Assembly (NCBI RefSeq): GCF_027595165.1
Contig: NZ_CP097291.1
Span: 310,001 to 374,000 of the forward strand
Length of the DNA stretch: 64,000 bases
Direction of reading: 5' to 3'
Source of the DNA: Providencia sp. PROV188
Lineage (GTDB): Bacteria > Pseudomonadota > Gammaproteobacteria > Enterobacterales > Enterobacteriaceae
The position numbers and the translations under genes were made by a program. Of the stretch, positions 1-64,000 are shown in pieces (within the stretch, counting starts at the first letter, position 1; every line of letters begins with the position of its first letter). The notes beneath the pieces are model-generated. The model saw only the letters and a program-made list of their open reading frames with translations, was not told where the DNA came from and ran no database searches.

Positions 1-1
1 T

Positions 2-1651
<1,650 letters not shown>

Positions 1652-1688
1652 CGGTTAAACGAATGGCTGATAGGAAAATCAGTTTTGG

Positions 1689-2318
1689 TTAATCTTGGCT
1701 TTCGTAATTAAAAATAGGTAATCCCAAACGGTAGCGGATGGCAAGCAGCCTGGCACTTAAACCTGCGACCAACGTGATAATAACCACGATATCTTTAGGG
1801 AGTGGTGTATACAGCAAGCCGATATATAACCATGCGGCAGCAAAAGAGACGCCCGCGTAGACTTCTTTTTGGAAAACCAGAGGGATGGTGTTACACAGCA
1901 TGTCACGAAGTACACCGCCAAATACACCGGTCACTACAGCAGCAATGGCGGCAATAATAGGGCTATAATTCATATCGAGGGCTATTTGGGCACCAAGAAT
2001 AGAGAAGACGATTAAGCCAATCGCATCAAGTATTAAGAAGAGCCGGCGAAGGTGTTTCATCATCGGGGCTATCCAGATGGTGACAATGGCGGCACCTGCT
2101 ACGGTCATGATGTACTCGGGGTGGGCAACCCAACCTAGAGGGTAGTGACCGAGTAGAATATCACGGACAGAGCCACCGCCGATGGCGGTTGCAGAAGCAA
2201 TAATAATGACGCCAAAGACATCCATTTTACGGCGTCCAGCAGCTAAAGCGCCTGTCATGGCTTCGGCAGTAATACCAATAATATAGAGAACACTTAATAA
2301 CATGATGGTTTTATTCAA
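1689..2318 (-). CDS. yicG: YicG, UPF0126/TRIC-like inner membrane protein
   Basis: A 209-residue integral membrane protein of the UPF0126 family, related to trimeric intracellular cation channels; in E. coli the homologue is YicG. The sequence shows about seven hydrophobic segments in two similar halves, each with a glycine-rich turn followed by an Arg-Asp pair ([11 protein letters not shown] near residue 48 and [11 protein letters not shown] near residue 133). This duplicated glycine-rich motif marks the family. It sits next to ligB, as in E. coli. The transported species cannot be read from the sequence. Confidence 0.9.
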
Positions 2319-2447
2319 TACTATAGTGATTGTCTAAGGGTAATATTACTTGTGAAACTTCTCGACTGAGATTTTTTATTCTCTTAAAGAATTGATTAGT
2401 TAAAGTAATCCGATAGCCTATGTTAAATGATGTCAAAGGATAACAGA

Positions 2448-3755
2448 TTGAGCAATAAAATGCCTTATAAAGAAATGTGTATTACTGATGATTCGCGAAG
2501 TCATCAGCTTACAAATATTAATGTTTGGACACCAGATAGCCAGTGGTTAGCTTATGATGTTCGACCAATTGGCAGTTCATTTACCGGGCAAACCATAGAA
2601 AAAATTCATGTTATTACCCATCAAAAAGTAGAAATTTATCGAGGATTGCATGGTGCCCATGTTGGCGTAGTCACTGTAAGCGCTGAAAATCCGCCTCGTT
2701 ATGCTTTTATTCAGGGTCCAGAATATCCCGATGAGTCTTGGCAGTATGATTTCCATCATCGCCGAGGTGTTTACGTTGATGACTGCCAACTCGGTATTGC
2801 GCATCCGATTGATGCAATGTGCATTACGCCACCTTATATGGCGGGTGCGCTCAGAGGTGGAACACATGTTCATGTTTTTAGCCCTGATGGGAAGTGGTTG
2901 AGCTTTACCTATAATGACCATGTTTTGCATGAGATCGATCTTCAATTAGACCAACGCAATGTGGCTGTTGCCGTACCTGCAGGCGCAGTGACCATTGAAC
3001 CTATTGGTCATGAAAGAGAATATAGCGGCGATTTTTTCTGTAGTGTTGTGACGAAGACAACTTTGATGCCAACTCCGAATAGCGACGAGATTAGCCGAGC
3101 CTATGAAGAGGGATGGGTTGGTCAACGTGGTTATATGAATCAACAAGGCCAGTGGCAACGACGTGCATTAGCGTTTATTGGAGATACGCATCATCAAAAT
3201 GGTGACGTGGTCCCTGAAGTTTACTTAGTTGATTTACCTGAAGATCCAAATGAATTCAAAATCCAAGGCGATGAACCTCTGCAAGGTACCGAAAAAACCA
3301 TGCCAGCGCCGCCTAAGGGTGTGAAACAAAGGCGTTTAACGTATACACATCATCGGAAGTTTCCAGGGCTAGCGAAACAGCCAAGACACTGGTTGCGTAC
3401 TTCACCAAATGGCGAATTAATCGCCTGTTTGATGCATGATGATCATGGCATTGTGCAATTATGGTTGGTGGCAACGGCAACAGGAGTACTCACTCAGGTG
3501 ACATTTGGCAAGTTTTCAATTCAGTCTGCATTTAGTTGGAATAAAACTGGTGAGTATCTCTGCTTTGTGTATGACAATAGCGTTGTACGTTGCCATGTGG
3601 CGACTAGAGATTTAGAACGGTTAACTCAGAGAACAGAAATAGCCCCTGTCGCAGATGCTGTTGTCTTTTCTCCAAATGATAAATTTGTAGCATTTATGCG
3701 AGATATTAATGGGTTTAGACAGATTTATATTGTTGAAACAGGGTTGTCTAATTAA
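2448..3755 (+). CDS. yidR: YidR, DUF3748 TolB-like beta-propeller protein
   Basis: About 435 residues, similar to E. coli YidR (DUF3748), a protein with WD40/TolB-like beta-propeller repeats and no assigned function. Repeated phrases such as TPDSQWLAYDVRP, SPDGKWLSFTYND, SPNGELIACLMHD and SPNDKFVAFMRD mark the blades. No signal peptide is visible. The frame is open from an ATG at 2427, but the only good ribosome binding site (AAAGGA, 2435-2440) lies seven bases before an in-frame TTG at 2448, so I place the start there; ATG at 2460 is an alternative. yidQ follows on the other strand, as in E. coli. Confidence 0.85.
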   Translation: MSNKMPYKEMCITDDSRSHQLTNINVWTPDSQWLAYDVRPIGSSFTGQTIEKIHVITHQKVEIYRGLHGAHVGVVTVSAENPPRYAFIQGPEYPDESWQYDFHHRRGVYVDDCQLGIAHPIDAMCITPPYMAGALRGGTHVHVFSPDGKWLSFTYNDHVLHEIDLQLDQRNVAVAVPAGAVTIEPIGHEREYSGDFFCSVVTKTTLMPTPNSDEISRAYEEGWVGQRGYMNQQGQWQRRALAFIGDTHHQNGDVVPEVYLVDLPEDPNEFKIQGDEPLQGTEKTMPAPPKGVKQRRLTYTHHRKFPGLAKQPRHWLRTSPNGELIACLMHDDHGIVQLWLVATATGVLTQVTFGKFSIQSAFSWNKTGEYLCFVYDNSVVRCHVATRDLERLTQRTEIAPVADAVVFSPNDKFVAFMRDINGFRQIYIVETGLSN

Positions 3756-3778
3756 AGTTTATCTGGAATAACACTCAT

Positions 3779-3816
3779 GAAGAATAAAAAGGTGGGTATT
3801 CATCTTTTTATTCTTC
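3779..3816 (+). terminator. 13-bp perfect hairpin after yidR
   Basis: GAAGAATAAAAAG (3779-3791) is exactly complementary to CTTTTTATTCTTC (3804-3816) across a 12-base loop. It starts 23 bases after the yidR stop codon. It is followed by A residues instead of a T run, so it may act as a 3'-end stabilising hairpin rather than a true intrinsic terminator. Confidence 0.4.
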
Positions 3817-4043
3817 AAAAAAAGAGGGCTTAAGTAATCATTAAATTAAATGCTCAATATTTGATTCATGTATATTGATTTAAAATTAATAAGCGGTGGG
3901 TTAATAGAATAGATTAAAAAAGATGGAAATTTGGTCAGTAAGATAAAGGATTTATTAACCTAAATTAAGTTAATAATATTAATTATATTTTAAGTATTAT
4001 ATTCTTGATTAGAGCATCAATAAGCTACTTTTATATAGGAAAA

Positions 4044-4430
4044 TTATTGAGGGTTCTTTGGCTGTTGTTTATCAAATTGCAGCTTATCAGGTGACTGTTT
4101 ATCAAGTCGCTGTTTATCAAGTTGTTCTACACGTTTTTTTGGTGAATCTGCCTCTTGTGAGCCGTTTGAATGCATATAATCCATCGGAATTAATAATGTA
4201 TCCATGAGTGCAGTAAATGGTAAATCAATAACCAGCAACGGCTTAACTACCCAGCCGGTATCTTCATGCTGCAGCATATCAACGCTATTTTTTGTCCCAG
4301 GATAATAGCTATCAGTAGGGCCAGCATGAGTCATAATACTGGAGCACCCACTTAATGTAAGAGTTAATAAGGTGGAAAATGCTAACGACCTAAAAAAAAT
4401 CAAGCTTGGCATATATATGTTGACCTGCAT
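4044..4430 (-). CDS. yidQ: YidQ, DUF1375 lipoprotein
   Basis: A 128-residue predicted lipoprotein of the DUF1375 family. The N-terminal hydrophobic segment ends in the lipobox L-S-G-C near residue 29, which predicts signal peptidase II cleavage and lipid attachment. The body resembles E. coli YidQ (tract Y-Y-P-G-T, D-L-P-F-T-A-L-M-D-T-L-L-I-P-M-D). The C-terminal tail is longer than usual and made of degenerate Asp-Lys-Gln units encoded by short repeats; it may be a polymorphic tail. The start could be Met1 or Met7. Function unknown. Confidence 0.87.
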   Translation of the reverse strand: MQVNIYMPSLIFFRSLAFSTLLTLTLSGCSSIMTHAGPTDSYYPGTKNSVDMLQHEDTGWVVKPLLVIDLPFTALMDTLLIPMDYMHSNGSQEADSPKKRVEQLDKQRLDKQSPDKLQFDKQQPKNPQ

Positions 4431-4742
4431 TTAAATGAATTTTGCCTAATCAGAGATCATAATAACTAAAAACTAAAAATTCACAATCGAGCAACTCTAT
4501 TATTATTTAAGATACCCTCAGAATAATAGCTCTTTTTTGTATTATTTTATGTCGGTGATGTTAATAATTAGCAATTAAATTGTTTTTAACTAAAGTATGA
4601 AAATGCATAATTGAATTGCTGTGAACTGTGCTCTATCACACAACTTCCTCTGTGTTTATTTGGCACAATCGATTCAGTTGCAAATGTAATAACTCCGTAT
4701 GTCCCGTATTTTGGTTCATTGTCGTCAAAAGGATAGCGGTCT
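4431..4742. other. yidQ-yidE divergent intergenic region, with a U-tailed hairpin
   Basis: No gene is seen in these 312 bases. In E. coli the small heat-shock genes ibpA and ibpB occupy this junction; no trace of an IbpA/B frame is visible here. It must hold the promoters of yidQ and yidE. On the + strand GAGC and TATTATT (4489-4504) can pair with AATAATAGCTC (4522-4532), followed by six T (4533-4538), which resembles an intrinsic terminator or attenuator. A clear ribosome binding site for yidE (AAAAGGA) ends about ten bases before its ATG. Confidence 0.45.
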
Positions 4743-6401
4743 ATGAGTGAATTAGCGCTTACAGTCAGTTTATTAGCATTAGCTGCCGCACTAGGCTTAT
4801 GGATAGGTAATTGGAAAATCCGCAACGTGGGCTTAGGGATTGGCGGGGTTCTTTTTGGTGGAATTATTGTTGGGCATTTTGCGCGAAGTTATGGCTTGTC
4901 TCTCAATAATGACATGCTGCATTTTATTCAAGAATTTGGTTTGATTCTCTTCGTTTATACCATCGGGATACAAGTTGGACCCGGTTTTTTCTCTTCTTTG
5001 CGTGTTTCTGGTTTAAAACTCAATGGATTTGCCTTGATGGTGGTTATTTTAGGGGCTGTCGTTACCGCTATTATCTATAAAATAGCGGACATTCCTCTAC
5101 CAATTATTTTGGGCATTTTCTCGGGCGCAGTCACGAATACACCATCGTTAGGGGCTGGGCAGCAAATTCTATCTGATTTAGGGTCTGATCCGAGTTTGGT
5201 CGGACAAATGGGAATGGGGTATGCGATGGCTTACCCAATGGGAATTTGCGGTATTTTGCTGGTGATGTGGCTCGTTCGTATTATCTTTCGTATCTCGGTA
5301 GATAAAGAAGCTGCGGAGTTTAATAGTGCGAACGTTCAGCATCGTGACTCACTGCAAACGATGAACATCGCGGTGCGCAATACCAATCTTGATGGCTTGA
5401 TGATGCAAGACATTCCCATGCTTGGCAGTGAAGACATTGTTTGCTCGCGGCTAAAACGCGGGGAAATGCTGGTGGTGCCTCAGCCGACGACAGAAATACA
5501 TCTTGGAGATCTACTGCATGTTGTTGGGCAAAGAGAAGACTTAAATAAAGTTCGCCTAATCCTTGGTGAGGAGGTTGAAGCTTCATTATCAACTTCAAGT
5601 TCTGTATTGCACTCTGTCCGAGTGGTCGTGACTAATGACGCTGTACTAAGTAAACGTTTAAAAGAACTGAATCTCAAGCAGAAGTATGATGTGGTGGTAA
5701 CTCGTTTGAACCGGACTGGGATTGACCTGATGGCAAACAACAATTCTGTACTGCAATTTGGTGATATCCTCAATATTGTTGGGCGTCCTGAATCAATTGA
5801 AGCGGTCACAGCAATACTTGGAAACGCGAAACAAAAATTACAGCAAGTCCAGATGCTGCCTGTATTTATTGGAATAGGTTTGGGGGTTGTTTTAGGCTCG
5901 TTACCGATATTTGTACCGGGCTTTCCTGCTGCATTGAAGCTAGGTTTAGCGGGCGGACCATTAGTTGTTGCCTTGATCCTTGGACGAATAGGTACCATTG
6001 GACGACTGTATTGGTTTATGCCACCAAGTGCCAACTTAGCGTTGAGAGAGCTTGGAATTGTGATGTTCTTGGCAGTTGTCGGGCTGAATTCGGGAGGGAG
6101 TTTTATTGAAACTCTTATTCAAGGTGATGGACTCACATGGATTGGCTATGGGCTATTAATTACCTTTATTCCTCTGTTTATCACCGGCTTAGTTGCACGC
6201 ATTTTCGGAAAAATGAATTATTTAAGCCTATGTGGTGTATTGGCAGGCTCTATGACAGATCCACCAGCATTAGCTTTTGCAAATAATATCCATCCAACCA
6301 GCGGAGCACCGGCACTTTCTTATGCCACGGTATATCCTTTAGCGATGTTTTTACGCATTATTTCGCCGCAGTTATTAGCTATCTTATTTTGGGCATTATG
6401 A
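4743..6401 (+). CDS. yidE: YidE, AspT/YbjL-type putative transporter
   Basis: A 552-residue membrane protein of the aspartate:alanine antiporter (AspT)-like family; the E. coli homologue YidE is 553 residues. Two blocks of about five transmembrane helices flank a cytoplasmic middle region (about residues 190-375) holding two RCK_C/TrkA-C-type domains, each with a G-D-x-L-x-V-V-G-like end ([14 protein letters not shown] and [14 protein letters not shown]). The [11 protein letters not shown] motif in the first half and G-S-M-T-D-P-P-A-L in the second are the family's inverted re-entrant signatures. Substrate is unknown. Confidence 0.92.
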
Positions 6402-6574
6402 TTGTGAATAAAGGAAGGAATAAGATATGGAGAAAAAGTATCCGTCTATATAAGGGCGTAATTGGTCTTTGTTCTAGCCATAACTGATATTGAAAAAGTG
6501 GTTTAATAACCGCGAATAAGATTTGTCGTGTACAAATATATTCGATTTCAATTATGGAGTTCTCGCTAATTTTG

Positions 6575-6604
6575 GCCCTTTCCTCAATGGAAAGGGCTTT
6601 TTTT
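6575..6604 (+). terminator. Intrinsic terminator downstream of yidE
   Basis: GCCCTTTCC (6575-6583) pairs with GGAAAGGGC (6589-6597) over a five-base loop, followed by seven T. It reads for + strand transcription and lies about 170 bases beyond the yidE stop, leaving an unusually long 3' untranslated stretch. Confidence 0.85.
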
Positions 6605-6620
6605 AACCCTACTGCTAGAT

Positions 6621-7877
6621 TTAGCGTTCAGATTCTTGATAGGCTTTTTCTAATTCTTGAGCAAGGATTTGAATCCCTTGCTCAATCTTTTCCGGCTCAG
6701 GAACATAGTTCATACGCATACATTCATGGGCATGTTGCCAATCTTCTTCAAGTCCTGGGAAAAAGTAATGTCCCGGAACCATCAATACACCACGTGCTTT
6801 TAAGCGGCGATAAAGTTCTAAACAGCTAATTGGCAGGTCTTTAAACCACAACCACAAGAAAATGGCGCCCTCAGGTTTATGAATAAGGCATTTATCTTCA
6901 GGGATATAGCGGCGAATGATCTTAATGACTTCTTCAACGCGCTGTTTATAGAATGGTCCTATAACATTTTGAGATAATTCAAATAAATCGTCACGCTGTA
7001 GCATTTCAAGTGCGATGCTTGGACCGATACCACCCGGAGCAAGACTAATAATGCCATTCATATTACTGATGGCACCAATCAACTCTTCATTACCAATAAT
7101 AATACCGCAGCGAGTTCCCGGTAGACCGAGTTTTGATAAGCTCATACACAGGATGACATTGTCATTCCAAAATGGTGTGGCTTCGCTAAATATAATGCCG
7201 GGGAAGGGAACACCATACGCATTATCAATCAATAATGGAATATTATGTTGCTTAGCTAATTGGTCAAGATGCAGCACTTCCTCATCGGTGATCACGTTTC
7301 CTGTTGGATTCGTTGGGCGAGATACGCAAATTACACCAATATCTTCAGTAATTTCAAGGGTGTTGAAATCAACGTGATATTTAAACTGACCATCAGGCAA
7401 AAATTCAATTTGCGGCTTATTTGCCACAAAAAGATCATCATCAAGTCCAGAGTCTGCATAACCCACATATTCAGGGGCAATTGGGAAAAGCACTTTACGA
7501 GAGATACCATCTTCAAAGCGACCAGCAAGTAGGTTAAATAGATAGAAAAACGCACTTTGGCTGCCGTTTGTTAGCGCAATATTTTTCGCGCTGATATCCC
7601 AGCCTAGTTTCGCTTTTAGAGTTGCTGCTAGCGCTTTCAACATGGCATCTTTGCCTTGAGGACCATCATAGTTACACAAGGTATCGGTCAATTGCCCATT
7701 GGCACACATTTCAGCGAGGAGATCTTGGAAATATTTATCCATCTCAGGAATATGAGCAGGGTTCCCACCACCAAGCATAATAGCACCGGGGGTTCTGAGA
7801 CCTTCATTCAAGTCTTTCATTAATTCTGAAATGCCTGAATTCTTAGCAAATTTATTACCAAATTTAGAGAAATTCAT
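6621..7877 (-). CDS. avtA: Valine-pyruvate aminotransferase AvtA
   Basis: Pyridoxal-phosphate enzyme that transfers the amino group between valine (or alanine) and alpha-keto acids, linking alanine and branched-chain amino acid pools. 418 residues, full length. The N-terminus (GLRTPGAIMLGGGNPAHIPEM, residues 27-46) closely follows E. coli AvtA. PLP-binding features are N190 in SRPTNPTGN, D218, the Schiff-base lysine K249 in MSLSKLGLPG and R257. The gene stands alone and is convergent with yidE; no attenuator for branched-chain control is evident upstream. Confidence 0.95.
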   Translation of the reverse strand: MNFSKFGNKFAKNSGISELMKDLNEGLRTPGAIMLGGGNPAHIPEMDKYFQDLLAEMCANGQLTDTLCNYDGPQGKDAMLKALAATLKAKLGWDISAKNIALTNGSQSAFFYLFNLLAGRFEDGISRKVLFPIAPEYVGYADSGLDDDLFVANKPQIEFLPDGQFKYHVDFNTLEITEDIGVICVSRPTNPTGNVITDEEVLHLDQLAKQHNIPLLIDNAYGVPFPGIIFSEATPFWNDNVILCMSLSKLGLPGTRCGIIIGNEELIGAISNMNGIISLAPGGIGPSIALEMLQRDDLFELSQNVIGPFYKQRVEEVIKIIRRYIPEDKCLIHKPEGAIFLWLWFKDLPISCLELYRRLKARGVLMVPGHYFFPGLEEDWQHAHECMRMNYVPEPEKIEQGIQILAQELEKAYQESER

Positions 7878-8066
7878 TGTATTTATTCACATTTGTTTAT
7901 TAGGTTGTTAATGGAATTTCCAACATACCGCGCCCCCACCTAGAGTTCAATAGCTTAATTACAGTTCTTTTTCATATAAAATGTCAAACATAGGTAATAA
8001 ATTAGTTTTTTGGGTTATCTTATTGACCAAGCTTAGTTTATTTGTGTTGTTATATATTCAGGTTCC

Positions 8067-8090
8067 ATCGATAAATTTTGATTTATCGAT
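8067..8090 (-). terminator. Inverted repeat at the 3' end of tag
   Basis: ATCGATAAA (8067-8075) and TTTATCGAT (8082-8090) form a perfect 9-bp stem with a six-base loop, overlapping the tag stop codon. No T run follows on the minus strand, so it is only a weak terminator candidate. Confidence 0.35.
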
Positions 8091-8646
8091 ACTGGCAACA
8101 ATTTACAAGGTGGTCATTGACCATCCCAGTGGCTTGCATAAAGGCGTAGCAAGTAACAGAACCTACAAATTTGAAGCCATGTTTTTTCAGTGCGTTAGAC
8201 AAGTTTTTAGAAAGTTCTGTTTCCGCAGGGACTTGGGCAGATTCCGTCCATTTATTCACAATAGATTGGTGGTCCACAAAGTCCCAAATGAAAGTAGAAA
8301 AATCTATTCCTTCGCTTTTCATCGCTAAATAAGCTTTGGCGTTAGCAATAATCGCGTTGATTTTTAATCTGTTACGAATAATTCTTGAGTCTTGCATAAG
8401 CCGCTCTATATCTTTTTCATCCATCAAGGCAATCTTTTCAGGATCAAATTGATGGAATAGGTCTCGGTACCCTTGGCGCTTTTTCAAAATAGTGTACCAA
8501 GAGAGCCCTGCTTGCTGGCCTTCGAGGCAGATCATTTCGAATAATTCTTGATTATCCTTGGTGGGTTTTCCCCATTCATTATCGTGATAGGCAATATATT
8601 CGGGATCTTGGTTGACCCAATGACAGCGAGTGAGTGAGGTTTCCAT
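8083..8646 (-). CDS. tag: DNA-3-methyladenine glycosylase I
   Basis: Base-excision repair enzyme that removes N3-methyladenine from alkylated DNA. It carries the family's zinc-binding set: Cys in R-C-H-W-V at the N-terminus, His in YIAYHDNEWG, and the C-terminal His and Cys in VNDHLVNCC. The catalytic-pocket Glu is in CLEGQQAGLSW. The frame is open from an ATG at 8652, but AAGGA on the minus strand lies five bases before the ATG at 8646, giving a start M-E-T-S-L-T-R-C that also fits the family length of about 187. A perfect LexA box sits some 50 bases upstream, which predicts SOS control. Confidence 0.95.
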   Translation of the reverse strand: METSLTRCHWVNQDPEYIAYHDNEWGKPTKDNQELFEMICLEGQQAGLSWYTILKKRQGYRDLFHQFDPEKIALMDEKDIERLMQDSRIIRNRLKINAIIANAKAYLAMKSEGIDFSTFIWDFVDHQSIVNKWTESAQVPAETELSKNLSNALKKHGFKFVGSVTCYAFMQATGMVNDHLVNCCQYR

Positions 8647-8698
8647 TTTCATCCTTTTTCTAATTATGTTCAGCTTGTGAGCAAGAATAGAATCTTTA

Positions 8699-8718
8699 TA
8701 CTGTATAAAAATACAGTT
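8699..8718. promoter_or_regulatory. LexA (SOS) box upstream of tag
   Basis: CTGTATAAAAATACAG (8701-8716) fits CTGT-N8-ACAG exactly, and the flanks (TA before, TT after) extend the match to the E. coli consensus. It lies about 53-72 bases before the tag start and about 130 bases before glyQ, so tag is the probable target. On the minus strand it overlaps a TATAAA-like -10. Confidence 0.8.
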
Positions 8719-8845
8719 TTAAAGGGGTGAAATTAATTTTTTTTCTTTTTAGAATGGTTACAGACGTATTCATTGCTGTATATCTGGCGGTCAAAGGGTA
8801 TACTGGTCACTTTCTTAAATTTCACGTATCGCGTGCGGATCTAAC

Positions 8846-9754
8846 ATGCAAAAGTTTGATACCAAAACCTTTCAAGGTCTTATCCTGACATTACAGGATT
8901 ACTGGGCGCGCCAAGGCTGTACCATTGTTCAACCACTGGACATGGAAGTCGGCGCAGGTACTTCACACCCAATGACGTGTTTGCGCGCTTTAGGTCCAGA
9001 GCCTATCGCAGCAGCTTATGTTCAGCCATCTCGCCGACCAACTGATGGTCGCTATGGTGAAAACCCGAACCGTCTACAGCACTATTACCAATTTCAGGTG
9101 ATCATTAAGCCTTCGCCTGACAATATCCAAGAGTTGTACTTAGGTTCATTAAAAGAACTTGGTATTGACCCAACTGTCCATGACATTCGCTTCGTTGAAG
9201 ATAACTGGGAAAACCCAACACTGGGTGCTTGGGGTCTGGGTTGGGAAGTTTGGTTAAATGGCATGGAAGTGACTCAGTTTACTTACTTCCAGCAAGTGGG
9301 TGGTCTGGAGTGTAAACCTGTAACCGGTGAAATCACTTATGGTCTTGAGCGTCTTGCTATGTATATTCAAGGCGTTGATAGCGTGTACGATCTGGTTTGG
9401 TGCGATGGCCCACTGGGTAAAACCACGTATGGCGATATTTATCACCAAAACGAAGTTGAGCAATCCACGTATAACTTTGAACATGCCAATGTTGAATTCT
9501 TATTCAAATGCTTTGAAGAGTATGAAAAAGAAGCTCAATATCTGCTTGCTTTAGAAACGCCTCTGCCACTTCCGGCTTATGAGCGTATTTTAAAAGCTGC
9601 TCATACCTTTAACTTACTGGATGCCCGTAAGGCAATTTCAGTCACAGAACGCCAGCGCTATATTTTACGCATCCGTACCCTGACTAAAGGGGTGGCAGAA
9701 GCTTATTATGCTTCTCGTGAAGCGCTGGGTTTCCCTATGTGTCATAAGAACTAA
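8846..9754 (+). CDS. glyQ: Glycyl-tRNA synthetase alpha subunit
   Basis: Catalytic alpha subunit of the bacterial alpha2-beta2 glycyl-tRNA synthetase, which charges tRNA-Gly. 302 residues. The sequence from [12 protein letters not shown] through [32 protein letters not shown] and TFFQQVGG-like [10 protein letters not shown] is nearly identical to E. coli GlyQ, with class II motifs in the RYGENPNR and [10 protein letters not shown] segments. glyS starts nine bases after the stop, so the two form an operon. A TATACT -10-like element lies at 8799-8804. Confidence 0.98.
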
Positions 9755-9763
9755 GAGGCTGTC

Positions 9764-11833
9764 ATGACTCAACAGACTTTCCTAGTGGAAATCGGTACAG
9801 AAGAGTTACCGCCGAAGGCTCTTCGTTCTCTTGCAGAATCATTCGCCGCTAACTTTACTGCGGAATTGGATGGTGCAGATATCGCTCATGGAGCAGTGAA
9901 CTGGTTTGCTGCACCTCGTCGTTTAGCGCTGAAAGTGGAAAACTTATCCGGGGCTCAGCCAGATCGCGAAGTTGAAAAACGTGGCCCTGCAATTTCCCAA
10001 GCATTTGATGCTGAAGGTAAACCCACAAAAGCAGCCGAAGGTTGGGCGCGTGGCTGTGGGATCACCGTTGATCAAGCAGAACGCTTAACCACAGATAAAG
10101 GCGAATGGTTACTGTATCGCGCACAAATGAAAGGGCAGCCAGTCAGCGAATTATTGATTGATATGGTTAGCCGTTCACTAGCGAAATTACCGATCCCTAA
10201 ATTAATGCGCTGGGCAGATAAAGAAACTCAGTTTGTACGTCCAGTACATACTGTGACATTACTGCTGGGTAGCGATGTTGTTAAGGGTGAAATTCTTGGT
10301 ATTAAGAGCGACCGTATTATCCGTGGTCACCGTTTTATGGGTGAAGCTGAATTCACAATTGATAACGCGGAACAATATCCAGAAATTTTACGCACTCGCG
10401 GTAAAGTCATTGCAGATTATGCTGAGCGTAAAGCGACAATTATTGCCGATGCAGAAAAAGCTGCTCAAGCGTTGGGCGGTAAAGCAGATTTAACCGACAG
10501 CTTAGTTGAAGAAGTGGCTTCTTTGGTTGAATGGCCAGTAGTATTAACAGCAAAATTCGAAGAGAAATTCTTAGAAGTTCCTGCTGAAGCACTGGTATAC
10601 ACCATGAAAGGCGACCAAAAATATTTCCCTGTTTATGATAATGCTGGCAAGTTAATGCCGAACTTTATCTTTGTGGCAAATATTGAGTCTTCAGATCCTC
10701 AGCAAATTATCTCCGGTAACGAAAAAGTCGTTCGCCCGCGTTTAGCAGATGCGGAATTCTTCTTCAAAACTGACCGTAAGCAGCGCTTAGAAGATAACTT
10801 ACCACGTTTAGAAACTGTTCTGTTCCAGCAACAGCTAGGTACTCTGCGTGATAAAACCGATCGCTTAGAAGCGTTAGCAGGTTGGATTGCGAGTAAGATT
10901 GGTGCGGATGTAAATCACGCAACCCGTGCAGGCTTACTGGCTAAATGTGACTTGATGACCAACATGGTCTTTGAATTCACAGACACTCAAGGTGTTATGG
11001 GGATGCACTATGCTCGCCATGACGGTGAGTCAGAAGATGTTGCACTTGCACTAAAAGAACAGTATCAACCGCGTTTTGCGGGTGATGAATTGCCATCTAC
11101 TGATGTTTCTGCGGCATTAGCGTTAGCTGAAAAAATGGATACTCTCGCAGGTATTTTCGGTATCGGTCAGCATCCGAAAGGGGATAAAGACCCATTCGCT
11201 CTGCGCCGTGCGGCATTAGGTGTGTTACGTATTATCGTTGAAAAAGGCTATCAGCTTGATCTTGTGGAAATGACCCAAGAGGCTGTACGTCTATATGGCG
11301 ATAAACTGACTAACAAAAATGTCGTGGAAGATGTGGTTGAGTTCATGCTAGGTCGCTTCCGTTCTTGGTACCAAGAACTGGGCTACAGCATCGACACTAT
11401 CCAAGCCGTATTAGCACGTCGCCCAACTCAGCCAGCTGACTTCGATGCGCGCGTTAAAGCAGTAACTCACTTCCGTTCTTTAGAAGAAGCACAAGCGCTG
11501 GCAGCTGCCAACAAACGTGTTTCTAACATTCTGAGTAAGTCAGAAGAGAAACTCGCTGATAGCGTGTTAGCGTCTGTACTGAAAACGCCAGAAGAAGTGA
11601 AATTAGCCACTCACGTTGTGGTACTGCAAGACAAGCTTGCGCCAATGTTTGCTGAACGTAACTACCAAGAAGCACTCGTAGAGTTAGCCTCTTTACGTGA
11701 CGTCGTTGATGAATTCTTTGCTAATGTCATGGTGATGGATGAAGATCCTGCTGTGCGGAATAACCGTTTAACACTGTTAAGCCAGCTTCGCGAGTTATTC
11801 TTAAAAGTTGCAGATATTTCACTGCTTCAATAG
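9764..11833 (+). CDS. glyS: Glycyl-tRNA synthetase beta subunit
   Basis: Beta subunit, needed for tRNA-Gly binding and activity. 689 residues, the same length as E. coli GlyS. It opens with [14 protein letters not shown], typical of the family; the HD-like region follows in the middle and the DALR anticodon-binding domain is at the C-terminus (about residues 580-680). Start fixed by the short gap after glyQ and an AGAGGCTGTC ribosome-site region. A strong hairpin terminator follows at 11907-11940. Confidence 0.98.
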
Positions 11834-11906
11834 GTTGATTTTTAATCAGTTATTTTCTGTTTAGAAAATAATTGCATAAATATGACCTTCCCAGTGATTG
11901 GAATAA

Positions 11907-11940
11907 ATAAGCGCTAAAATATTTTTAGCGCTTATTTTTT
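11907..11940 (+). terminator. Intrinsic terminator after glyQS
   Basis: AATAAGCGCTAAAA (11907-11920) pairs with the following TTTAGCGCTTATT, then T residues. Long uninterrupted stem just downstream of glyS. Confidence 0.85.
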
Positions 11941-12064
11941 ATCCAAAAATAGACGTAAAAATAAGAAACCATACCATTTTGATGGTTTTATCAGCATACG
12001 AACGGTTTTAGCGAAAAATAGGGTTGACGATCCCCATTCTTGGCAGTATTATTCACACCGTTTT

Positions 12065-12141
12065 CGGCGAGTAGCGCAGCTTGGTAGCGCAACTGGTTTG
12101 GGACCAGTGGGTCGGAGGTTCGAATCCTCTCTCGCCGACCA
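12065..12141 (+). tRNA. proM: tRNA-Pro (anticodon TGG)
   Basis: A 77-base cloverleaf with encoded CCA. The acceptor arm CGGCGAG pairs with CTCGCCG, the anticodon arm ACTGG-TTTGGGA-CCAGT exposes TGG, and the T arm contains GGTTCGAATCC. It reads CCA/CCG-type proline codons by wobble. It matches E. coli proM closely. Transcribed alone, with its own terminator directly after. No integrase gene or duplicated 3' end was seen nearby. Confidence 0.98.
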
Positions 12142-12147
12142 AATTCT

Positions 12148-12176
12148 AAAACCCACCTCATTGAGGTGGGTTTTTT
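12148..12176 (+). terminator. Terminator of tRNA-Pro
   Basis: AAACCCACCTCA followed by TGAGGTGGGTTT, a 10-12 bp stem with a very tight loop, then T6. It begins seven bases after the tRNA. Confidence 0.93.
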
Positions 12177-12817
12177 CGTTTCTATCTCCCTTATTTTTCC
12201 AACGCCTTTTAGTTACCACTATTACGCAATTACGCATCATTTAATGCACATTACGTATTAATAAGCTTTTCATTGCTTTTAAGCTAAGCGCTCAGAACAA
12301 AACAAGTCTAGCTATCAAAACCAGCCTTCATAATGTGATTGGTATTTTCCCCCGCGATTCCCTGAAAATGGTAAGAGGATATATAAATCCGCTAATAATT
12401 CTTTTTAGTATAAAAAACATGCAAAACAATCAGCTAACAAATAGTTTCATGTGAATTCTATTTAGCGTTTTATGTTGCAGTTTTTTGTATTGCCCACTAT
12501 TTCCGCTCAGTAATTCAGCACTTAATCACAAATATACAAATAATTAACGTCCTTATAAAAATCTATTCAGTAATGTTTCTGTGGTTATAACCGCTAGGAA
12601 ATAAACATTTTAGTAACATATAAGGCTATATTTGAACAGAAATAATCCAATAAATGTTATTTAAGCGAAATTGTTACAGTGAATAATGCTATTGACGAAA
12701 TGTATTCCAGTTGATTAATTGCACAGTGAATAACAAAAAATACAGATACGGCATCTGTCTTATTCAAGATGGATTTCAGTATTCGATAAAACAACATACA
12801 CCACAGGAGCATTACCA
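12177..12817. other. Long AT-rich leader region upstream of dppA
   Basis: No gene is supported in these 641 bases; the short frames present lack ribosome sites. The region must carry the dpp promoter. TTGACG at 12692-12697 with TTAATT 17 bases later is a possible promoter. AGGAG at 12805-12809 is the dppA ribosome binding site. In E. coli the dppA leader is targeted by the small RNA GcvB; whether this holds here cannot be seen. Confidence 0.5.
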
Positions 12818-14428
12818 ATGACGCTCTCGATGAAAAAGACAGGTTTATTGACGGTAGGCTTAACATTAGCTGCTTTAGCAGTATCTGCCTCAGTACAGGC
12901 TAAAACACTGGTTTATTGTTCTGAAGGTTCACCTGAAGGGTTTAACCCGCAGTTGTTCACCTCTGGAACAACTTATGATGCGAGTTCAATCCCTCTGTAT
13001 AACCGTTTGGTTGAATTTAAGCTGGGTACGACTGAAATTGAGCCGGGCTTAGCAGAAAGCTGGGAAGTCAGTGACGATGGTAAAGTGTATACATTCCACC
13101 TGCGTAAAGGTGTGAAATGGCACTCCAATAAAGATTTCAAACCAAGCCGTGACTTAAATGCGGATGACGTGATTTATACGTTCATGCGCCAAAAAGATCC
13201 AAACCACCCATATCACAAAGTTTCTGGCGGTAGCTATGAATACTTTATGGGAATGGACATGGACAAAATCATCGACAAAGTTGAAAAAGTCGATGACAAC
13301 ACTGTTCGTATCACATTAACACGCCCAGAAGCGCCATTCTTAGCGGATATGGCAATGGACTTCGCATCAATTTTATCAGCGGAATATGCTGACCAAATGA
13401 TGAAAGCGAAAACTCCAGAGAAAGTTGACCTGAACCCAATTGGAACAGGGCCTTTTGAACTGCAACAGTATCAGAAAGACTCTCGCATTCTGTACAAAGC
13501 AAACAAAGATTACTGGGGCGCGGTACCGAAGATTGACCGTTTAGTTTTCTCTATCACTCCTGACGCGTCAGTACGCTATGCAAAATTGCAGAAAAATGAG
13601 TGCCAAGTGATGCCGTATCCAAATCCGGCTGACTTAGAGCGCATGAGAGCAGATAAAGAAATTACGTTAATGGAGCAGCCAGGTCTGAACGTAGGCTACC
13701 TGTCTTACAACGTTGAAAAGAAACCACTGGATAACCAAAAGGTTCGCCAAGCGCTGTCAATGGCCGTGAACAAAGACGCCATTATCCAAGCGGTTTATCA
13801 AGGTGCGGGTCAAAAAGCGAAAAACTTAATTCCACCAACTATGTGGGGTTACAACGACGCGATTAAAGATACCGAATATAATCCAGAAAAAGCCAAGAAA
13901 TTGCTGGCGGAAGCGGGCTTCCCAGAAGGTTTTGAAATTGACCTGTGGGCAATGCCAGTTCAACGCCCATATAACCCGAATGCACGCCGAATGGCGGAAA
14001 TGATCCAAGCTGACTGGGCGAAGATCGGGGTTAAATCGAAAGTGGTTAGCTACGAATGGGGTGAATACCTGAAACGTGCTAAGAGCGGCGAGCCTCAAAC
14101 CGTAATGATGGGTTGGACTGGTGACAATGGTGACCCTGATAACTTCTTCGCGACCTTATTCAGCTGTGCTGCGAAAAAACAGGGTTCTAACTACTCTAAA
14201 TGGTGTAATCAAAGCTTTGAAGACGTGATCCAGCCTGCACGTATGACATCTGATCACAACAAACGTGTAGAACTGTACAAACAAGCTCAAGTGATCATGA
14301 ACGAACAAGCGCCAGCGCTGATCATCGCTCACTCCACCGTATTTGAGCCTGTGCGTAAAGAAGTAAAAGGCTACGTGGTTGATCCATTAGGTAAACACCA
14401 CTTCGAAAACGTAGACATTGATAAGTAA
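12818..14428 (+). CDS. dppA: Dipeptide-binding periplasmic protein DppA
   Basis: Periplasmic receptor of the dipeptide ABC importer, also a chemotaxis and haem/5-aminolevulinate-linked binding protein in E. coli. 536 residues with a Sec signal peptide ([20 protein letters not shown]...) cleaved after A-S-V-Q-A near residue 28. Mature start [17 protein letters not shown] is the DppA signature; two cysteine pairs are retained ([16 protein letters not shown]). Family 5 solute-binding fold. It heads dppABCDF with a hairpin between dppA and dppB that probably keeps DppA in excess over the membrane parts. Confidence 0.97.
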
Positions 14429-14447
14429 TTGTTTTTAATCTGTAAAT

Positions 14448-14481
14448 GCCCTTCGCTGCCTCTTTGCAGCGGAGGGCGTTT
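14448..14481 (+). terminator. Intercistronic hairpin between dppA and dppB
   Basis: GCCCTTCGCTGC (14448-14459) pairs with GCAGCGGAGGGC (14466-14477), with one G-U pair, followed by GTTTT. It lies 19 bases after dppA. Likely a partial terminator and/or mRNA-stabilising element. Confidence 0.8.
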
Positions 14482-14604
14482 TCTCCTCTGACGTTCAGAA
14501 GATGCAGATAAATTTAGTTATTTGTGAGCAGATGAAAACGTTGTTTTTCTGACCAGCCAAGCGGACTAAGAGCCGTCGACGGCATTATTAAAGAGACTCA
14601 GGAT

Positions 14605-15624
14605 ATGCTGCAATTTATCCTCCGACGATTCGGGCTCGTGATCCCCACCTTTATCGGTATCACGCTACTTACTTTTGCTTTCGTTCACATGATCCCAGGC
14701 GACCCAGTCATGATTATGGCGGGTGAACGCGGATTATCTCCAGAAAGACACGCATACTTAATGGCTGAATTAGGACTTGACCAGCCACTTTGGAAACAAT
14801 ACCTCCATTACCTGAACGGCATAATGCATGGTGATTTAGGGATCTCCTTAAAAAGCCGCATTGGCGTTTGGGAAGAATTTTTACCTCGCTTTTTAGCCAC
14901 CGTAGAACTAGCCACTTGCGCCATGATTTTTGCGGTTTCTGTTGGGATCCCTGTCGGGGTTTTAGCGGCAGTTAAACGTGGTTCGATTTTCGATCACACT
15001 GCGATCGGGGTTTCATTAACAGGCTACTCTATGCCGATCTTCTGGTGGGGGATCATGTTGATCATGCTGGTCTCTGTTCAGTGGGATCTCACTCCCGTTG
15101 CGGGAAGGGTAAGCGACACTGTTTTCCTTGATGACTCGAATCCGCTCACGGGTTTTATGCTGATTGATACCCTAATTTGGGGGGAAGCGGGAGACTTCAA
15201 AGATGCAGTGGAGCACTTAATTTTGCCATCCATTGTACTCGGAACCATTCCACTGGCTGTGATTGTGCGTATGACTCGCTCGGCGATGCTGGAAGTATTA
15301 GGGGAAGACTATATTCGTACGGCGAGAGCCAAAGGTGTTAGCCGTGCTCGCGTGATTTTAATTCACGCCCTGCGTAACGCATTACTGCCGGTTGTCACGG
15401 TCATTGGTTTGCAGGTCGGTGTGATGCTCGCCGGTGCAATTTTGACGGAAACTATTTTTTCATGGCCGGGATTAGGTCGTTGGTTAATTGAAGGATTACA
15501 ACGTCGAGATTACCCAGTGGTTCAAGGTGGCGTCTTACTTGTCGCAACGTTGATTATCTTCGTTAACTTAGTGGTTGATGTGCTGTATGGCATTGTTAAC
15601 CCACGTATTCGTCATAAGAAATAA
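14605..15624 (+). CDS. dppB: Dipeptide ABC transporter permease DppB
   Basis: Inner membrane permease, 339 residues, the same length as E. coli DppB. Six transmembrane segments; the start MLQFILRRFGLVIPTFIGIT and the EAA loop (IRTARAKGVSRARVILIHALRNAL, about residues 240-263) that docks on DppD/F are typical of the BPD_transp_1 family. The upstream GAGACTCAGGAT gives a ribosome site. dppC begins 11 bases after its stop. Pairs with DppC to form the channel. Confidence 0.97.
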   Translation: MLQFILRRFGLVIPTFIGITLLTFAFVHMIPGDPVMIMAGERGLSPERHAYLMAELGLDQPLWKQYLHYLNGIMHGDLGISLKSRIGVWEEFLPRFLATVELATCAMIFAVSVGIPVGVLAAVKRGSIFDHTAIGVSLTGYSMPIFWWGIMLIMLVSVQWDLTPVAGRVSDTVFLDDSNPLTGFMLIDTLIWGEAGDFKDAVEHLILPSIVLGTIPLAVIVRMTRSAMLEVLGEDYIRTARAKGVSRARVILIHALRNALLPVVTVIGLQVGVMLAGAILTETIFSWPGLGRWLIEGLQRRDYPVVQGGVLLVATLIIFVNLVVDVLYGIVNPRIRHKK

Positions 15625-15635
15625 GGAGCGCAAAC

Positions 15636-16538
15636 ATGTCTCAAACAACTGAGTCGAAAGCTGTCAGCGCCCCGAAGCCGATGACACCCTTACAAGAATT
15701 CTGGCATTACTTTAAGCGCAACAAAGGCGCTGTTGTTGGTATGTTCTACATCATCTTGATGGTATTAATTGCTATCCTTGCGGGTGTATTAGCGCCTCAT
15801 GCTCCTGATGAGCAATTCCGTCAGGCGTTACTGACGCCGCCAGTCTGGGAAGAAGGTGGCTCATGGGAGTTTATTCTTGGTACGGATGATGTCGGGCGCG
15901 ATTTATTATCTCGCCTAATGTACGGAGCAAGGCTTTCGTTATTAGTGGGCTGTCTCGTGGTGGTGTTATCCCTAATTATGGGGGTCACTATTGGGGTGAT
16001 TGCGGGCTATTTTGGCGGCGTAGTGGATGCGCTGATTATGCGTATCGTCGACATTATGTTGGCTCTGCCAAGTTTATTACTCGCATTGGTCTTGGTGGCA
16101 ATTTTCGGACCTTCGATTGTCAATGCCTCGATAGCGTTAACCTTTGTGGCATTACCGCACTATATTCGTTTGACGCGAGCCGCGGTTCTCGTGGAAGTGA
16201 ATCGTGACTATGTGACTGCCTCGAGAGTGGCGGGAGCAGGGGCGTTGCGTCAAATGTTCGTCAATATTTTACCTAACTGTCTGGCACCATTGATTGTACA
16301 GGCATCTTTAGGCTTCTCGAACGCCATCTTAGATATGGCTGCACTGGGTTTTCTGGGAATGGGGGCACAGCCACCAACACCAGAATGGGGAACTATGTTG
16401 TCTGATGTGTTGCAGTTTGCACAAAGCGCATGGTGGGTCGTAACGTTCCCAGGATTAGCAATTTTATTAACGGTATTAGCGTTTAACCTGATGGGTGATG
16501 GTTTACGTGACGCCTTTGATCCAAAACTCAAGCAGTGA
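15636..16538 (+). CDS. dppC: Dipeptide ABC transporter permease DppC
   Basis: Second permease of the dipeptide importer, 300 residues. It has the N-terminal cytoplasmic tail of the OppC_N type (PLQEFWHYFKRNKGAVVGMF), then membrane helices, with the EAA loop near VTASRVAGAGALRQMFVNILPN. GGAGCG just upstream of the start is the ribosome site. dppD follows 12 bases downstream. The full set of five genes in E. coli order supports the assignment. Confidence 0.97.
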   Translation: MSQTTESKAVSAPKPMTPLQEFWHYFKRNKGAVVGMFYIILMVLIAILAGVLAPHAPDEQFRQALLTPPVWEEGGSWEFILGTDDVGRDLLSRLMYGARLSLLVGCLVVVLSLIMGVTIGVIAGYFGGVVDALIMRIVDIMLALPSLLLALVLVAIFGPSIVNASIALTFVALPHYIRLTRAAVLVEVNRDYVTASRVAGAGALRQMFVNILPNCLAPLIVQASLGFSNAILDMAALGFLGMGAQPPTPEWGTMLSDVLQFAQSAWWVVTFPGLAILLTVLAFNLMGDGLRDAFDPKLKQ

Positions 16539-16550
16539 TGAGGTAATCTA

Positions 16551-17531
16551 ATGGCATTGTTAAATGTAGAAGAACTCTCCGTTCACTTTGGTGACGAAGG
16601 GACACCGTTTCGCGCCGTTGACCGCATCAGCTACCAAGTTGAGAAAGGGCAAGTGGTGGGGATCGTAGGCGAATCAGGTTCCGGTAAATCAGTTAGTTCA
16701 CTGGCGATTATGGGGTTAATTGATTACCCCGGCAAAGTGATGGCGAAATCGTTGCAGTTTGATGGACGCGATTTATTGTCGATTCCTGAAAAAGAGCGTC
16801 GCCAAATTGTCGGCGCAGATGTGGCAATGATTTTCCAAGATCCGATGACCAGTTTGAACCCATGCTTTACGGTCGGTTATCAGATCATGGAAGCGTTAAA
16901 AGTACACCAAGGGGGCAATAGAAGCACCCGTAAACAGCGGGCCATTGACCTGCTAAACATGGTGGGAATTCCTGATCCGCAGTCACGCCTTGATGTATAT
17001 CCTCACCAGTTATCTGGCGGGATGAGTCAGCGAATTATGATTGCGATGGCGATTGCTTGTCGTCCAAAGTTGTTGATCGCCGATGAACCCACTACGGCGC
17101 TTGATGTGACCATTCAAGCACAAATCATTGAATTATTGTTGGAATTACAACAACAAGAAAATATGGCGCTAGTACTGATTACCCATGACTTAGCGTTAGT
17201 GTCAGAAGCCGCACACCATATTATCGTGATGTATGCAGGGCAAGTGGTCGAGTCTGCGAAAGCGAAGGATATTTTTAAACATCCGAGACACCCATATACC
17301 CAAGCATTGCTGCGCGCATTGCCTGAGTTTGCTAGCAACAAATCGCGTTTAGCTTCTTTGCCGGGTGTTGTACCCGGTAAATATGACCGCCCTGAAGGAT
17401 GCTTACTCAACCCGCGTTGCCCGTATGCAACGGATCGTTGTCGCCAAGAGGAGCCTGCGTTACAAACCATTGGTGACCGTCAGGTGAAATGTCACATGCC
17501 ACTGGATGATATGGGGAGACCAACGCTATGA
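16551..17531 (+). CDS. dppD: Dipeptide ABC transporter ATPase DppD
   Basis: ATP-binding subunit, 326 residues. Walker A G-E-S-G-S-G-K-S (about residue 40), signature LSGGMSQR, Walker [13 protein letters not shown] and H-loop ITHD are all intact. The C-terminal oligopeptide/dipeptide ABC extension contains the cysteine cluster ([14 protein letters not shown]) that holds an iron-sulfur cluster in related subunits. The end overlaps dppF by four bases (ATGA), which indicates translational coupling. Confidence 0.97.
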
Positions 17532-18538
17532 GTGAGCAACAAGCTAAAGGAATGCCGTTATTAAAAGCGGTGGACTTGAAAAAATACTATTCCGTGAAAG
17601 GCGGGGTCTTCTCGAAGGAGAAAACACTCAAAGCGCTTGATGGTGTCTCTTTTGAGTTAGAAAAAGGGAAAACATTGGCGGTGGTTGGGGAGTCAGGTTG
17701 TGGAAAATCCACACTTGGGCGCTTATTAACAATGATTGAGCAACCATCGGACGGTGAGCTGTATTATCGTGACCAAAACTTACTGATTGCTGATAAAGCA
17801 GCAGAGAAACTACGTCGCCAAAAAATCCAAATTGTCTTCCAAAACCCATATGGTTCGCTGAACCCGCGTAAAAAAGTCGGGCAAATTTTGGAAGAGCCTT
17901 TATTGATTAACACTTCGCTATCGAAAGAGCAGCGTAAAGAAAAAGTGTTATCCATGATGGCAAAAGTGGGTTTGAAAACAGAGCATTATAGCCGTTATCC
18001 GCACATGTTTTCTGGTGGGCAACGTCAACGTATCGCTATCGCTCGTGGGTTGATGTTAGACCCTGATGTGGTTGTGGCGGATGAGCCAGTATCGGCGTTG
18101 GATGTGTCCGTACGTGCTCAGGTATTGAACCTGATGATGGATTTACAGCAAGAATTGGGGCTTTCCTATGTGTTCATCTCCCACGATTTATCGGTGGTAG
18201 AGCATATCGCGGATGAAGTGATGGTGATGTATTTGGGGCGTTGTGTGGAAAAGGGGACTAAAGAGCAGATTTTTAACAATCCTCAGCATCCATACACTCA
18301 AGCGCTACTTTCTGCGACGCCACGTTTGAACCCTGACCAACGCCGTGAGCGCATCAAATTAACGGGAGAATTACCGAGCCCAATGAATCCGCCTCCGGGG
18401 TGTGCGTTTGCAGCACGTTGTCGACGCGCTTTTGGTCCTTGCACGCAATCTCAGCCTGCATTGAAAAATTACCGTGAGCAGTTAGTCGCTTGTTTTGCCG
18501 TTGATGAAGACGAAAAGCAGGTAATAGTCGCAAATTAA
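17528..18538 (+). CDS. dppF: Dipeptide ABC transporter ATPase DppF
   Basis: Second ATP-binding subunit, 336 residues, partner of DppD. Walker [10 protein letters not shown], signature FSGGQRQR, Walker [12 protein letters not shown] and the H-loop (FISHDLSV) are intact, and the C-terminal extension has cysteines in [15 protein letters not shown]. Last gene of the operon; a strong terminator begins eight bases after the stop. Confidence 0.97.
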
Positions 18539-18545
18539 TTACTTT

Positions 18546-18580
18546 AAACGGCAGAAAAGCAAACTTTCTGCCGTTTCTTT
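18546..18580 (+). terminator. Terminator of dppABCDF
   Basis: AAACGGCAGAAA pairs with TTTCTGCCGTTT over a six-to-eight-base loop, followed by CTTT. It lies eight bases after dppF. Confidence 0.85.
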
Positions 18581-18734
18581 ATGCTGTATCTACTCACTTT
18601 AGCGGTTAATTTGGAGCTTATCTTAAATAAGTGATCTTTCTTTTTTAAAGCTGCACCTTTATACAGAAAATCAAGTATACTGTTTGTCCGATTTTTTTCT
18701 TTAAAAAGCAGCTTGATTAGGAAGGTTGTGGGAA

Positions 18735-19433
18735 ATGAACACTCGTGTCCAACGTTCACTCACGTTTAAGAGCATGGTCGTATTCTTTGTGATTACGTTG
18801 CTTTTTCTTGCACTTTTTTTGTCCATTCAATTTACTTACCTCTTAGAACAGCGCAAACAAGATTATTTAAATCAACTGAGCAATGCCGTAGTTCAAGTCC
18901 AAAAACCATTGACGGACTCACTACTTAGCTCTGATTTAAACGAAGCCAAAAGGCTACTTGTGAGCCTGAAAACCTCGGGGATTATGGGAAAAGCCATTGT
19001 TACGGTGGATAATGCGACGGTAATGAATTTAAGCTTTGCCACGCCGAAACCGATCCCAGAATGGTCTTTACCGCTTATTGGTATTCCGGTTGAGATGACT
19101 GTTCCATTGTATGCCTATGGTACGGTAGCGCCACAAGCGAAACCTCAAGGTTATTTGACGTTACAAGTGGATTCTAACCGGGTTTACCGTTTTGCACTCA
19201 ACACCTTTGCGTTGCTAACGACAACGTATTTGCTGCTAGCGCTGATTATCTCCATTGCGATGACGTGGTGTGTGAGCCGCATGATTGTACGCCCACTGCG
19301 TAAAATGGCGGGGGAGTTGCAAGCAAATCAGTACGTCGACCATTTGGAAGTTTCTCAATATCATCAAGATGATGAGATAGGGTTATTGGCGAAAGGTTAT
19401 AATCGTCAAATAAAACAACAAAATTCAGATTAA
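18735..19433 (+). CDS. Truncated PdeK/HmsP-type protein: membrane sensor plus HAMP, no GGDEF-EAL
   Basis: 232 residues. The N-terminus (RVQRSLTFKSM), two transmembrane segments (about residues 16-38 and 153-180), the periplasmic domain between them and the HAMP domain ending in DDEIGLLAKGYNR resemble E. coli PdeK (YhjK) and Yersinia HmsP, c-di-GMP phosphodiesterases of over 600 residues. The protein stops a few residues after HAMP, just where the GGDEF and EAL domains should begin, so no catalytic part exists. The start is ATG 18735 behind GAAGG, not the in-frame TTG at 18726. Its place before yhjJ agrees with the E. coli pdeK-(dctA)-yhjJ neighbourhood. It may be a remnant or a sensor that acts in trans. 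Confidence 0.75.
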   Translation: MNTRVQRSLTFKSMVVFFVITLLFLALFLSIQFTYLLEQRKQDYLNQLSNAVVQVQKPLTDSLLSSDLNEAKRLLVSLKTSGIMGKAIVTVDNATVMNLSFATPKPIPEWSLPLIGIPVEMTVPLYAYGTVAPQAKPQGYLTLQVDSNRVYRFALNTFALLTTTYLLLALIISIAMTWCVSRMIVRPLRKMAGELQANQYVDHLEVSQYHQDDEIGLLAKGYNRQIKQQNSD

Positions 19434-19787
19434 GCCATGAACATGTTATAAGGTTTGTGGTCTAATATCATTACACATACCTATCATATTGTTAGCAGCA
19501 AGATTCGGGCGACTTACTCACTATCTGTCGTATCCAAAATGCGAAATATCAGCAAATAAATGGTGATGTTTAACATGCATTTTAGTGATCAACTTAGCGA
19601 CTTAGCGTATTGAGCGCCGCCCAATTATCTCAATAACATGCAGCGATGTTTTTTTCGGGTATAGTGATAATCAAATTTTTGATGAAGCCAAACTATATCG
19701 CTTAACCGAGTCAATTAGCGTTTTTCGTTAATTTTTCTGTTGCTGTTTACGGTTAAATACAAGGATATAAAGAACATAGGGGTCTAC
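19434..19787. other. Intergenic region where the lost GGDEF-EAL part would lie
   Basis: 354 bases with no supportable gene. I looked for GGDEF- or EAL-like remnants in the + frames and found none, so the catalytic half of the preceding gene appears deleted rather than separated by a frameshift. The yhjJ promoter should be near the 3' end; a short AGGGG precedes its ATG. Confidence 0.45.
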
Positions 19788-21320
19788 ATGCAGGGTTTGA
19801 AAGTGCGATATATCATCGGCGTGGTACTTTTATCAGTCACTGGTTTTGCTAGTGCTGAACCTTTACAACCCGATCCAGCATGGCAGCAAGGAAAGCTCGA
19901 GAATGGCTTTAATTGGCAGTTATTACAAACACCACAGCGTCCAAATGATCGGATCCAACTTCGGTTAGCCATTAAAACAGGTTCGTTATCTGAAAAAGCC
20001 AGTGAAAAAGGGTACAGTTATCTGATCCCTCGAATGGCGCTATTCCATCAATCTGAAGCTTTTCCTGCTGCTACATTGCAAAATTTTTGGCGTCAGGCAA
20101 CCGACCCTGATATGCCGTTACCTCCAGCCGTCGTTTCTTACGACTACACAATTTATAGTTTAAGTCTGCCTAACAACCGCCCTGATTTGGTGAAACAAGC
20201 ATTAAGTTGGTTGGCAACGTCTGTGGCTGGGGCGCAATATACTGAGAGTTCATTACAGAGTGGGTTAACTGTTCCCAATATTCCAGTGGCTACCTTACCA
20301 GTCAATGCCAACGACCCTGTTTGGCGTGCTCGTCTCAATGGGTCGGCGATGCTAGGTTATGATCCAGGGCAGAAGCCAAACGGTAAAGTCGATTTAGCCA
20401 GTGTGAATTCGTTCTATCAAAAATGGTACACACCTGATGTCATGACATTATATGTCGCGGGGCATGTGGATTCTCGCATGTTATCTGACAGTATCACTCA
20501 AGCGTTTTCATCGTTAGAAGGTAAGCGTTCTGAGCCTGTTTCAGTTGCTGTTTTATCGTCAGTGAAGCCTCAGGCAATTGATATCCTTCAAGACAAATCA
20601 ACGCAAGATACCCTCTCGCTAATTTGGGATATCGATTGGTTGCCAATCAAAGATTCCAACGTGTTGCTGCGTTATTGGGGAAGTGACCTCGCTCGAGAAG
20701 CCATTTACCGCTCATTACAGAAGTCCTTTAAACAAAAGTTTGCGGAAGAGGGTGTGACGCCGGGCTTAGATTGTCGTGTTCAGTATCAAAAAGCGAGCTG
20801 TACGTTAGCGATTTCTGCACCACCAGAAAAAATGGCAGCAGTGGCAGACGTGGCGTTGAATGAGCTGGCGGCAATCAAACAAAATGGTATTGACCCAGAG
20901 CTGTTCAATGACATGATGAAAGAGAAGCAAGTTCAATTATCACAACTGTTTGCGGCATATGCGCGTACCAGTACCGATGTGTTAATTAGCCAGCGTTTGA
21001 TTTCACAACAAAATGGCGTCGTGGATATCGCACCTGAGCAGTATCAATTACTCAGACAAGCGTTCTTAGGAACTCAAAATCTTGAACAAGTAAATATGGA
21101 AGCGCGTCGTTTACTGTCTCAAGAAGCGGCGATTGTCTTAGCACAGCCGAAAGAAAAACAGACCATGGATGCAGAGCAAATTCGCCAGAAATTCACGCAA
21201 GTGTTATGGCCTAAATTACCTGCGGTTGTGGAGCCGGCGCCAGAATCTCCAGCAGTCGCAGAGCCTCAAGAGGGCGGGCCTGCACCAGCGTTACCGATTC
21301 CAGCACCATTGACTCGTTAG
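19788..21320 (+). CDS. yhjJ: YhjJ, M16-family protein without the zinc site
   Basis: 510 residues, a predicted periplasmic member of the insulinase/pitrilysin (M16) family, close to E. coli YhjJ. Signal peptide MQGLKVRYIIGVVLLSV...ASA, then LQPDPAWQQGKLENGFNWQLL. The H-x-x-E-H zinc motif of active M16 peptidases is absent at its expected position (around GYSYLIPRMALFHQSEAF), so it is probably a non-catalytic homologue. The C-terminus is Pro/Ala-rich. The frame is open from a TTG at 19740, but ATG 19788 directly begins a proper signal peptide and follows AGGGG. A terminator follows. Confidence 0.9.
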   Translation: MQGLKVRYIIGVVLLSVTGFASAEPLQPDPAWQQGKLENGFNWQLLQTPQRPNDRIQLRLAIKTGSLSEKASEKGYSYLIPRMALFHQSEAFPAATLQNFWRQATDPDMPLPPAVVSYDYTIYSLSLPNNRPDLVKQALSWLATSVAGAQYTESSLQSGLTVPNIPVATLPVNANDPVWRARLNGSAMLGYDPGQKPNGKVDLASVNSFYQKWYTPDVMTLYVAGHVDSRMLSDSITQAFSSLEGKRSEPVSVAVLSSVKPQAIDILQDKSTQDTLSLIWDIDWLPIKDSNVLLRYWGSDLAREAIYRSLQKSFKQKFAEEGVTPGLDCRVQYQKASCTLAISAPPEKMAAVADVALNELAAIKQNGIDPELFNDMMKEKQVQLSQLFAAYARTSTDVLISQRLISQQNGVVDIAPEQYQLLRQAFLGTQNLEQVNMEARRLLSQEAAIVLAQPKEKQTMDAEQIRQKFTQVLWPKLPAVVEPAPESPAVAEPQEGGPAPALPIPAPLTR

Positions 21321-21334
21321 TGATCAACTGAATA

Positions 21335-21367
21335 AAAATAGCCCTCACTGATGAGGGTTATTTTTTT
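21335..21367 (+). terminator. Terminator after yhjJ
   Basis: ATAGCCCTCA and TGAGGGTTAT form a hairpin around 21338-21361 with one G-U pair, followed by T7. Confidence 0.88.
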
Positions 21368-21381
21368 GTGTTGATGGCGCT

Positions 21382-22374
21382 TTATTTAGACGTCAACAAT
21401 GCTTCAATCGCGTTAATCAGTTCGTTCCGTGAATCTCGATTATCCACAAACCCCGCAGCACTGGTTTGAGTTGCCGGTGAGTAGTACGCAACGGAACCCC
21501 AAAAGCCTAAATGGGAATAGAGTGTCATACCGTTGACCTCATTGACCATGATCCCTTGCCGATAGCCTTGCGCCCCTTCATGGGAGCCTGCACTTAACAT
21601 GGTGTCTAGGGTTTCCGATTTGGTAAAAATCTTACCGCTAAATAGCGCTTCAAAGAACTGTGCCATTTGTTTCGAGGACATCACTAAGCCACCACCGCCA
21701 TACACATCCATTGAAGGATCCATGTCGGAGCAATCGAGTTTTCCGAGGTACTGTTTTGCACGAGGTTCCGTTGTAGCAGGGAGTTCAAATGTTTCCCAGT
21801 AGGCGGTCTGCAAGCCAATTTCATTAAACTTCAAGAGTTCTCGGACAGCTTCTCCCAGTGCTTGTCCCGTCATTCGCTCAATAATATTCCCAAGCAGAAT
21901 ATAGCCCGTATCAGAATAGATAAAAGCTTCGGAGGGGCGGAAAAAGGGGTGATCTTGCTGAATATATAACTCAATTTGCTCTGAACGTGTCCATTGATAA
22001 TCAGGACGTTTTAAAACGTCTTTGAGGTATTCCTCGTTGGCATGATCCAATAGCCCACTACTGTGGTTGAGTAGGTGACGGATCGTAATCGCATCGGTGT
22101 CGTATTTTGGTGAGAGTAATTGATTGTATTTTGGTGAAATATAATGAGAAATACTGTCATCTACAAACAGCTTGCCCATCTCAGCCAAGCGTAAAATCGC
22201 CGCTGCAGTAAAGGGTTTAGTGTTACTCGCAATGCGCAAAGGCGTATCGACAGTTAATCGTTTCCCCGCAAGATCGCTACCTCGCGCACAGAATGTGCCA
22301 ACGCAGTTTTGTGGCTGATTATGGTAATAAACGACGACACCACAAGATAGATTTTCCAATTGAGAGATTAGCAT
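21382..22374 (-). CDS. Serine hydrolase, beta-lactamase class C/esterase fold
   Basis: 330 residues of the beta-lactamase-related (AmpC/EstB/DD-peptidase-like) family. The S-x-x-K nucleophile motif is S-N-T-K in IASNTKPFTAAAILRLAEMG, the second motif is Y-S-D in YSDTGYILLG, and a third-motif candidate is H-L-G in YSHLGFWG. No signal peptide is visible, so it is probably cytoplasmic and more likely an esterase or peptidase than a true beta-lactamase. The frame begins at 22401, but AAGGA sits eight bases before ATG 22374. It is convergent with yhjJ. Substrate unknown. Confidence 0.82.
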   Translation of the reverse strand: MLISQLENLSCGVVVYYHNQPQNCVGTFCARGSDLAGKRLTVDTPLRIASNTKPFTAAAILRLAEMGKLFVDDSISHYISPKYNQLLSPKYDTDAITIRHLLNHSSGLLDHANEEYLKDVLKRPDYQWTRSEQIELYIQQDHPFFRPSEAFIYSDTGYILLGNIIERMTGQALGEAVRELLKFNEIGLQTAYWETFELPATTEPRAKQYLGKLDCSDMDPSMDVYGGGGLVMSSKQMAQFFEALFSGKIFTKSETLDTMLSAGSHEGAQGYRQGIMVNEVNGMTLYSHLGFWGSVAYYSPATQTSAAGFVDNRDSRNELINAIEALLTSK

Positions 22375-22618
22375 TGTCGGCTTCCTTAAGCGTGGGCTCA
22401 CTGTATCTTCGGCTGTTTGTCGCTATAACATACACGCTTAAAATGCGTTTAGTTTGCTAATTTTATGATAGTAATGAGAAATGCGGCTGTTATCACATTC
22501 CGAAAAACAGTTAGGTTCATTGAGTAAATATTGGGATAGAATGATAAAGATACATATTATATGCAATTTATTAACATGCCATTCATCTATCGCATAAGCA
22601 TAAAAAGGTAAGGAAAGT

Positions 22619-23677
22619 ATGAGCCATTCCAATGTATTACTGCATCGCCTAAACCTACGTTATCCTATTATTCAAGCGCCTATGGCGGTAGTTTCAACAC
22701 CTGCGTTGGTCGCCGCCGTTTGTGAGGCGGGCGGATTGGGCTCCTTAGCACTGGGCGCCAGCTCGGTAGATCAAGCTAGGTCAATGATTGCAGCCACTCA
22801 AGCACTAACAAACAAACCATTTAATGTGAATGTGTTTTGCCATACGACACCACAACGCAATAGCCAGAACGAACAGGCTTGGTTGGCACATTTACAGCCT
22901 AAATTTCAGCAGTTTAACCATCAAGCCCCAGAGCAATTGGATGAAATTTATCTCTCATTTTTAGATAACCCAGCCATGTTGGAACTATTTTTAGAAATGA
23001 AACCCGCAGTCGTGAGTTTCCACTTCAATGTGCCGTCTTGTGAAGTTATCAATGCTTTGAAAGAAAAAGGTATTTTTACGATGGCGACGGCGACAAACTT
23101 ACATGAAGCCCAATTAATTGAACAAGCAGGCATTGATGCAATTGTGGCTCAAGGAATAGAAGCTGGTGGCCATCGTGGCATGTTTGATGTGCAATTAAAA
23201 GATGAAGAACTGACAACAAATCAGCTGGTTGCGCTACTTGCTAAACACACGCAATTACCGATTATTGCGACAGGGGGGATCATGGATGGTGCGGATATCA
23301 AGCAAGCTCTTGCTCATGGTGCTTCTGCCGCACAATTAGGAACCGCCTTTCTGTTATGCCCAGAATCTGCGGCAAATGAAGGATATCGTCGTAAACTGAA
23401 AAGCCAAACTACGGATAATACTTATTTAACTGCGGCTATCTCAGGGCGGCCTGCCCGAGGTATTTTCAACCAGTTTATGCAAGCGGGGCAGCAGTATGAT
23501 GAAAGTAAATTGCCAGATTATCCCATCGCTTATGATGTGGGTAAGCAGCTGAATGCCGCGGCAACTCATTCCGGCAGTGATGAATTTGCCGCCCATTGGG
23601 CGGGACAAAATGTGGCAAAAGTCCGTGAAATGAGCACAAAAGATTTAATGGCGACGCTCATTAAAGAGATGGAATAA
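22619..23677 (+). CDS. Nitronate monooxygenase family protein
   Basis: 352 residues, FMN-dependent TIM-barrel enzyme of the nitronate monooxygenase (2-nitropropane dioxygenase) family, which oxidises alkyl nitronates such as propionate-3-nitronate. Seen motifs: YPIIQAPMAVVSTPALVAAV at the N-terminus, AQGIEAGGHRGMFD (phosphate-binding loop), PIIATGGIMDGADI and QLGTAFLLCPESAA. AAGGAAAG precedes the ATG. It stands between the hydrolase and yhjD with no operon partner. The family includes related enoyl reductases, so the exact substrate is uncertain. Confidence 0.88.
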   Translation: MSHSNVLLHRLNLRYPIIQAPMAVVSTPALVAAVCEAGGLGSLALGASSVDQARSMIAATQALTNKPFNVNVFCHTTPQRNSQNEQAWLAHLQPKFQQFNHQAPEQLDEIYLSFLDNPAMLELFLEMKPAVVSFHFNVPSCEVINALKEKGIFTMATATNLHEAQLIEQAGIDAIVAQGIEAGGHRGMFDVQLKDEELTTNQLVALLAKHTQLPIIATGGIMDGADIKQALAHGASAAQLGTAFLLCPESAANEGYRRKLKSQTTDNTYLTAAISGRPARGIFNQFMQAGQQYDESKLPDYPIAYDVGKQLNAAATHSGSDEFAAHWAGQNVAKVREMSTKDLMATLIKEME

Positions 23678-23684
23678 ATGAGTG

Positions 23685-23712
23685 AGGGGAATGATAAACC
23701 TACCATTCCCCT
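23685..23712. terminator. Hairpin between convergent NMO gene and yhjD
   Basis: AGGGGAATG (23685-23693) pairs with CATTCCCCT (23704-23712) over a ten-base loop, between two converging genes. No T run on either side. Confidence 0.45.
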
Positions 23713-23722
23713 ATGATTGATA

Positions 23723-24715
23723 TTAGGAAGTGAGAACGTCTTGTGCACCCCCCTTCGGCTCATCCGTGGCAATCCACGCAGCGCAAAAGAGTGTGAGTCG
23801 GGCAAAGAAATAGAAAAATGCCATTAACCCCAATACTGAACCAAAAGCTGCTCCCGATGGTGAAGAGGCTAAGGTTGGTAAAATCCATGTCATGATAGAT
23901 TTGATGATTTCAAATCCAATCGCGGCGAGCAAGGTGCCTTTCAGCAGTGAGCGGCGACGGTGCTGCATGCGTGGTAAAATCCAGAAAATCCACAAAAATA
24001 ATAAGAAGTTGGCGGTAATGGAAATTGCTAAGCCAATCAGTGTCCAAACGGGCTTAAGCCACTCAATGCTGTCTAGGCCAAGCGTACTGACAATGGTTGC
24101 TTGAGCAGAGCCAGCTACGGAGGTCAGTGTAATAGTGACAATTAACGCGATTAGCAAACCTATTAGCGCGAAAAAGTCCCGAACATAGCGAAAAATGATA
24201 TTTTCTTGTTCTGATTCGTTTCGTTCCCAAATGGTGCGAGATTGCGCTAAAATCGCTAAGCGCAAGTTATTTACCCAGTTAACGCCAGAATAGACCGCTA
24301 GTGCTAAACCAGTTAACCCCACGGTGGTACGCTGGCGGATAGCCGTATCAATGGTTTGTTCAAGGGTATTTGCGAGTGTGGGATCAGTAATGTTGGCAGA
24401 AATGCCACGAATGAGCTTCTCAAGTAATTCAGGATTGCTGGCTAACACGAAACCCGCCGCAGCGAAGCTAAACATCAGTACAGGGATCAGGGATAAAAAC
24501 GAGAAATAGGTAATTGCGGCGCCAAACTGGTTACCCATTCTATCGGTAAAACGTTGGGCAGTGCGGATTAAATGCGCAATAAATGGAATTGCACAAACAA
24601 AATCGACCACTCTCATTGAGAACGTTAAGGCTTTTTTACTACCGTCTAGGCTTTTGTTTAGAGTGGATTTTAATTTGTTGGTCTCTTTTTGTTGCTCATC
24701 TTGCATGTCTGACAT
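23723..24715 (-). CDS. yhjD: YhjD, YihY/BrkB-family inner membrane protein
   Basis: 330 residues with about six transmembrane helices, very similar to E. coli YhjD (core tracts FTDRMGNQFGAAITYFSFLS and SPSGAAFGSVLGLMAFFYFF). The family (YihY/BrkB) is thought to move lipids or other envelope substrates; E. coli YhjD mutations have been linked to tolerance of lipid IVA-only outer membranes. An N-terminal cytoplasmic stretch of about 40 polar residues precedes the first helix. Transcribed away from the DUF1090 gene's 3' end. Confidence 0.93.
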   Translation of the reverse strand: MSDMQDEQQKETNKLKSTLNKSLDGSKKALTFSMRVVDFVCAIPFIAHLIRTAQRFTDRMGNQFGAAITYFSFLSLIPVLMFSFAAAGFVLASNPELLEKLIRGISANITDPTLANTLEQTIDTAIRQRTTVGLTGLALAVYSGVNWVNNLRLAILAQSRTIWERNESEQENIIFRYVRDFFALIGLLIALIVTITLTSVAGSAQATIVSTLGLDSIEWLKPVWTLIGLAISITANFLLFLWIFWILPRMQHRRRSLLKGTLLAAIGFEIIKSIMTWILPTLASSPSGAAFGSVLGLMAFFYFFARLTLFCAAWIATDEPKGGAQDVLTS

Positions 24716-24804
24716 GCGTTCCCCTTTTCACTGCTTAATCAAAATATTCTTATAATTCACCATTCTATATTCTTTTATACTATAGCCTAAGTTTGTTGAT
24801 AATT

Positions 24805-24846
24805 TCACCCTATGCCTTTATTTATCCAAAATTAGGCATAGGGTGA
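24805..24846 (-). terminator. 13-bp perfect inverted repeat downstream of the DUF1090 gene
   Basis: TCACCCTATGCCT (24805-24817) and AGGCATAGGGTGA (24834-24846) are exact reverse complements with a 16-base loop. It lies after the DUF1090 gene and upstream of yhjD on the same strand; no T run, so a hairpin terminator or a protein-binding palindrome are both possible. Confidence 0.45.
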
Positions 24847-24890
24847 GATAAAGAATAGAAATTAACTATTTGATTAAAATTGAATTTTTA

Positions 24891-25292
24891 TTAAAGGGTA
24901 TCTTTGTAGATGTCGGAGAGGTCTTGAGCTTCTTTAAGTTCAGCCTTTGCTTCGGCGACCTTACGCTTATGTTTAGCGATTTTTTCAGGGTCACCTTTTT
25001 GAACAGATTCTTGCAATTCAGCTTCACGCTCAGCGACTTTTTTCTGTTTTTCAGCAATTTTCTGCTGGCTATCGCGATACAGAGAATCAGAGGTACAGTA
25101 GCGATTAACGTTCTCGAGCGCTCGCTCTAAGCCATTTACGCGGTAAGTATTGCCGTGTGCTTTGGCATATTTGAGCTGAGTTTCAATTTTTTGTTTTTTG
25201 ATTTCACATCCTTGGGATGAATTACCTGCCATTGCAGAATTATTCACTAAAAATAACGCTAAAATGGAAGGTATTATAAATACTCGTTTCAT
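24891..25292 (-). CDS. yqjC: DUF1090 periplasmic protein (YqjC-like)
   Basis: 133 residues with a Sec signal peptide ending A-M-A near residue 22. The mature part starts GNSSQGCEIKKQKIETQL and has the DUF1090 pattern with two cysteines (C29 and C65 region, NRYCTSD). The second half (about residues 78-125) is a charged Lys/Glu/Ala helix with coiled-coil character. E. coli YqjC is the named homologue; function unknown. AGGGGAAA precedes the ATG on the minus strand. Confidence 0.85.
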   Translation of the reverse strand: MKRVFIIPSILALFLVNNSAMAGNSSQGCEIKKQKIETQLKYAKAHGNTYRVNGLERALENVNRYCTSDSLYRDSQQKIAEKQKKVAEREAELQESVQKGDPEKIAKHKRKVAEAKAELKEAQDLSDIYKDTL

Positions 25293-25521
25293 TGGTTTCC
25301 CCTGTTGTGGTTTTTAATTTTGCTTAGGATAACTTTTTGCTAAGGAAAGGTCATGTGCAATTTTGTCATGTTTTGTCACTATGACAATCCCATCAAATTT
25401 TAGCTATAATGGCGCGAAAGAAATTATTTGGTCTATTTTTCATTCAACAGACCTTCTGTACAGATTCTATTAACAGCATTCACAAAAGTGACTGCTGAAT
25501 TCCTCAGGAAATAAACGCGAC

Positions 25522-26364
25522 ATGTTAAGTTATCGTCATAGCTTTCACGCAGGCAACCATGCGGATGTTCTCAAACATACGGTACAAAGCCTGATCATTG
25601 AATCTCTTAAAGAAAAAGAGAAACCATTTCTGTATCTGGATACCCATTCCGGCGCGGGTCGTTATCAATTAACCAGCGAACATTCAGAAAAGACAGGGGA
25701 GTATCTCGAAGGGATTGCACGAGTTTGGGAGCAACCGGACTTACCTGAGGAACTACTGCCCTATATGCAAGTTGTGCGCCGTTTAAATGAAAATGGTCGC
25801 TTACGTTATTACCCGGGATCACCACTATTAGCGAAACATTTACTGCGTGAGCACGATAAACTGATTTTAACCGAGTTACATCCAAGTGATTATCCATTAT
25901 TGCGTACTGAATTTTCTCGCGATGAGCGTGCACAAGTTGCCCGCGAAGATGGTTATCAGCAGTTAAAATCGAAATTACCTCCGCAAAGCCGCCGTGGTTT
26001 TATGCTGATGGATCCACCTTATGAGATGAAATCAGACTATGAAGCGGTCGTAAAAGGCGTTGTTGAAGGTTATAAACGTTTCGCAACAGGCACTTATGCG
26101 ATTTGGTATCCAGTGGTTCTACGCCAACAAATCAAACGTATGGTGAACCAGCTAGAAGCTACGGGTATCCGTAAAATTCTGCAAATTGAATTAGCGGTAC
26201 GCCCTGACAGCGACCAACGCGGCATGACCGCATCCGGTATGATTGTCATTAACCCGCCTTGGAAACTTGAGCAGCAGATGAAAAATGTCCTGCCATGGTT
26301 ACATAAAACACTGGTGCCAGAAGGCACTGGGCATACATTAGTTGAGTGGATTGTACCTGAGTAA
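25522..26364 (+). CDS. rlmJ: 23S rRNA (adenine2030-N6)-methyltransferase RlmJ
   Basis: SAM-dependent enzyme that methylates A2030 of 23S rRNA. 280 residues, the family length. N-terminal MLSYRHSFHAGNHADVLKHT is diagnostic; the catalytic motif for N6-adenine methylation is D-P-P-Y in LMDPPYEMKSDYE. AGGAAATAAACGCGAC places the ribosome site. gor follows on the same strand, as in E. coli. The last 15 bases, including the stop codon, are duplicated just downstream (see findings). Confidence 0.96.
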   Translation: MLSYRHSFHAGNHADVLKHTVQSLIIESLKEKEKPFLYLDTHSGAGRYQLTSEHSEKTGEYLEGIARVWEQPDLPEELLPYMQVVRRLNENGRLRYYPGSPLLAKHLLREHDKLILTELHPSDYPLLRTEFSRDERAQVAREDGYQQLKSKLPPQSRRGFMLMDPPYEMKSDYEAVVKGVVEGYKRFATGTYAIWYPVVLRQQIKRMVNQLEATGIRKILQIELAVRPDSDQRGMTASGMIVINPPWKLEQQMKNVLPWLHKTLVPEGTGHTLVEWIVPE

Positions 26365-26496
26365 ATTGTACTTGAGTAATAATAGACTCTAGCTATTGCA
26401 GTAACAGGCAATAGCTATCTTAAATGTTTATGTTTACATAGCATAATAAGAGAATATTAACGTATTCGTAATTCAACAAATGGGAATCACCAAGTT

Positions 26497-27849
26497 ATGA
26501 GCAAACATTACGACTATATTGCAATTGGCGGCGGTAGCGGCGGTATTGCGTCAATGAACCGTGCGGCAATGTACGGACAAAAGTGTGCCCTGATTGAAGC
26601 TAAAGAGTTAGGCGGCACTTGTGTTAACGTCGGTTGTGTACCGAAAAAAGTGATGTGGCATGCAGCGCAAATTTCTGAAGCTATTCGCGCCTATGGTCCA
26701 GACTATGGTTTCGATACCACTATCAATGATTTCAACTGGAAGAAATTAATTGAGAGCCGTACTGCTTATATCGACCGTATCCACCAATCTTACGATCGCG
26801 TACTTGGCAATAACAAAGTCGATGTGATCAAAGGTTTTGCTCGTTTTGTTGATGCACATACCGTTGAAGTGAATGGCGAGATTTACACCGCGGATCATAT
26901 TTTGATCGCAACGGGTGGTCGCCCGGTGATCCCAGCTATCCCAGGTGCGGAATATGGCATGACTTCTGACGGTTTCTTTGAACTGGAAGCACTGCCTAAG
27001 CGTGTTGCTGTTGTCGGTGCGGGTTACATTGCCGTTGAACTGGCTGGCGTACTGAATGGTTTAGGTAGTGAAGCACACCTATTTGTGCGTAAACATGCTC
27101 CACTGCGTGCGTTTGACCCGCTTATTATTGAAACGTTAGTGGAAGTGATGAATGCAGAAGGTCCAACGCTGCACACAGAATCTATTCCGAAAGAAGTGGT
27201 CAAAAATGCAGACGGTTCACTGACACTGAAATTAGAAAATGGTCACGAGCAAACTGTTGATGCGCTGATTTGGGCAATCGGTCGTGAGCCAATGACGGAT
27301 AACCTGAATATTGAAGCGGCAGGCGTTGAGCTAAATGCGAAAGGCTATATTAAAGTCGATAAATATCAGAATACCAATGTGGCTGGCGTTTACGCGGTGG
27401 GCGATAACACCGGCGCGGTAGAATTAACGCCAGTCGCCGTTGCTGCGGGTCGCCGTCTATCTGAGCGCTTGTTTAACAACAAACCTGACGAACATTTAGA
27501 TTACACCAACGTGCCAACGGTTGTATTCAGCCATCCGCCAATTGGTACAGTGGGTTTAACTGAGCCAGAAGCCATTGAAAAATATGGTGCAGATGCAGTG
27601 AAATGCTATAAATCTTCATTTACCGCGATGTATACCGCAGTCACTTCTCATCGCCAACCATGCCGCATGAAGCTGGTGTGTGTGGGTAAAGAAGAGAAAA
27701 TTGTCGGCATCCACGGTATCGGTTTTGGTATGGATGAAATGCTGCAAGGCTTCGCGGTCGCTCTCAAAATGGGCGCAACCAAGAAAGATTTCGACAACAC
27801 TGTTGCAATCCACCCAACTGCTGCGGAAGAGTTTGTGACAATGCGTTAA
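26497..27849 (+). CDS. gor: Glutathione reductase
   Basis: NADPH- and FAD-dependent enzyme that regenerates reduced glutathione. 450 residues, as in E. coli. FAD-binding GGGSGG near residue 11, redox-active pair C42 and C47 in [18 protein letters not shown]-binding [13 protein letters not shown] (about residues 170-182) and the catalytic C-terminal His in [10 protein letters not shown]. It follows rlmJ and ends in a strong bidirectional terminator. Confidence 0.97.
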
Positions 27850-27879
27850 GCATCGTTTAACTCTCTTTAGCGAGAAATT

Positions 27880-27910
27880 AAAAAGGCGCAGGTTAATTCT
27901 GCGCCTTTTT
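27880..27910. terminator. Bidirectional terminator between gor and the GST gene
   Basis: AAAAAGGCGCAG (27880-27891) pairs with CTGCGCCTTTTT (27899-27910) around a seven-base loop; A run and T run serve both strands of the convergent pair. Confidence 0.92.
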
Positions 27911-27936
27911 GCATTTCACGGTGATGATAATAGGTA

Positions 27937-28536
27937 CTACATCGCTAGCAGCGTAGCAATCTCTGGGTGTGTTGCTAGGCTATCCATATAGGTTTGCATC
28001 GGCGGTGTTGCGGTATATCCACAATATTTGATTAAAAACATCACAAAGCAGCCCACATACACATCCACTGCGGTTAATGTTTCACCGCAAATATACGGTT
28101 TGGCACTGGCGAGGCAGACATCTAGCGTCGCTAAAGTGCGTTCAACGCTACCAAAGCCTGACGATTTTTGCTGTTCTTCTGTTAATTCCACACCTAAATC
28201 AAGGACGGTAAACGCAGATTCAATCGGACCTGCCGTGAATAAAAACCAGCGGTAATAAGCACCACGCTCAGGGCTATTAAGTGCGGGGGCAAAACCCTTT
28301 TCAATAAACTTATCGGCTAAATAAAGACAAATCGCCGCGCACTCAGTAACAACCACATCACCATCAACTAAAGCCGGCACTTTTGCCATCGGATTAATGG
28401 CAAGATATTCCTTGGTGTGCATCTCTGCACCATAAGCTAATTCAATGCGCTTATAGGGAACGTCCATCATTTTTAATAGTAAATCAACGGTATTGCCGCG
28501 GGACATTGCATTGGTAAATAGAACTAGCTCGCTCAT
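27937..28536 (-). CDS. Glutathione S-transferase family protein
   Basis: 199 residues, two-domain GST fold. The N-terminal thioredoxin-like domain has the likely active-site Ser in NAMSRGNTVDLLLKMM, the cis-Pro K-V-P-A-L-V and the E-C/S motif (VVTECAAICLYLADKF) that binds glutathione; the C-terminal half is helical (tract LTAVDVYVGCFVMF). It resembles the YfcG/GstB-like group, but I cannot fix a subfamily. The WYL-domain regulator lies directly upstream on the same strand and may control it. Confidence 0.85.
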   Translation of the reverse strand: MSELVLFTNAMSRGNTVDLLLKMMDVPYKRIELAYGAEMHTKEYLAINPMAKVPALVDGDVVVTECAAICLYLADKFIEKGFAPALNSPERGAYYRWFLFTAGPIESAFTVLDLGVELTEEQQKSSGFGSVERTLATLDVCLASAKPYICGETLTAVDVYVGCFVMFLIKYCGYTATPPMQTYMDSLATHPEIATLLAM

Positions 28537-28587
28537 AGTGGTTTTTCCTTAAATTAAGTAGAGCACTGACTATAAGCGAAGGCGGTG

Positions 28588-29286
28588 TCAGAAATTGTCA
28601 GGAGTGACACACAAAACTTCTTTCTGCCAACGGCTGAGTAAATAGCCTTTCGGGTAGGGCAGCGACTCACTCAAGACGGTGTAAGCTTGGATTCTATCTA
28701 AGCGGAAATGGCGATAGCTTTGGCGCAATTCGCACCACGCCGCTAACACTTGGGTATCTTTCATATAACCCACCGCAATCGGCCAAATAATTCGTTCACT
28801 GGATTGTCCTTTAATATCCACATACGCGATTTTGGCTTTGCGCTCTTCCCGTAAACTCAGGCGTAAATTTTTAGCCACATGCTCGTCAATTTCATTAAGT
28901 TGGGTCGTTGGGGCAAATAGCGTATTACTGTTTAGGATGATCTGTGCCTCTTTACCCACCACAGCATTAATTTTATTGAGTGTGCGCAGGGCAGAGTTTT
29001 TGAGTTCTTCATCGGCATTACTTTGTACCCAGCGTAAACCTAAAATTAGCGCTTCTAGTTCATTCTCATCGAACATCAATGGTGGCAGTAACAATCCGCT
29101 TTTTAACTGATAACCAATGCCCGCTTCACCTGTAATTTCAGCTCCTTGGTCGCGTAGCGATTCGATATCCCGATAAATGGAACGAACACTCACCTCTAAC
29201 TGACAGGCGAGGGCATCTGCGGTGACCGGATAGCGATTCTCTTTCAGGATCTGAATCAATGTGAGTAAGCGTTGGGTGCGAGTCAT
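28588..29286 (-). CDS. YafY-type regulator with HTH_11 and WYL domains
   Basis: About 232 residues. N-terminal winged helix (MTRTQRLLTLIQILKENR, VTADALACQLEVSVRSIYRDI) and a C-terminal WYL domain (core R-I-I-W-P-I-A-V-G-Y-M and L-A-A-W-C-E-L-R-Q-S-Y-R-H-F-R-L-D-R-I), which binds nucleic acid or nucleotide-like ligands in known members. The frame is open to 29346, but the conserved start M-T-R-T-Q-R at 29286 follows GAGAG and fits the family. The GST gene follows about 50 bases downstream; the ABC operon is divergent on the other side. Confidence 0.82.
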   Translation of the reverse strand: MTRTQRLLTLIQILKENRYPVTADALACQLEVSVRSIYRDIESLRDQGAEITGEAGIGYQLKSGLLLPPLMFDENELEALILGLRWVQSNADEELKNSALRTLNKINAVVGKEAQIILNSNTLFAPTTQLNEIDEHVAKNLRLSLREERKAKIAYVDIKGQSSERIIWPIAVGYMKDTQVLAAWCELRQSYRHFRLDRIQAYTVLSESLPYPKGYLLSRWQKEVLCVTPDNF

Positions 29287-29436
29287 TCGGCTCTCAGTTA
29301 GGATGTTATGCAAAGAATTGCCCATCATACTAAAGAAAGCCATCATTGAATTCCAATCGTCTTTGCCATTATGAATAAAACCTTCACTTCACCTTCATCT
29401 AACTGTCATCTTCCAGCCGTAGCCTGCCATGGCAAT

Positions 29437-29452
29437 TTGAACGCGCGTGCAA
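29437..29452. promoter_or_regulatory. Probable operator of the LacI-family regulator
   Basis: TTGAACGCGCGTGCAA is a 16-bp palindrome with one mismatched pair and a CG centre, as expected for LacI/GalR-family operators. It lies 58-73 bases before the first gene of the operon whose last gene encodes a LacI-family protein. A 10-bp perfect palindrome TGCCATGGCA lies about ten bases upstream. Confidence 0.65.
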
Positions 29453-29509
29453 AAACGACTCAACCGAAAATTCATACAAAGAACAAGAGACATCCACTAG
29501 GAGAAGCAA

Positions 29510-30727
29510 ATGATTAAGCGCACATTATTGGCATCCGCTCTGATAGCCTCAACACTTGGCGCTAGCGCCTCTGAATTAATTATTGCTGGACGAGATAGCA
29601 GTTACGGTGATGCGATGCAGTTTGTTGTCGACGAATATAAAAAAAATAATCCTAAGGCACAAATCACGTTAGTTAAGCGTCCGAGTAAAGGGCTATATGA
29701 AAGCGTCGTGCTCTCCATGCGCGAGAAAACCGGTAACTATGACGTGATTTTAATGGATGACACGTGGGCACCTGAATTCCTCGCCAACAAGTGGCTATCT
29801 CCACTTCCTGACTCACTCCAAGATAAAGACTTTATTCAATCCACCGTGGATATCGGTCGCCAAGATGGCAAAGGTGCGAGCTATGCATTGCCAATGGTGG
29901 GTAACGTGGCAATGTTCGCGTGGAATAAAGACCTGTTCGATCAGTACAAACTTCAACAGCCGAAAACATGGACGGATGTGTTGAACTCAGCGAAAACCAT
30001 TAGCCAAGATGGCAAAGCCAATGGCGTGGTGTACCGCGGAGTAAAAGGCAACCCGATCGTGACGGGATTTTTACCCATTCTGTGGGGATATGGTGGCGAC
30101 GTTGTCGATAGTAACGGAAAACCGACCTTGAATACCCCGCAGGCCAAACAAGCGTTAGAAACCTTCTTAGCCATGAAGCAATATGCGCCGAAAGGGGTGG
30201 ATGTGTTTAACGCAGATGAAGTTCGCGATGCATTACAAAAAGGTACCGCAGCAATGGCAATCGAAGTATGGCCAGCTTGGGTGCCGGATCTTGATAATGC
30301 CAAAGTCTCGAATGTGGTCGGCAAAATGGAAATGATGGCTCCACCAGCAGAAATAGGACAGCCATCACCGATGCTGGGTATCTGGCAGCTTGCGATTCCG
30401 GCGGATGCGAAAAACAAAGTGGAAGCGGAGCAATTCCTTGCATTTGCTAGCAGTGCCGAAATGCAAAAAGCGTTAGCACTAAACTTTGGTACACCGCCAA
30501 CGCGCCATAGCGTCTACGCAGACCCGCAAGTTGTTAGTCAATACCGTTGGTATCCGCAACAAGCAGCCGCATTAGAAGCGGGTAAAGCACGCCCACGCAT
30601 TCAAAACTGGGCAGAAGTGGAAAGTATTCTTGGGGACTTTTTACAAATGGCGATGATGGGGCAAATGACCGGAGATCAAGCTTTGGAACAAGCGCAAAAA
30701 CGCATTGAACGTAGCACCAAAAAATAG
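29510..30727 (+). CDS. Carbohydrate-type ABC transporter substrate-binding protein
   Basis: 405 residues, family 1 extracellular solute-binding protein. Signal peptide MIKRTLLASALIASTLGASA, then S-E-L-I-I-A-G-R-D. Features such as YDVILMDDTWAPEFLANKWL, GYGGDVVDSNGKPTLNTPQAKQAL and the C-terminal tract on AMEIEVWP-like AMAIEVWPAWVPDL are typical of sugar or polyol/glycerophosphodiester binders. First gene of a six-gene operon. AGGAGAAGC precedes the ATG. The ligand cannot be predicted. Confidence 0.9.
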   Translation: MIKRTLLASALIASTLGASASELIIAGRDSSYGDAMQFVVDEYKKNNPKAQITLVKRPSKGLYESVVLSMREKTGNYDVILMDDTWAPEFLANKWLSPLPDSLQDKDFIQSTVDIGRQDGKGASYALPMVGNVAMFAWNKDLFDQYKLQQPKTWTDVLNSAKTISQDGKANGVVYRGVKGNPIVTGFLPILWGYGGDVVDSNGKPTLNTPQAKQALETFLAMKQYAPKGVDVFNADEVRDALQKGTAAMAIEVWPAWVPDLDNAKVSNVVGKMEMMAPPAEIGQPSPMLGIWQLAIPADAKNKVEAEQFLAFASSAEMQKALALNFGTPPTRHSVYADPQVVSQYRWYPQQAAALEAGKARPRIQNWAEVESILGDFLQMAMMGQMTGDQALEQAQKRIERSTKK

Positions 30728-30755
30728 CACCCAAAAAAATAGTGATGTTTTTCAT

Positions 30756-30777
30756 GGCGCTAGTTTCTAGCGCCTTT
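30756..30777 (+). terminator. Intercistronic hairpin after the binding-protein gene
   Basis: GGCGCTAG (30756-30763) pairs with CTAGCGCC (30767-30774) over TTT, then TTT. As between malE and malF, it may limit read-through so the binding protein exceeds the permeases. Confidence 0.7.
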
Positions 30778-30782
30778 ATGGA

Positions 30783-31655
30783 ATGCTGAGTATGTTATTT
30801 GAAAACCGTAAACAGTTGTTTTGGTTACTCCTCCCAGTGTTGATTATGCTGGGGTTATTGACGTTGTATCCCATCGTATCCGTGCTGTATCACGCATTTG
30901 GGCAAGTGGATTATATCGATGACAGCTATCACTTTATTGGCTGGTCGAATTTCTCGGAATTGTTCGATGACTTTTTCTTTCTGGCTGCGATTAAAAATAC
31001 TTTCGTGTTTACCCTCGTGGCGTCCATTGCCCAAGTTCTTTTAGGGCTGTGGCTAGCACTGCTGTTTAACCGTCAATTTGCTGGGCGAAAATTTGCGTTG
31101 CCCATCATTATCTACCCGATGATGCTCTCCACGCTGGTGTGCTCCTCGATTTGGCGCTCTTGGTACAACTATGATTTTGGATTCTTAAATAGCCTGCTGG
31201 TGGCGGTGGGTTTACCCGCCCAAGAGTGGTTGTTCAATCCGGATTTAGCCTTATATTCCATAGCGTTAGTGGATACCTGGCAATGGACGCCAATGGCATT
31301 TCTGATCATTTTGGCGGGCTTGCAATCCATTCCTAAAGATATTGGCGAAGCGGCGATGGTGGATGGTGCAAAAGGCTGGAAATCCTTTGTCTACATCACG
31401 CTTCCGCTGATCAAAAAGCAACTGATGCTGGCATTTTTATTGCGCTCTATCGATACCTTTAAGTTATTCGACAAAGTGTATGTGATGACGGGGGGCGGTC
31501 CAGGAAATTCAACCGAGACATTATCTATGTTTGTCTATAAATACGGTTTCCGCTTCTTTGACTTAGGCATGGCGAGTGCGGCGGCGTTAGTGATGTTGGC
31601 GATTTCCTTGCTGATGACATTGATTTATGCCCGAAACGTAATGAAAGGACGCTGA
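30783..31655 (+). CDS. ABC sugar transporter permease 1 (MalF/UgpA-like)
   Basis: 290 residues with six transmembrane helices, BPD_transp_1 family. The cytoplasmic EAA loop reads IGEAAMVDGAKGWKSFVYITLP (about residues 196-217), and WQWTPMAFLIILAGLQSIP is typical of MalF/UgpA-type subunits. Met1 (30783) or Met4 (30792) could start. The second permease begins three bases after its stop. Confidence 0.9.
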   Translation: MLSMLFENRKQLFWLLLPVLIMLGLLTLYPIVSVLYHAFGQVDYIDDSYHFIGWSNFSELFDDFFFLAAIKNTFVFTLVASIAQVLLGLWLALLFNRQFAGRKFALPIIIYPMMLSTLVCSSIWRSWYNYDFGFLNSLLVAVGLPAQEWLFNPDLALYSIALVDTWQWTPMAFLIILAGLQSIPKDIGEAAMVDGAKGWKSFVYITLPLIKKQLMLAFLLRSIDTFKLFDKVYVMTGGGPGNSTETLSMFVYKYGFRFFDLGMASAAALVMLAISLLMTLIYARNVMKGR

Positions 31656-31657
31656 TC

Positions 31658-32470
31658 ATGAAAGCCAAAATACATACATTGTTGGTTTGGTTGGCAGTGT
31701 TGATCATGACGCTGCCGATTATTTGGATGTTCGGCACGGCGTTTAAATCCCCGTCTGAAATTATGCAATCGGGGGCGCAATTACTACCAAGCCAACCGAG
31801 CTTATCGTCGTTTGAAAAGCTATTTGAAGGGGACTTGCTGCGCTTAGTGGGCAACACGGTTTTAGTCTCGGTGGGGGCAACGGCGGTTTCGGTGGTACTG
31901 GCGTTCTTTTGTGCTTACGCCTTAGTGCGTTATCGCTTCCCTGCTAAGCTCGATAACGTGTTTTTGCTCGGTGTATTGATTATTAAAATGATGCCGCCGA
32001 TTGTGATTGCCATTCCGCTCTATTCCTTGATGAACCAAGTTGGGTTACTGAATACGCGCATTGGGCTGATTTTGTCTTATCAGGTGTATACCTTGCCGTT
32101 TTGTATCTGGATGCTGCTCGGTTTTATTCGCGATATTCCATTAGAGATTGAAGAGGCAGGGGCGATGGATGGGGCGAACTTACTGCGCCGTTTAGCCTAT
32201 ATCGTCTTTCCGCTTTGTGCGCCGGGGTTAGTCGCGACGGCGATTTTCTCCATGATCCTCGGTTGGAATGAGTTTTTATTCTCGCTGTTATTTATTCATA
32301 CGCCAGACAAATTCACTATCCCATTATTTATCTCTAACTTTATGACTGAAGACGGTACTGCATGGGGAGAAATGATGGCGATAGGGATTGTTTCTTCGCT
32401 GCCGATGCTGGCGCTGGCGGGCTATATGCAGCGCTATTTATTACGTGGTTTCTCGATGGGATTGAAATAG
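31658..32470 (+). CDS. ABC sugar transporter permease 2 (MalG/UgpE-like)
   Basis: 270 residues with six transmembrane helices. The EAA loop is EIEEAGAMDGANLLRRLAYIVFPLCAP in its core, and the family signature LPFCIWMLLGFIRDIP precedes it. It follows permease 1 with a three-base gap and precedes the ATPase gene by 12 bases. Together the two permeases form the channel for the binding protein encoded at 29510. Confidence 0.9.
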   Translation: MKAKIHTLLVWLAVLIMTLPIIWMFGTAFKSPSEIMQSGAQLLPSQPSLSSFEKLFEGDLLRLVGNTVLVSVGATAVSVVLAFFCAYALVRYRFPAKLDNVFLLGVLIIKMMPPIVIAIPLYSLMNQVGLLNTRIGLILSYQVYTLPFCIWMLLGFIRDIPLEIEEAGAMDGANLLRRLAYIVFPLCAPGLVATAIFSMILGWNEFLFSLLFIHTPDKFTIPLFISNFMTEDGTAWGEMMAIGIVSSLPMLALAGYMQRYLLRGFSMGLK

Positions 32471-32482
32471 TAGGCACTTATC

Positions 32483-33559
32483 ATGAAAAAACTTGAACTG
32501 ATTAATATTGGTAAAAGCTACGAAGGGCATTGCGTGATCCCACAGGTGGATTTAACCATCGATAATGGCGAATTCGTGGTGTTTGTTGGACCTTCTGGCT
32601 GCGGGAAATCCACGTTGCTACGTATGATTGCAGGGCTAGAATCCATCACTGAGGGGGAATTGAGACTCAATGGTCAACCGTTGAATGATGTGCATCCCTC
32701 ACTGCGACAAGTGGCGATGGTGTTCCAATCCTATGCCCTATATCCCCACATGAGCGTGGAAAAGAATATGGGATTTCCGCTGAAGATGGCGGGAATGAGT
32801 GCGCGAGAAATTACCCAAAAAGTACGGGAAACCGCCGAGAATTTACAATTAACTCATTTGCTTGACAGACTACCATCGGCTCTGTCTGGTGGGCAGCGTC
32901 AACGGGTGGCGATTGGGCGTGCGATTGTGCGTGACCCTGAGTTATTTTTGTTTGATGAACCGCTGTCAAACCTTGATGCGAAGCTACGTGGCGAAATGCG
33001 CATTTACTTGAAGCAACTTCATCAAAACTTGAAAGCCACCATGATTTACGTGACTCACGACCAAGTTGAAGCGATGACTTTGGCTGACCGCATTGTGGTC
33101 TTAAATCAAGGACGCATTGAGCAAGTAGGTACGCCTGAAACGTTATACCAGAAGCCAGCCAATAAATTTGTAGCGTCATTTATTGGGTCACCGGTGATGA
33201 ATTTTCTCCCACCGCAAATGTTCGATTCAATCGATATTTCGCTACCTGCTGGAACGGAGTGTATAGGCGTTCGTCCTAATCAAGTGGTGGTGGATAGCCA
33301 AAACCCGGATGCCTTTATGCCAATCACGGTGGTGGAGCCTCTAGGGCATTCACGGCTCTACTATGGCCTATTACAAGACAAGGGTTCTCTACAAGGCTTC
33401 GGTTCACTACAAGGGCTGCATTTTGTGGTGGAGAGTGACCAGATTTATGGATTGGGGGACAGGTTACCCATAAGCTTATCGGGTTCGACGTTGCACCTTT
33501 TTGATGAGCAAGAACAACGGATTGAAATGGCTAAAACAAGGAAAAACCATGCAGCCTAG
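32483..33559 (+). CDS. ABC sugar transporter ATPase (MalK/UgpC-like)
   Basis: 358 residues. Walker [11 protein letters not shown]-loop [10 protein letters not shown], signature LSGGQRQR, Walker [13 protein letters not shown] and H-loop VTHDQVEA are all present, followed by a TOBE/MOP-like C-terminal regulatory domain (about residues 235-340). The C-terminal part has an in-frame 18-base duplication giving [12 protein letters not shown] (about 33383-33420). The stop codon overlaps the MBL gene start by 11 bases. Confidence 0.93.
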
Positions 33560-34289
33560 TTTTCAAATTACGGTAGTGGGAACGGGGGATGCTTATGATA
33601 GCGAACGCATCAATGCTAGCATTCTGGTGGAAGAGTCAGGCTACCAATTGCTGGTGGATTGTGGTCCGACGGTGCCTCAAGCGCTGTTTGGACAAATGCA
33701 TGTGGAAGAATTGGATGCTATCTATTTAACCCATACCCATCCTGACCACTGTTTGGGGCTAACCTCCTTGCTTAACTGGATGGATTCGTACCGACGAAAG
33801 CGCCCACTGACGATTATTGCTCAGCGGGAACAATGGGCGCTATTGACGCCGCTTCTTGCTTTTTCATATTGGCCTAAAGCGCAATTAGGTTTTGAGATCA
33901 TCCAACAAAATAGTGAAGAGATTCAATTTATTGGTGATTGGAAAGTGACAACGGCGTTAACTCAACATTCGGTCAGTAACCGCAGTTTGCACCTGACGGC
34001 GAATTCGGGGCGTAGTCTGTTTTATTCAGGGGATGGTGAGATTTCACCCCAAGGGGAACAATTGGCGTTGCAAAGTGATTGGGTATTTTTGGAGTGTGAA
34101 ACCCTCGATATTCATCCCAGTCATGGCTCTTGGGCATCACTACACCAGCGGTTGCAAAAGTTATCTCCCAAATCTAATAGCCAATGGCGGCTTTATCATA
34201 TTGAGCCGCGTTACCGAGATAGCCTGCGTGAACATATTGCCGAATATCCGTTTCTTCAGTTGGCTCAGCAGGGGGAATGCTTATCATGA
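33549..34289 (+). CDS. MBL-fold metallo-hydrolase in the ABC operon
   Basis: 246 residues, metallo-beta-lactamase fold of the RNase Z/PhnP-like type. The metal motif is T-H-T-H-P-D-H (HxHxDH) after DAIYLTH, followed by a His in TQHSV, an Asp in YSGDGE and a late His in [11 protein letters not shown]. Start ATG 33549 has AAGGA eight bases upstream and gives [15 protein letters not shown], the normal fold start; the frame is open further up only as overlap with the ATPase gene. Its presence in a transporter operon suggests it acts on the imported compound, perhaps a phosphodiester or lactone. This is inference. Confidence 0.85.
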
Positions 34290-35299
34290 TGCAAAATCGC
34301 AAAGTGACGGCATCGGATGTGGCGGAAGTGGCAGGCGTTTCCCGTTCGTCGGTATCACGGGCATTTACCGAAGGTGCGAGTATTCACCCGAAGAAACAGC
34401 AAAAGATTTTAGACGCTGCGAAGCAATTGGGCTATCAACCTAATTTTTTTGCTCGCACACTGAGTACGCCTAACCAGAAAAAACGTTCCAATATCGTGGC
34501 GATCCTTGTCAGTGACTTATCGAACCCGTATGAATCCTATTTGTTTGAAGCCTTATCCAGCGCATTACAAGGGCATGGGAAACAGCCAATGCTATTGAAT
34601 GTGAAAAAGGCGGGCGACCTTGATGCGGCGATTTTGCAATTATCGGGATATCAAATTGATGGGGTGGTTGCTGTCGTGGGGTCACTGTCAGTCGAGCATT
34701 TTCATCAATGTTTAAAACTCTCTTTACCGCTAATTACGCTGGGACGCAGTGATGCTGCGGGATTGGTTCCATCAGTACAAACAGATAACCAATTAGCCGG
34801 AGAAATGGCGGCAAAATATCTATTAAGTTTAGGCTTAACTCGGTTGGGGTTTCTGGCTGGGCGTGGAGATGGGCAAGCATCAAATGAACGCTATCAAGGT
34901 TTTAAAAACTATTTAATGGCAGCGGGTTATCCTGAGCCAATGTGCTTATCTGCGGGGAGCTATCGTTATCAAGCGGGTTTTGAAGCGGCGTTGCAGCATC
35001 AGCAGCAACTACAATCGTTGGATGGCTTATTTTGTGCCGCAGATTCTTTGGCGCTCGGGGTAATGGATTGTTGCCGGCAAAAGTTGAATATCACGGTTTC
35101 TGAACAACTCAGGATCGTGGGGTGTGATGATATTCCGATGGCGGGGTGGGAAGGGTATCAACTCACCACATTGGCGCAGCCTGTAAATCGTATTGCCCAG
35201 CAAGTGATTACCTTGCTTGAAGGCATTTGGGCGCAGTCAGAGAATCAACCGAATCTTATCAAGCTTGAACCTGAACTGGTTGTACGCAAAAGCGCATAA
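34286..35299 (+). CDS. LacI-family transcriptional regulator
   Basis: About 337 residues. N-terminal helix-turn-helix VTASDVAEVAGVSRSSVSRAF and hinge helix region (LGYQPNFFARTLS), then a periplasmic-binding-protein-like ligand domain (VVAVVGSLS, LGRSDAAGLVPSVQTDN, VGCDDIPMAGW). The likely start at 34286 overlaps the MBL stop (ATGA) with AGGGGG about ten bases upstream; the frame also has an ATG at 34277. As the last gene of the operon it probably represses it through the palindrome at 29437-29452. Confidence 0.9.
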   Translation: MMQNRKVTASDVAEVAGVSRSSVSRAFTEGASIHPKKQQKILDAAKQLGYQPNFFARTLSTPNQKKRSNIVAILVSDLSNPYESYLFEALSSALQGHGKQPMLLNVKKAGDLDAAILQLSGYQIDGVVAVVGSLSVEHFHQCLKLSLPLITLGRSDAAGLVPSVQTDNQLAGEMAAKYLLSLGLTRLGFLAGRGDGQASNERYQGFKNYLMAAGYPEPMCLSAGSYRYQAGFEAALQHQQQLQSLDGLFCAADSLALGVMDCCRQKLNITVSEQLRIVGCDDIPMAGWEGYQLTTLAQPVNRIAQQVITLLEGIWAQSENQPNLIKLEPELVVRKSA

Positions 35300-35322
35300 A
35301 AAATGCCTCGAATGAGGCATTT
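35297..35322 (-). terminator. Terminator of mobAB (convergent with lacI-type gene)
   Basis: AAATGCCTC (35301-35309) pairs with GAGGCATTT (35314-35322). On the minus strand it is followed by six T, so it serves mobA-mobB; on the + strand it overlaps the end of the regulator gene. Confidence 0.75.
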
Positions 35323-35333
35323 AGAGAGCCAAT

Positions 35334-35852
35334 TTACTGGCTTTTCTGCCACCAGGAAACAATATAATCCGCCACCTGTTCGGGGTTATTGATATCCAAT
35401 TGTGGCACGTCGGTATCAATAATTTCGTCGCTGGCAACCGCCACGACATACTCGTCAATTAAGCCGTTTAGCGGCTTACCTACATCGGATCGAAATAGCG
35501 CGATTTTATCGATGGGCTCACTTTTGAATCCTTCCACTAAGATCAGATCTAGCGAAGCAGGATCAAAGCGGCTAGCCAGATAGCTCAGATTCATTTCATT
35601 GCATTCAGGGGTTTCGGTCATTAATGCCCAGCGCTGATTGCTGGCTACTAACGTTTGGGCTGCACCTGCTTTGCGTAATTCATAACTGTCTTTGCCCGGC
35701 GTATCAATTTCCATATCGTGATGCGTGTGTTTGATTAAGCCCACACGAACATGACGTAGTCTCAGTAAAGGGATAACTTTCTTGAGCAAAGTAGTTTTCC
35801 CGGTGCCACTGTAGGCGGTGATCCCGAGTAGAGGTAACGTGTTCTGGTTCAT
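35334..35852 (-). CDS. mobB: Molybdopterin-guanine dinucleotide biosynthesis protein MobB
   Basis: 172 residues, GTP-binding accessory protein of molybdenum cofactor synthesis. P-loop G-Y/S-GTGKTT in GITAYSGTGKTTLLKKV, then IKHTHHDMEIDTPGKDSYELRKAGA, the family's switch region. Its ATG overlaps the mobA stop by four bases (ATGA), so the pair is translationally coupled. In E. coli mobB is not essential for MGD formation but accompanies mobA. Confidence 0.95.
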   Translation of the reverse strand: MNQNTLPLLGITAYSGTGKTTLLKKVIPLLRLRHVRVGLIKHTHHDMEIDTPGKDSYELRKAGAAQTLVASNQRWALMTETPECNEMNLSYLASRFDPASLDLILVEGFKSEPIDKIALFRSDVGKPLNGLIDEYVVAVASDEIIDTDVPQLDINNPEQVADYIVSWWQKSQ

Positions 35853-36448
35853 GATTTTTTTTGTTGTAACTCCCAGTTACGGCTATCTTCCGGCGTATTT
35901 AAATTAGCAAATGTGCCGGTTTCAGAGGTAAACATGACGCCTTTTGCATCGATTTCACGCATAAATAGCATCAGTTTGCGATCTCCTCTTGCGAGGTAAT
36001 CATTCAACGGTTTCTGGAGAGACCGATGGAGTAGGGTAAATGTCGGGTGCTCTCGTTCGTTATCGCAGGCGTAGCAGGCAAGGTGCTCGCCTTTTTCGCG
36101 AAACATTTTTTCGGCTAAATCAGTTGGGAATTCGGGAACATCGCAAGGGACAAATAGCAGCCAATCGGTGGTGACCTGATGGAGTGCAGCTTGCATCCCT
36201 GCTAAGGGACCCGAAAAATCTGCGGTTAAATCCGTGAAAACGGGCAGCTGGCTTTGTGCATATTCTGCGTGGTGGCGATTAGCGTTGATCATCAATTGAC
36301 CGACTTGCGGCTGCAAACGCTCAATAATATGGCGGTATAGCGGCTTACCCAATAAAGGAATTAAACCCTTATCTTGGCCACCCATGCGGGTGCCTTTGCC
36401 CCCGGCGAGGATCACGCCTGTAATCGACTGACGAAATGACATGTTCAA
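35849..36448 (-). CDS. mobA: Molybdenum cofactor guanylyltransferase MobA
   Basis: 199 residues. Transfers GMP from GTP to molybdopterin to make the MGD cofactor of respiratory reductases. The nucleotide-binding signature is LAGGKGTRMGGQDKGLIPLLGK; D101-region FVPCDVPEFP holds the Mg-binding Asp. Met1 or Met3 could start. First gene of mobAB, next to yihD-srkA-dsbA as in E. coli, divergently transcribed. Confidence 0.96.
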   Translation of the reverse strand: MNMSFRQSITGVILAGGKGTRMGGQDKGLIPLLGKPLYRHIIERLQPQVGQLMINANRHHAEYAQSQLPVFTDLTADFSGPLAGMQAALHQVTTDWLLFVPCDVPEFPTDLAEKMFREKGEHLACYACDNEREHPTFTLLHRSLQKPLNDYLARGDRKLMLFMREIDAKGVMFTSETGTFANLNTPEDSRNWELQQKKS

Positions 36449-36656
36449 TATCTCTGAAAATCTTAGCGAAAATGTTTTAACGAACTTAAGTAGTTTTTTG
36501 AGTATAGTAACAGCTAAAATCTATTCTATTTTCCTATAAAATCAATGAATATTAATACAAGAAACGGTTAAACTTTACTTAGATTGACAACTGTTCCCTT
36601 TTTCTCTTGTAGGATTATTGGTAACTTGTATCGAATATTCGTGATAAGGAATAAAC

Positions 36657-36926
36657 ATGAAATGCCATCGTTTAAATGAAGTCATCGAACTTCTGCATCC
36701 AGTATGGAAGGACAATTCAGATTTAAATTTAGTGCAATTACTGCAAAAACTGGCAGATGAAGCGGGTTTTAAAGGCAGTTTATCTGAACTGACAGACGAC
36801 GTATTAATTTATCATCTAAAAATGCGTGGCACTGACAGCAATGCGGTGATCCCCGGTATTCAAAAAGATTACGAAGATGATTTTAAAACGGCCATTCTAC
36901 GTGCTCGTGGCATCATAAAAGATTAA
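36657..36926 (+). CDS. yihD: YihD, DUF1040 protein
   Basis: 89 residues, the family length; [17 protein letters not shown] and [16 protein letters not shown] match E. coli YihD (DUF1040). No function is established. AAGGAATAAAC precedes the ATG. srkA starts on the base after its stop, so the two are cotranscribed, probably with dsbA. Confidence 0.94.
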
Positions 36927-37928
36927 ATGAACATGGATTTAACAGAACAATCGAGCTTCCATTTTAGTGGGATCTCCCCTGATTTGATCCTTGATGCGCT
37001 GATGGAAGCGGGGATTTACCCAGAATCAGGGCTGACAGAGCTTAACAGCTACGAAAATCGCGTTTACCAATTTCAGGATGAAAATCGCCAACGCTATGTG
37101 GTGAAATTTTATCGTCCTGAGCGCTGGAACCGTTCTCAAATTCAAGAAGAGCATGATTTTACCCTTGAGCTACAAGATGAAGGCTTATCGGTGGCTGCGC
37201 CTTTAGAATTTGCCGGACAAACGGTATTAGAGTTTGGTGGGTTTATGTTTGCACTCTTTCCGAGTATCGGAGGGTGCCAATATGAAACGGATAATTTATT
37301 CCAGCTTGAGGGTGTCGGTCATTTATTAGGACGAGTGCATCAAATCGGTAAACAGCGAAACTTTGCATTTCGTCCGACTCTTGGTGTGGATGAGTATCTT
37401 GACCAACCGAGAAATATTATCGCCGCCAGTTCATTAATTACTGAACGTGATAAAGCACCATTGATAGATTCATTGGATAAGTTGATTGCCCAAGTTAAAG
37501 CCCTGTGGCCTGCTCAACAATCTTTTATTCGCCTGCAAGGGGATTGCCATCCTGGCAATATTTTGTGGCGTGATGAAGCGTGGCTGGTGGATTTTGACGA
37601 TGCACGCAATGGTCCTGCGGTGCAAGATTTATGGATGTTGCTTAATGGTTCACGCCAAGAGCAGATTATCCAACTGGATACGTTATTAGAAGCGTATAAC
37701 GAGTTTTGTGATTTTGATGTACGTGAGTTAAAGCTGATTGAACCGCTACGTGCGATGCGAATGGTGCATTATTTAGGATGGATCCTTCGTCGCTGGCAAG
37801 ATCCCGCTTTCCCGAAAGCATTTTCTTGGATCCAATCTGCTGATTTTTGGCAAAAGCAATCTATCGAGTTTGCACAGCAAACTGAACGGTTGTTAGATGC
37901 TCCTTTGCAATTGAACCCGCAATTTTAA
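36927..37928 (+). CDS. srkA: Stress response kinase A (SrkA/YihE/RdoA)
   Basis: 333 residues, Ser/Thr kinase of the APH-like fold, in E. coli protective against stress-induced death and part of the Cpx response. LNSYENRVYQFQDENRQRYVVKFYRPERW holds the ATP-site lysine; the catalytic loop reads Q-G-D-C-H-P-G-N-I-L-W and the metal-binding Asp is in VDFDDARNGP. E. coli has H-G-D in the loop, so the usual first His is Gln here while the catalytic Asp stays. Start ATG 36927 abuts the yihD stop; ATG 36933 is an alternative. dsbA lies 33 bases downstream. Confidence 0.95.
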   Translation: MNMDLTEQSSFHFSGISPDLILDALMEAGIYPESGLTELNSYENRVYQFQDENRQRYVVKFYRPERWNRSQIQEEHDFTLELQDEGLSVAAPLEFAGQTVLEFGGFMFALFPSIGGCQYETDNLFQLEGVGHLLGRVHQIGKQRNFAFRPTLGVDEYLDQPRNIIAASSLITERDKAPLIDSLDKLIAQVKALWPAQQSFIRLQGDCHPGNILWRDEAWLVDFDDARNGPAVQDLWMLLNGSRQEQIIQLDTLLEAYNEFCDFDVRELKLIEPLRAMRMVHYLGWILRRWQDPAFPKAFSWIQSADFWQKQSIEFAQQTERLLDAPLQLNPQF

Positions 37929-37961
37929 TATTTAAGACTATGTTTTTGGAGAAAGTTTTCT

Positions 37962-38585
37962 ATGAAAAAAATCATGTTGGCTTTGATTGGTATTGCCATG
38001 TCTTTTGGTGCTGCGGCAGCAAATTATTCAGAAGGTAAAGAGTACACGGATGTTAAGCCTCCGGTACAAGACTTACCGCAAGTTCTGGAGTTTTTCTCAT
38101 TCTACTGCCCACACTGCTATCAGTTTGAAAGCATCTACAAAGTGCCACAAACGGTAGAGAAAAACCTGCCAGAAGGTGTCACTAAAGCGCGTTATCACGT
38201 TGATTTCTTAGGCCCTCTAGGTGCTCAAATGACTCAAGCGTGGGCTGTGGCGATGGTGCTGAAAGTTGAAGATAAAGTGACGCCAATTCTGTTTGAAGGC
38301 ATTCAGAAAACCCAAACGATCAATACCCCTGCGGATATCCGTAATGCGTTTATTAAAGCGGGTGTAACAGGTGAAGAATACGATGCAGCACTGAATAGCT
38401 TCGTCGTGAAATCGTTAGTTGCTAAGCAACAAAATGCCGCACAAGATTTAAAACTGCGTGGCGTGCCAGCGTTATTCGTCGATGGTAAATATCAAATCCG
38501 TAATAACGGAATTTCTGTCGATAACGCAGAGGATTATGCTAAAGAATACTCAAAAGTTGTGAACTTCTTAGTCAGCAAAAAATAA
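37962..38585 (+). CDS. dsbA: Thiol:disulfide interchange protein DsbA
   Basis: 207 residues, periplasmic oxidant that introduces disulfides into exported proteins. Signal peptide MKKIMLALIGIAMSFGAAAA, active site C49-P-H-C52 in FYCPHCYQFE, cis-proline loop in RGVPALFVDG. AGAAAG precedes the ATG. Follows srkA as in E. coli; ends in a strong hairpin terminator. Confidence 0.97.
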   Translation: MKKIMLALIGIAMSFGAAAANYSEGKEYTDVKPPVQDLPQVLEFFSFYCPHCYQFESIYKVPQTVEKNLPEGVTKARYHVDFLGPLGAQMTQAWAVAMVLKVEDKVTPILFEGIQKTQTINTPADIRNAFIKAGVTGEEYDAALNSFVVKSLVAKQQNAAQDLKLRGVPALFVDGKYQIRNNGISVDNAEDYAKEYSKVVNFLVSKK

Positions 38586-38591
38586 TCAATG

Positions 38592-38621
38592 AAGATAGCG
38601 GCAACTTGCCGCTATCTTTTT
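38592..38621 (+). terminator. Terminator of dsbA
   Basis: AAGATAGCGGCA pairs with TGCCGCTATCTT over a small loop, followed by TTTTTAT. It begins six bases after dsbA. Confidence 0.9.
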
Positions 38622-38914
38622 ATTTACTGATTGTCCGTTATCAATATCCACAATTCGACCATCCCCCCTGATTTGCGATAAATCAAAGCCTCATTAGCTA
38701 ACTTATTGATTTTATTTTATTGTTTTCTTCTTGCAATTCTCTTACTCATTGAATCTTTTAGATAACTAAATTTTACTCACAAAGTTATCCACAGGAAGTT
38801 ATCGCATAAGAAATGGGATAACTCAGCGGGAAATTGAATCTCAAGGTGTATCTGAAGCCACAATGTGGCATCCTATCCCCCATTCATTCCCGATAAAAAA
38901 GATGATGACAGATT
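38622..38914. promoter_or_regulatory. polA upstream region with DnaA box at 38785-38793
   Basis: No gene in this stretch between the dsbA terminator and polA; E. coli has yihF and yihG here. TTATCCACA at 38785-38793 is a perfect DnaA box, and ATATCCACA at 38644-38652 differs from it by one base. DnaA is reported to stimulate polA expression in E. coli, so these may be functional. Confidence 0.6.
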
Positions 38915-41719
38915 ATGGCTCAGATTGCTGAAAATCCCCTTATTTTGGTAGATGGCTCTTCCTACCTGTACCGTGCTTATCATGCATTCCCTCCATTGAC
39001 CAACAGCGCTGGTGAACCTACCGGAGCGATGTATGGCGTGTTGAATATGCTGCGTAGCCTAATCATGCAATATACCCCGAGTCATGTGGCGGTTGTCTTT
39101 GATGCTAAGGGAAAAACGTTCCGTGATGAACTGTTTGAAAGCTACAAATCCCATCGCCCGCCAATGCCGGATGATTTACGTGCTCAAATTGCACCATTGC
39201 ATGAAATGGTGGAAGCCATGGGGCTGCCGCTGCTAGTGGTGCCTGGTGTGGAGGCTGATGACGTCATCGGTACGTTGGCGCGTGAAGCCAGCAGTAAAGG
39301 GATGCCAGTGCTGATCAGTACGGGCGATAAAGATATGGCGCAGTTGGTTGAACCGAATATCACTCTGATCAACACAATGACCAACACCATCTTAGGTCCT
39401 GAAGAAGTGGAAGCGAAGTATGGGGTTCCACCAAGCCTAATTATCGACTTTTTAGCCTTAATGGGGGACTCATCCGATAATATTCCGGGTGTACCGGGTG
39501 TCGGTGAAAAAACCGCATTAGCATTATTGCAAGGTATTGGTAGCTTAGACGACATCTATAAAAACTTAGATGCGATTGCTCCACTCGGTTTCCGTGGCTC
39601 TAAAACCCTCGCACCAAAAATGGAAGAGAACCGCGAACTCGCACTGTTATCTTACCAACTGGCGACGATTAAAACGGATGTTGAGCTAGAAAAACCGTGT
39701 GAAGAACTCAAAGTGACGGAACTGGATGCGGATAAACTTCATTCACTGTTTAGCCGTTATGAATTTAAACGCTGGTTGGCCGATGTTGAAAATGGTAGCT
39801 GGATGGACGGCAAAGGGGGGAAACCAACTAAAGCCGCAGAAAGTTACCGTGCACCAGCAAGCCAGCCTGCGGCAAAATCTAAGCCTGCCGTCCCAACACT
39901 ATGTGCTGAAAATTACCAAACAATTCTCGATAAAGAACAGTTAGATAGTTGGGTGAAAAAACTCAGCGAAGCGACGCTGTTTGCCTTTGATACAGAAACT
40001 GACAGCCTTGATACCCAAGAAGCTCGTTTAGTGGGTATGTCTTTTGCTATCGAAGCTGGTCATGCCGCGTATTTACCTGTCGGGCATGACTATCTTGATG
40101 CGCCAGATCAGTTGCCTTTAAAAGACGTTTTGGCAGCGATGAAGCCTATCTTAGAAAATGAGAAAATCGGCAAAATCGGTCAAAATCTAAAATACGATGC
40201 GGAAGTGTTATTAAATTACGATATTTCGCTAAAAGGCATCGCGTTTGACACTATGTTGGAATCTTATGTATTGAACAGTGTGGCAGGCATGGGACGTCAT
40301 GATATGGACAGCCTTGCAGATCGCCATCTCAACCATAAGACCGTGAGTTTTGAAGAGATAGCGGGTAAAGGCAAAAAGCAGTTAACCTTTAACCAAATTC
40401 CATTGGAACAAGCGGCAAACTATGCGGCGGAAGATGCGGATGTGACATTGTTACTGCATCAAGCGCTGTATCCACAACTGGAAGCAGAGCCAAAATTAGC
40501 CCACGTTTTCCAAAATATCGAAATGCCGTTGGTGCCTGTGTTAGTGCGTATGGAACGTAAAGGTGTGCTGATTGACGCGGCGGCATTAGGGGCGCAGTCT
40601 CAGGTGATCACCGCGCGTTTAGCGGAGTTGGAAAAACAGGCGTTTGAGTTAGCGGGTGAAGAGTTCAATCTGGCATCTCCGAAACAGTTGCAGACGATTT
40701 TATTCGAAAAGCTGCAATTGCCAGTTATCAAGAAAACACCAAGTGGCGCTGCTTCAACCAACGAAGAAGTGTTGGAAGAGCTGGCATTAAACCATGCACT
40801 ACCAAAATTACTGTTAGAGCATCGTAGCTTAGCGAAGCTAAAATCCACCTATACGGATAAGCTGCCGCTGATGATTAATCCAAAAACTCATCGCGTGCAT
40901 ACCTCTTATCACCAAGCAGTAACAGCGACGGGACGTTTATCTTCCCGTGACCCGAACTTGCAAAATATTCCAGTGCGTACCGAAGAAGGTCGACGTATCC
41001 GCCAAGCGTTTGTGGCGCGTGATGGCTACAAAGTGATGGCAGCGGACTATTCACAAATTGAATTGCGTATTATGGCGCACCTTTCCCAAGATAAAGGCTT
41101 ATTGAAGGCGTTTGCGGAAGGGAAAGATATCCATAGAGCCACCGCAGCCGAGGTATTTGGTGTTCCGTTAGAGGAAGTCACCAGCGACCAACGCCGTAGT
41201 GCAAAAGCGATTAACTTCGGTTTGATTTATGGCATGAGTGCATTTGGTTTGGCTCGCCAGTTAGGCATCCCACGTGGAGAAGCACAACGTTATATGGATC
41301 TCTACTTTGAGCGTTATCCAGGTGTGCTGCGTTATATGGAAAATACCCGCCTGCAAGCGTCTGAACAAGGTTATGTTGAGACATTAGAAGGGCGTAGATT
41401 GTATCTTGCCGATATTAAATCTAGCAATGGTATGCGCCGTAAAGCAGCAGAACGCGAAGCGATCAATGCTCCAATGCAAGGTACAGCAGCTGATATCATC
41501 AAAAAAGCGATGATAGCAGTAGATAATTGGCTCGAAACCGAAAAACCAGATGCAGATATGCTCATGCAGGTGCACGATGAACTGGTGTTTGAAGTCAAAG
41601 AGTCCGAGTTAGAGAAGGTACAAGCGAAGGTTCAGGCGCTGATGGAGCAGAGTATGACGCTGGATGTTCCTCTCAAAGTGGAGGTGGGTGTCGGCTCGAA
41701 CTGGGACGAAGCGCACTAA
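38915..41719 (+). CDS. polA: DNA polymerase I
   Basis: 934 residues. N-terminal 5'-3' exonuclease (about residues 1-300, [20 protein letters not shown] and [12 protein letters not shown]), 3'-5' proofreading domain (about 330-525, with F-D-T-E-T-D at its first motif) and the polymerase domain, with motif [15 protein letters not shown], motif [21 protein letters not shown] and motif [11 protein letters not shown]. Fills gaps in repair and replaces Okazaki primers. An ERIC-like element starts on the base after the stop, and a terminator lies at 41945-41984. Confidence 0.98.
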
Positions 41720-41842
41720 TACTCGTCATATTTCACGCTGTGGCTGTGTTGGTTTCACTCAGCCACTTGGGTCACATACTTGTGTATGCTCCCCAAGCTG
41801 TCTTCGCTCACCGCCTTGCCACAACATGAACTATTTAGAGTA
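41720..41842. repeat. ERIC-like intergenic repeat abutting polA
   Basis: About 123 bases bounded by imperfect terminal inverted repeats: TACTCGTCATATTTCACGCT... at the left and ...AACATGAACTATTTAGAGTA at the right. The interior pairs around CTTGGGTCACATACTTGTGT and ATGCTCCCCAAG, and the order CTCA...GGGTCAC...TACTTG...GCTCC...TCACCGCC resembles the enterobacterial repetitive intergenic consensus (127 bp). It starts directly after the polA stop and is transcribed with it. Confidence 0.7.
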
Positions 41843-41875
41843 TTGGTTGGTAAAACGATCTTAGAAGTAAAAACT

Positions 41876-41917
41876 AAAAGCAAAAGCAAAAGCAAAAGCA
41901 AAAGCAAAAGCAAAAGC
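41876..41917. repeat. Hexanucleotide tandem repeat (AAAAGC)x7
   Basis: Seven uninterrupted copies of AAAAGC, 42 bases, in the polA-spf intergenic region, between the ERIC-like element and the polA terminator. It is not in a supportable reading frame. Confidence 0.97.
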
Positions 41918-41944
41918 TAAGAGTTAAGTAGAAGATAATGTAAG

Positions 41945-41984
41945 GCACCCCAAAGGTTGGAGACAATTTTTGGGGTGTTTTTTT
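41945..41984 (+). terminator. Terminator of polA transcript
   Basis: CACCCCAAA (41946-41954) pairs with TTTGGGGTG (41969-41977) over a 14-base loop, followed by T7. Confidence 0.85.
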
Positions 41985-42261
41985 ATGCTTAGAATATTTT
42001 TTATAGTGGTATTTACGCAGAAATTTGGAGGCGTTTTATTCCCTTTAAATTGCACATAATTCATGGGTAAAACACTGAATTTTAAATATATCGTTGGGAT
42101 AGCTAAGGTTGTTATTATGCGACTTAGATCTCATAAATATGTAGTAAAAATACGTTTTTAGCGAATTATTAGGCAATTTGCAGGGCTGAATCGTAGTAAG
42201 CTTTGAAAAAAAACTACAAAAAGCCTTTTTTTCGAGCGGAAAATAAAGTACATTATCAGGC
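41985..42261. other. Upstream region of Spot 42 RNA
   Basis: No gene is seen. CATTAT at 42251-42256 is a fitting -10 for transcription starting at the first base of Spot 42 (42262). An imperfect CRP-like site TGCGA-N6-TCTCA lies at 42118-42133 but is far upstream and weak. Confidence 0.4.
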
Positions 42262-42371
42262 GTAGGGTACAGAGGTAAGATGTTCTATCTTTCAGACCTT
42301 TTACTTCACGTAATCGGATTTAGCTGAATATTAGCTGCTCCAGTCAAGTTTTTGACTGGAGCATTTTTTTT
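42262..42371 (+). ncRNA. spf: Spot 42 small RNA
   Basis: About 110 bases beginning GTAGGGTACAGAGGTAAGAT, nearly identical to E. coli Spot 42 over its 5' two thirds, with TCACGTAATCGGATTTAGCT in the middle and a terminator hairpin CTCCAGTCAA...TTGACTGGAG followed by T8. It is an Hfq-binding RNA that represses sugar-metabolism mRNAs and is itself repressed by cAMP-CRP in E. coli. Its place between polA and engB is conserved. The 3' stem differs in sequence but keeps its pairing. Confidence 0.97.
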
Positions 42372-42439
42372 GCATAAATTTTGATGCGCTAACGGCATAG
42401 ACCGTTGTACGCCGAATGGGCGTACAAGGAATGAAAAGA

Positions 42440-43060
42440 TTATTCTGCGGCGTTACTGTACCAACTGTCGAGTTTGATACGTAATTTATCGATACCCATT
42501 TTTTTCAGTGCAGAAAAATATTCCACTTCAATATCGCCTTCCACTGATAACGGCGCTAATGCTTGGCGAACTTCCATTAACTGTTTCTTTCTTGCGCCTG
42601 AAGCGAGCTTATCCGCTTTGGTGAGTAGAACAAGAACAGGAATGCTCATGGCGACTGACCATTCGATCATCTGCATATCGAGGTCTTTTAATGGATGACG
42701 GATATCCATCAAAATCACTAACCCTTTGATACATTCTCTTTTCTGTAAATATTCACCGAGAGCTTGCTGCCATTTGCGCTTCATCTCTTCAGGTACTTCG
42801 GCATAACCGTAGCCCGGAAGGTCAACTAGGCGAATGCCCTCTTCAACTTCAAACAGGTTGATAAGCTGAGTTCTTCCCGGTGTTTTACTGGTTCGCGCTA
42901 AGCTTTTTTGCTGTGTTAATGCATTTAATGCACTGGATTTGCCCGCGTTAGATCGGCCAGCAAACGCCACCTCAATGCCCGTATCTTTTGGTAGATGACG
43001 GATATCGGGGGCACTGATGACAAATTTTGTCATGTGGTAGTTGTGGTTTTTAATTGCCAT
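42440..43060 (-). CDS. engB: Ribosome biogenesis GTPase EngB (YihA/YsxC)
   Basis: 206 residues. GTPase needed for large-subunit assembly and cell division. G1 motif [10 protein letters not shown]3 DLPGYG, G4 TKAD ([11 protein letters not shown]) and the TRAFAC signature are present. The frame is open to 43129, but AGGGAGA on the minus strand precedes ATG 43060, giving [13 protein letters not shown], the usual start. Convergent with spf, as in E. coli. Confidence 0.96.
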
Positions 43061-43236
43061 TGGTGGTTCTCCCTGAGTAGCCTCAAAAGGCTGGGGGATT
43101 ATAGCGACTGAATAGCATACAAACAACAAAAGGGGGATATTTGGTGCGATATCTATTTGAGAATGACATTAAGCGAAGGTTTTTTCATTAAATGGCTCTA
43201 CAATTAATTTAATTCAGCAAAATTTAACTATTTGGC

Positions 43237-43251
43237 GTAAATATAGGTAAA
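43237..43251 (+). promoter_or_regulatory. CpxR-type box upstream of ppiA
   Basis: GTAAATATAGGTAAA is an exact match to GTAAA-N5-GTAAA, 77-91 bases before the ppiA start. ppiA belongs to the Cpx envelope-stress regulon in E. coli. Confidence 0.7.
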
Positions 43252-43327
43252 TCTTTAGCAATTACTCCCGCTTCGCTCTAGAATTGGGCATTAATATGTT
43301 TTTGGGTATTAACAAAAGGGATCTTGA

Positions 43328-43900
43328 ATGTTGAAACGAATTTTTGTGCCATTATTGGCAATCTGTGCAATGAGCACAACTTCTCTTGCATTAGCCGCGG
43401 GTGAAACTTACGTTAAATTAGTCACCTCCGCAGGTAATATTGAATTAGAACTCAATAGTAAAAAAGCCCCTGTTAGTACTGAAAACTTCCTGCAATATGT
43501 TAATGAAGGCTATTACAACGGTACAACCTTCCACCGTGTTATTCCTGGATTTATGATCCAAGGCGGCGGTTTTAATAAAGAATTGCAGCAAAAACAAGCC
43601 CGTGCACCAATCGCTAACGAAGCTGATAATGGATTACGTAATTTACGTGGCACTATTTCAATGGCTCGTAGCGCAAATAAAGACAGTGCAACCAGCCAAT
43701 TCTTTATTAATGTTGCTGATAATGCGTTTTTAGATCATGGGCAACGTGATTTCGGCTATGCGGTATTTGGTAAAGTCGTTAAAGGAATGGATGTTGCAGA
43801 CAAAATTTCTAAAGTGAAAACAGAGAACGTAGGCCCATATCAAAATGTTCCTGTTGAACCTATTACGATTATTTCCGCGGAAGTGATTAAAAAGCCTTAA
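43328..43900 (+). CDS. ppiA: Peptidyl-prolyl cis-trans isomerase A (periplasmic cyclophilin)
   Basis: 190 residues. Signal peptide [24 protein letters not shown], then [16 protein letters not shown]. Cyclophilin catalytic residues are in [20 protein letters not shown] (Arg) and [23 protein letters not shown]. Assists folding of exported proteins. A CpxR-type box lies upstream. In E. coli yhfG and fic separate ppiA from pabA; here that space holds only a decayed antitoxin gene. Confidence 0.96.
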
Positions 43901-43987
43901 TATCATTTCTAATAAAGAGGGTGGTTTATTGCAATCATCCTCTTATCTACAAAGCCTTTCTTTGCATTTTTTCTTACACTCTTTCCA

Positions 43988-44244
43988 TTATAAGTCATCC
44001 CAACTCACTTCTATTTCATCATCATCCATGCGTGCGATTGCTTTTTCTAATAGGAGTTGATCGCCAAGTTTTTCTACCATTAGCTCGAATAAATCAGTAG
44101 GTACGCAGTAGAAGATCGCTTTGTTGTGGCTCAAAATGGCAACAGGCTCTCCATTTGATTCATTCATTGCGGCGGAGGGATTTTTTTAAATTCGCTAATT
44201 GATGATGTTTTTTTAGCAAGAAGCGTTTTGGTATACATATACAT
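43988..44244 (-). pseudogene. StbD/RelB-like antitoxin gene with a one-base frameshift
   Basis: On the minus strand the frame starts at ATG 44244 behind AGAGG and reads MYMYTKTLLAKKTSSISEFKK, then shifts at a run of seven A (44181-44187) and stops soon after. Adding one A restores N-P-S-A-A-M-N-E-S-N-G-E-P-V-A-I-L, then LSHNKAIFYCVPTDLFELM and a C-terminus D-E-I-E-V-S-W-D-D-L before TAA. This is the full pattern of an StbD-type (Phd/YefM-like) antitoxin: N-terminal DNA-binding part, toxin-wrapping tail. No toxin gene is next to it. Both halves are too short to appear as long frames. A sequencing error in the homopolymer, or slippage during expression, cannot be excluded. Confidence 0.75.
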
Positions 44245-44624
44245 AGCAACCTCTAAAATTAGCACTAAATATGGAGCTTATTTTAGAGTGAAAAAAAATA
44301 TTGTACATGAAATACACAACATGAAGGGCAATCTAATTTAGTCTGGCTGCTGCTATTTTATTCCATTGTATTTAAAGCAATTATTATCAAATTTTGAATG
44401 TTGTTATATTCTTGTGAATATAATCCCATGATTTTTATATGGAAATTTTGTACTGAAAGTGGGTTACTTGACGTAAATAGGCTATTTTCCTGTCTTGGCT
44501 GTGCTATGATAGCCGCCCTTTGTGATAATTTATGGTTTTTGGGACGCGTTCTAATTGCTAACCGCCACGAATTATGCATAAACAAAAAAACTTATAATGA
44601 TAAAAATCAGTCGGATAGGCTACT
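44245..44624. other. pabA upstream region
   Basis: 380 AT-rich bases without a supportable gene. TGTGCTATGATAGCC at about 44499-44513 contains a TATGAT -10-like element that could drive pabA. No known RNA or repeat was recognised. Confidence 0.4.
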
Positions 44625-45200
44625 ATGCTTTTACTTATTGATAATTACGATTCATTTACATACAACTTATACCAATATTTCTGCGAACTAGGGGCGGAAG
44701 TGCTGGTGAAACGTAATGACGAAATTACCATTGAAGAAATTGAACAATTGGCTCCAACCCATTTGGTCATTTCACCGGGTCCTTGCACGCCTGATGAGGC
44801 AGGGATTTCTCTGGAAGCGATAAAACATTTTGCCGGAAAAGTGCCCATTTTGGGAATCTGCTTAGGTCATCAAGCCATTGGGCAGGCGTTTGGTGCCTCT
44901 GTCGTGAAAGCGAGAGAAGTGATGCACGGCAAAACGTCATCTATCCACCATAATCATCAAGGGGTATTTAAAGGACTTAATCGGCCTTTAACGGTGACTC
45001 GCTATCACTCTTTAGTGATTGCGGCAGAAACACTACCAGCCTCTTTTGATGTCTCCGCATGGTCACTGAATAACGGGGATATCGATGAAATTATGGGGAT
45101 CCGCCATAAAACCCTGCCAATTGAAGGGGTTCAATTCCATCCTGAAAGTATTCTCAGCGAACAAGGTCATGAGTTGTTGAGTAATTTTCTCAAATATTAG
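44625..45200 (+). CDS. pabA: Aminodeoxychorismate synthase glutaminase subunit
   Basis: 191 residues, class I glutamine amidotransferase that supplies ammonia to PabB for 4-aminobenzoate (folate) synthesis. Opening [19 protein letters not shown]; nucleophile Cys in [14 protein letters not shown], and His/Glu in [11 protein letters not shown]. It could also serve anthranilate synthase in some bacteria, but the neighbour argD is as in E. coli and supports pabA. Confidence 0.95.
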
Positions 45201-45262
45201 TAGTTGATTTTCGCGAATAGCAAAATTAATTATGCATATTTTACCCTTGCCTATTGCTCTTT

Positions 45263-45280
45263 ATTGATTTTTTATTCATA
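45263..45280. promoter_or_regulatory. ARG box (ArgR site) upstream of argD
   Basis: ATTGATTTTTTATTCATA matches the 18-bp ARG box consensus with one mismatch. A weaker second copy begins at 45284, three bases further on, the usual tandem spacing for ArgR. They lie 31-69 bases before argD. Confidence 0.65.
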
Positions 45281-45304
45281 TTTGATGCTTATATTTTCAC
45301 TTAG

Positions 45305-46546
<1,242 letters not shown>

Positions 46547-46558
46547 TTGTATTTTTAT

Positions 46559-46597
46559 AGTGACAGAGACGAATTTGCCTCTGTCACTGAGCATTTT
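46559..46597 (+). terminator. Terminator of argD
   Basis: AGTGACAGAG (46559-46568) pairs with CTCTGTCACT (46579-46588) over a ten-base loop, then GAGCATTTT. It separates argD from the convergent orphan gene. Confidence 0.7.
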
Positions 46598-46613
46598 ATC
46601 AAGCTGTTACTCG

Positions 46614-48065
46614 CTATTTAAGCTTAGCTAGTTCCGTTTTAAGCATCGCAGAGTGAGCTTTTTCATTGACTATTTGTTCGCCTAGAACATTTATATCATG
46701 TAAGGTTTTTTGGATTTTTTCAAAACTTGTATCTAATTCTTTAGTATTTAGTTTCCCATCGTTTAATATTTTTTTTTGTGGATTTTCATTTAAATTAAAC
46801 GTTTTGCTAATATGCTTGTCTCGTAATATAGTTGCTCTATTGATATATATTTTTCCATTAGATTGATATGTTTTTTTCTTTGAATTCACGACAGAATGTG
46901 TTTTTTTCTGAGGTGCCTCTGTATTTTCTGCTTTTTTGTTTTTTAACTCATTATTTTTTTGAGTGGTAATATGATCGTTTTCTATATGCATCTTTGTTAT
47001 TTCTTCTGAACTATATTCTGATTCCTCCGTTATTTCTGAAAAATAGCTGGATGAATTGGAGCTTAAGCTACCATTACTCTTATAAATGTTGTTTTCAACG
47101 GTGATATTTATGCTTGAATTTTGATTTCCTTTAAAATTGTCACGTTCATTTTTTAATTCATTAACAACTCTGTTCATCGTTTCAATAGTGGCGTCGAATT
47201 TTTTATCTCTTTGATCACTCGGTGATAGAATGCATTGGTCAATTAAGTATTTGAAAGATTTTGTATAATTAAATTCACTTTGTAAGTTGCCTATATTTTC
47301 GGGATTAGTTTTTTTTATTTTGAGTATGTCCTTTTCTAGGGTGTGAATTACACTCTGTAGATCTTTAATTTTATTAAATTTATCTTTTTCCTTGCCTGTA
47401 AATGATATTGGTGGGTTTTTTACGTCGTTTAGCATTACTACATTTTCTTTGTGAGTTTTTTGTATTTCAACCGTTCCTTCTTTATTATAAAACTTAACGT
47501 TGTATAAATCTTTTTCTCTGGGAATTATTTTGTTCACAATGACTAAAGCTTGAATTTTCCCTGTTGATTTTACTTTCTCAATAGATTCATAGAAAAAATG
47601 CTTTAACTTATTGATGCCAAAATCTTTAATTAAAAAATGGCTATTTTTTATATTCACTGTTTGTTTGCTTGAATTGCTGATTTCCATTGGTGTGTTATCC
47701 CATTTAATGTCTTTTGGTGAAGTATTGTTTTTGTCTAAATTAATAATAGAGAGTGGTGCTGAGTGATTTCTATTATCTTCATAAGGTGGGAGTGTATATA
47801 TATCTGTTAGAATAGCTTTTTCCTGATTAACTGGGAATTTAATAAACTGACTAGGAAGTAAATATTCAATATTCATACCACTTTTAATTACATTGGAGAT
47901 TTCATTTGCTTTTGCTAATAAGTCAGGAGATATAAAAGGTGTTTTTGTACGAGGCTCTATTAGAGAAGATTTATTTTTCGTAACAAGGTTTTCTTCTGAA
48001 CTACTTTTCTTATTGATTGTGTTAAGTGGTGTTGATTTTGTAGAATTCTGGGAAATATGTGGCAT
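46614..48065 (-). CDS. Orphan AT-rich gene, large hydrophilic protein
   Basis: 483 residues, not recognised as any family. It is rich in Asn, Ser, Lys and Ile. It lacks a signal peptide or transmembrane segment. The N-terminal 35 residues (MPHISQNSTKSTPLNTINKK...) are Ser/Thr/Asn-rich and polar, as in many type III secretion substrates. Helical, coiled-coil-like parts lie at about residues 233-265 (KFNKIKDLQSVIHTLEKDIL) and 440-483; a Ser-rich acidic linker is near 335-360. Base use is far more AT-rich than its neighbours (46921-46980 has 14 G/C in 60). GGAGA precedes the ATG. It replaces yhfK at the argD-crp junction. A secreted effector is one reading; function is unknown. Confidence 0.75.
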   Translation of the reverse strand: MPHISQNSTKSTPLNTINKKSSSEENLVTKNKSSLIEPRTKTPFISPDLLAKANEISNVIKSGMNIEYLLPSQFIKFPVNQEKAILTDIYTLPPYEDNRNHSAPLSIINLDKNNTSPKDIKWDNTPMEISNSSKQTVNIKNSHFLIKDFGINKLKHFFYESIEKVKSTGKIQALVIVNKIIPREKDLYNVKFYNKEGTVEIQKTHKENVVMLNDVKNPPISFTGKEKDKFNKIKDLQSVIHTLEKDILKIKKTNPENIGNLQSEFNYTKSFKYLIDQCILSPSDQRDKKFDATIETMNRVVNELKNERDNFKGNQNSSINITVENNIYKSNGSLSSNSSSYFSEITEESEYSSEEITKMHIENDHITTQKNNELKNKKAENTEAPQKKTHSVVNSKKKTYQSNGKIYINRATILRDKHISKTFNLNENPQKKILNDGKLNTKELDTSFEKIQKTLHDINVLGEQIVNEKAHSAMLKTELAKLK

Positions 48066-48178
48066 AACTAATAATCTCCAAATAATGATTAACTCTCACT
48101 ATCTTAGTTCGATAATTAGCTAGAAGAATATAAAGAAACGACACTCGTTACTGAGACGATATAAACTGAGCTATAAGT

Positions 48179-48215
48179 AAAAAAATAGCTTTGTACGTGA
48201 AGTATAAAGCTATTT
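48179..48215 (-). terminator. Terminator of crp
   Basis: On the minus strand AAATAGCTTT and AAAGCTATTT (48206-48215 and 48183-48192) form a ten-base stem followed by a U7 tract. A second hairpin AGCCTCACC/GGTGAGGCT (48224-48247) stands closer to the stop without a good tail. Confidence 0.8.
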
Positions 48216-48257
48216 CAATACGAAGCCTCACCAAGAAAGGTGAGGCTGACAGGTAAA

Positions 48258-48890
48258 TTAGCGAGTGCCGTAAACAACAATCGTTTTGCCGTGTGCGGAG
48301 ATTAAGTTTTGATCTTCCAGCATCTTTAAAATACGACCGACAGTTTCGCGAGAACAACCTACGATTTGACCGATTTCCTGACGAGTAATTTTGATTTGCA
48401 TACCGTCTGGGTGAGTCATCGCATCAGGCTGTTTAGCTAAATTCAACAATGTTTGAGCAATACGACCAGTAACATCTAAGAATGCAAGGTTACCCACTTT
48501 TTCGGATGTGGTTTGCAAACGACTTGCCATTTGCGCAGAAAGGCGCATCAGGATATCTGGATTGACTTGAATCAGCTGACGGAATTTCTTGTAAGAAATT
48601 TCCGCGACTTCGCAAGCAACTTTCGCGCGAACCCACGCAGTACGTTCTTGCCCTTCTTCAAATAACCCAAGTTCGCCAATGAAATCTCCCTGATTGAGGT
48701 AAGAGAGAATCATTTCCTTGCCTTCTTCATCTTTGATTAAAACAGCCACTGAACCTTTAACAATGTAGTAAAGGGTTTCTGCTTTTTCACCCTGATGGAT
48801 CAGAGTGCTCTTGGATGGATACTTATGAATATGGCAGTGTGACAAAAACCATTCAAGAGTAGGGTCTGTTTGTGGCTTGCCGAGAACCAT
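48258..48890 (-). CDS. crp: cAMP receptor protein (CRP)
   Basis: 210 residues, global regulator of carbon use. The cAMP pocket is in [18 protein letters not shown], and the C-terminal helix-turn-helix is [20 protein letters not shown] with the DNA-contacting R-E-T-V-G-R. Nearly identical to E. coli CRP throughout. Divergent from yhfA, as in E. coli. Likely acts on spf and the mur genes in this same window. Confidence 0.99.
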
Positions 48891-49213
48891 TAGCGTTATC
48901 CTCTGTATGTTATTGCAACCTTTCGAAAAGTAGGGAAAGGCTGACTTTAAAGTGTCTAGCTTAGCATACTAAGTCACATTGATGCCTATTATTAATGCTG
49001 CTCTAGGCTAACGTAAATTAATATCAATTGTATAATATAATCAATTAAATCGTTGAGTTTTGATCTTAATCCTATCAACTGACCATTGTTTGTATCATAT
49101 CCAATGCCGAAAGTCTTCCCTGTATCGCTTCAGCCTAATAATGCTGATATAACATTGTCTAGATATATGGAACAATGTGACGATAAATATCACTATTTTC
49201 GAGAGGAATAAAA
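48891..49213. other. crp-yhfA divergent promoter region
   Basis: 323 AT-rich bases with no gene. It contains promoters for both genes. I see no full TGTGA-N6-TCACA site; TGTGA and TCAC near 49178-49194 are too widely spaced. Confidence 0.5.
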
Positions 49214-49618
49214 ATGGAAGCACGCGTAAAGTGGGTTGAAGGGCTCTCTTTTCTAGGTGAGTCGGCATCAGGTCATCAAATCATGATGGATGGTAATGCG
49301 GGCGATAAAGCACCGAGTCCGATGGAAATGGTTTTAATGGCGGCAGGCGGATGCAGTGCGATTGATGTGGTTTCTATTCTGCAAAAAGGTCGTCAGGATA
49401 TTGTTGATTGTGAAGTGAAATTAACTTCACAGCGTCGTGAAGAAGCCCCTCGTTATTTTACGGATATCAACCTGCACTTTATTGTGACGGGACGTGAATT
49501 AACGGACAAAGTGGTGGAGCGTGCGGTTCAACTTTCGGCTGAAAAATATTGTTCCGTTGCTATCATGCTAGAAAAAACGGTTAACGTGACTCATAGTTTC
49601 GAAATTAAAGCGCCGTAA
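49214..49618 (+). CDS. yhfA: YhfA, OsmC-family protein
   Basis: 134 residues, nearly identical in pattern to E. coli YhfA: M-x-A-R-V-K-W-V-E-G at the start, APSPMEMVLMAAGGCSAIDV and AEKYCSVAIMLEK, each holding one of the two conserved cysteines of OsmC/Ohr proteins. Members reduce organic hydroperoxides or act on related thiol chemistry; YhfA itself is uncharacterised. GAGAGGAATAAAA carries the ribosome site. Confidence 0.95.
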   Translation: MEARVKWVEGLSFLGESASGHQIMMDGNAGDKAPSPMEMVLMAAGGCSAIDVVSILQKGRQDIVDCEVKLTSQRREEAPRYFTDINLHFIVTGRELTDKVVERAVQLSAEKYCSVAIMLEKTVNVTHSFEIKAP

Positions 49619-49634
49619 TTGTTTTCTTGATATT

Positions 49635-49667
49635 AAGATGCTTATCGATAATTAAGATAAGCATCTT
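49635..49667. terminator. Hairpin between convergent yhfA and prkB
   Basis: AAGATGCTTATC (49635-49646) pairs with GATAAGCATCTT (49656-49667) over a nine-base loop, followed by GTTATTT. Confidence 0.75.
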
Positions 49668-49697
49668 GTTATTTATCTCTTTAATGAGAGTGTCAAA

Positions 49698-50564
49698 CTA
49701 CCCATTTCGCTGTTTCATTAGCTTTTCCACTAATGGCATCATAATAAGCTCCATTGCGAGTCCTAATTTCCCACCGGGTACTACAATGGTATTCATCGCT
49801 GAAATAAATGAGCCATTTAACATGGATAATAAATAAGGAAAATCGATCTGCTCTAATCCTCTAAAGCGAATAACGATAAAACTTTCGTCTTGTGAAGGTA
49901 TTGCTTTAGCAGAGAAAGGGTTAGAGGTGTCAACGGTAGGAACCCGTTGGAAGTTAATATGAGTACGAGAAAACTGTGGTGTAATATAGTTAATATAATC
50001 CCCCATCGAACGGACTACAGAATCCATTACGGCTTCACGAGAATGCCCTCGCTCGGTGGTATCGCGGATCAATTTCTGGATCCATTCAAGGTTAACAATC
50101 GGTACTACACCGACAAGTAAATCAACATGCTGAGCAACATCATGCTCCGGGGTGACTACGCCACCATGTAATCCTTCATAAAACAGCACATCGGTATTAG
50201 CGGGTAATGGCTCCCATGGCGTAAATGTGCCGGGTTGTAGACCATAAGGCACGGCTTCATCGTAAGTGTGTAAATATTTCCGAGATTGACCGCCACCCGT
50301 TTGGGCATAATCAATGAGGGTTTGTTCCAGTAGAGAAAAATCATTGGCTTCTGGGCCGAAATAACTGATATGGCGCCCTTGCTCGCGAGCTTTACGAATA
50401 GCCATATCCATTTCAGGACGGGTATAACGATGAAAACTATCCCCCTCAAGGGTGGCAGGGCGGATATTTAATTGATGGAAAATTTTACGAAAAGCTTGGC
50501 TCGTTGAGGTTGTTCCTGCGCCACTCGAACCCGTCACTGCAATAATCGGATGCTTCTTCGACAT
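49698..50564 (-). CDS. prkB: PrkB, phosphoribulokinase-like protein
   Basis: 288 residues of the phosphoribulokinase/uridine kinase family; E. coli PrkB is 289. P-loop G-S-S-G-A-G-T-T-S at residues 12-20, and an Asp-containing region DSFHRYTRPEMDMA. There is no Calvin cycle in enterobacteria, so its true substrate is unknown. AGGGAGT precedes the ATG. Third gene of yheT-yheU-prkB, next to yhfA as in E. coli. Confidence 0.94.
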   Translation of the reverse strand: MSKKHPIIAVTGSSGAGTTSTSQAFRKIFHQLNIRPATLEGDSFHRYTRPEMDMAIRKAREQGRHISYFGPEANDFSLLEQTLIDYAQTGGGQSRKYLHTYDEAVPYGLQPGTFTPWEPLPANTDVLFYEGLHGGVVTPEHDVAQHVDLLVGVVPIVNLEWIQKLIRDTTERGHSREAVMDSVVRSMGDYINYITPQFSRTHINFQRVPTVDTSNPFSAKAIPSQDESFIVIRFRGLEQIDFPYLLSMLNGSFISAMNTIVVPGGKLGLAMELIMMPLVEKLMKQRNG

Positions 50565-50612
50565 AGTGGACTCCCTGTTTTACGCCATGACCACTATTTT
50601 TGAGAAACAGCG

Positions 50613-50831
50613 CTACGGGCGAAACTGGTTATTAGGCATGAAATTTACCGATTCATGTAACTCAGACCAGACTAGCACAATTTCGCCGGAAACTAACTGC
50701 CGTTTCACATCATCCACTTTGTCCTGTAAGCTTTTTTCGTGAACGCCATAATCAGTTCCTTCGCGTAAAACGTAACTCTCGATAAGATTTTCGAGGGTTT
50801 CAGGGGCGAGATCTTTCCACGGAATAATCAT
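50613..50831 (-). CDS. yheU: YheU, UPF0270 protein
   Basis: 72 residues, the UPF0270 length. [29 protein letters not shown] is the family start. Its ATG overlaps the yheT stop by four bases (ATGA), so it is translationally coupled. Function unknown. Confidence 0.94.
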
Positions 50832-51811
50832 GATTTTTGCTCATTCAAATACGCAGTTAGCCACAGAGGGATGCGAGTTTCTAACCACATTTGTGGTTTT
50901 CTAAAACTACCGCCGACAAAGCCGACGTGCCCACCATGCTCCGTCATTTGGTATTCAATATTTTCGGGTAAATGGCTTAAATCAGGCACGACTTCGGGCG
51001 CCATAAACGGGTCGTCTTTCGCGTGAATAATCAGGGTTGGCTTAGTAATTTGAGATAACTTAGGTAGCGCACTGCATTTTTGGTAATAATCAGCAGCGTC
51101 ATCAAAACCATGAATACGCGCGGTGATCACATCATCGAATTCACGAATGCGTTTTAACTGTTTAAGCTGCAACAAATTAAGAGGAAGTGAACCCGGATAA
51201 CGCACCAGTTTGCGGGTGGCGTTACGTTTCAATCCATTTAATAGGTAACGTTGATAGAGCTGAGAAATTCCTTTCTCCATTTTCATGGAGCAGGCTTCAA
51301 GCATTAATGGCGCCGAGACAACGACGCCAGCATCTAATTCAGCATTCTCACCGTTTTCAGCTAAATAACAGGCGAGCATATTACCGCCAAGGGAATAGCC
51401 TACCGCGGCGGTGGGGGCATCACCCCATGTCTGTTTTAGCCAATGTAAAAAATAGCGTGCATCACTGGTTTCACCGGAATGGTAAATACGTTTTTGGCGA
51501 TTAGGTTCACCACTGCATCCTCTAAAATGCATGATCACGCCGAGCCACCCTTGTTTCTGGGCGCTTTCTAACATCCCGTGGGCATAGGGGCTTTTAAAAT
51601 TTCCTTCCAACCCATGAAAAATCACTAAACGAGGCTTTTCGCTCGCTTGTTCTGGGTTTTCACTCCAAGCAAGATCGATAAAATCACCGTCAGGCAATTC
51701 TAATCGCTGCCATGTTGGGATAATTTTCGGGGTACGGCGAAAGATCCTTGGCAATAAGGTTTGGAGATGTGGGTTCTTTGCCCAACTCATAGGGCGGAAA
51801 TTTTCTGACAT
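50828..51811 (-). CDS. yheT: YheT, alpha/beta hydrolase
   Basis: 327 residues of the YheT/AB-hydrolase (EMB8-like) group. It starts [22 protein letters not shown], has [16 protein letters not shown] (oxyanion loop), the nucleophile Ser in [14 protein letters not shown], Asp in [10 protein letters not shown] and a C-terminal His in [10 protein letters not shown]. Substrate unknown. In E. coli yheS lies directly upstream; here 9 kb of other genes separates them. Confidence 0.94.
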
Positions 51812-51924
51812 GGCCTTATTTTTTATTTAGTGGAACGCTTGTGAGTGACATAACATACTGTTATTTTTCTGTGATGCAAGTAAACAAATCTAGAAACAAA
51901 TTTAGGTTGAGGAACATAGTGTAA

Positions 51925-52530
51925 ATGACTCTGGGGCTAATTTTTTCGCTTTTTACGTTTTTATTCATTGCAGCAGTCACACCCGGCCCTAACAACATGT
52001 TGTTGACCTCTTGTGCAGCTAACTACGGTTTTCGTCGCAGTATCGGATTATTATTAGGAATAATGCTGGGCATGCAGTCAATTTTATATTTGTCTGCCTT
52101 CGGTGTTGCCGCGCTATTACTATTATATCCTGCAATTCATATTGTGCTGAAAATCATTGGTAGCGTTTATTTATTATGGCTAGCGTGGAAAACAGCCACT
52201 GCCAGTTACGAGCCACTCAAAACAGACAGCAAAGCCTCTAAAAGCGTTACTTGGTTTCAAGGCGGACTGTTGCAGTTCTTAAACCCGAAAGCATGGATGA
52301 TGGGGCTAGGCGCAGTAGGGAGTTTTAGTCTTCCAGGCGAGTTATTTACTCAGTCTATTATCGTGATGAGCATCGCGTTTGTGATTGTGAATTTCGTCGC
52401 GGGCTTGATTTGGATGGGCTTTGGTTCCTTGATCGGAGTTTTCTTACGTAGCCGCCGCGCATGGTTTATTTTTAACCTAGTGATGGGGATACTGACCGCA
52501 GCGTGTGTACCGTTAATTTGGCTGGAGTAA
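51925..52530 (+). CDS. LysE/RhtB-family amino acid exporter
   Basis: 201 residues, about six transmembrane helices. The family signature P-G-P-N-N is at residues 20-24 (AAVTPGPNNMLLTSCAANYGFRR), followed by the central loop and FLNPKAWMMGLGAVGSF, typical of RhtB-like exporters of amino acids such as homoserine, threonine or cysteine derivatives. No clear ribosome site. It ends in a bidirectional terminator. Substrate not predictable. Confidence 0.88.
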   Translation: MTLGLIFSLFTFLFIAAVTPGPNNMLLTSCAANYGFRRSIGLLLGIMLGMQSILYLSAFGVAALLLLYPAIHIVLKIIGSVYLLWLAWKTATASYEPLKTDSKASKSVTWFQGGLLQFLNPKAWMMGLGAVGSFSLPGELFTQSIIVMSIAFVIVNFVAGLIWMGFGSLIGVFLRSRRAWFIFNLVMGILTAACVPLIWLE

Positions 52531-52544
52531 GTTTTTCTACGAGA

Positions 52545-52569
52545 AAAAAGGCACGTTAGGTGCCTTTTT
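52545..52569. terminator. Bidirectional terminator between lysE-type gene and murP
   Basis: AAAAAGGCAC (52545-52554) pairs with GTGCCTTTTT (52560-52569) over GTTAG. Serves both convergent genes. Confidence 0.9.
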
Positions 52570-52591
52570 GCTTTTCAATCCACACTATTCT

Positions 52592-54061
52592 CTAGTCCAA
52601 ATCGACATTTTTACTGCCAAATAGATAAGTGAAAATAAACCCGCATAGATAAGAGACTAAGACACCGCCTGCATACACTGCCATTGCAGGAAGCACGCCT
52701 TGATCTGACGTCATCAACGGAATAGCGATTAGCCCTGAAGGACCGAATACAGTATTTAACCCAACAGGTAAACCCATCCACGCGACCGCTCCGATAAAGA
52801 AACCACCAGCAGCGCCCCCTAAACAAGCGGTGACAAACGGTTTCACGCGCGGTAACGTCACCCCGTAAATTAATGGTTCACCAATGCCTAAGAAGCCGGG
52901 GAATAGGGCACCACCAATTTGACTACGGGTAACAGAGCCTTTTTTGGCTTTCACGTACAGCGCTAATGCGGCGCCTACTTGACCCGCACCCGCCATCGCT
53001 AAGATTGGGAATAACGAGTTAAACCCTTGAGCTTCAACTAACGCGACATACACCGGAATAAAGCCTTGGTGGACACCGAACATTACCGCAATTAAGAACA
53101 GACCCGCTAAGACGGCTGTGCCGATAGGGTTTCCGTTTAAATGCATGAATAGCCAAGACATTCCTTCGAATAACCACACACCGATAGGCATAATGAAAAC
53201 AAAGGTCGCAGCACCGACGATTAACAGCGTAATCGTTGAGGTTAGAATAATATCCAAGCTGGCTGGAATAATTTTGCGTACTTGTTTTTCAACCCAAGCA
53301 CCAAAAATACAGGCAATTAGGATCCCGATAATGTTGCCTCTCGGGTCGATATACCAACCAAAGAAGTCTGTCATGCCGGAATAGAAGCCTTTAGTGGCCG
53401 CCGGGTCGTAACCTAAAATAAACAGCGCAGCGATAATGGCACCGTTAACACCGCTTCCTCCAAACGCTTTTTGGGCATTATAACCAATCAACAATCCCAT
53501 AAAGGTGAATAACCCTTTACCGAATACACTCATATACGCAATTAAGCTTTTGAGATGGGCAAGTTGGGTTGAATCCGCAGGAAATAAGTTTTGGTTCGCC
53601 GATAATAATGTGAGCAATGACGCCAAGCCCATTAATAGACCTGCGCCAATAAAGCCCGGAATTAATGGCGTAAAAATAGTCGCAAATTTAGATAGAAAGC
53701 GGTGAACGGCGCTGGTTTGTTTCTTTTTCATCTGCTGTTTATTGGCAGAAGCAATCTCTTTCAGATCTTGGGTCGCGTTAGCGTCATGAGCTTCATCCGC
53801 TTCGCCATTTTCTAACATTTGCTTCATTAAATCCGCGGCTGTTTGGGCTTTTCCTGGACCCAAAACAATTTGCAGCTGGTCGTCACTTTCAATCACGCCC
53901 AGTACGCCGGGGATTTTTTTGATTTCGGTTTTATCGATAAACTGATCATCATGTAAGGTGAGCCGTAAACGCGTCATGCAGTTACCGCACTGCTTGATAT
54001 TACGACCGCCCCCCACGTGTTGCAGGATCTGCTGTATCATTTCATTTGTTATTTTAGCCAT
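52592..54061 (-). CDS. murP: N-acetylmuramic acid PTS permease, EIIBC
   Basis: 489 residues. N-terminal EIIB domain with the phosphorylated Cys in [14 protein letters not shown] (about residue 23-26), a polar linker near residues 90-115, then a ten-helix EIIC domain. Imports and phosphorylates MurNAc to MurNAc 6-phosphate; as in E. coli it lacks an EIIA and would use EIIA-Glc (Crr). murQ lies 27 bases upstream in the same direction, so they form an operon. Confidence 0.93.
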
Positions 54062-54088
54062 ACTGTTTCTCTCATAGAGATCCGCTGA

Positions 54089-55000
54089 TTAGACGGATTT
54101 TGCGATGTTGAGGGCAGTGCGAATAAAGCCATGATTTTTAGCGAGCAATTGACGAGCTTCATCGGCATTTAAGCCAGATAAAATCATCAAAATCGCTGTC
54201 TTACAGTGTCTATCACATTGTTGTAATGCAGATTCTGCGCTTTGGCGGTCACATTCAGTTGCTTCCATCACAATCTTAGTCTGGCGTTCAATGAGCTTGG
54301 CGTTAGTTGCCTCCACATCTACCATTAAATTGCCAAAGACTTTACCGATGCGGATCATCGCCCCTGTGGTGATCATATTTAAAATCAGTTTTTGTGCGGT
54401 TCCCGCTTTCATGCGCGAAGAGCCAGTGACAACTTCAGCACCCACAATCGGGGTGATGGCAATGTCAGCAGCTTGGGAAACAGGGCTATCAGGGTTGCAG
54501 CTAATTGAGGCAACGGTTGCACCTAAGGAGCGAGCATATTTCATGGCTCCCAGAACATAAGGCGTGCGACCACTAGCGGCGATGCCAACTAGAATATCTT
54601 TTTGATTAAAATCGATATTCTTTAAGTCTTGCTCTCCTAACTCGGGTTTATCTTCCGCATTTTCAACTGCACGGAAGATGGCTTGGTGACCACCAGCAAT
54701 CAGCCCAATAACTTGTTCATGAGGGGTTCCATAGGTCGGTGGACACTCACTGGCATCGAGGATCCCTAAACGTCCCGAAGTACCTGCACCGGAATAAATC
54801 AGACGACCACCTTGCTGGAAAGCTGCCGCAACTTTATCGACCAATTCTGCAATTTGCGGTAAGGTTTTTTCGACAGCCAAAGGGACTTTTTTATCTTCAT
54901 TGTTGATTACTTGAAGCATTTCAATGGTAGATAATTGGTCAATGTGGGTACTGGCTTCGTTACGGCTTTCCGTGACCATCTTGCTTAAATCAATCGACAT
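54089..55000 (-). CDS. murQ: N-acetylmuramic acid 6-phosphate etherase
   Basis: 303 residues. Cleaves the lactyl ether of MurNAc 6-P to GlcNAc 6-P and D-lactate in cell-wall sugar recycling. SIS domain with [27 protein letters not shown], which holds the catalytic Glu, and [17 protein letters not shown] [25 protein letters not shown] precedes the ATG. First gene of murQP; murR is divergent, and a CRP-like site stands in between. Confidence 0.95.
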
Positions 55001-55058
55001 AGTAATAACTCCTTAAACGTATCATGGGGGTATGCTATGGAATTATTTATTCCTTTGA

Positions 55059-55074
55059 TGTGATGGTTATCACG
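55059..55074. promoter_or_regulatory. CRP site between murQ and murR
   Basis: TGTGATGGTTATCACG matches TGTGA-N6-TCACA with one mismatch in the last base. It is centred about 66 bases before the murQ start, a place that fits activation of murQP. CRP control of murQP is known in E. coli. Confidence 0.65.
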
Positions 55075-55250
55075 GTACTATCTATTCTCTGTTGCCAATA
55101 TAAGCGAATAAATTTGGTCGCTTATTGCTCGATAAAATAATATTTATTTGAATTTAAATGATTAAATGACAAGCATTGAGTTTTTATTGAAGGAATAATT
55201 TATTTGTAAATTTATTCTGTTGATGAGGCTTTATCTTTTTGAGGGTTACT

Positions 55251-56111
55251 ATGACACTACTCGATACCATCACGTACCTCTTGCCGCGATTAGCGGAAAA
55301 TCAACGCAAAATTGCACAATTTATCTTAGAAAGTCCGGAAAATGTGCTGAAACTGTCGTCTTCGCAGTTAGCGGAGCAGTTGGGGATCAGTCAATCCGCT
55401 ATTGTGAAGTTTAGTCAAAAATTAGGTGTAAAGGGGTATCCCGCGCTGAAATTGGCGTTGAGTGAAATTATTGGCCGCCAACAGCAAGAGTTGGGGGAGC
55501 CTCACAGTGCGTTGCATAACCGTATTACTCAAACGGATAGCTTGATGGTGGTCGCGCAGAAGCTGGCATTAGAGAAAAATTATTCCATCACAGAAACAAC
55601 GAAACGCCTTGATTTTAAACAGTTTGAAAAAATTATTGAACGTATAGACAGTGCGCAACGTGTGCAGATTGTTGGGATTGGTGGCTCTGGGCTCACTGCG
55701 AAAGATTTAAGCTATAAACTTCAGAAAATCGGTATTACCACTCTCGTGGAGCCGGATCATCACGTTCAAATTGCTGCCGCCTTAACCTTGACGCCGAAAG
55801 ATGTGCAAATTGTTATTTCCTTCTCTGGAAAGCGTAAAGATATGCTCACTGCCGCGAATATTGGGCATCAAAATGGTGCTTGTGTTATCGCTATCACGCG
55901 CTCCAAAGATTCACCCCTCGCTCAAATGTCAGACTATATGTTGGAAAGTGTGGCGGAAGAGAACGAATGGCGGAGCTCATCAATTTCGTCAAGAACGGCA
56001 CAAAATACCCTTACCGATTTGCTGTTTATGGCGTTGTTACAAAAACGGGAAGATAAAGCGAAAGCATTGGTGATGAATGCCAAAGTGATGATTAATAAAC
56101 TTGACGAATAG
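55251..56111 (+). CDS. murR: MurPQ operon repressor MurR, RpiR family
   Basis: 286 residues. N-terminal RpiR-type helix-turn-helix (LPRLAENQRKIAQFILESP, QLAEQLGISQSAIVKFSQKL) and a C-terminal SIS domain (VQIVGIGGSGLTAKDLSYKL) that senses MurNAc 6-P. Start is ATG 55251 with GAGGG five bases upstream; the TTG at 55239 is in frame but earlier. Divergent from murQP, as in E. coli. Confidence 0.93.
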   Translation: MTLLDTITYLLPRLAENQRKIAQFILESPENVLKLSSSQLAEQLGISQSAIVKFSQKLGVKGYPALKLALSEIIGRQQQELGEPHSALHNRITQTDSLMVVAQKLALEKNYSITETTKRLDFKQFEKIIERIDSAQRVQIVGIGGSGLTAKDLSYKLQKIGITTLVEPDHHVQIAAALTLTPKDVQIVISFSGKRKDMLTAANIGHQNGACVIAITRSKDSPLAQMSDYMLESVAEENEWRSSSISSRTAQNTLTDLLFMALLQKREDKAKALVMNAKVMINKLDE

Positions 56112-56207
56112 CTATTAATGTCTCGATAACTTTGCAAAATAATCTTATCTGCGTTAAGACTAAAGGAGGCATTATTTAGCTTAAAATAATTCATTGAGGG
56201 AGAGTCC

Positions 56208-58475
56208 ATGAGGGCATTGATCGTTTATACCGAGCTTACAGACGAAGATTCTGTGATAAGCCATGCGGTTGCGCGGCTGGCAAGCGAACTGAATGACGAA
56301 CACGTCGAAACGGTCATTATCCGTGATTTTGAAGACGGTCTCGCCTATCTTCGCTCAAACACCAGCATTGACTGCTTACTTTACGGACGAGATATGTCCG
56401 ATAAGGAAGAACAGGCTCAAGCTCACCGGCTGATCACCCAACTACATCGTCGCCAAGAAGATGTGCCCGTTTTTCTGTTGAGTGATCGTGAAGAAGCCTT
56501 AGTGGCATTTGATAGAAAAATGATGGAGCAAGTGGATGAATTTGCATGGATTTTAGAGGACTCCGCGGACTTTATTGCCGGACGTGTTCTTGCTGCTATC
56601 ATCCGTTACCGTGCGCAATTGCTCCCACCATTAATGAAAAGTTTGATTAAATACAGTGATGTACACGAACACTCATGGGCAGCACCGGGACATCAAGGCG
56701 GAGTGGGTTTCACTAAAACGCCAGCAGGGCGTATTTATCACGATTTTTTTGGCGAAAATTTATTCCGCACAGATATCGGCATCGAGCGAGTTGCCGTTGG
56801 TTCATTGCTCGATCACACTGGGGCATTTGGCGAGTGTGAGAAAAACGCAGCACGGATTTTTGGTGCAGATCAATCCTATTCTGTAGTGGTCGGGACTTCG
56901 GGCTCGAACCGTACCATTATGCAAGCTTGCATGACGGATGACGATGTGGTGGTCATTGACCGAAACTGCCATAAATCCATCGAACAAGGCTTGATTTTAA
57001 CGGGAGCAAAGCCTGTTTATATGGTCCCGAGTCGTAACCGTTATGGAATTATTGGACCGATTTACCCCACAGAAATGTCTCCTGAAGCCATTCAGAAAAA
57101 GATTGCTGATAATCCATTTACTGCCGATAAAATCGGTAAAAAACCGGCGTATAGCGTGGTCACAAACTGTACTTATGATGGTGTTTGCTACAACGCGCGC
57201 AAAGTGCAAAATTTATTGGATAAATCCCTCGATAGAATTCATTTCGATGAGGCATGGTATGGCTACGCGCGATTCAATCCGATTTATCGTGACCATTTTG
57301 CGATGCGTGATGAAGAGCGCAAAGACGATGACCCTACCATTTTCGCTACTCACTCAACGCACAAATTATTGAATGCGCTGTCGCAAGCTTCGTTCATTCA
57401 TGTTCGTAATGGACGTAATGCCATTGATTTTAATCGCTTTAATCAAGCCTATCACATGCATGCAACCACATCGCCGTTGTATGCCATTTGCGCATCGAAC
57501 GATATTGCGGCAGATATGATGGATGGAAATAGTGGGCGCTCATTAACCGATGAAGTGATCCGCGAAGCCATCGACTTTCGTCAATCACTCGGCTATCTGT
57601 ACAAAGAGTTCCAAAATGATGGTGAGTGGTTTTTCAAACCGTGGAATCAGGAAACGGTGAAGGATCCTGCAACTGGTGAGCGTTATGATTTTGAGTTTGC
57701 CCCTGTTGAATTGTTGATGAAAGAGCAAAGCTGCTGGGTAATGAACCCTGAAGATACGTGGCATGGTTTCAAAAATATTCCTGCAGATTGGGCGATGTTA
57801 GACCCTATCAAAGTGAGTATTTTGGCACCAGGAATGGGGGACGATGGCAAGCTACTTGATTCCGGTGTTCCTGCGGCGCTCGTCACCGCATGGCTAAATC
57901 ACTATGGTATTGTGCCGACCCGCACTACCGATTTCCAAATTATGTTCCTGTTTTCTATGGGGATCACCAAAGGAAAATGGGGCACATTAGTCAATGCATT
58001 GCTCTCCTTTAAACGCCACTATGATACCAACACTCAACTGAAAAAAGTGTTACCTGAAGTGGTGGAAGTGGCGCCTGAAATTTATGGTGAGATGGGGCTG
58101 AGGGACTTGGGGGATAAGATGTTTGCTTATTTGCAGCGTAATAATCCGGGAAGTCAGCTAAATCAAGCCTATTCAGAGTTACCCAATGTCATGATGAGCC
58201 CACGTGATGCCTATCAACAGATTGTTGCGAATCGCGTTGAAGCTGTGCCGTTAGATAAGCTGGCTGGGCGTATTGCAGCGAACTCGATTATTCCTTATCC
58301 ACCGGGGATCCCAATGTTGTTATCCGGCGAAAGCTTTGGAGAAACTAACAGCCCGCATATTGGCTATTTGCGTAGTTTACAAGCATGGGATAGTGAGTTC
58401 CCGGGTTTTGAACATGAAACGGAAGGCACGGAAAAAATTGATGGCGAATACCATGTTATGTGCGTGAAGGTGTGA
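56208..58475 (+). CDS. adiA: Biodegradative arginine decarboxylase AdiA
   Basis: 755 residues, the same length as E. coli AdiA, and similar along the whole chain. N-terminal wing domain (about 1-130), then the PLP fold with K386 in ATHSTHKLLNALSQ as Schiff-base lysine, WAAPGHQGGVGFTKTPAGR and FRTDIGIERVAVGSLLDHTGAFGE. Converts arginine to agmatine with proton consumption, the basis of arginine-dependent acid resistance. GAGGGAGAGTCC gives the ribosome site. No adiC antiporter or adiY regulator is next to it in this window. Confidence 0.96.
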   Translation: MRALIVYTELTDEDSVISHAVARLASELNDEHVETVIIRDFEDGLAYLRSNTSIDCLLYGRDMSDKEEQAQAHRLITQLHRRQEDVPVFLLSDREEALVAFDRKMMEQVDEFAWILEDSADFIAGRVLAAIIRYRAQLLPPLMKSLIKYSDVHEHSWAAPGHQGGVGFTKTPAGRIYHDFFGENLFRTDIGIERVAVGSLLDHTGAFGECEKNAARIFGADQSYSVVVGTSGSNRTIMQACMTDDDVVVIDRNCHKSIEQGLILTGAKPVYMVPSRNRYGIIGPIYPTEMSPEAIQKKIADNPFTADKIGKKPAYSVVTNCTYDGVCYNARKVQNLLDKSLDRIHFDEAWYGYARFNPIYRDHFAMRDEERKDDDPTIFATHSTHKLLNALSQASFIHVRNGRNAIDFNRFNQAYHMHATTSPLYAICASNDIAADMMDGNSGRSLTDEVIREAIDFRQSLGYLYKEFQNDGEWFFKPWNQETVKDPATGERYDFEFAPVELLMKEQSCWVMNPEDTWHGFKNIPADWAMLDPIKVSILAPGMGDDGKLLDSGVPAALVTAWLNHYGIVPTRTTDFQIMFLFSMGITKGKWGTLVNALLSFKRHYDTNTQLKKVLPEVVEVAPEIYGEMGLRDLGDKMFAYLQRNNPGSQLNQAYSELPNVMMSPRDAYQQIVANRVEAVPLDKLAGRIAANSIIPYPPGIPMLLSGESFGETNSPHIGYLRSLQAWDSEFPGFEHETEGTEKIDGEYHVMCVKV

Positions 58476-58572
58476 AACGACACCCTATAACAATTGCATG
58501 AAATGCGTCTAATATTTTTTATTCTTGTACTGCCTAGCCAAATTGATTTAGCCTGTTTTTGCCATACATTTC

Positions 58573-58617
58573 AACGCTGCCTTCGCTATTTTTTATAGCG
58601 TTTGGCAGGTTTTTTTC
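58573..58617 (+). terminator. Terminator of adiA
   Basis: CTGCC and CGCTAT (58577-58589) pair with ATAGCG and GGCAG (58595-58608) with a small internal loop, followed by GTTTTTTT. Confidence 0.8.
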
Positions 58618-58621
58618 ATTA

Positions 58622-59341
58622 TTATCGGCGTATTATTTGAGAAAATTGGTTATCGACCAATTGGATTAATGGGATTTGTTGTTTGTTAAAATAATCTTTA
58701 TCTTCAATAAAGCCTAATTGATGGCAATATTGTGAAGCGTAGCCACTGACTAACAGTTTCCAGTTAAATTTAAAATCAGGGTAGGTTTTTTTGGCGATTT
58801 TATAAATGCTGGTTGTGCAGTTATTCCACATGGAATGGTATTTTTCGTTGGTCTCTTTGAGCTGATTAAGTTTGCTCATATAATTGAGAAACAGTTCTGT
58901 AATAAGTGGCTTATCTAAATTTAAGGGATAAATATAGACTTGCTCATTGCGTAAATTAACGCGAGTACCAATTAAATCCTGCTCATCAGCAACTACATAG
59001 ATAATATCGTAGTTATAGAAAAATCCCTTCCAAACTGAAAATTGTTGATGTGCTTTTCGCCTTGTCTCGATAGAAAAAGAGACATAATCCCCATTGGAAA
59101 AACCGAAGCTCAGAAAAACATGGGCGATCATTTTGCCAGACCAGTGGGATTGTACTAAATCTACACTTTGCAAGTTAGACAGATTGTAATGCTTAGTATC
59201 CCAAGTATATTCATTTTTGTCGGCAAACTGAAAAGAGCGAAAATTATGGATGGAGATGTCTGAAGTTTCGTTATTAAAATCCATATGGGATTTATAGCGA
59301 TACTCCGTTCTCCACTCATTCTGAGGTAATAGATTGCTCAT
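58622..59341 (-). CDS. DUF4105 (Lnb N-terminal domain-like) protein
   Basis: 239 residues. The whole chain follows the DUF4105 pattern (Pfam name: Lnb N-terminal periplasmic domain): I-H-N-F-R-S-F-Q-F, then SVDLVQSHWSGKMIAHVFLS with the conserved His, FGFSNGDYVSFSIETRR, YDIIYVVADEQDLIGTRVNL and MWNNCTTSIYKIA with the conserved Cys. Counted from the in-frame GTG at 59347 these are H76 and C177. Such proteins have a permuted papain/NlpC-P60-like H...C site; the family includes the lipoprotein N-acyltransferase Lnb. No signal peptide is visible here. It starts at ATG 59341, or GTG 59347 one base after the upstream gene's stop, so the two are coupled. Confidence 0.8.
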   Translation of the reverse strand: MSNLLPQNEWRTEYRYKSHMDFNNETSDISIHNFRSFQFADKNEYTWDTKHYNLSNLQSVDLVQSHWSGKMIAHVFLSFGFSNGDYVSFSIETRRKAHQQFSVWKGFFYNYDIIYVVADEQDLIGTRVNLRNEQVYIYPLNLDKPLITELFLNYMSKLNQLKETNEKYHSMWNNCTTSIYKIAKKTYPDFKFNWKLLVSGYASQYCHQLGFIEDKDYFNKQQIPLIQLVDNQFSQIIRR

Positions 59342-59348
59342 CTGCACG

Positions 59349-60551
59349 CTACATTTTTAATAAAACGGACATGGCGCGGGAATAATCTAAAACAATGCCC
59401 GGTGTCCACGTCATAATACTTGCATGTTTTCTGAGTTGGGACATAACCCAAAGCTCAGGGCTAAAGAGCAATTTAAGCAGTAGCATGAAACCGCCTTTTT
59501 TCTCAGTAAAATATCCCTCGGTACTTTTTATCAGCGCCAAAGAAACGACGGTTGAACAATTACGACTAGTTAAATTGTAGGTCGTGTCTTTACTGTATTC
59601 TTGCCAGAATGCGTCTAGCTTTTCTTTGCTGATCCCTTCAATGGTTAATTTGAAGTTTGATGGTGGCGCAATTTTCATTTCATCAAGATAACTGATTTGA
59701 AAAACGCCTGTGTCATTGTTTTCTTCGGTGGATTTTAATATCTGCAAGAATTGCGCGGTATCGCGGTCGATATCTTTTTCTGGATAGTGGCTGATATAAA
59801 TTTCATCCAGTTCAAAAGCAACATGCCCTGTACTAATCACGCCCAATGAATTACGGGAAACAATATAGCGTTGGATAATTTTAAAAAATAGTGGAAGTTG
59901 CCCAGTCGTTGTCCATACATGTAATGTGCCGCGCTCTCTATTTGAAGCGTCATTATTGCGCGTAAATACCATATGATTGGCATTGGGAATTTGGCTGCTC
60001 ACAACAAAGTAGTAAACAAAGAATGAGTCGAGGGAGAAGATCATAATCAGCGTGCCGACATCCCAATAAACTTGGCGAGATGAATAGTCAAAAGACCAAG
60101 GAATGAAATTCCATAAACCTAATGAGAATTCAATAATGGAGACAGTGAGCATCAACTTCCAGCGTTTAAATTTCAAAACCACGCTATTGGACATTTTCCA
60201 GATAGCACTGACCATGAGATATAAGCCAGTAATAAATCCAGAGAGAACGGTTTCCCACGCATGTATTTTAGAAAACAAGACAATGTAGACCATTAAAAGT
60301 AGCACTAATCCGCGACTGATCCTCAGTCCTCGGGTAGCACCTTGGCAATACATTGCGCAGACAAACGAGCGAATGGCTTCCAATAAAATTGGAATACAGA
60401 GGAAGATCATAAACTCATGGGGATCAGCAAAAAAAGGTAATAGAAAAAAGCAGGCACCAATCAGTACACCAAATAATGTGAGTGCCAGAATAAACCAGAA
60501 ATATTTTTTTGCTGTGTCTCTGCCATAGAGCATCGTAATGATATAAATCAT
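59349..60551 (-). CDS. Membrane protein with C-terminal putative thiol-enzyme domain
   Basis: 400 residues. The first 185 hold about six transmembrane helices in pairs, reminiscent of HdeD/DUF308 proteins (not certain). The C-terminal 210 residues are soluble and contain STGHVAFELDE (H243) and YNLTSRNCSTVVSLAL (C332), the H-then-C order of permuted NlpC/P60 or LRAT-like thiol enzymes. Thus it may carry a second enzyme of the same broad fold as the DUF4105 protein encoded one base downstream. The pair is AT-rich and lies at the edge of the accessory segment between adiA and yheS. Substrate unknown; an acyl or amide transfer at the envelope is an inference. Confidence 0.65.
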   Translation of the reverse strand: MIYIITMLYGRDTAKKYFWFILALTLFGVLIGACFFLLPFFADPHEFMIFLCIPILLEAIRSFVCAMYCQGATRGLRISRGLVLLLMVYIVLFSKIHAWETVLSGFITGLYLMVSAIWKMSNSVVLKFKRWKLMLTVSIIEFSLGLWNFIPWSFDYSSRQVYWDVGTLIMIFSLDSFFVYYFVVSSQIPNANHMVFTRNNDASNRERGTLHVWTTTGQLPLFFKIIQRYIVSRNSLGVISTGHVAFELDEIYISHYPEKDIDRDTAQFLQILKSTEENNDTGVFQISYLDEMKIAPPSNFKLTIEGISKEKLDAFWQEYSKDTTYNLTSRNCSTVVSLALIKSTEGYFTEKKGGFMLLLKLLFSPELWVMSQLRKHASIMTWTPGIVLDYSRAMSVLLKM

Positions 60552-60910
60552 GCTGCACCAACCATAGAATCTTGATAAGTGCTAATGCCTTATCTTTATA
60601 GGTTTTTATTTTTAGTTTGTAGAATTGGCTTCATTATAATGGGGATATTTAAGCGACAAAATAGATGGCAATTAGTGCGTTTTATGGTGATTTTAATTCA
60701 TTGAAGAATAAGTGTTATTTCTTGTGTTACACTTTGATTATGTGGCTATAACTGCTTCAGGTTAACGATATGTTAATATTTAATTCTATTAATAATACGT
60801 CAACGCTTCGGATTATGTTTTAAAGAAACCTTAAATAAGATTTTTATGTGTAATTAAATTTTCAAATGCAAGAAATCCAATTATGATTATCTTTTTTGGT
60901 TGTTTATTGA
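60552..60910. other. AT-rich intergenic region upstream of the DUF4105 pair
   Basis: 359 bases with no supportable gene, RNA or repeat. It must include the promoter of the two-gene unit. I see no strong sigma-70 match or ribosome site for the 400-codon gene. Confidence 0.4.
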
Positions 60911-60948
60911 AATAACCCCTTATTAATTTGATTTTAATAAAGGGTTAT
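60911..60948 (-). terminator. Hairpin downstream of yheS
   Basis: AATAACCCCTTATTAA (60911-60926) pairs with TTAATAAAGGGTTATT (about 60933-60948) with one mismatch; only a short T run follows on the minus strand. Confidence 0.6.
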
Positions 60949-60968
60949 TATTGAAAGGCTATTACGAA

Positions 60969-62903
60969 TTAGCCAGCTTCAAACTCATTGGTCATAGTTT
61001 CTAACTGCTCTTGCAGATCCATCCATTCCATTTCAACGTCTTCAAGGGCTGATTTATGCTCAGTTTGCTTTTTCAAACAGTCAGTTAGCTCCGCTTTTTT
61101 ATCTTGCTCATAAATGGCAGCATCGGATAACTTCGCCTCTAACTCAGCTAATGATGCAGAGTGTTTTTCCATTTTCTTTTCCAACTCCGTGATTTTTTTA
61201 CGGATAGGTTGGGTCAGCTGACGGAATTCGGCTTCGCGGCGTTTTTGGTCTTTTCTATCTTGCGCCGTCACGGTTGATGTGCTGGCTGGTTTTTCTTTAT
61301 CAAGCAGATCACGAGCTTGCTGTAGCTCCATTTTGTTCTGCTCGGCTAACCATTGTTGGTAATCCTCAAGATCGCCATCAAATTGCTCGACTTTTCCGCC
61401 ATGAACCAGATACAGCTCATCGGTGGTGGTGCGCAGTAAGTGCCTATCATGGGAAACCACAACCAATGCGCCTTCGAAAGCCATTAACGCTTCGGTCAGT
61501 GCTTGGCGCATATCCAAATCTAAGTGGTTGGTTGGCTCATCGAGTAACAGTAAGTTAGGGCGCTGCCAGACAATTAGAGCTAATACTAAGCGGGCTTTTT
61601 CTCCACCGGAGAAACGTCCGCTAGGATCCGTCACTTGGTCACCTTTAAAACCAAAGCCGCCAAGGTAATCACGTAATTGCTGCTCGGTTTGCTCTGGCGC
61701 AAGGCGAGCAAGATGCTGTAATGGGGACTCATCCGCATGCAAATATTCTAATTGATGCTGGGCGAAATACCCCAGTTTGATCCCTTTAGCGAGTGAGATT
61801 TCACCGTGTAATGGTGGCAAGTCGCCTGCTAGCATTTTGATTAATGTGGATTTACCGGCACCGTTACGGCCGAGTAACCCAATGCGAGAACCCGGAACTA
61901 AATTTAATTTTATGGATTCTAATACCACTTTTTCGCCGTAACCTGCACTGACTTTTTCCATTTTTAATAATGGATTAGGCAGGCTTTCCGGTTGACGGAA
62001 TGAAAAATGGAATGGGTTATCCACGTGCGCAGGGGCGACCATCTCCATACGTTCAAGCATTTTAATTCGGCTTTGTGCCTGTTTAGCTTTGGTGGCCTGC
62101 ACTCTAAAGCGGTCAATATAGCTTTGTAAGTGGGCGGCTTTAGCTTGTTGGCTTTCATACAAGGCTTGTTGCTGCGCCAGCTTAGTGGCACGTTGGCGTT
62201 CGAATGAAGAGTAGTTGCCTGTGTATTCGAACATGGTTTCTTGTTCGATATGCAGCACTTTGTCGATGATTGGGTCGAGGAAGTCCCTATCATGGGAAAT
62301 CAAAATTAAGGTGCCAGAATAGCTCTTAAGCCATTTTTCCAGCCAAATCACCGCATCTAAATCTAAGTGGTTCGTCGGTTCATCGAGAAGTAATAAATCG
62401 GAGCGGCACAGTAAGGCTTGTGCAAGGTTCAGGCGCATACGCCACCCACCGGAGAATGATTTTACCGGAGACTGTAGCTGTGCTTGGCTAAAGCCAAGAC
62501 CATGTAGCAAACTCGCTGCACGGGATTGAATTGTCCACGCATCAATGGCATCTAATTGCCCATGAATAACGGCGATAGCGTGACCGTCATTTTTTTCGTT
62601 CGCCTGTTGGAGTTTATGTTCTAAGGCACGAAATTCACGATCGCCATCAATCACATACTCAATACAAGGTACATCAAGGGCTGGGGTTTCTTGGTTCACC
62701 CATGCCATAGACCAATTGCTTGGAAAGGTTGCTGATCCTGCTTCCGCTTGCAATTCACCCTTTAACAGTGCCAGCAATGTGGATTTTCCGCAGCCGTTTT
62801 TACCCACTAACCCGACTTTTTGCCCCGGATTGATAGTCGCAGTTGCATTGTCCAGCAGAACACGTACACCTCGGCGAATTTGTAATGAAGAGAAAACAAT
62901 CAT
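60969..62903 (-). CDS. yheS: YheS, ABC-F family ATPase
   Basis: 644 residues with two ABC domains on one chain and no membrane part, as in ribosome-acting ABC-F proteins (EttA/Uup group). Walker A sites GKNGCGKST (about residue 35) and GRNGAGKST (about 345), signatures FSGGWRMRL and FSGGEKARL, Walker B LLLLDEPTNHLD in both. The inter-domain linker P-site-binding arm region (about 230-300) and a coiled-coil C-terminus (about 530-640) are present. Divergent from kefG as in E. coli; yheT, its usual neighbour, is 9 kb away. Confidence 0.95.
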   Translation of the reverse strand: MIVFSSLQIRRGVRVLLDNATATINPGQKVGLVGKNGCGKSTLLALLKGELQAEAGSATFPSNWSMAWVNQETPALDVPCIEYVIDGDREFRALEHKLQQANEKNDGHAIAVIHGQLDAIDAWTIQSRAASLLHGLGFSQAQLQSPVKSFSGGWRMRLNLAQALLCRSDLLLLDEPTNHLDLDAVIWLEKWLKSYSGTLILISHDRDFLDPIIDKVLHIEQETMFEYTGNYSSFERQRATKLAQQQALYESQQAKAAHLQSYIDRFRVQATKAKQAQSRIKMLERMEMVAPAHVDNPFHFSFRQPESLPNPLLKMEKVSAGYGEKVVLESIKLNLVPGSRIGLLGRNGAGKSTLIKMLAGDLPPLHGEISLAKGIKLGYFAQHQLEYLHADESPLQHLARLAPEQTEQQLRDYLGGFGFKGDQVTDPSGRFSGGEKARLVLALIVWQRPNLLLLDEPTNHLDLDMRQALTEALMAFEGALVVVSHDRHLLRTTTDELYLVHGGKVEQFDGDLEDYQQWLAEQNKMELQQARDLLDKEKPASTSTVTAQDRKDQKRREAEFRQLTQPIRKKITELEKKMEKHSASLAELEAKLSDAAIYEQDKKAELTDCLKKQTEHKSALEDVEMEWMDLQEQLETMTNEFEAG

Positions 62904-63054
62904 AGAAACCGTCTATTGAAAATATGTTAAATTATTGAGTTAGATATATTCGAATAATAAAGTTATTACTGAAATATATTAAGCTTAAAGTACATTTAGC
63001 AGGCTGCATGGTAACGGAAAATTATCCGCCTGACACGCCTTTGAGGAGGGAAAG

Positions 63055-63615
63055 ATGTCAAATACGCCAAAAGTGCTCGTGGTCTATGCTCACCCAGACC
63101 CCCATGAATCTGTTGCTAATCGTCTGTTGTTAAATGCAGTGCGCGGTTTTGACAATGTCACTATCCACGATTTATACGCAACATATCCCGATTATTTTAT
63201 TGATGTCACCGCAGAACAAAAGCTGCTTTGCCAGCATGATGTCATCGTATTTCAGCACCCGCTGTATACTTATAGTTGTCCCGCGCTATTAAAAGAGTGG
63301 TTTGACCAAGTTCTGACTCGCCGATTTGCCACAGACCAAGGATACCAAAAATTGAAAGGCAAATATTGGCGCTCGATTATTACTACTGGAGAGCCAGAAG
63401 AAGCTTACCAATATGGTGGCTATAATCGTTATCCATTATCTGAAATCCTTCGTCCATTTGAGTTGACCTCATTGATGTGTGATATGCACTGGATGGAACC
63501 GAACATTATCTATTCTGCCCGCCGACAGAGCCCACAACAGTTACAGCAAATGGTTGAAGAGTATAAGCAATGGATGAGACAACCCCTCAATACGGGAGAC
63601 ATTTCAAATGGATGA
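63055..63615 (+). CDS. kefG: KefG, ancillary oxidoreductase of the KefB potassium system
   Basis: 186 residues, flavodoxin-like NAD(P)H quinone oxidoreductase (WrbA/MdaB-type). [19 protein letters not shown] is the FMN/FAD loop, and [22 protein letters not shown] the conserved core. KefG is needed for full KefB activity during electrophile stress. GAGGAGGGAAAG is a strong ribosome site. The stop overlaps the kefB start by eight bases. Confidence 0.95.
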
Positions 63616-64000
63616 ATTAAATCTATTTGAATCGGTGATCATATTTTTATGCGCCGGTGTGGTGATGGTGCCGATTGCCCAAAAAATCCGTTTGGGAGCG
63701 GTGTTAGGCTATTTATTAGCGGGGATTGCGATTGGTCCATTTGTATTGGGCTTTATTCGCAATGTGGATGACATCCTGCATTTCTCGGAACTGGGTGTTG
63801 TCTTCTTAATGTTTTTAATTGGGTTGGAACTGAAGCCCTCGAAATTGTGGGAGCTGCGCCGATCGATTTTTGGTGTCGGCACCATTCAAGTGGTTGTGAC
63901 TGCCGCTTTGATGGCTGGGATCCTGATTCTTGCTCAGTTTTCTTGGCAGGCAGCGGTCGTTGGTGGGCTGGGAATGGCGATGTCCTCCACGGCAATGGCG
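63608..64000 (+). CDS. kefB: KefB glutathione-regulated potassium efflux protein, 3' end outside window
   Basis: The first 131 residues are visible; the gene runs past base 64000. It begins [17 protein letters not shown] and has [58 protein letters not shown], typical of the KefB/KefC (CPA2) family. K+/H+ exchange gated by glutathione adducts protects against electrophiles. Glutathione reductase (gor) and a GST are elsewhere in the window. Start ATG 63608 overlaps the end of kefG. Confidence 0.95.

Follow-up and report, generated by a model that had tools for sequence, protein, structure and literature searches.

Gene organization of the locus

The analysed window comprises 64,000 nucleotides of Providencia sp. 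PROV188 (contig NZ_CP097291.1, positions 310,001 to 374,000) and contains, on its reverse strand, two genes whose products of 400 and 241 residues are referred to here as P400 and P241 (Table 1). A single base (59348) separates the stop codon of P400 from the GTG codon at 59347 that opens the P241 frame, in agreement with a preliminary description of the locus, which placed the two open reading frames one base apart. That description numbered P241 from this GTG. An open reading frame does begin there, but the conserved start is probably the ATG at 59341 (MSNLLPQ...), because the homologues at loci L002 and L006 start at this codon.

Table 1. Features of the P400/P241 unit in the window
Feature	Position	Strand	Basis
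P400, 400 aa: DUF308/HdeD-like six-helix membrane half and C-terminal H...C domain	59349..60551	-	Open reading frame, alignments, hydropathy
P400 residues 24-176: three hairpins from six hydrophobic segments, positive loops on the N/C side	60024..60482	-	
P400 residues 206-400: candidate catalytic-type C-terminal domain	59352..59936	-	Alignment
H243 codon of P400, within S-T-G-H	59823..59825	-	Invariant, 32/32
C332 codon of P400, within R-N-C-S	59556..59558	-	Invariant, 32/32
P241: DUF4105/Lnb_N protein without a leader, 241 aa if read from GTG (239 aa from the probable start, ATG 59341)	58622..59347	-	
H76 codon of P241 (GTG numbering)	59120..59122	-	Invariant
C177 codon of P241 (GTG numbering)	58817..58819	-	Invariant

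Compared with the orthologues at L006, the dN/dS values were 0.047 for P400 and 0.051 for P241, with five of the eight comparisons saturated at silent sites. Among named records, the closest P400 sequences found were from P. rettgeri PROV023 and P. alcalifaciens DSM 30120, with 98% and 93% identity, respectively. Upstream of the pair in the window lie a gene for an ABC-F ATPase and kefG. An arginine decarboxylase gene (window 56208-58475, NF011603) is located downstream in convergent orientation, and genes for a MurR-like regulator, MurNAc-6-phosphate etherase (MurQ) and a MurNAc PTS protein follow beyond it. At this site, an HdeD-like gene thus has a likely acid-resistance gene as its neighbour, which is not the case at the second site found in Providencia (see below). 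Promoter-like sites were about as frequent as in shuffled sequence (9 against a mean of 10.3), and three terminator-like sites were counted against 1.4.

P241 and the leaderless DUF4105 clade

P241 matched the Pfam profile Lnb_N (PF13387) with an E-value of 3.2e-37 (128.2 bits against a cut-off of 22.2) over profile positions 4-158 of 175; a scan against NCBIfam gave no match. H76 and C177 are invariant in all seven aligned proteins, and the same columns are conserved in 34 of 34 proteins of a wider alignment, the trimmed reference of which numbers these residues 69 and 170. The assignment of P241 to DUF4105 with a conserved H76 and C177, which was made earlier from the sequence, is therefore well founded. 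A Cedecea protein with the same domain has also been named DUF4105 by PGAP.

By its profile match and its invariant His and Cys, P241 resembles the DUF4105/Lnb_N proteins, a group that covers both the Bacteroides lipoprotein N-acyltransferase and the DUF4105 proteins of proteobacteria. It differs from these relatives at the N-terminus: 12 distinct DUF4105 proteins that are encoded co-directionally beside P400 genes have no N-terminal hydrophobic segment, whereas such a segment is present in all 22 other distinct proteins tested. This comparison started from 46 fetched DUF4105 loci (the 30 best matches of the genome search and 16 chosen for their short frames) and left out 24 that were not recovered by the profile, many with frames of at least 600 codons. 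The P241 clade is further distinguished by its position next to P400 and by its occurrence in cells that possess Lnt. The three shortest DUF4105 open frames in the genome search (244, 255 and 281 codons) are likewise leaderless and adjacent to P400, in a ranking that leaves out a partial match of 194 codons near a contig start in genome G488. No leaderless DUF4105 protein without a P400 neighbour was found among those tested.

In a tree of DUF4105 proteins from which pieces shorter than 180 residues were left out, the leaderless partners form a single clade (support 100/98). The P400 proteins of these partners occupy three places on the P400 tree, and well-supported branches force three changes. 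The Providencia P400s lie on a long branch (3.35), and their place in the tree is therefore less sure. The pattern may reflect either repeated pairing or an old pairing followed by losses.

Domain composition of P400

Six hydrophobic segments (residues 24-41, 49-64, 81-93, 104-120, 138-147 and 164-176) were found in P400 in addition to a short hydrophobic N-terminus (residues 1-9). H243 and C332, in the part that follows, were invariant in 14 of 14 and then in 32 of 32 aligned homologues, in accordance with the earlier view of P400 as a protein of about six helices followed by a soluble domain with these two residues. They belong to the 31 invariant columns of the 32-member alignment, which contain no further His or Cys; the next-best conserved residue of these two types in the window protein is H211 (29 of 32). 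Of 44 open reading frames of the P400 family that were collected, 38 were used in the hhalign comparison described below. The six left out, which lack the exact motif strings, are two pieces of a broken gene in genome G010 and four sequences that were put back in alignment A5; ten of the 38, among them the broken L010, are in turn absent from that alignment because they are related to sequences already included.

The window P400 itself matched no Pfam model at E-values up to 1 (DUF308 appeared at 7.9) and no NCBIfam model at E-values up to 10. Its relatives were more informative. Among the 32 family members, 21 matched DUF308 (PF03729) at E-values up to 1 (best, 3.1e-6), 18 matched the HdeD model NF007577 at E-values up to 0.1 (best, 2.5e-6), and 17 matched Lnb_N at E-values up to 1 in a scan of 24,736 Pfam models (best, 6.8e-4). 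When eight members were scanned singly, DUF308 was found in the N-terminal half of five, always below the cut-off (the member with the best DUF308 match is not one of these eight), and Lnb_N in the C-terminal half of four, again below the cut-off, and in none of the other four. These Lnb_N matches were confined to profile positions 106-172, the half that contains the Cys. In the genome search, the P400-family frame of G639 just reached the Lnb_N cut-off (22.2 bits). RefSeq names homologues of P400 'HdeD family acid-resistance protein' and, in Pantoea soli, 'DUF4105 domain-containing protein'. Because the homologues match these models and carry these names, P400 is best read as an HdeD-like bundle joined to a remote DUF4105-like domain.

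The kinship of this second domain was also sought by profile and structure comparison. With hhalign, the C-terminal domain of P400 was not significantly similar to DUF4105 (2% probability, E = 0.024), although the best alignment pairs the N-C motifs of the two, and it scored lower still against YiiX (0.6%, E = 0.1). Six pairs of other profiles, run as controls, gave E-values of 0.08-0.7, and DUF4105 against YiiX gave 15% and 0.0019. Structure models of both proteins, built from five-row alignments, had mean pLDDT values of 35 and 48 and were not trusted. A Foldseek search of the PDB with the P241 model returned no match at E < 0.001 and mostly matches to fluorescent proteins, which were discarded, and the best hits of sequence searches of the PDB (E = 0.18 and 0.11) were regarded as noise. 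Related folds had been proposed for the two proteins. The Lnb_N matches in 17 of the 32 family members speak for this part of the proposal, but those in the members scanned singly are partial and lie in the Cys half, and the hhalign score is not significant. The reading that the C-terminal part of P400 is probably a remote relative of DUF4105/Lnb_N is therefore weakly supported.

Recurrence of the pair

Among 41 genomes, including that of the window, orthologues of P241 and close orthologues of P400 were found in exactly the same 10. The pair thus recurs in other genomes, contrary to the possibility, raised in the preliminary description as a potential refutation, that the two genes never co-occur elsewhere. 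Within Providencia, 10 of 24 genomes contain the pair, five contain a P400 paralogue of 31-41% identity (in pieces in one genome), and nine contain neither. The pair and this paralogue, which is linked to a MASE1 gene, never occur together in the 24 genomes, at a chance of 0.047 that ignores kinship and was not used as evidence. Providencia chromosomes carry the pair at two different sites, with the gene order unchanged. At the second (G014 and G021), it is flanked by modC on one side and a gene for pyridoxal phosphatase on the other, so that a fixed link to the arginine decarboxylase gene was ruled out. Two of the 10 pairs from Providencia seem to contain a broken gene: the DUF4105 gene in BIGb0506 (G014; L021 7219-7950) and the P400 gene in P. 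burhodogranariea DSM 19968 (G021; L022 5896-7053).

Of 34 genomes with a P400-family gene, 13 matched PF13387, in 12 cases through a separate gene near P400 and in one through the P400-type protein's own domain. Ten of the 12 neighbouring cases are from Providencia; in G728 the two genes overlap by four bases, and in G633 they are separated by one gene for a small membrane protein. The latter (L085 7318-7887) appears by eye to have multiple helices and matched no NCBIfam model, and the end of its gene overlaps the start of the DUF4105 gene. On a Cedecea plasmid, genes for MASE1, P400 and DUF4105 proteins stand in a row, and the DUF4105 gene runs into an IS3 element. On an Ochrobactrum plasmid, a convergent DUF4105 gene near P400 encodes a protein with helices of its own, and on a Chelatococcus plasmid the DUF4105 gene lies >100 kb from P400. 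A chance of 2e-9 calculated for the adjacency assumes three independent lineages and was not used as evidence.

When P400 alone served as the query against 369 genomes of the class, only the genome of the window and one weak match (E = 7e-4) were detected; this search was insensitive and was replaced by alignment-based searches. These detected the P400 family in 17 of 398 sampled genomes of Pseudomonadota, one of which (G743) matched the helical half only. DUF4105 proteins were not enriched in the P400 genomes of this sample (3 of 17, with the self-match of G639 left out, versus 82 of the 381 others). The association of P400 with DUF4105 is therefore one of place and not a general co-occurrence. 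Furthermore, a leaderless DUF4105 partner is absent for 26 of the 32 P400 proteins sampled, so that the pair represents one arrangement within a broader P400 family. In tblastn searches of 72,556 plasmid records, 44 contained P400 relatives; the match spanned at least 80% of the query in 30, and identities were all <60%. No P400 match was found in a collection of 50,697 phage records.

Predicted membrane topology and possible function

Signals and helices were judged by hydropathy throughout this study. The mean number of Lys and Arg residues along P400 (32 sequences) is 2.78 at the N-terminus, 0.28, 3.06, 0.28, 2.31 and 0.19 in the successive loops, and 4.41 after helix six. Because this pattern conforms to the positive-inside rule, both termini of the membrane half are predicted to face the cytosol, and the enzyme domain with them. 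HdeD is an inner-membrane protein, and a C-terminal msfGFP fusion was visible at the membrane, according to the available part of PMC9769608. P241 has neither an export signal nor an N-terminal hydrophobic segment, and together with the charge pattern of P400 this leads to the prediction that both enzymes are located on the same inner side of the membrane.

We favour, with a probability of about one half, a pair of thiol acyl-hydrolases or acyltransferases that acts at the inner leaflet. The two closely spaced genes would form one unit encoding two enzymes that assemble at the inner membrane, on its cytosolic face. The six-helix bundle of P400, of the HdeD/DUF308 type, would sit in the membrane and present on its cytosolic side a permuted papain-like thiol domain (NlpC/P60, LRAT/YiiX/DUF4105) with H243 and C332 as putative catalytic residues, and P241, from a lineage without anchoring helices, would most likely dock on P400 or on the adjacent membrane. 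Both thiols would probably form acyl-enzyme intermediates, by which acyl groups of a lipid or of another acylated amphiphile at the inner leaflet may be hydrolysed or transferred, perhaps in sequence, with one enzyme removing and the other transferring the group. The preliminary description suggested that both proteins act on the same substrate, and P400 and P241 may indeed share a lipid or envelope substrate. More generally, we infer from the sequence comparisons the cytosolic location, complex formation, catalysis, acyl chemistry and lipid substrate that this scheme contains. As for related enzymes, the available part of PMC12994826 describes Tox-Act1 as cleaving PG and PE, LRAT and YiiX-like members as lipid enzymes, and DUF4105, including Lnb of Bacteroides, as the sister clade of Tox-Act1.

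A more comprehensive proposal, which we put forward tentatively, is that the whole family represents an undescribed system for inner-leaflet acyl transfer. The HdeD-type bundle with its fused cytosolic permuted papain-like enzyme would serve as the anchor and first enzyme. In some lineages, a DUF4105 protein that had lost its anchor and its periplasmic location would follow as second enzyme on the lipid used by the first, and in others a MASE1-PAS sensor would take its place together with exporters of the small or MFS type, forming a general module for handling lipids or amphiphiles.

Efflux-linked detoxification and a role in acid or envelope stress are live rivals to the favoured acyl-hydrolase/acyltransferase pair. 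In the former, which we consider rather unlikely, a toxic amphiphile would be modified by the enzymes within the cell and expelled by a partner exporter. The P400 gene does adjoin exporter genes in other lineages: an MFS gene on the same strand overlaps it or lies within 10 bases in 4 of the 32 cases (L034, L035, L087 = L054 and L093 = L065) and, outside the 32, at three further annotated plasmid loci, and SMR genes follow or flank it in L011, L012, L040, L041 and L158. The best matches of the one SMR protein scanned were Qac/EmrE models, below their cut-offs. These adjacency counts, however, carry no control for exporters beside membrane-protein genes generally, and no such exporter was found among the six scanned neighbours of the window pair (arginine decarboxylase, MurR-like, MurNAc PTS, MurQ, ABC-F and KefG), so that a Providencia exporter would have to be encoded elsewhere.

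Slightly less probable, in our judgement, is an acid or envelope-stress module. Membrane stress would be sensed or buffered by the HdeD-like part, and the enzymes would alter the membrane lipids in response, with a MASE1 or MASE1-PAS protein as sensor where one is present. The HdeD model matches in the family favour this interpretation, as does the convergent gene in the window, since arginine decarboxylase is an acid-resistance enzyme. A MASE1-family gene is located upstream on the same strand in 7 of the 32 cases (L011, L012, L039, L041, L042 = L074, L043 = L075 and L064 = L092); all three MASE1-family proteins scanned exceeded the MASE1 cut-off, and PAS_3 was matched in two, in one above the cut-off. 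However, no MASE1 gene lies beside the window pair, and the decarboxylase link varies, given the different neighbours in G014 and G021. HdeD itself, to our knowledge, has no enzyme domain, which also counts against a stress module. The available part of PMC9769608 assigns hdeD a different role, in repressing flagellum synthesis.

A toxin-immunity pair or another type of conflict pair was considered because Tox-Act1, a family of T6SS toxins, forms the sister clade of DUF4105 in the available part of PMC12994826, and the patchy distribution and plasmid carriage of the P400 family would fit it. It is nevertheless very improbable: none of four proteins matched a PADLOC model at E-values up to 1, no secretion gene was found among the six scanned neighbours of the window pair, the phage records contained no P400 match, and both genes have low dN/dS values and both proteins retain the His and Cys. 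The least probable reading is a periplasmic Lnb-like N-acyltransferase for diacylated lipoproteins, as implied by the preliminary description; P241 belongs to Lnb_N, and DUF4105 has been identified as Lnb in Bacteroides (PMC12994826, available part), but P241 and the other partners lack a hydrophobic N-terminus, the P400 domain is predicted to be cytosolic, and Lnt (TIGR00546) scored above its cut-off in all 12 genomes with the pair, so that P241 does not stand in for a missing Lnt and lipoprotein N-acylation is unlikely.

Relation to known systems

With HdeD/DUF308 proteins (NF007577, PF03729), P400 shares the six helices, the three hairpins, the N-in/C-in distribution of charges and the weak matches of its family. 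It differs from them in the extra H...C domain of approximately 195 residues and in the divergence of the window protein, which is too great for a match at E-values up to 1. An MFS protein encoded together with a possible acyl-handling enzyme, as in some P400 loci, is reminiscent of LplT-Aas, a lipid-linked MFS/acyltransferase couple. This likeness concerns gene context only, and there is no MFS gene beside the Providencia pair.

A further likeness is to the permuted NlpC/P60 papain-like enzymes (LRAT, YiiX/C92, TseH and Tox-Act1), with which, as far as the available part of PMC12994826 describes them, the pair shares the order of His before Cys (H243 and C332; H76 and C177), a Cys in an N-C context and possibly lipid or acyl chemistry. 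For P400, however, this likeness is at the level of motifs, the fold is a candidate, and no toxin or secretion context was seen. The same part of PMC12994826 makes no mention of a fusion of these enzymes to an HdeD-like bundle.

The component families are known. The HdeD-DUF4105-like fusion, the leaderless partner and their pairing were not found described in the literature searched, which lay outside most subscription papers, bioRxiv preprints and supplementary files; no joint mention of DUF4105 with HdeD, or of any two of the HdeD family, the MASE1 domain and DUF4105, was found there either, and apparent mentions of DUF308 in three papers referred to DUF3089 or DUF3085. This agrees with the preliminary description, whose author knew of no described system of this form. 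If our interpretation is correct, the pair would include an enzyme of the DUF4105/Lnb type at the cytosolic surface of the membrane, a location for which we found no description in the same literature. It would also provide a likely enzymatic function for a family that is currently labelled HdeD acid-resistance protein, MFS transporter, TctB transporter or protease, and the substrate of the fused enzyme would offer a route to what DUF308/HdeD bundles do.

Other loci of the P400 family

The P400 paralogue (about 433-437 residues) occurs in other Providencia in a MASE1/P400-like/SMR run (L011-L015 and L158). It was found in the five Providencia genomes mentioned above, with the broken gene in G010, and on an 18.8-kb plasmid of P. 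rettgeri, and a profile search detected no DUF4105 protein in these five genomes. In alphaproteobacteria and in an Enterobacterales relative, P400 overlaps or nearly touches an MFS gene on the same strand (L034, L035, L087, L093, L159, L160 and L161), an arrangement that suggests translational coupling of the two genes. Among 5,426 complete genomes of E. coli, 3 have the E. coli version of P400 (L040 6001-7768) on a plasmid; the one plasmid inspected contains IncF replicons and has an SMR gene beside the P400 gene.
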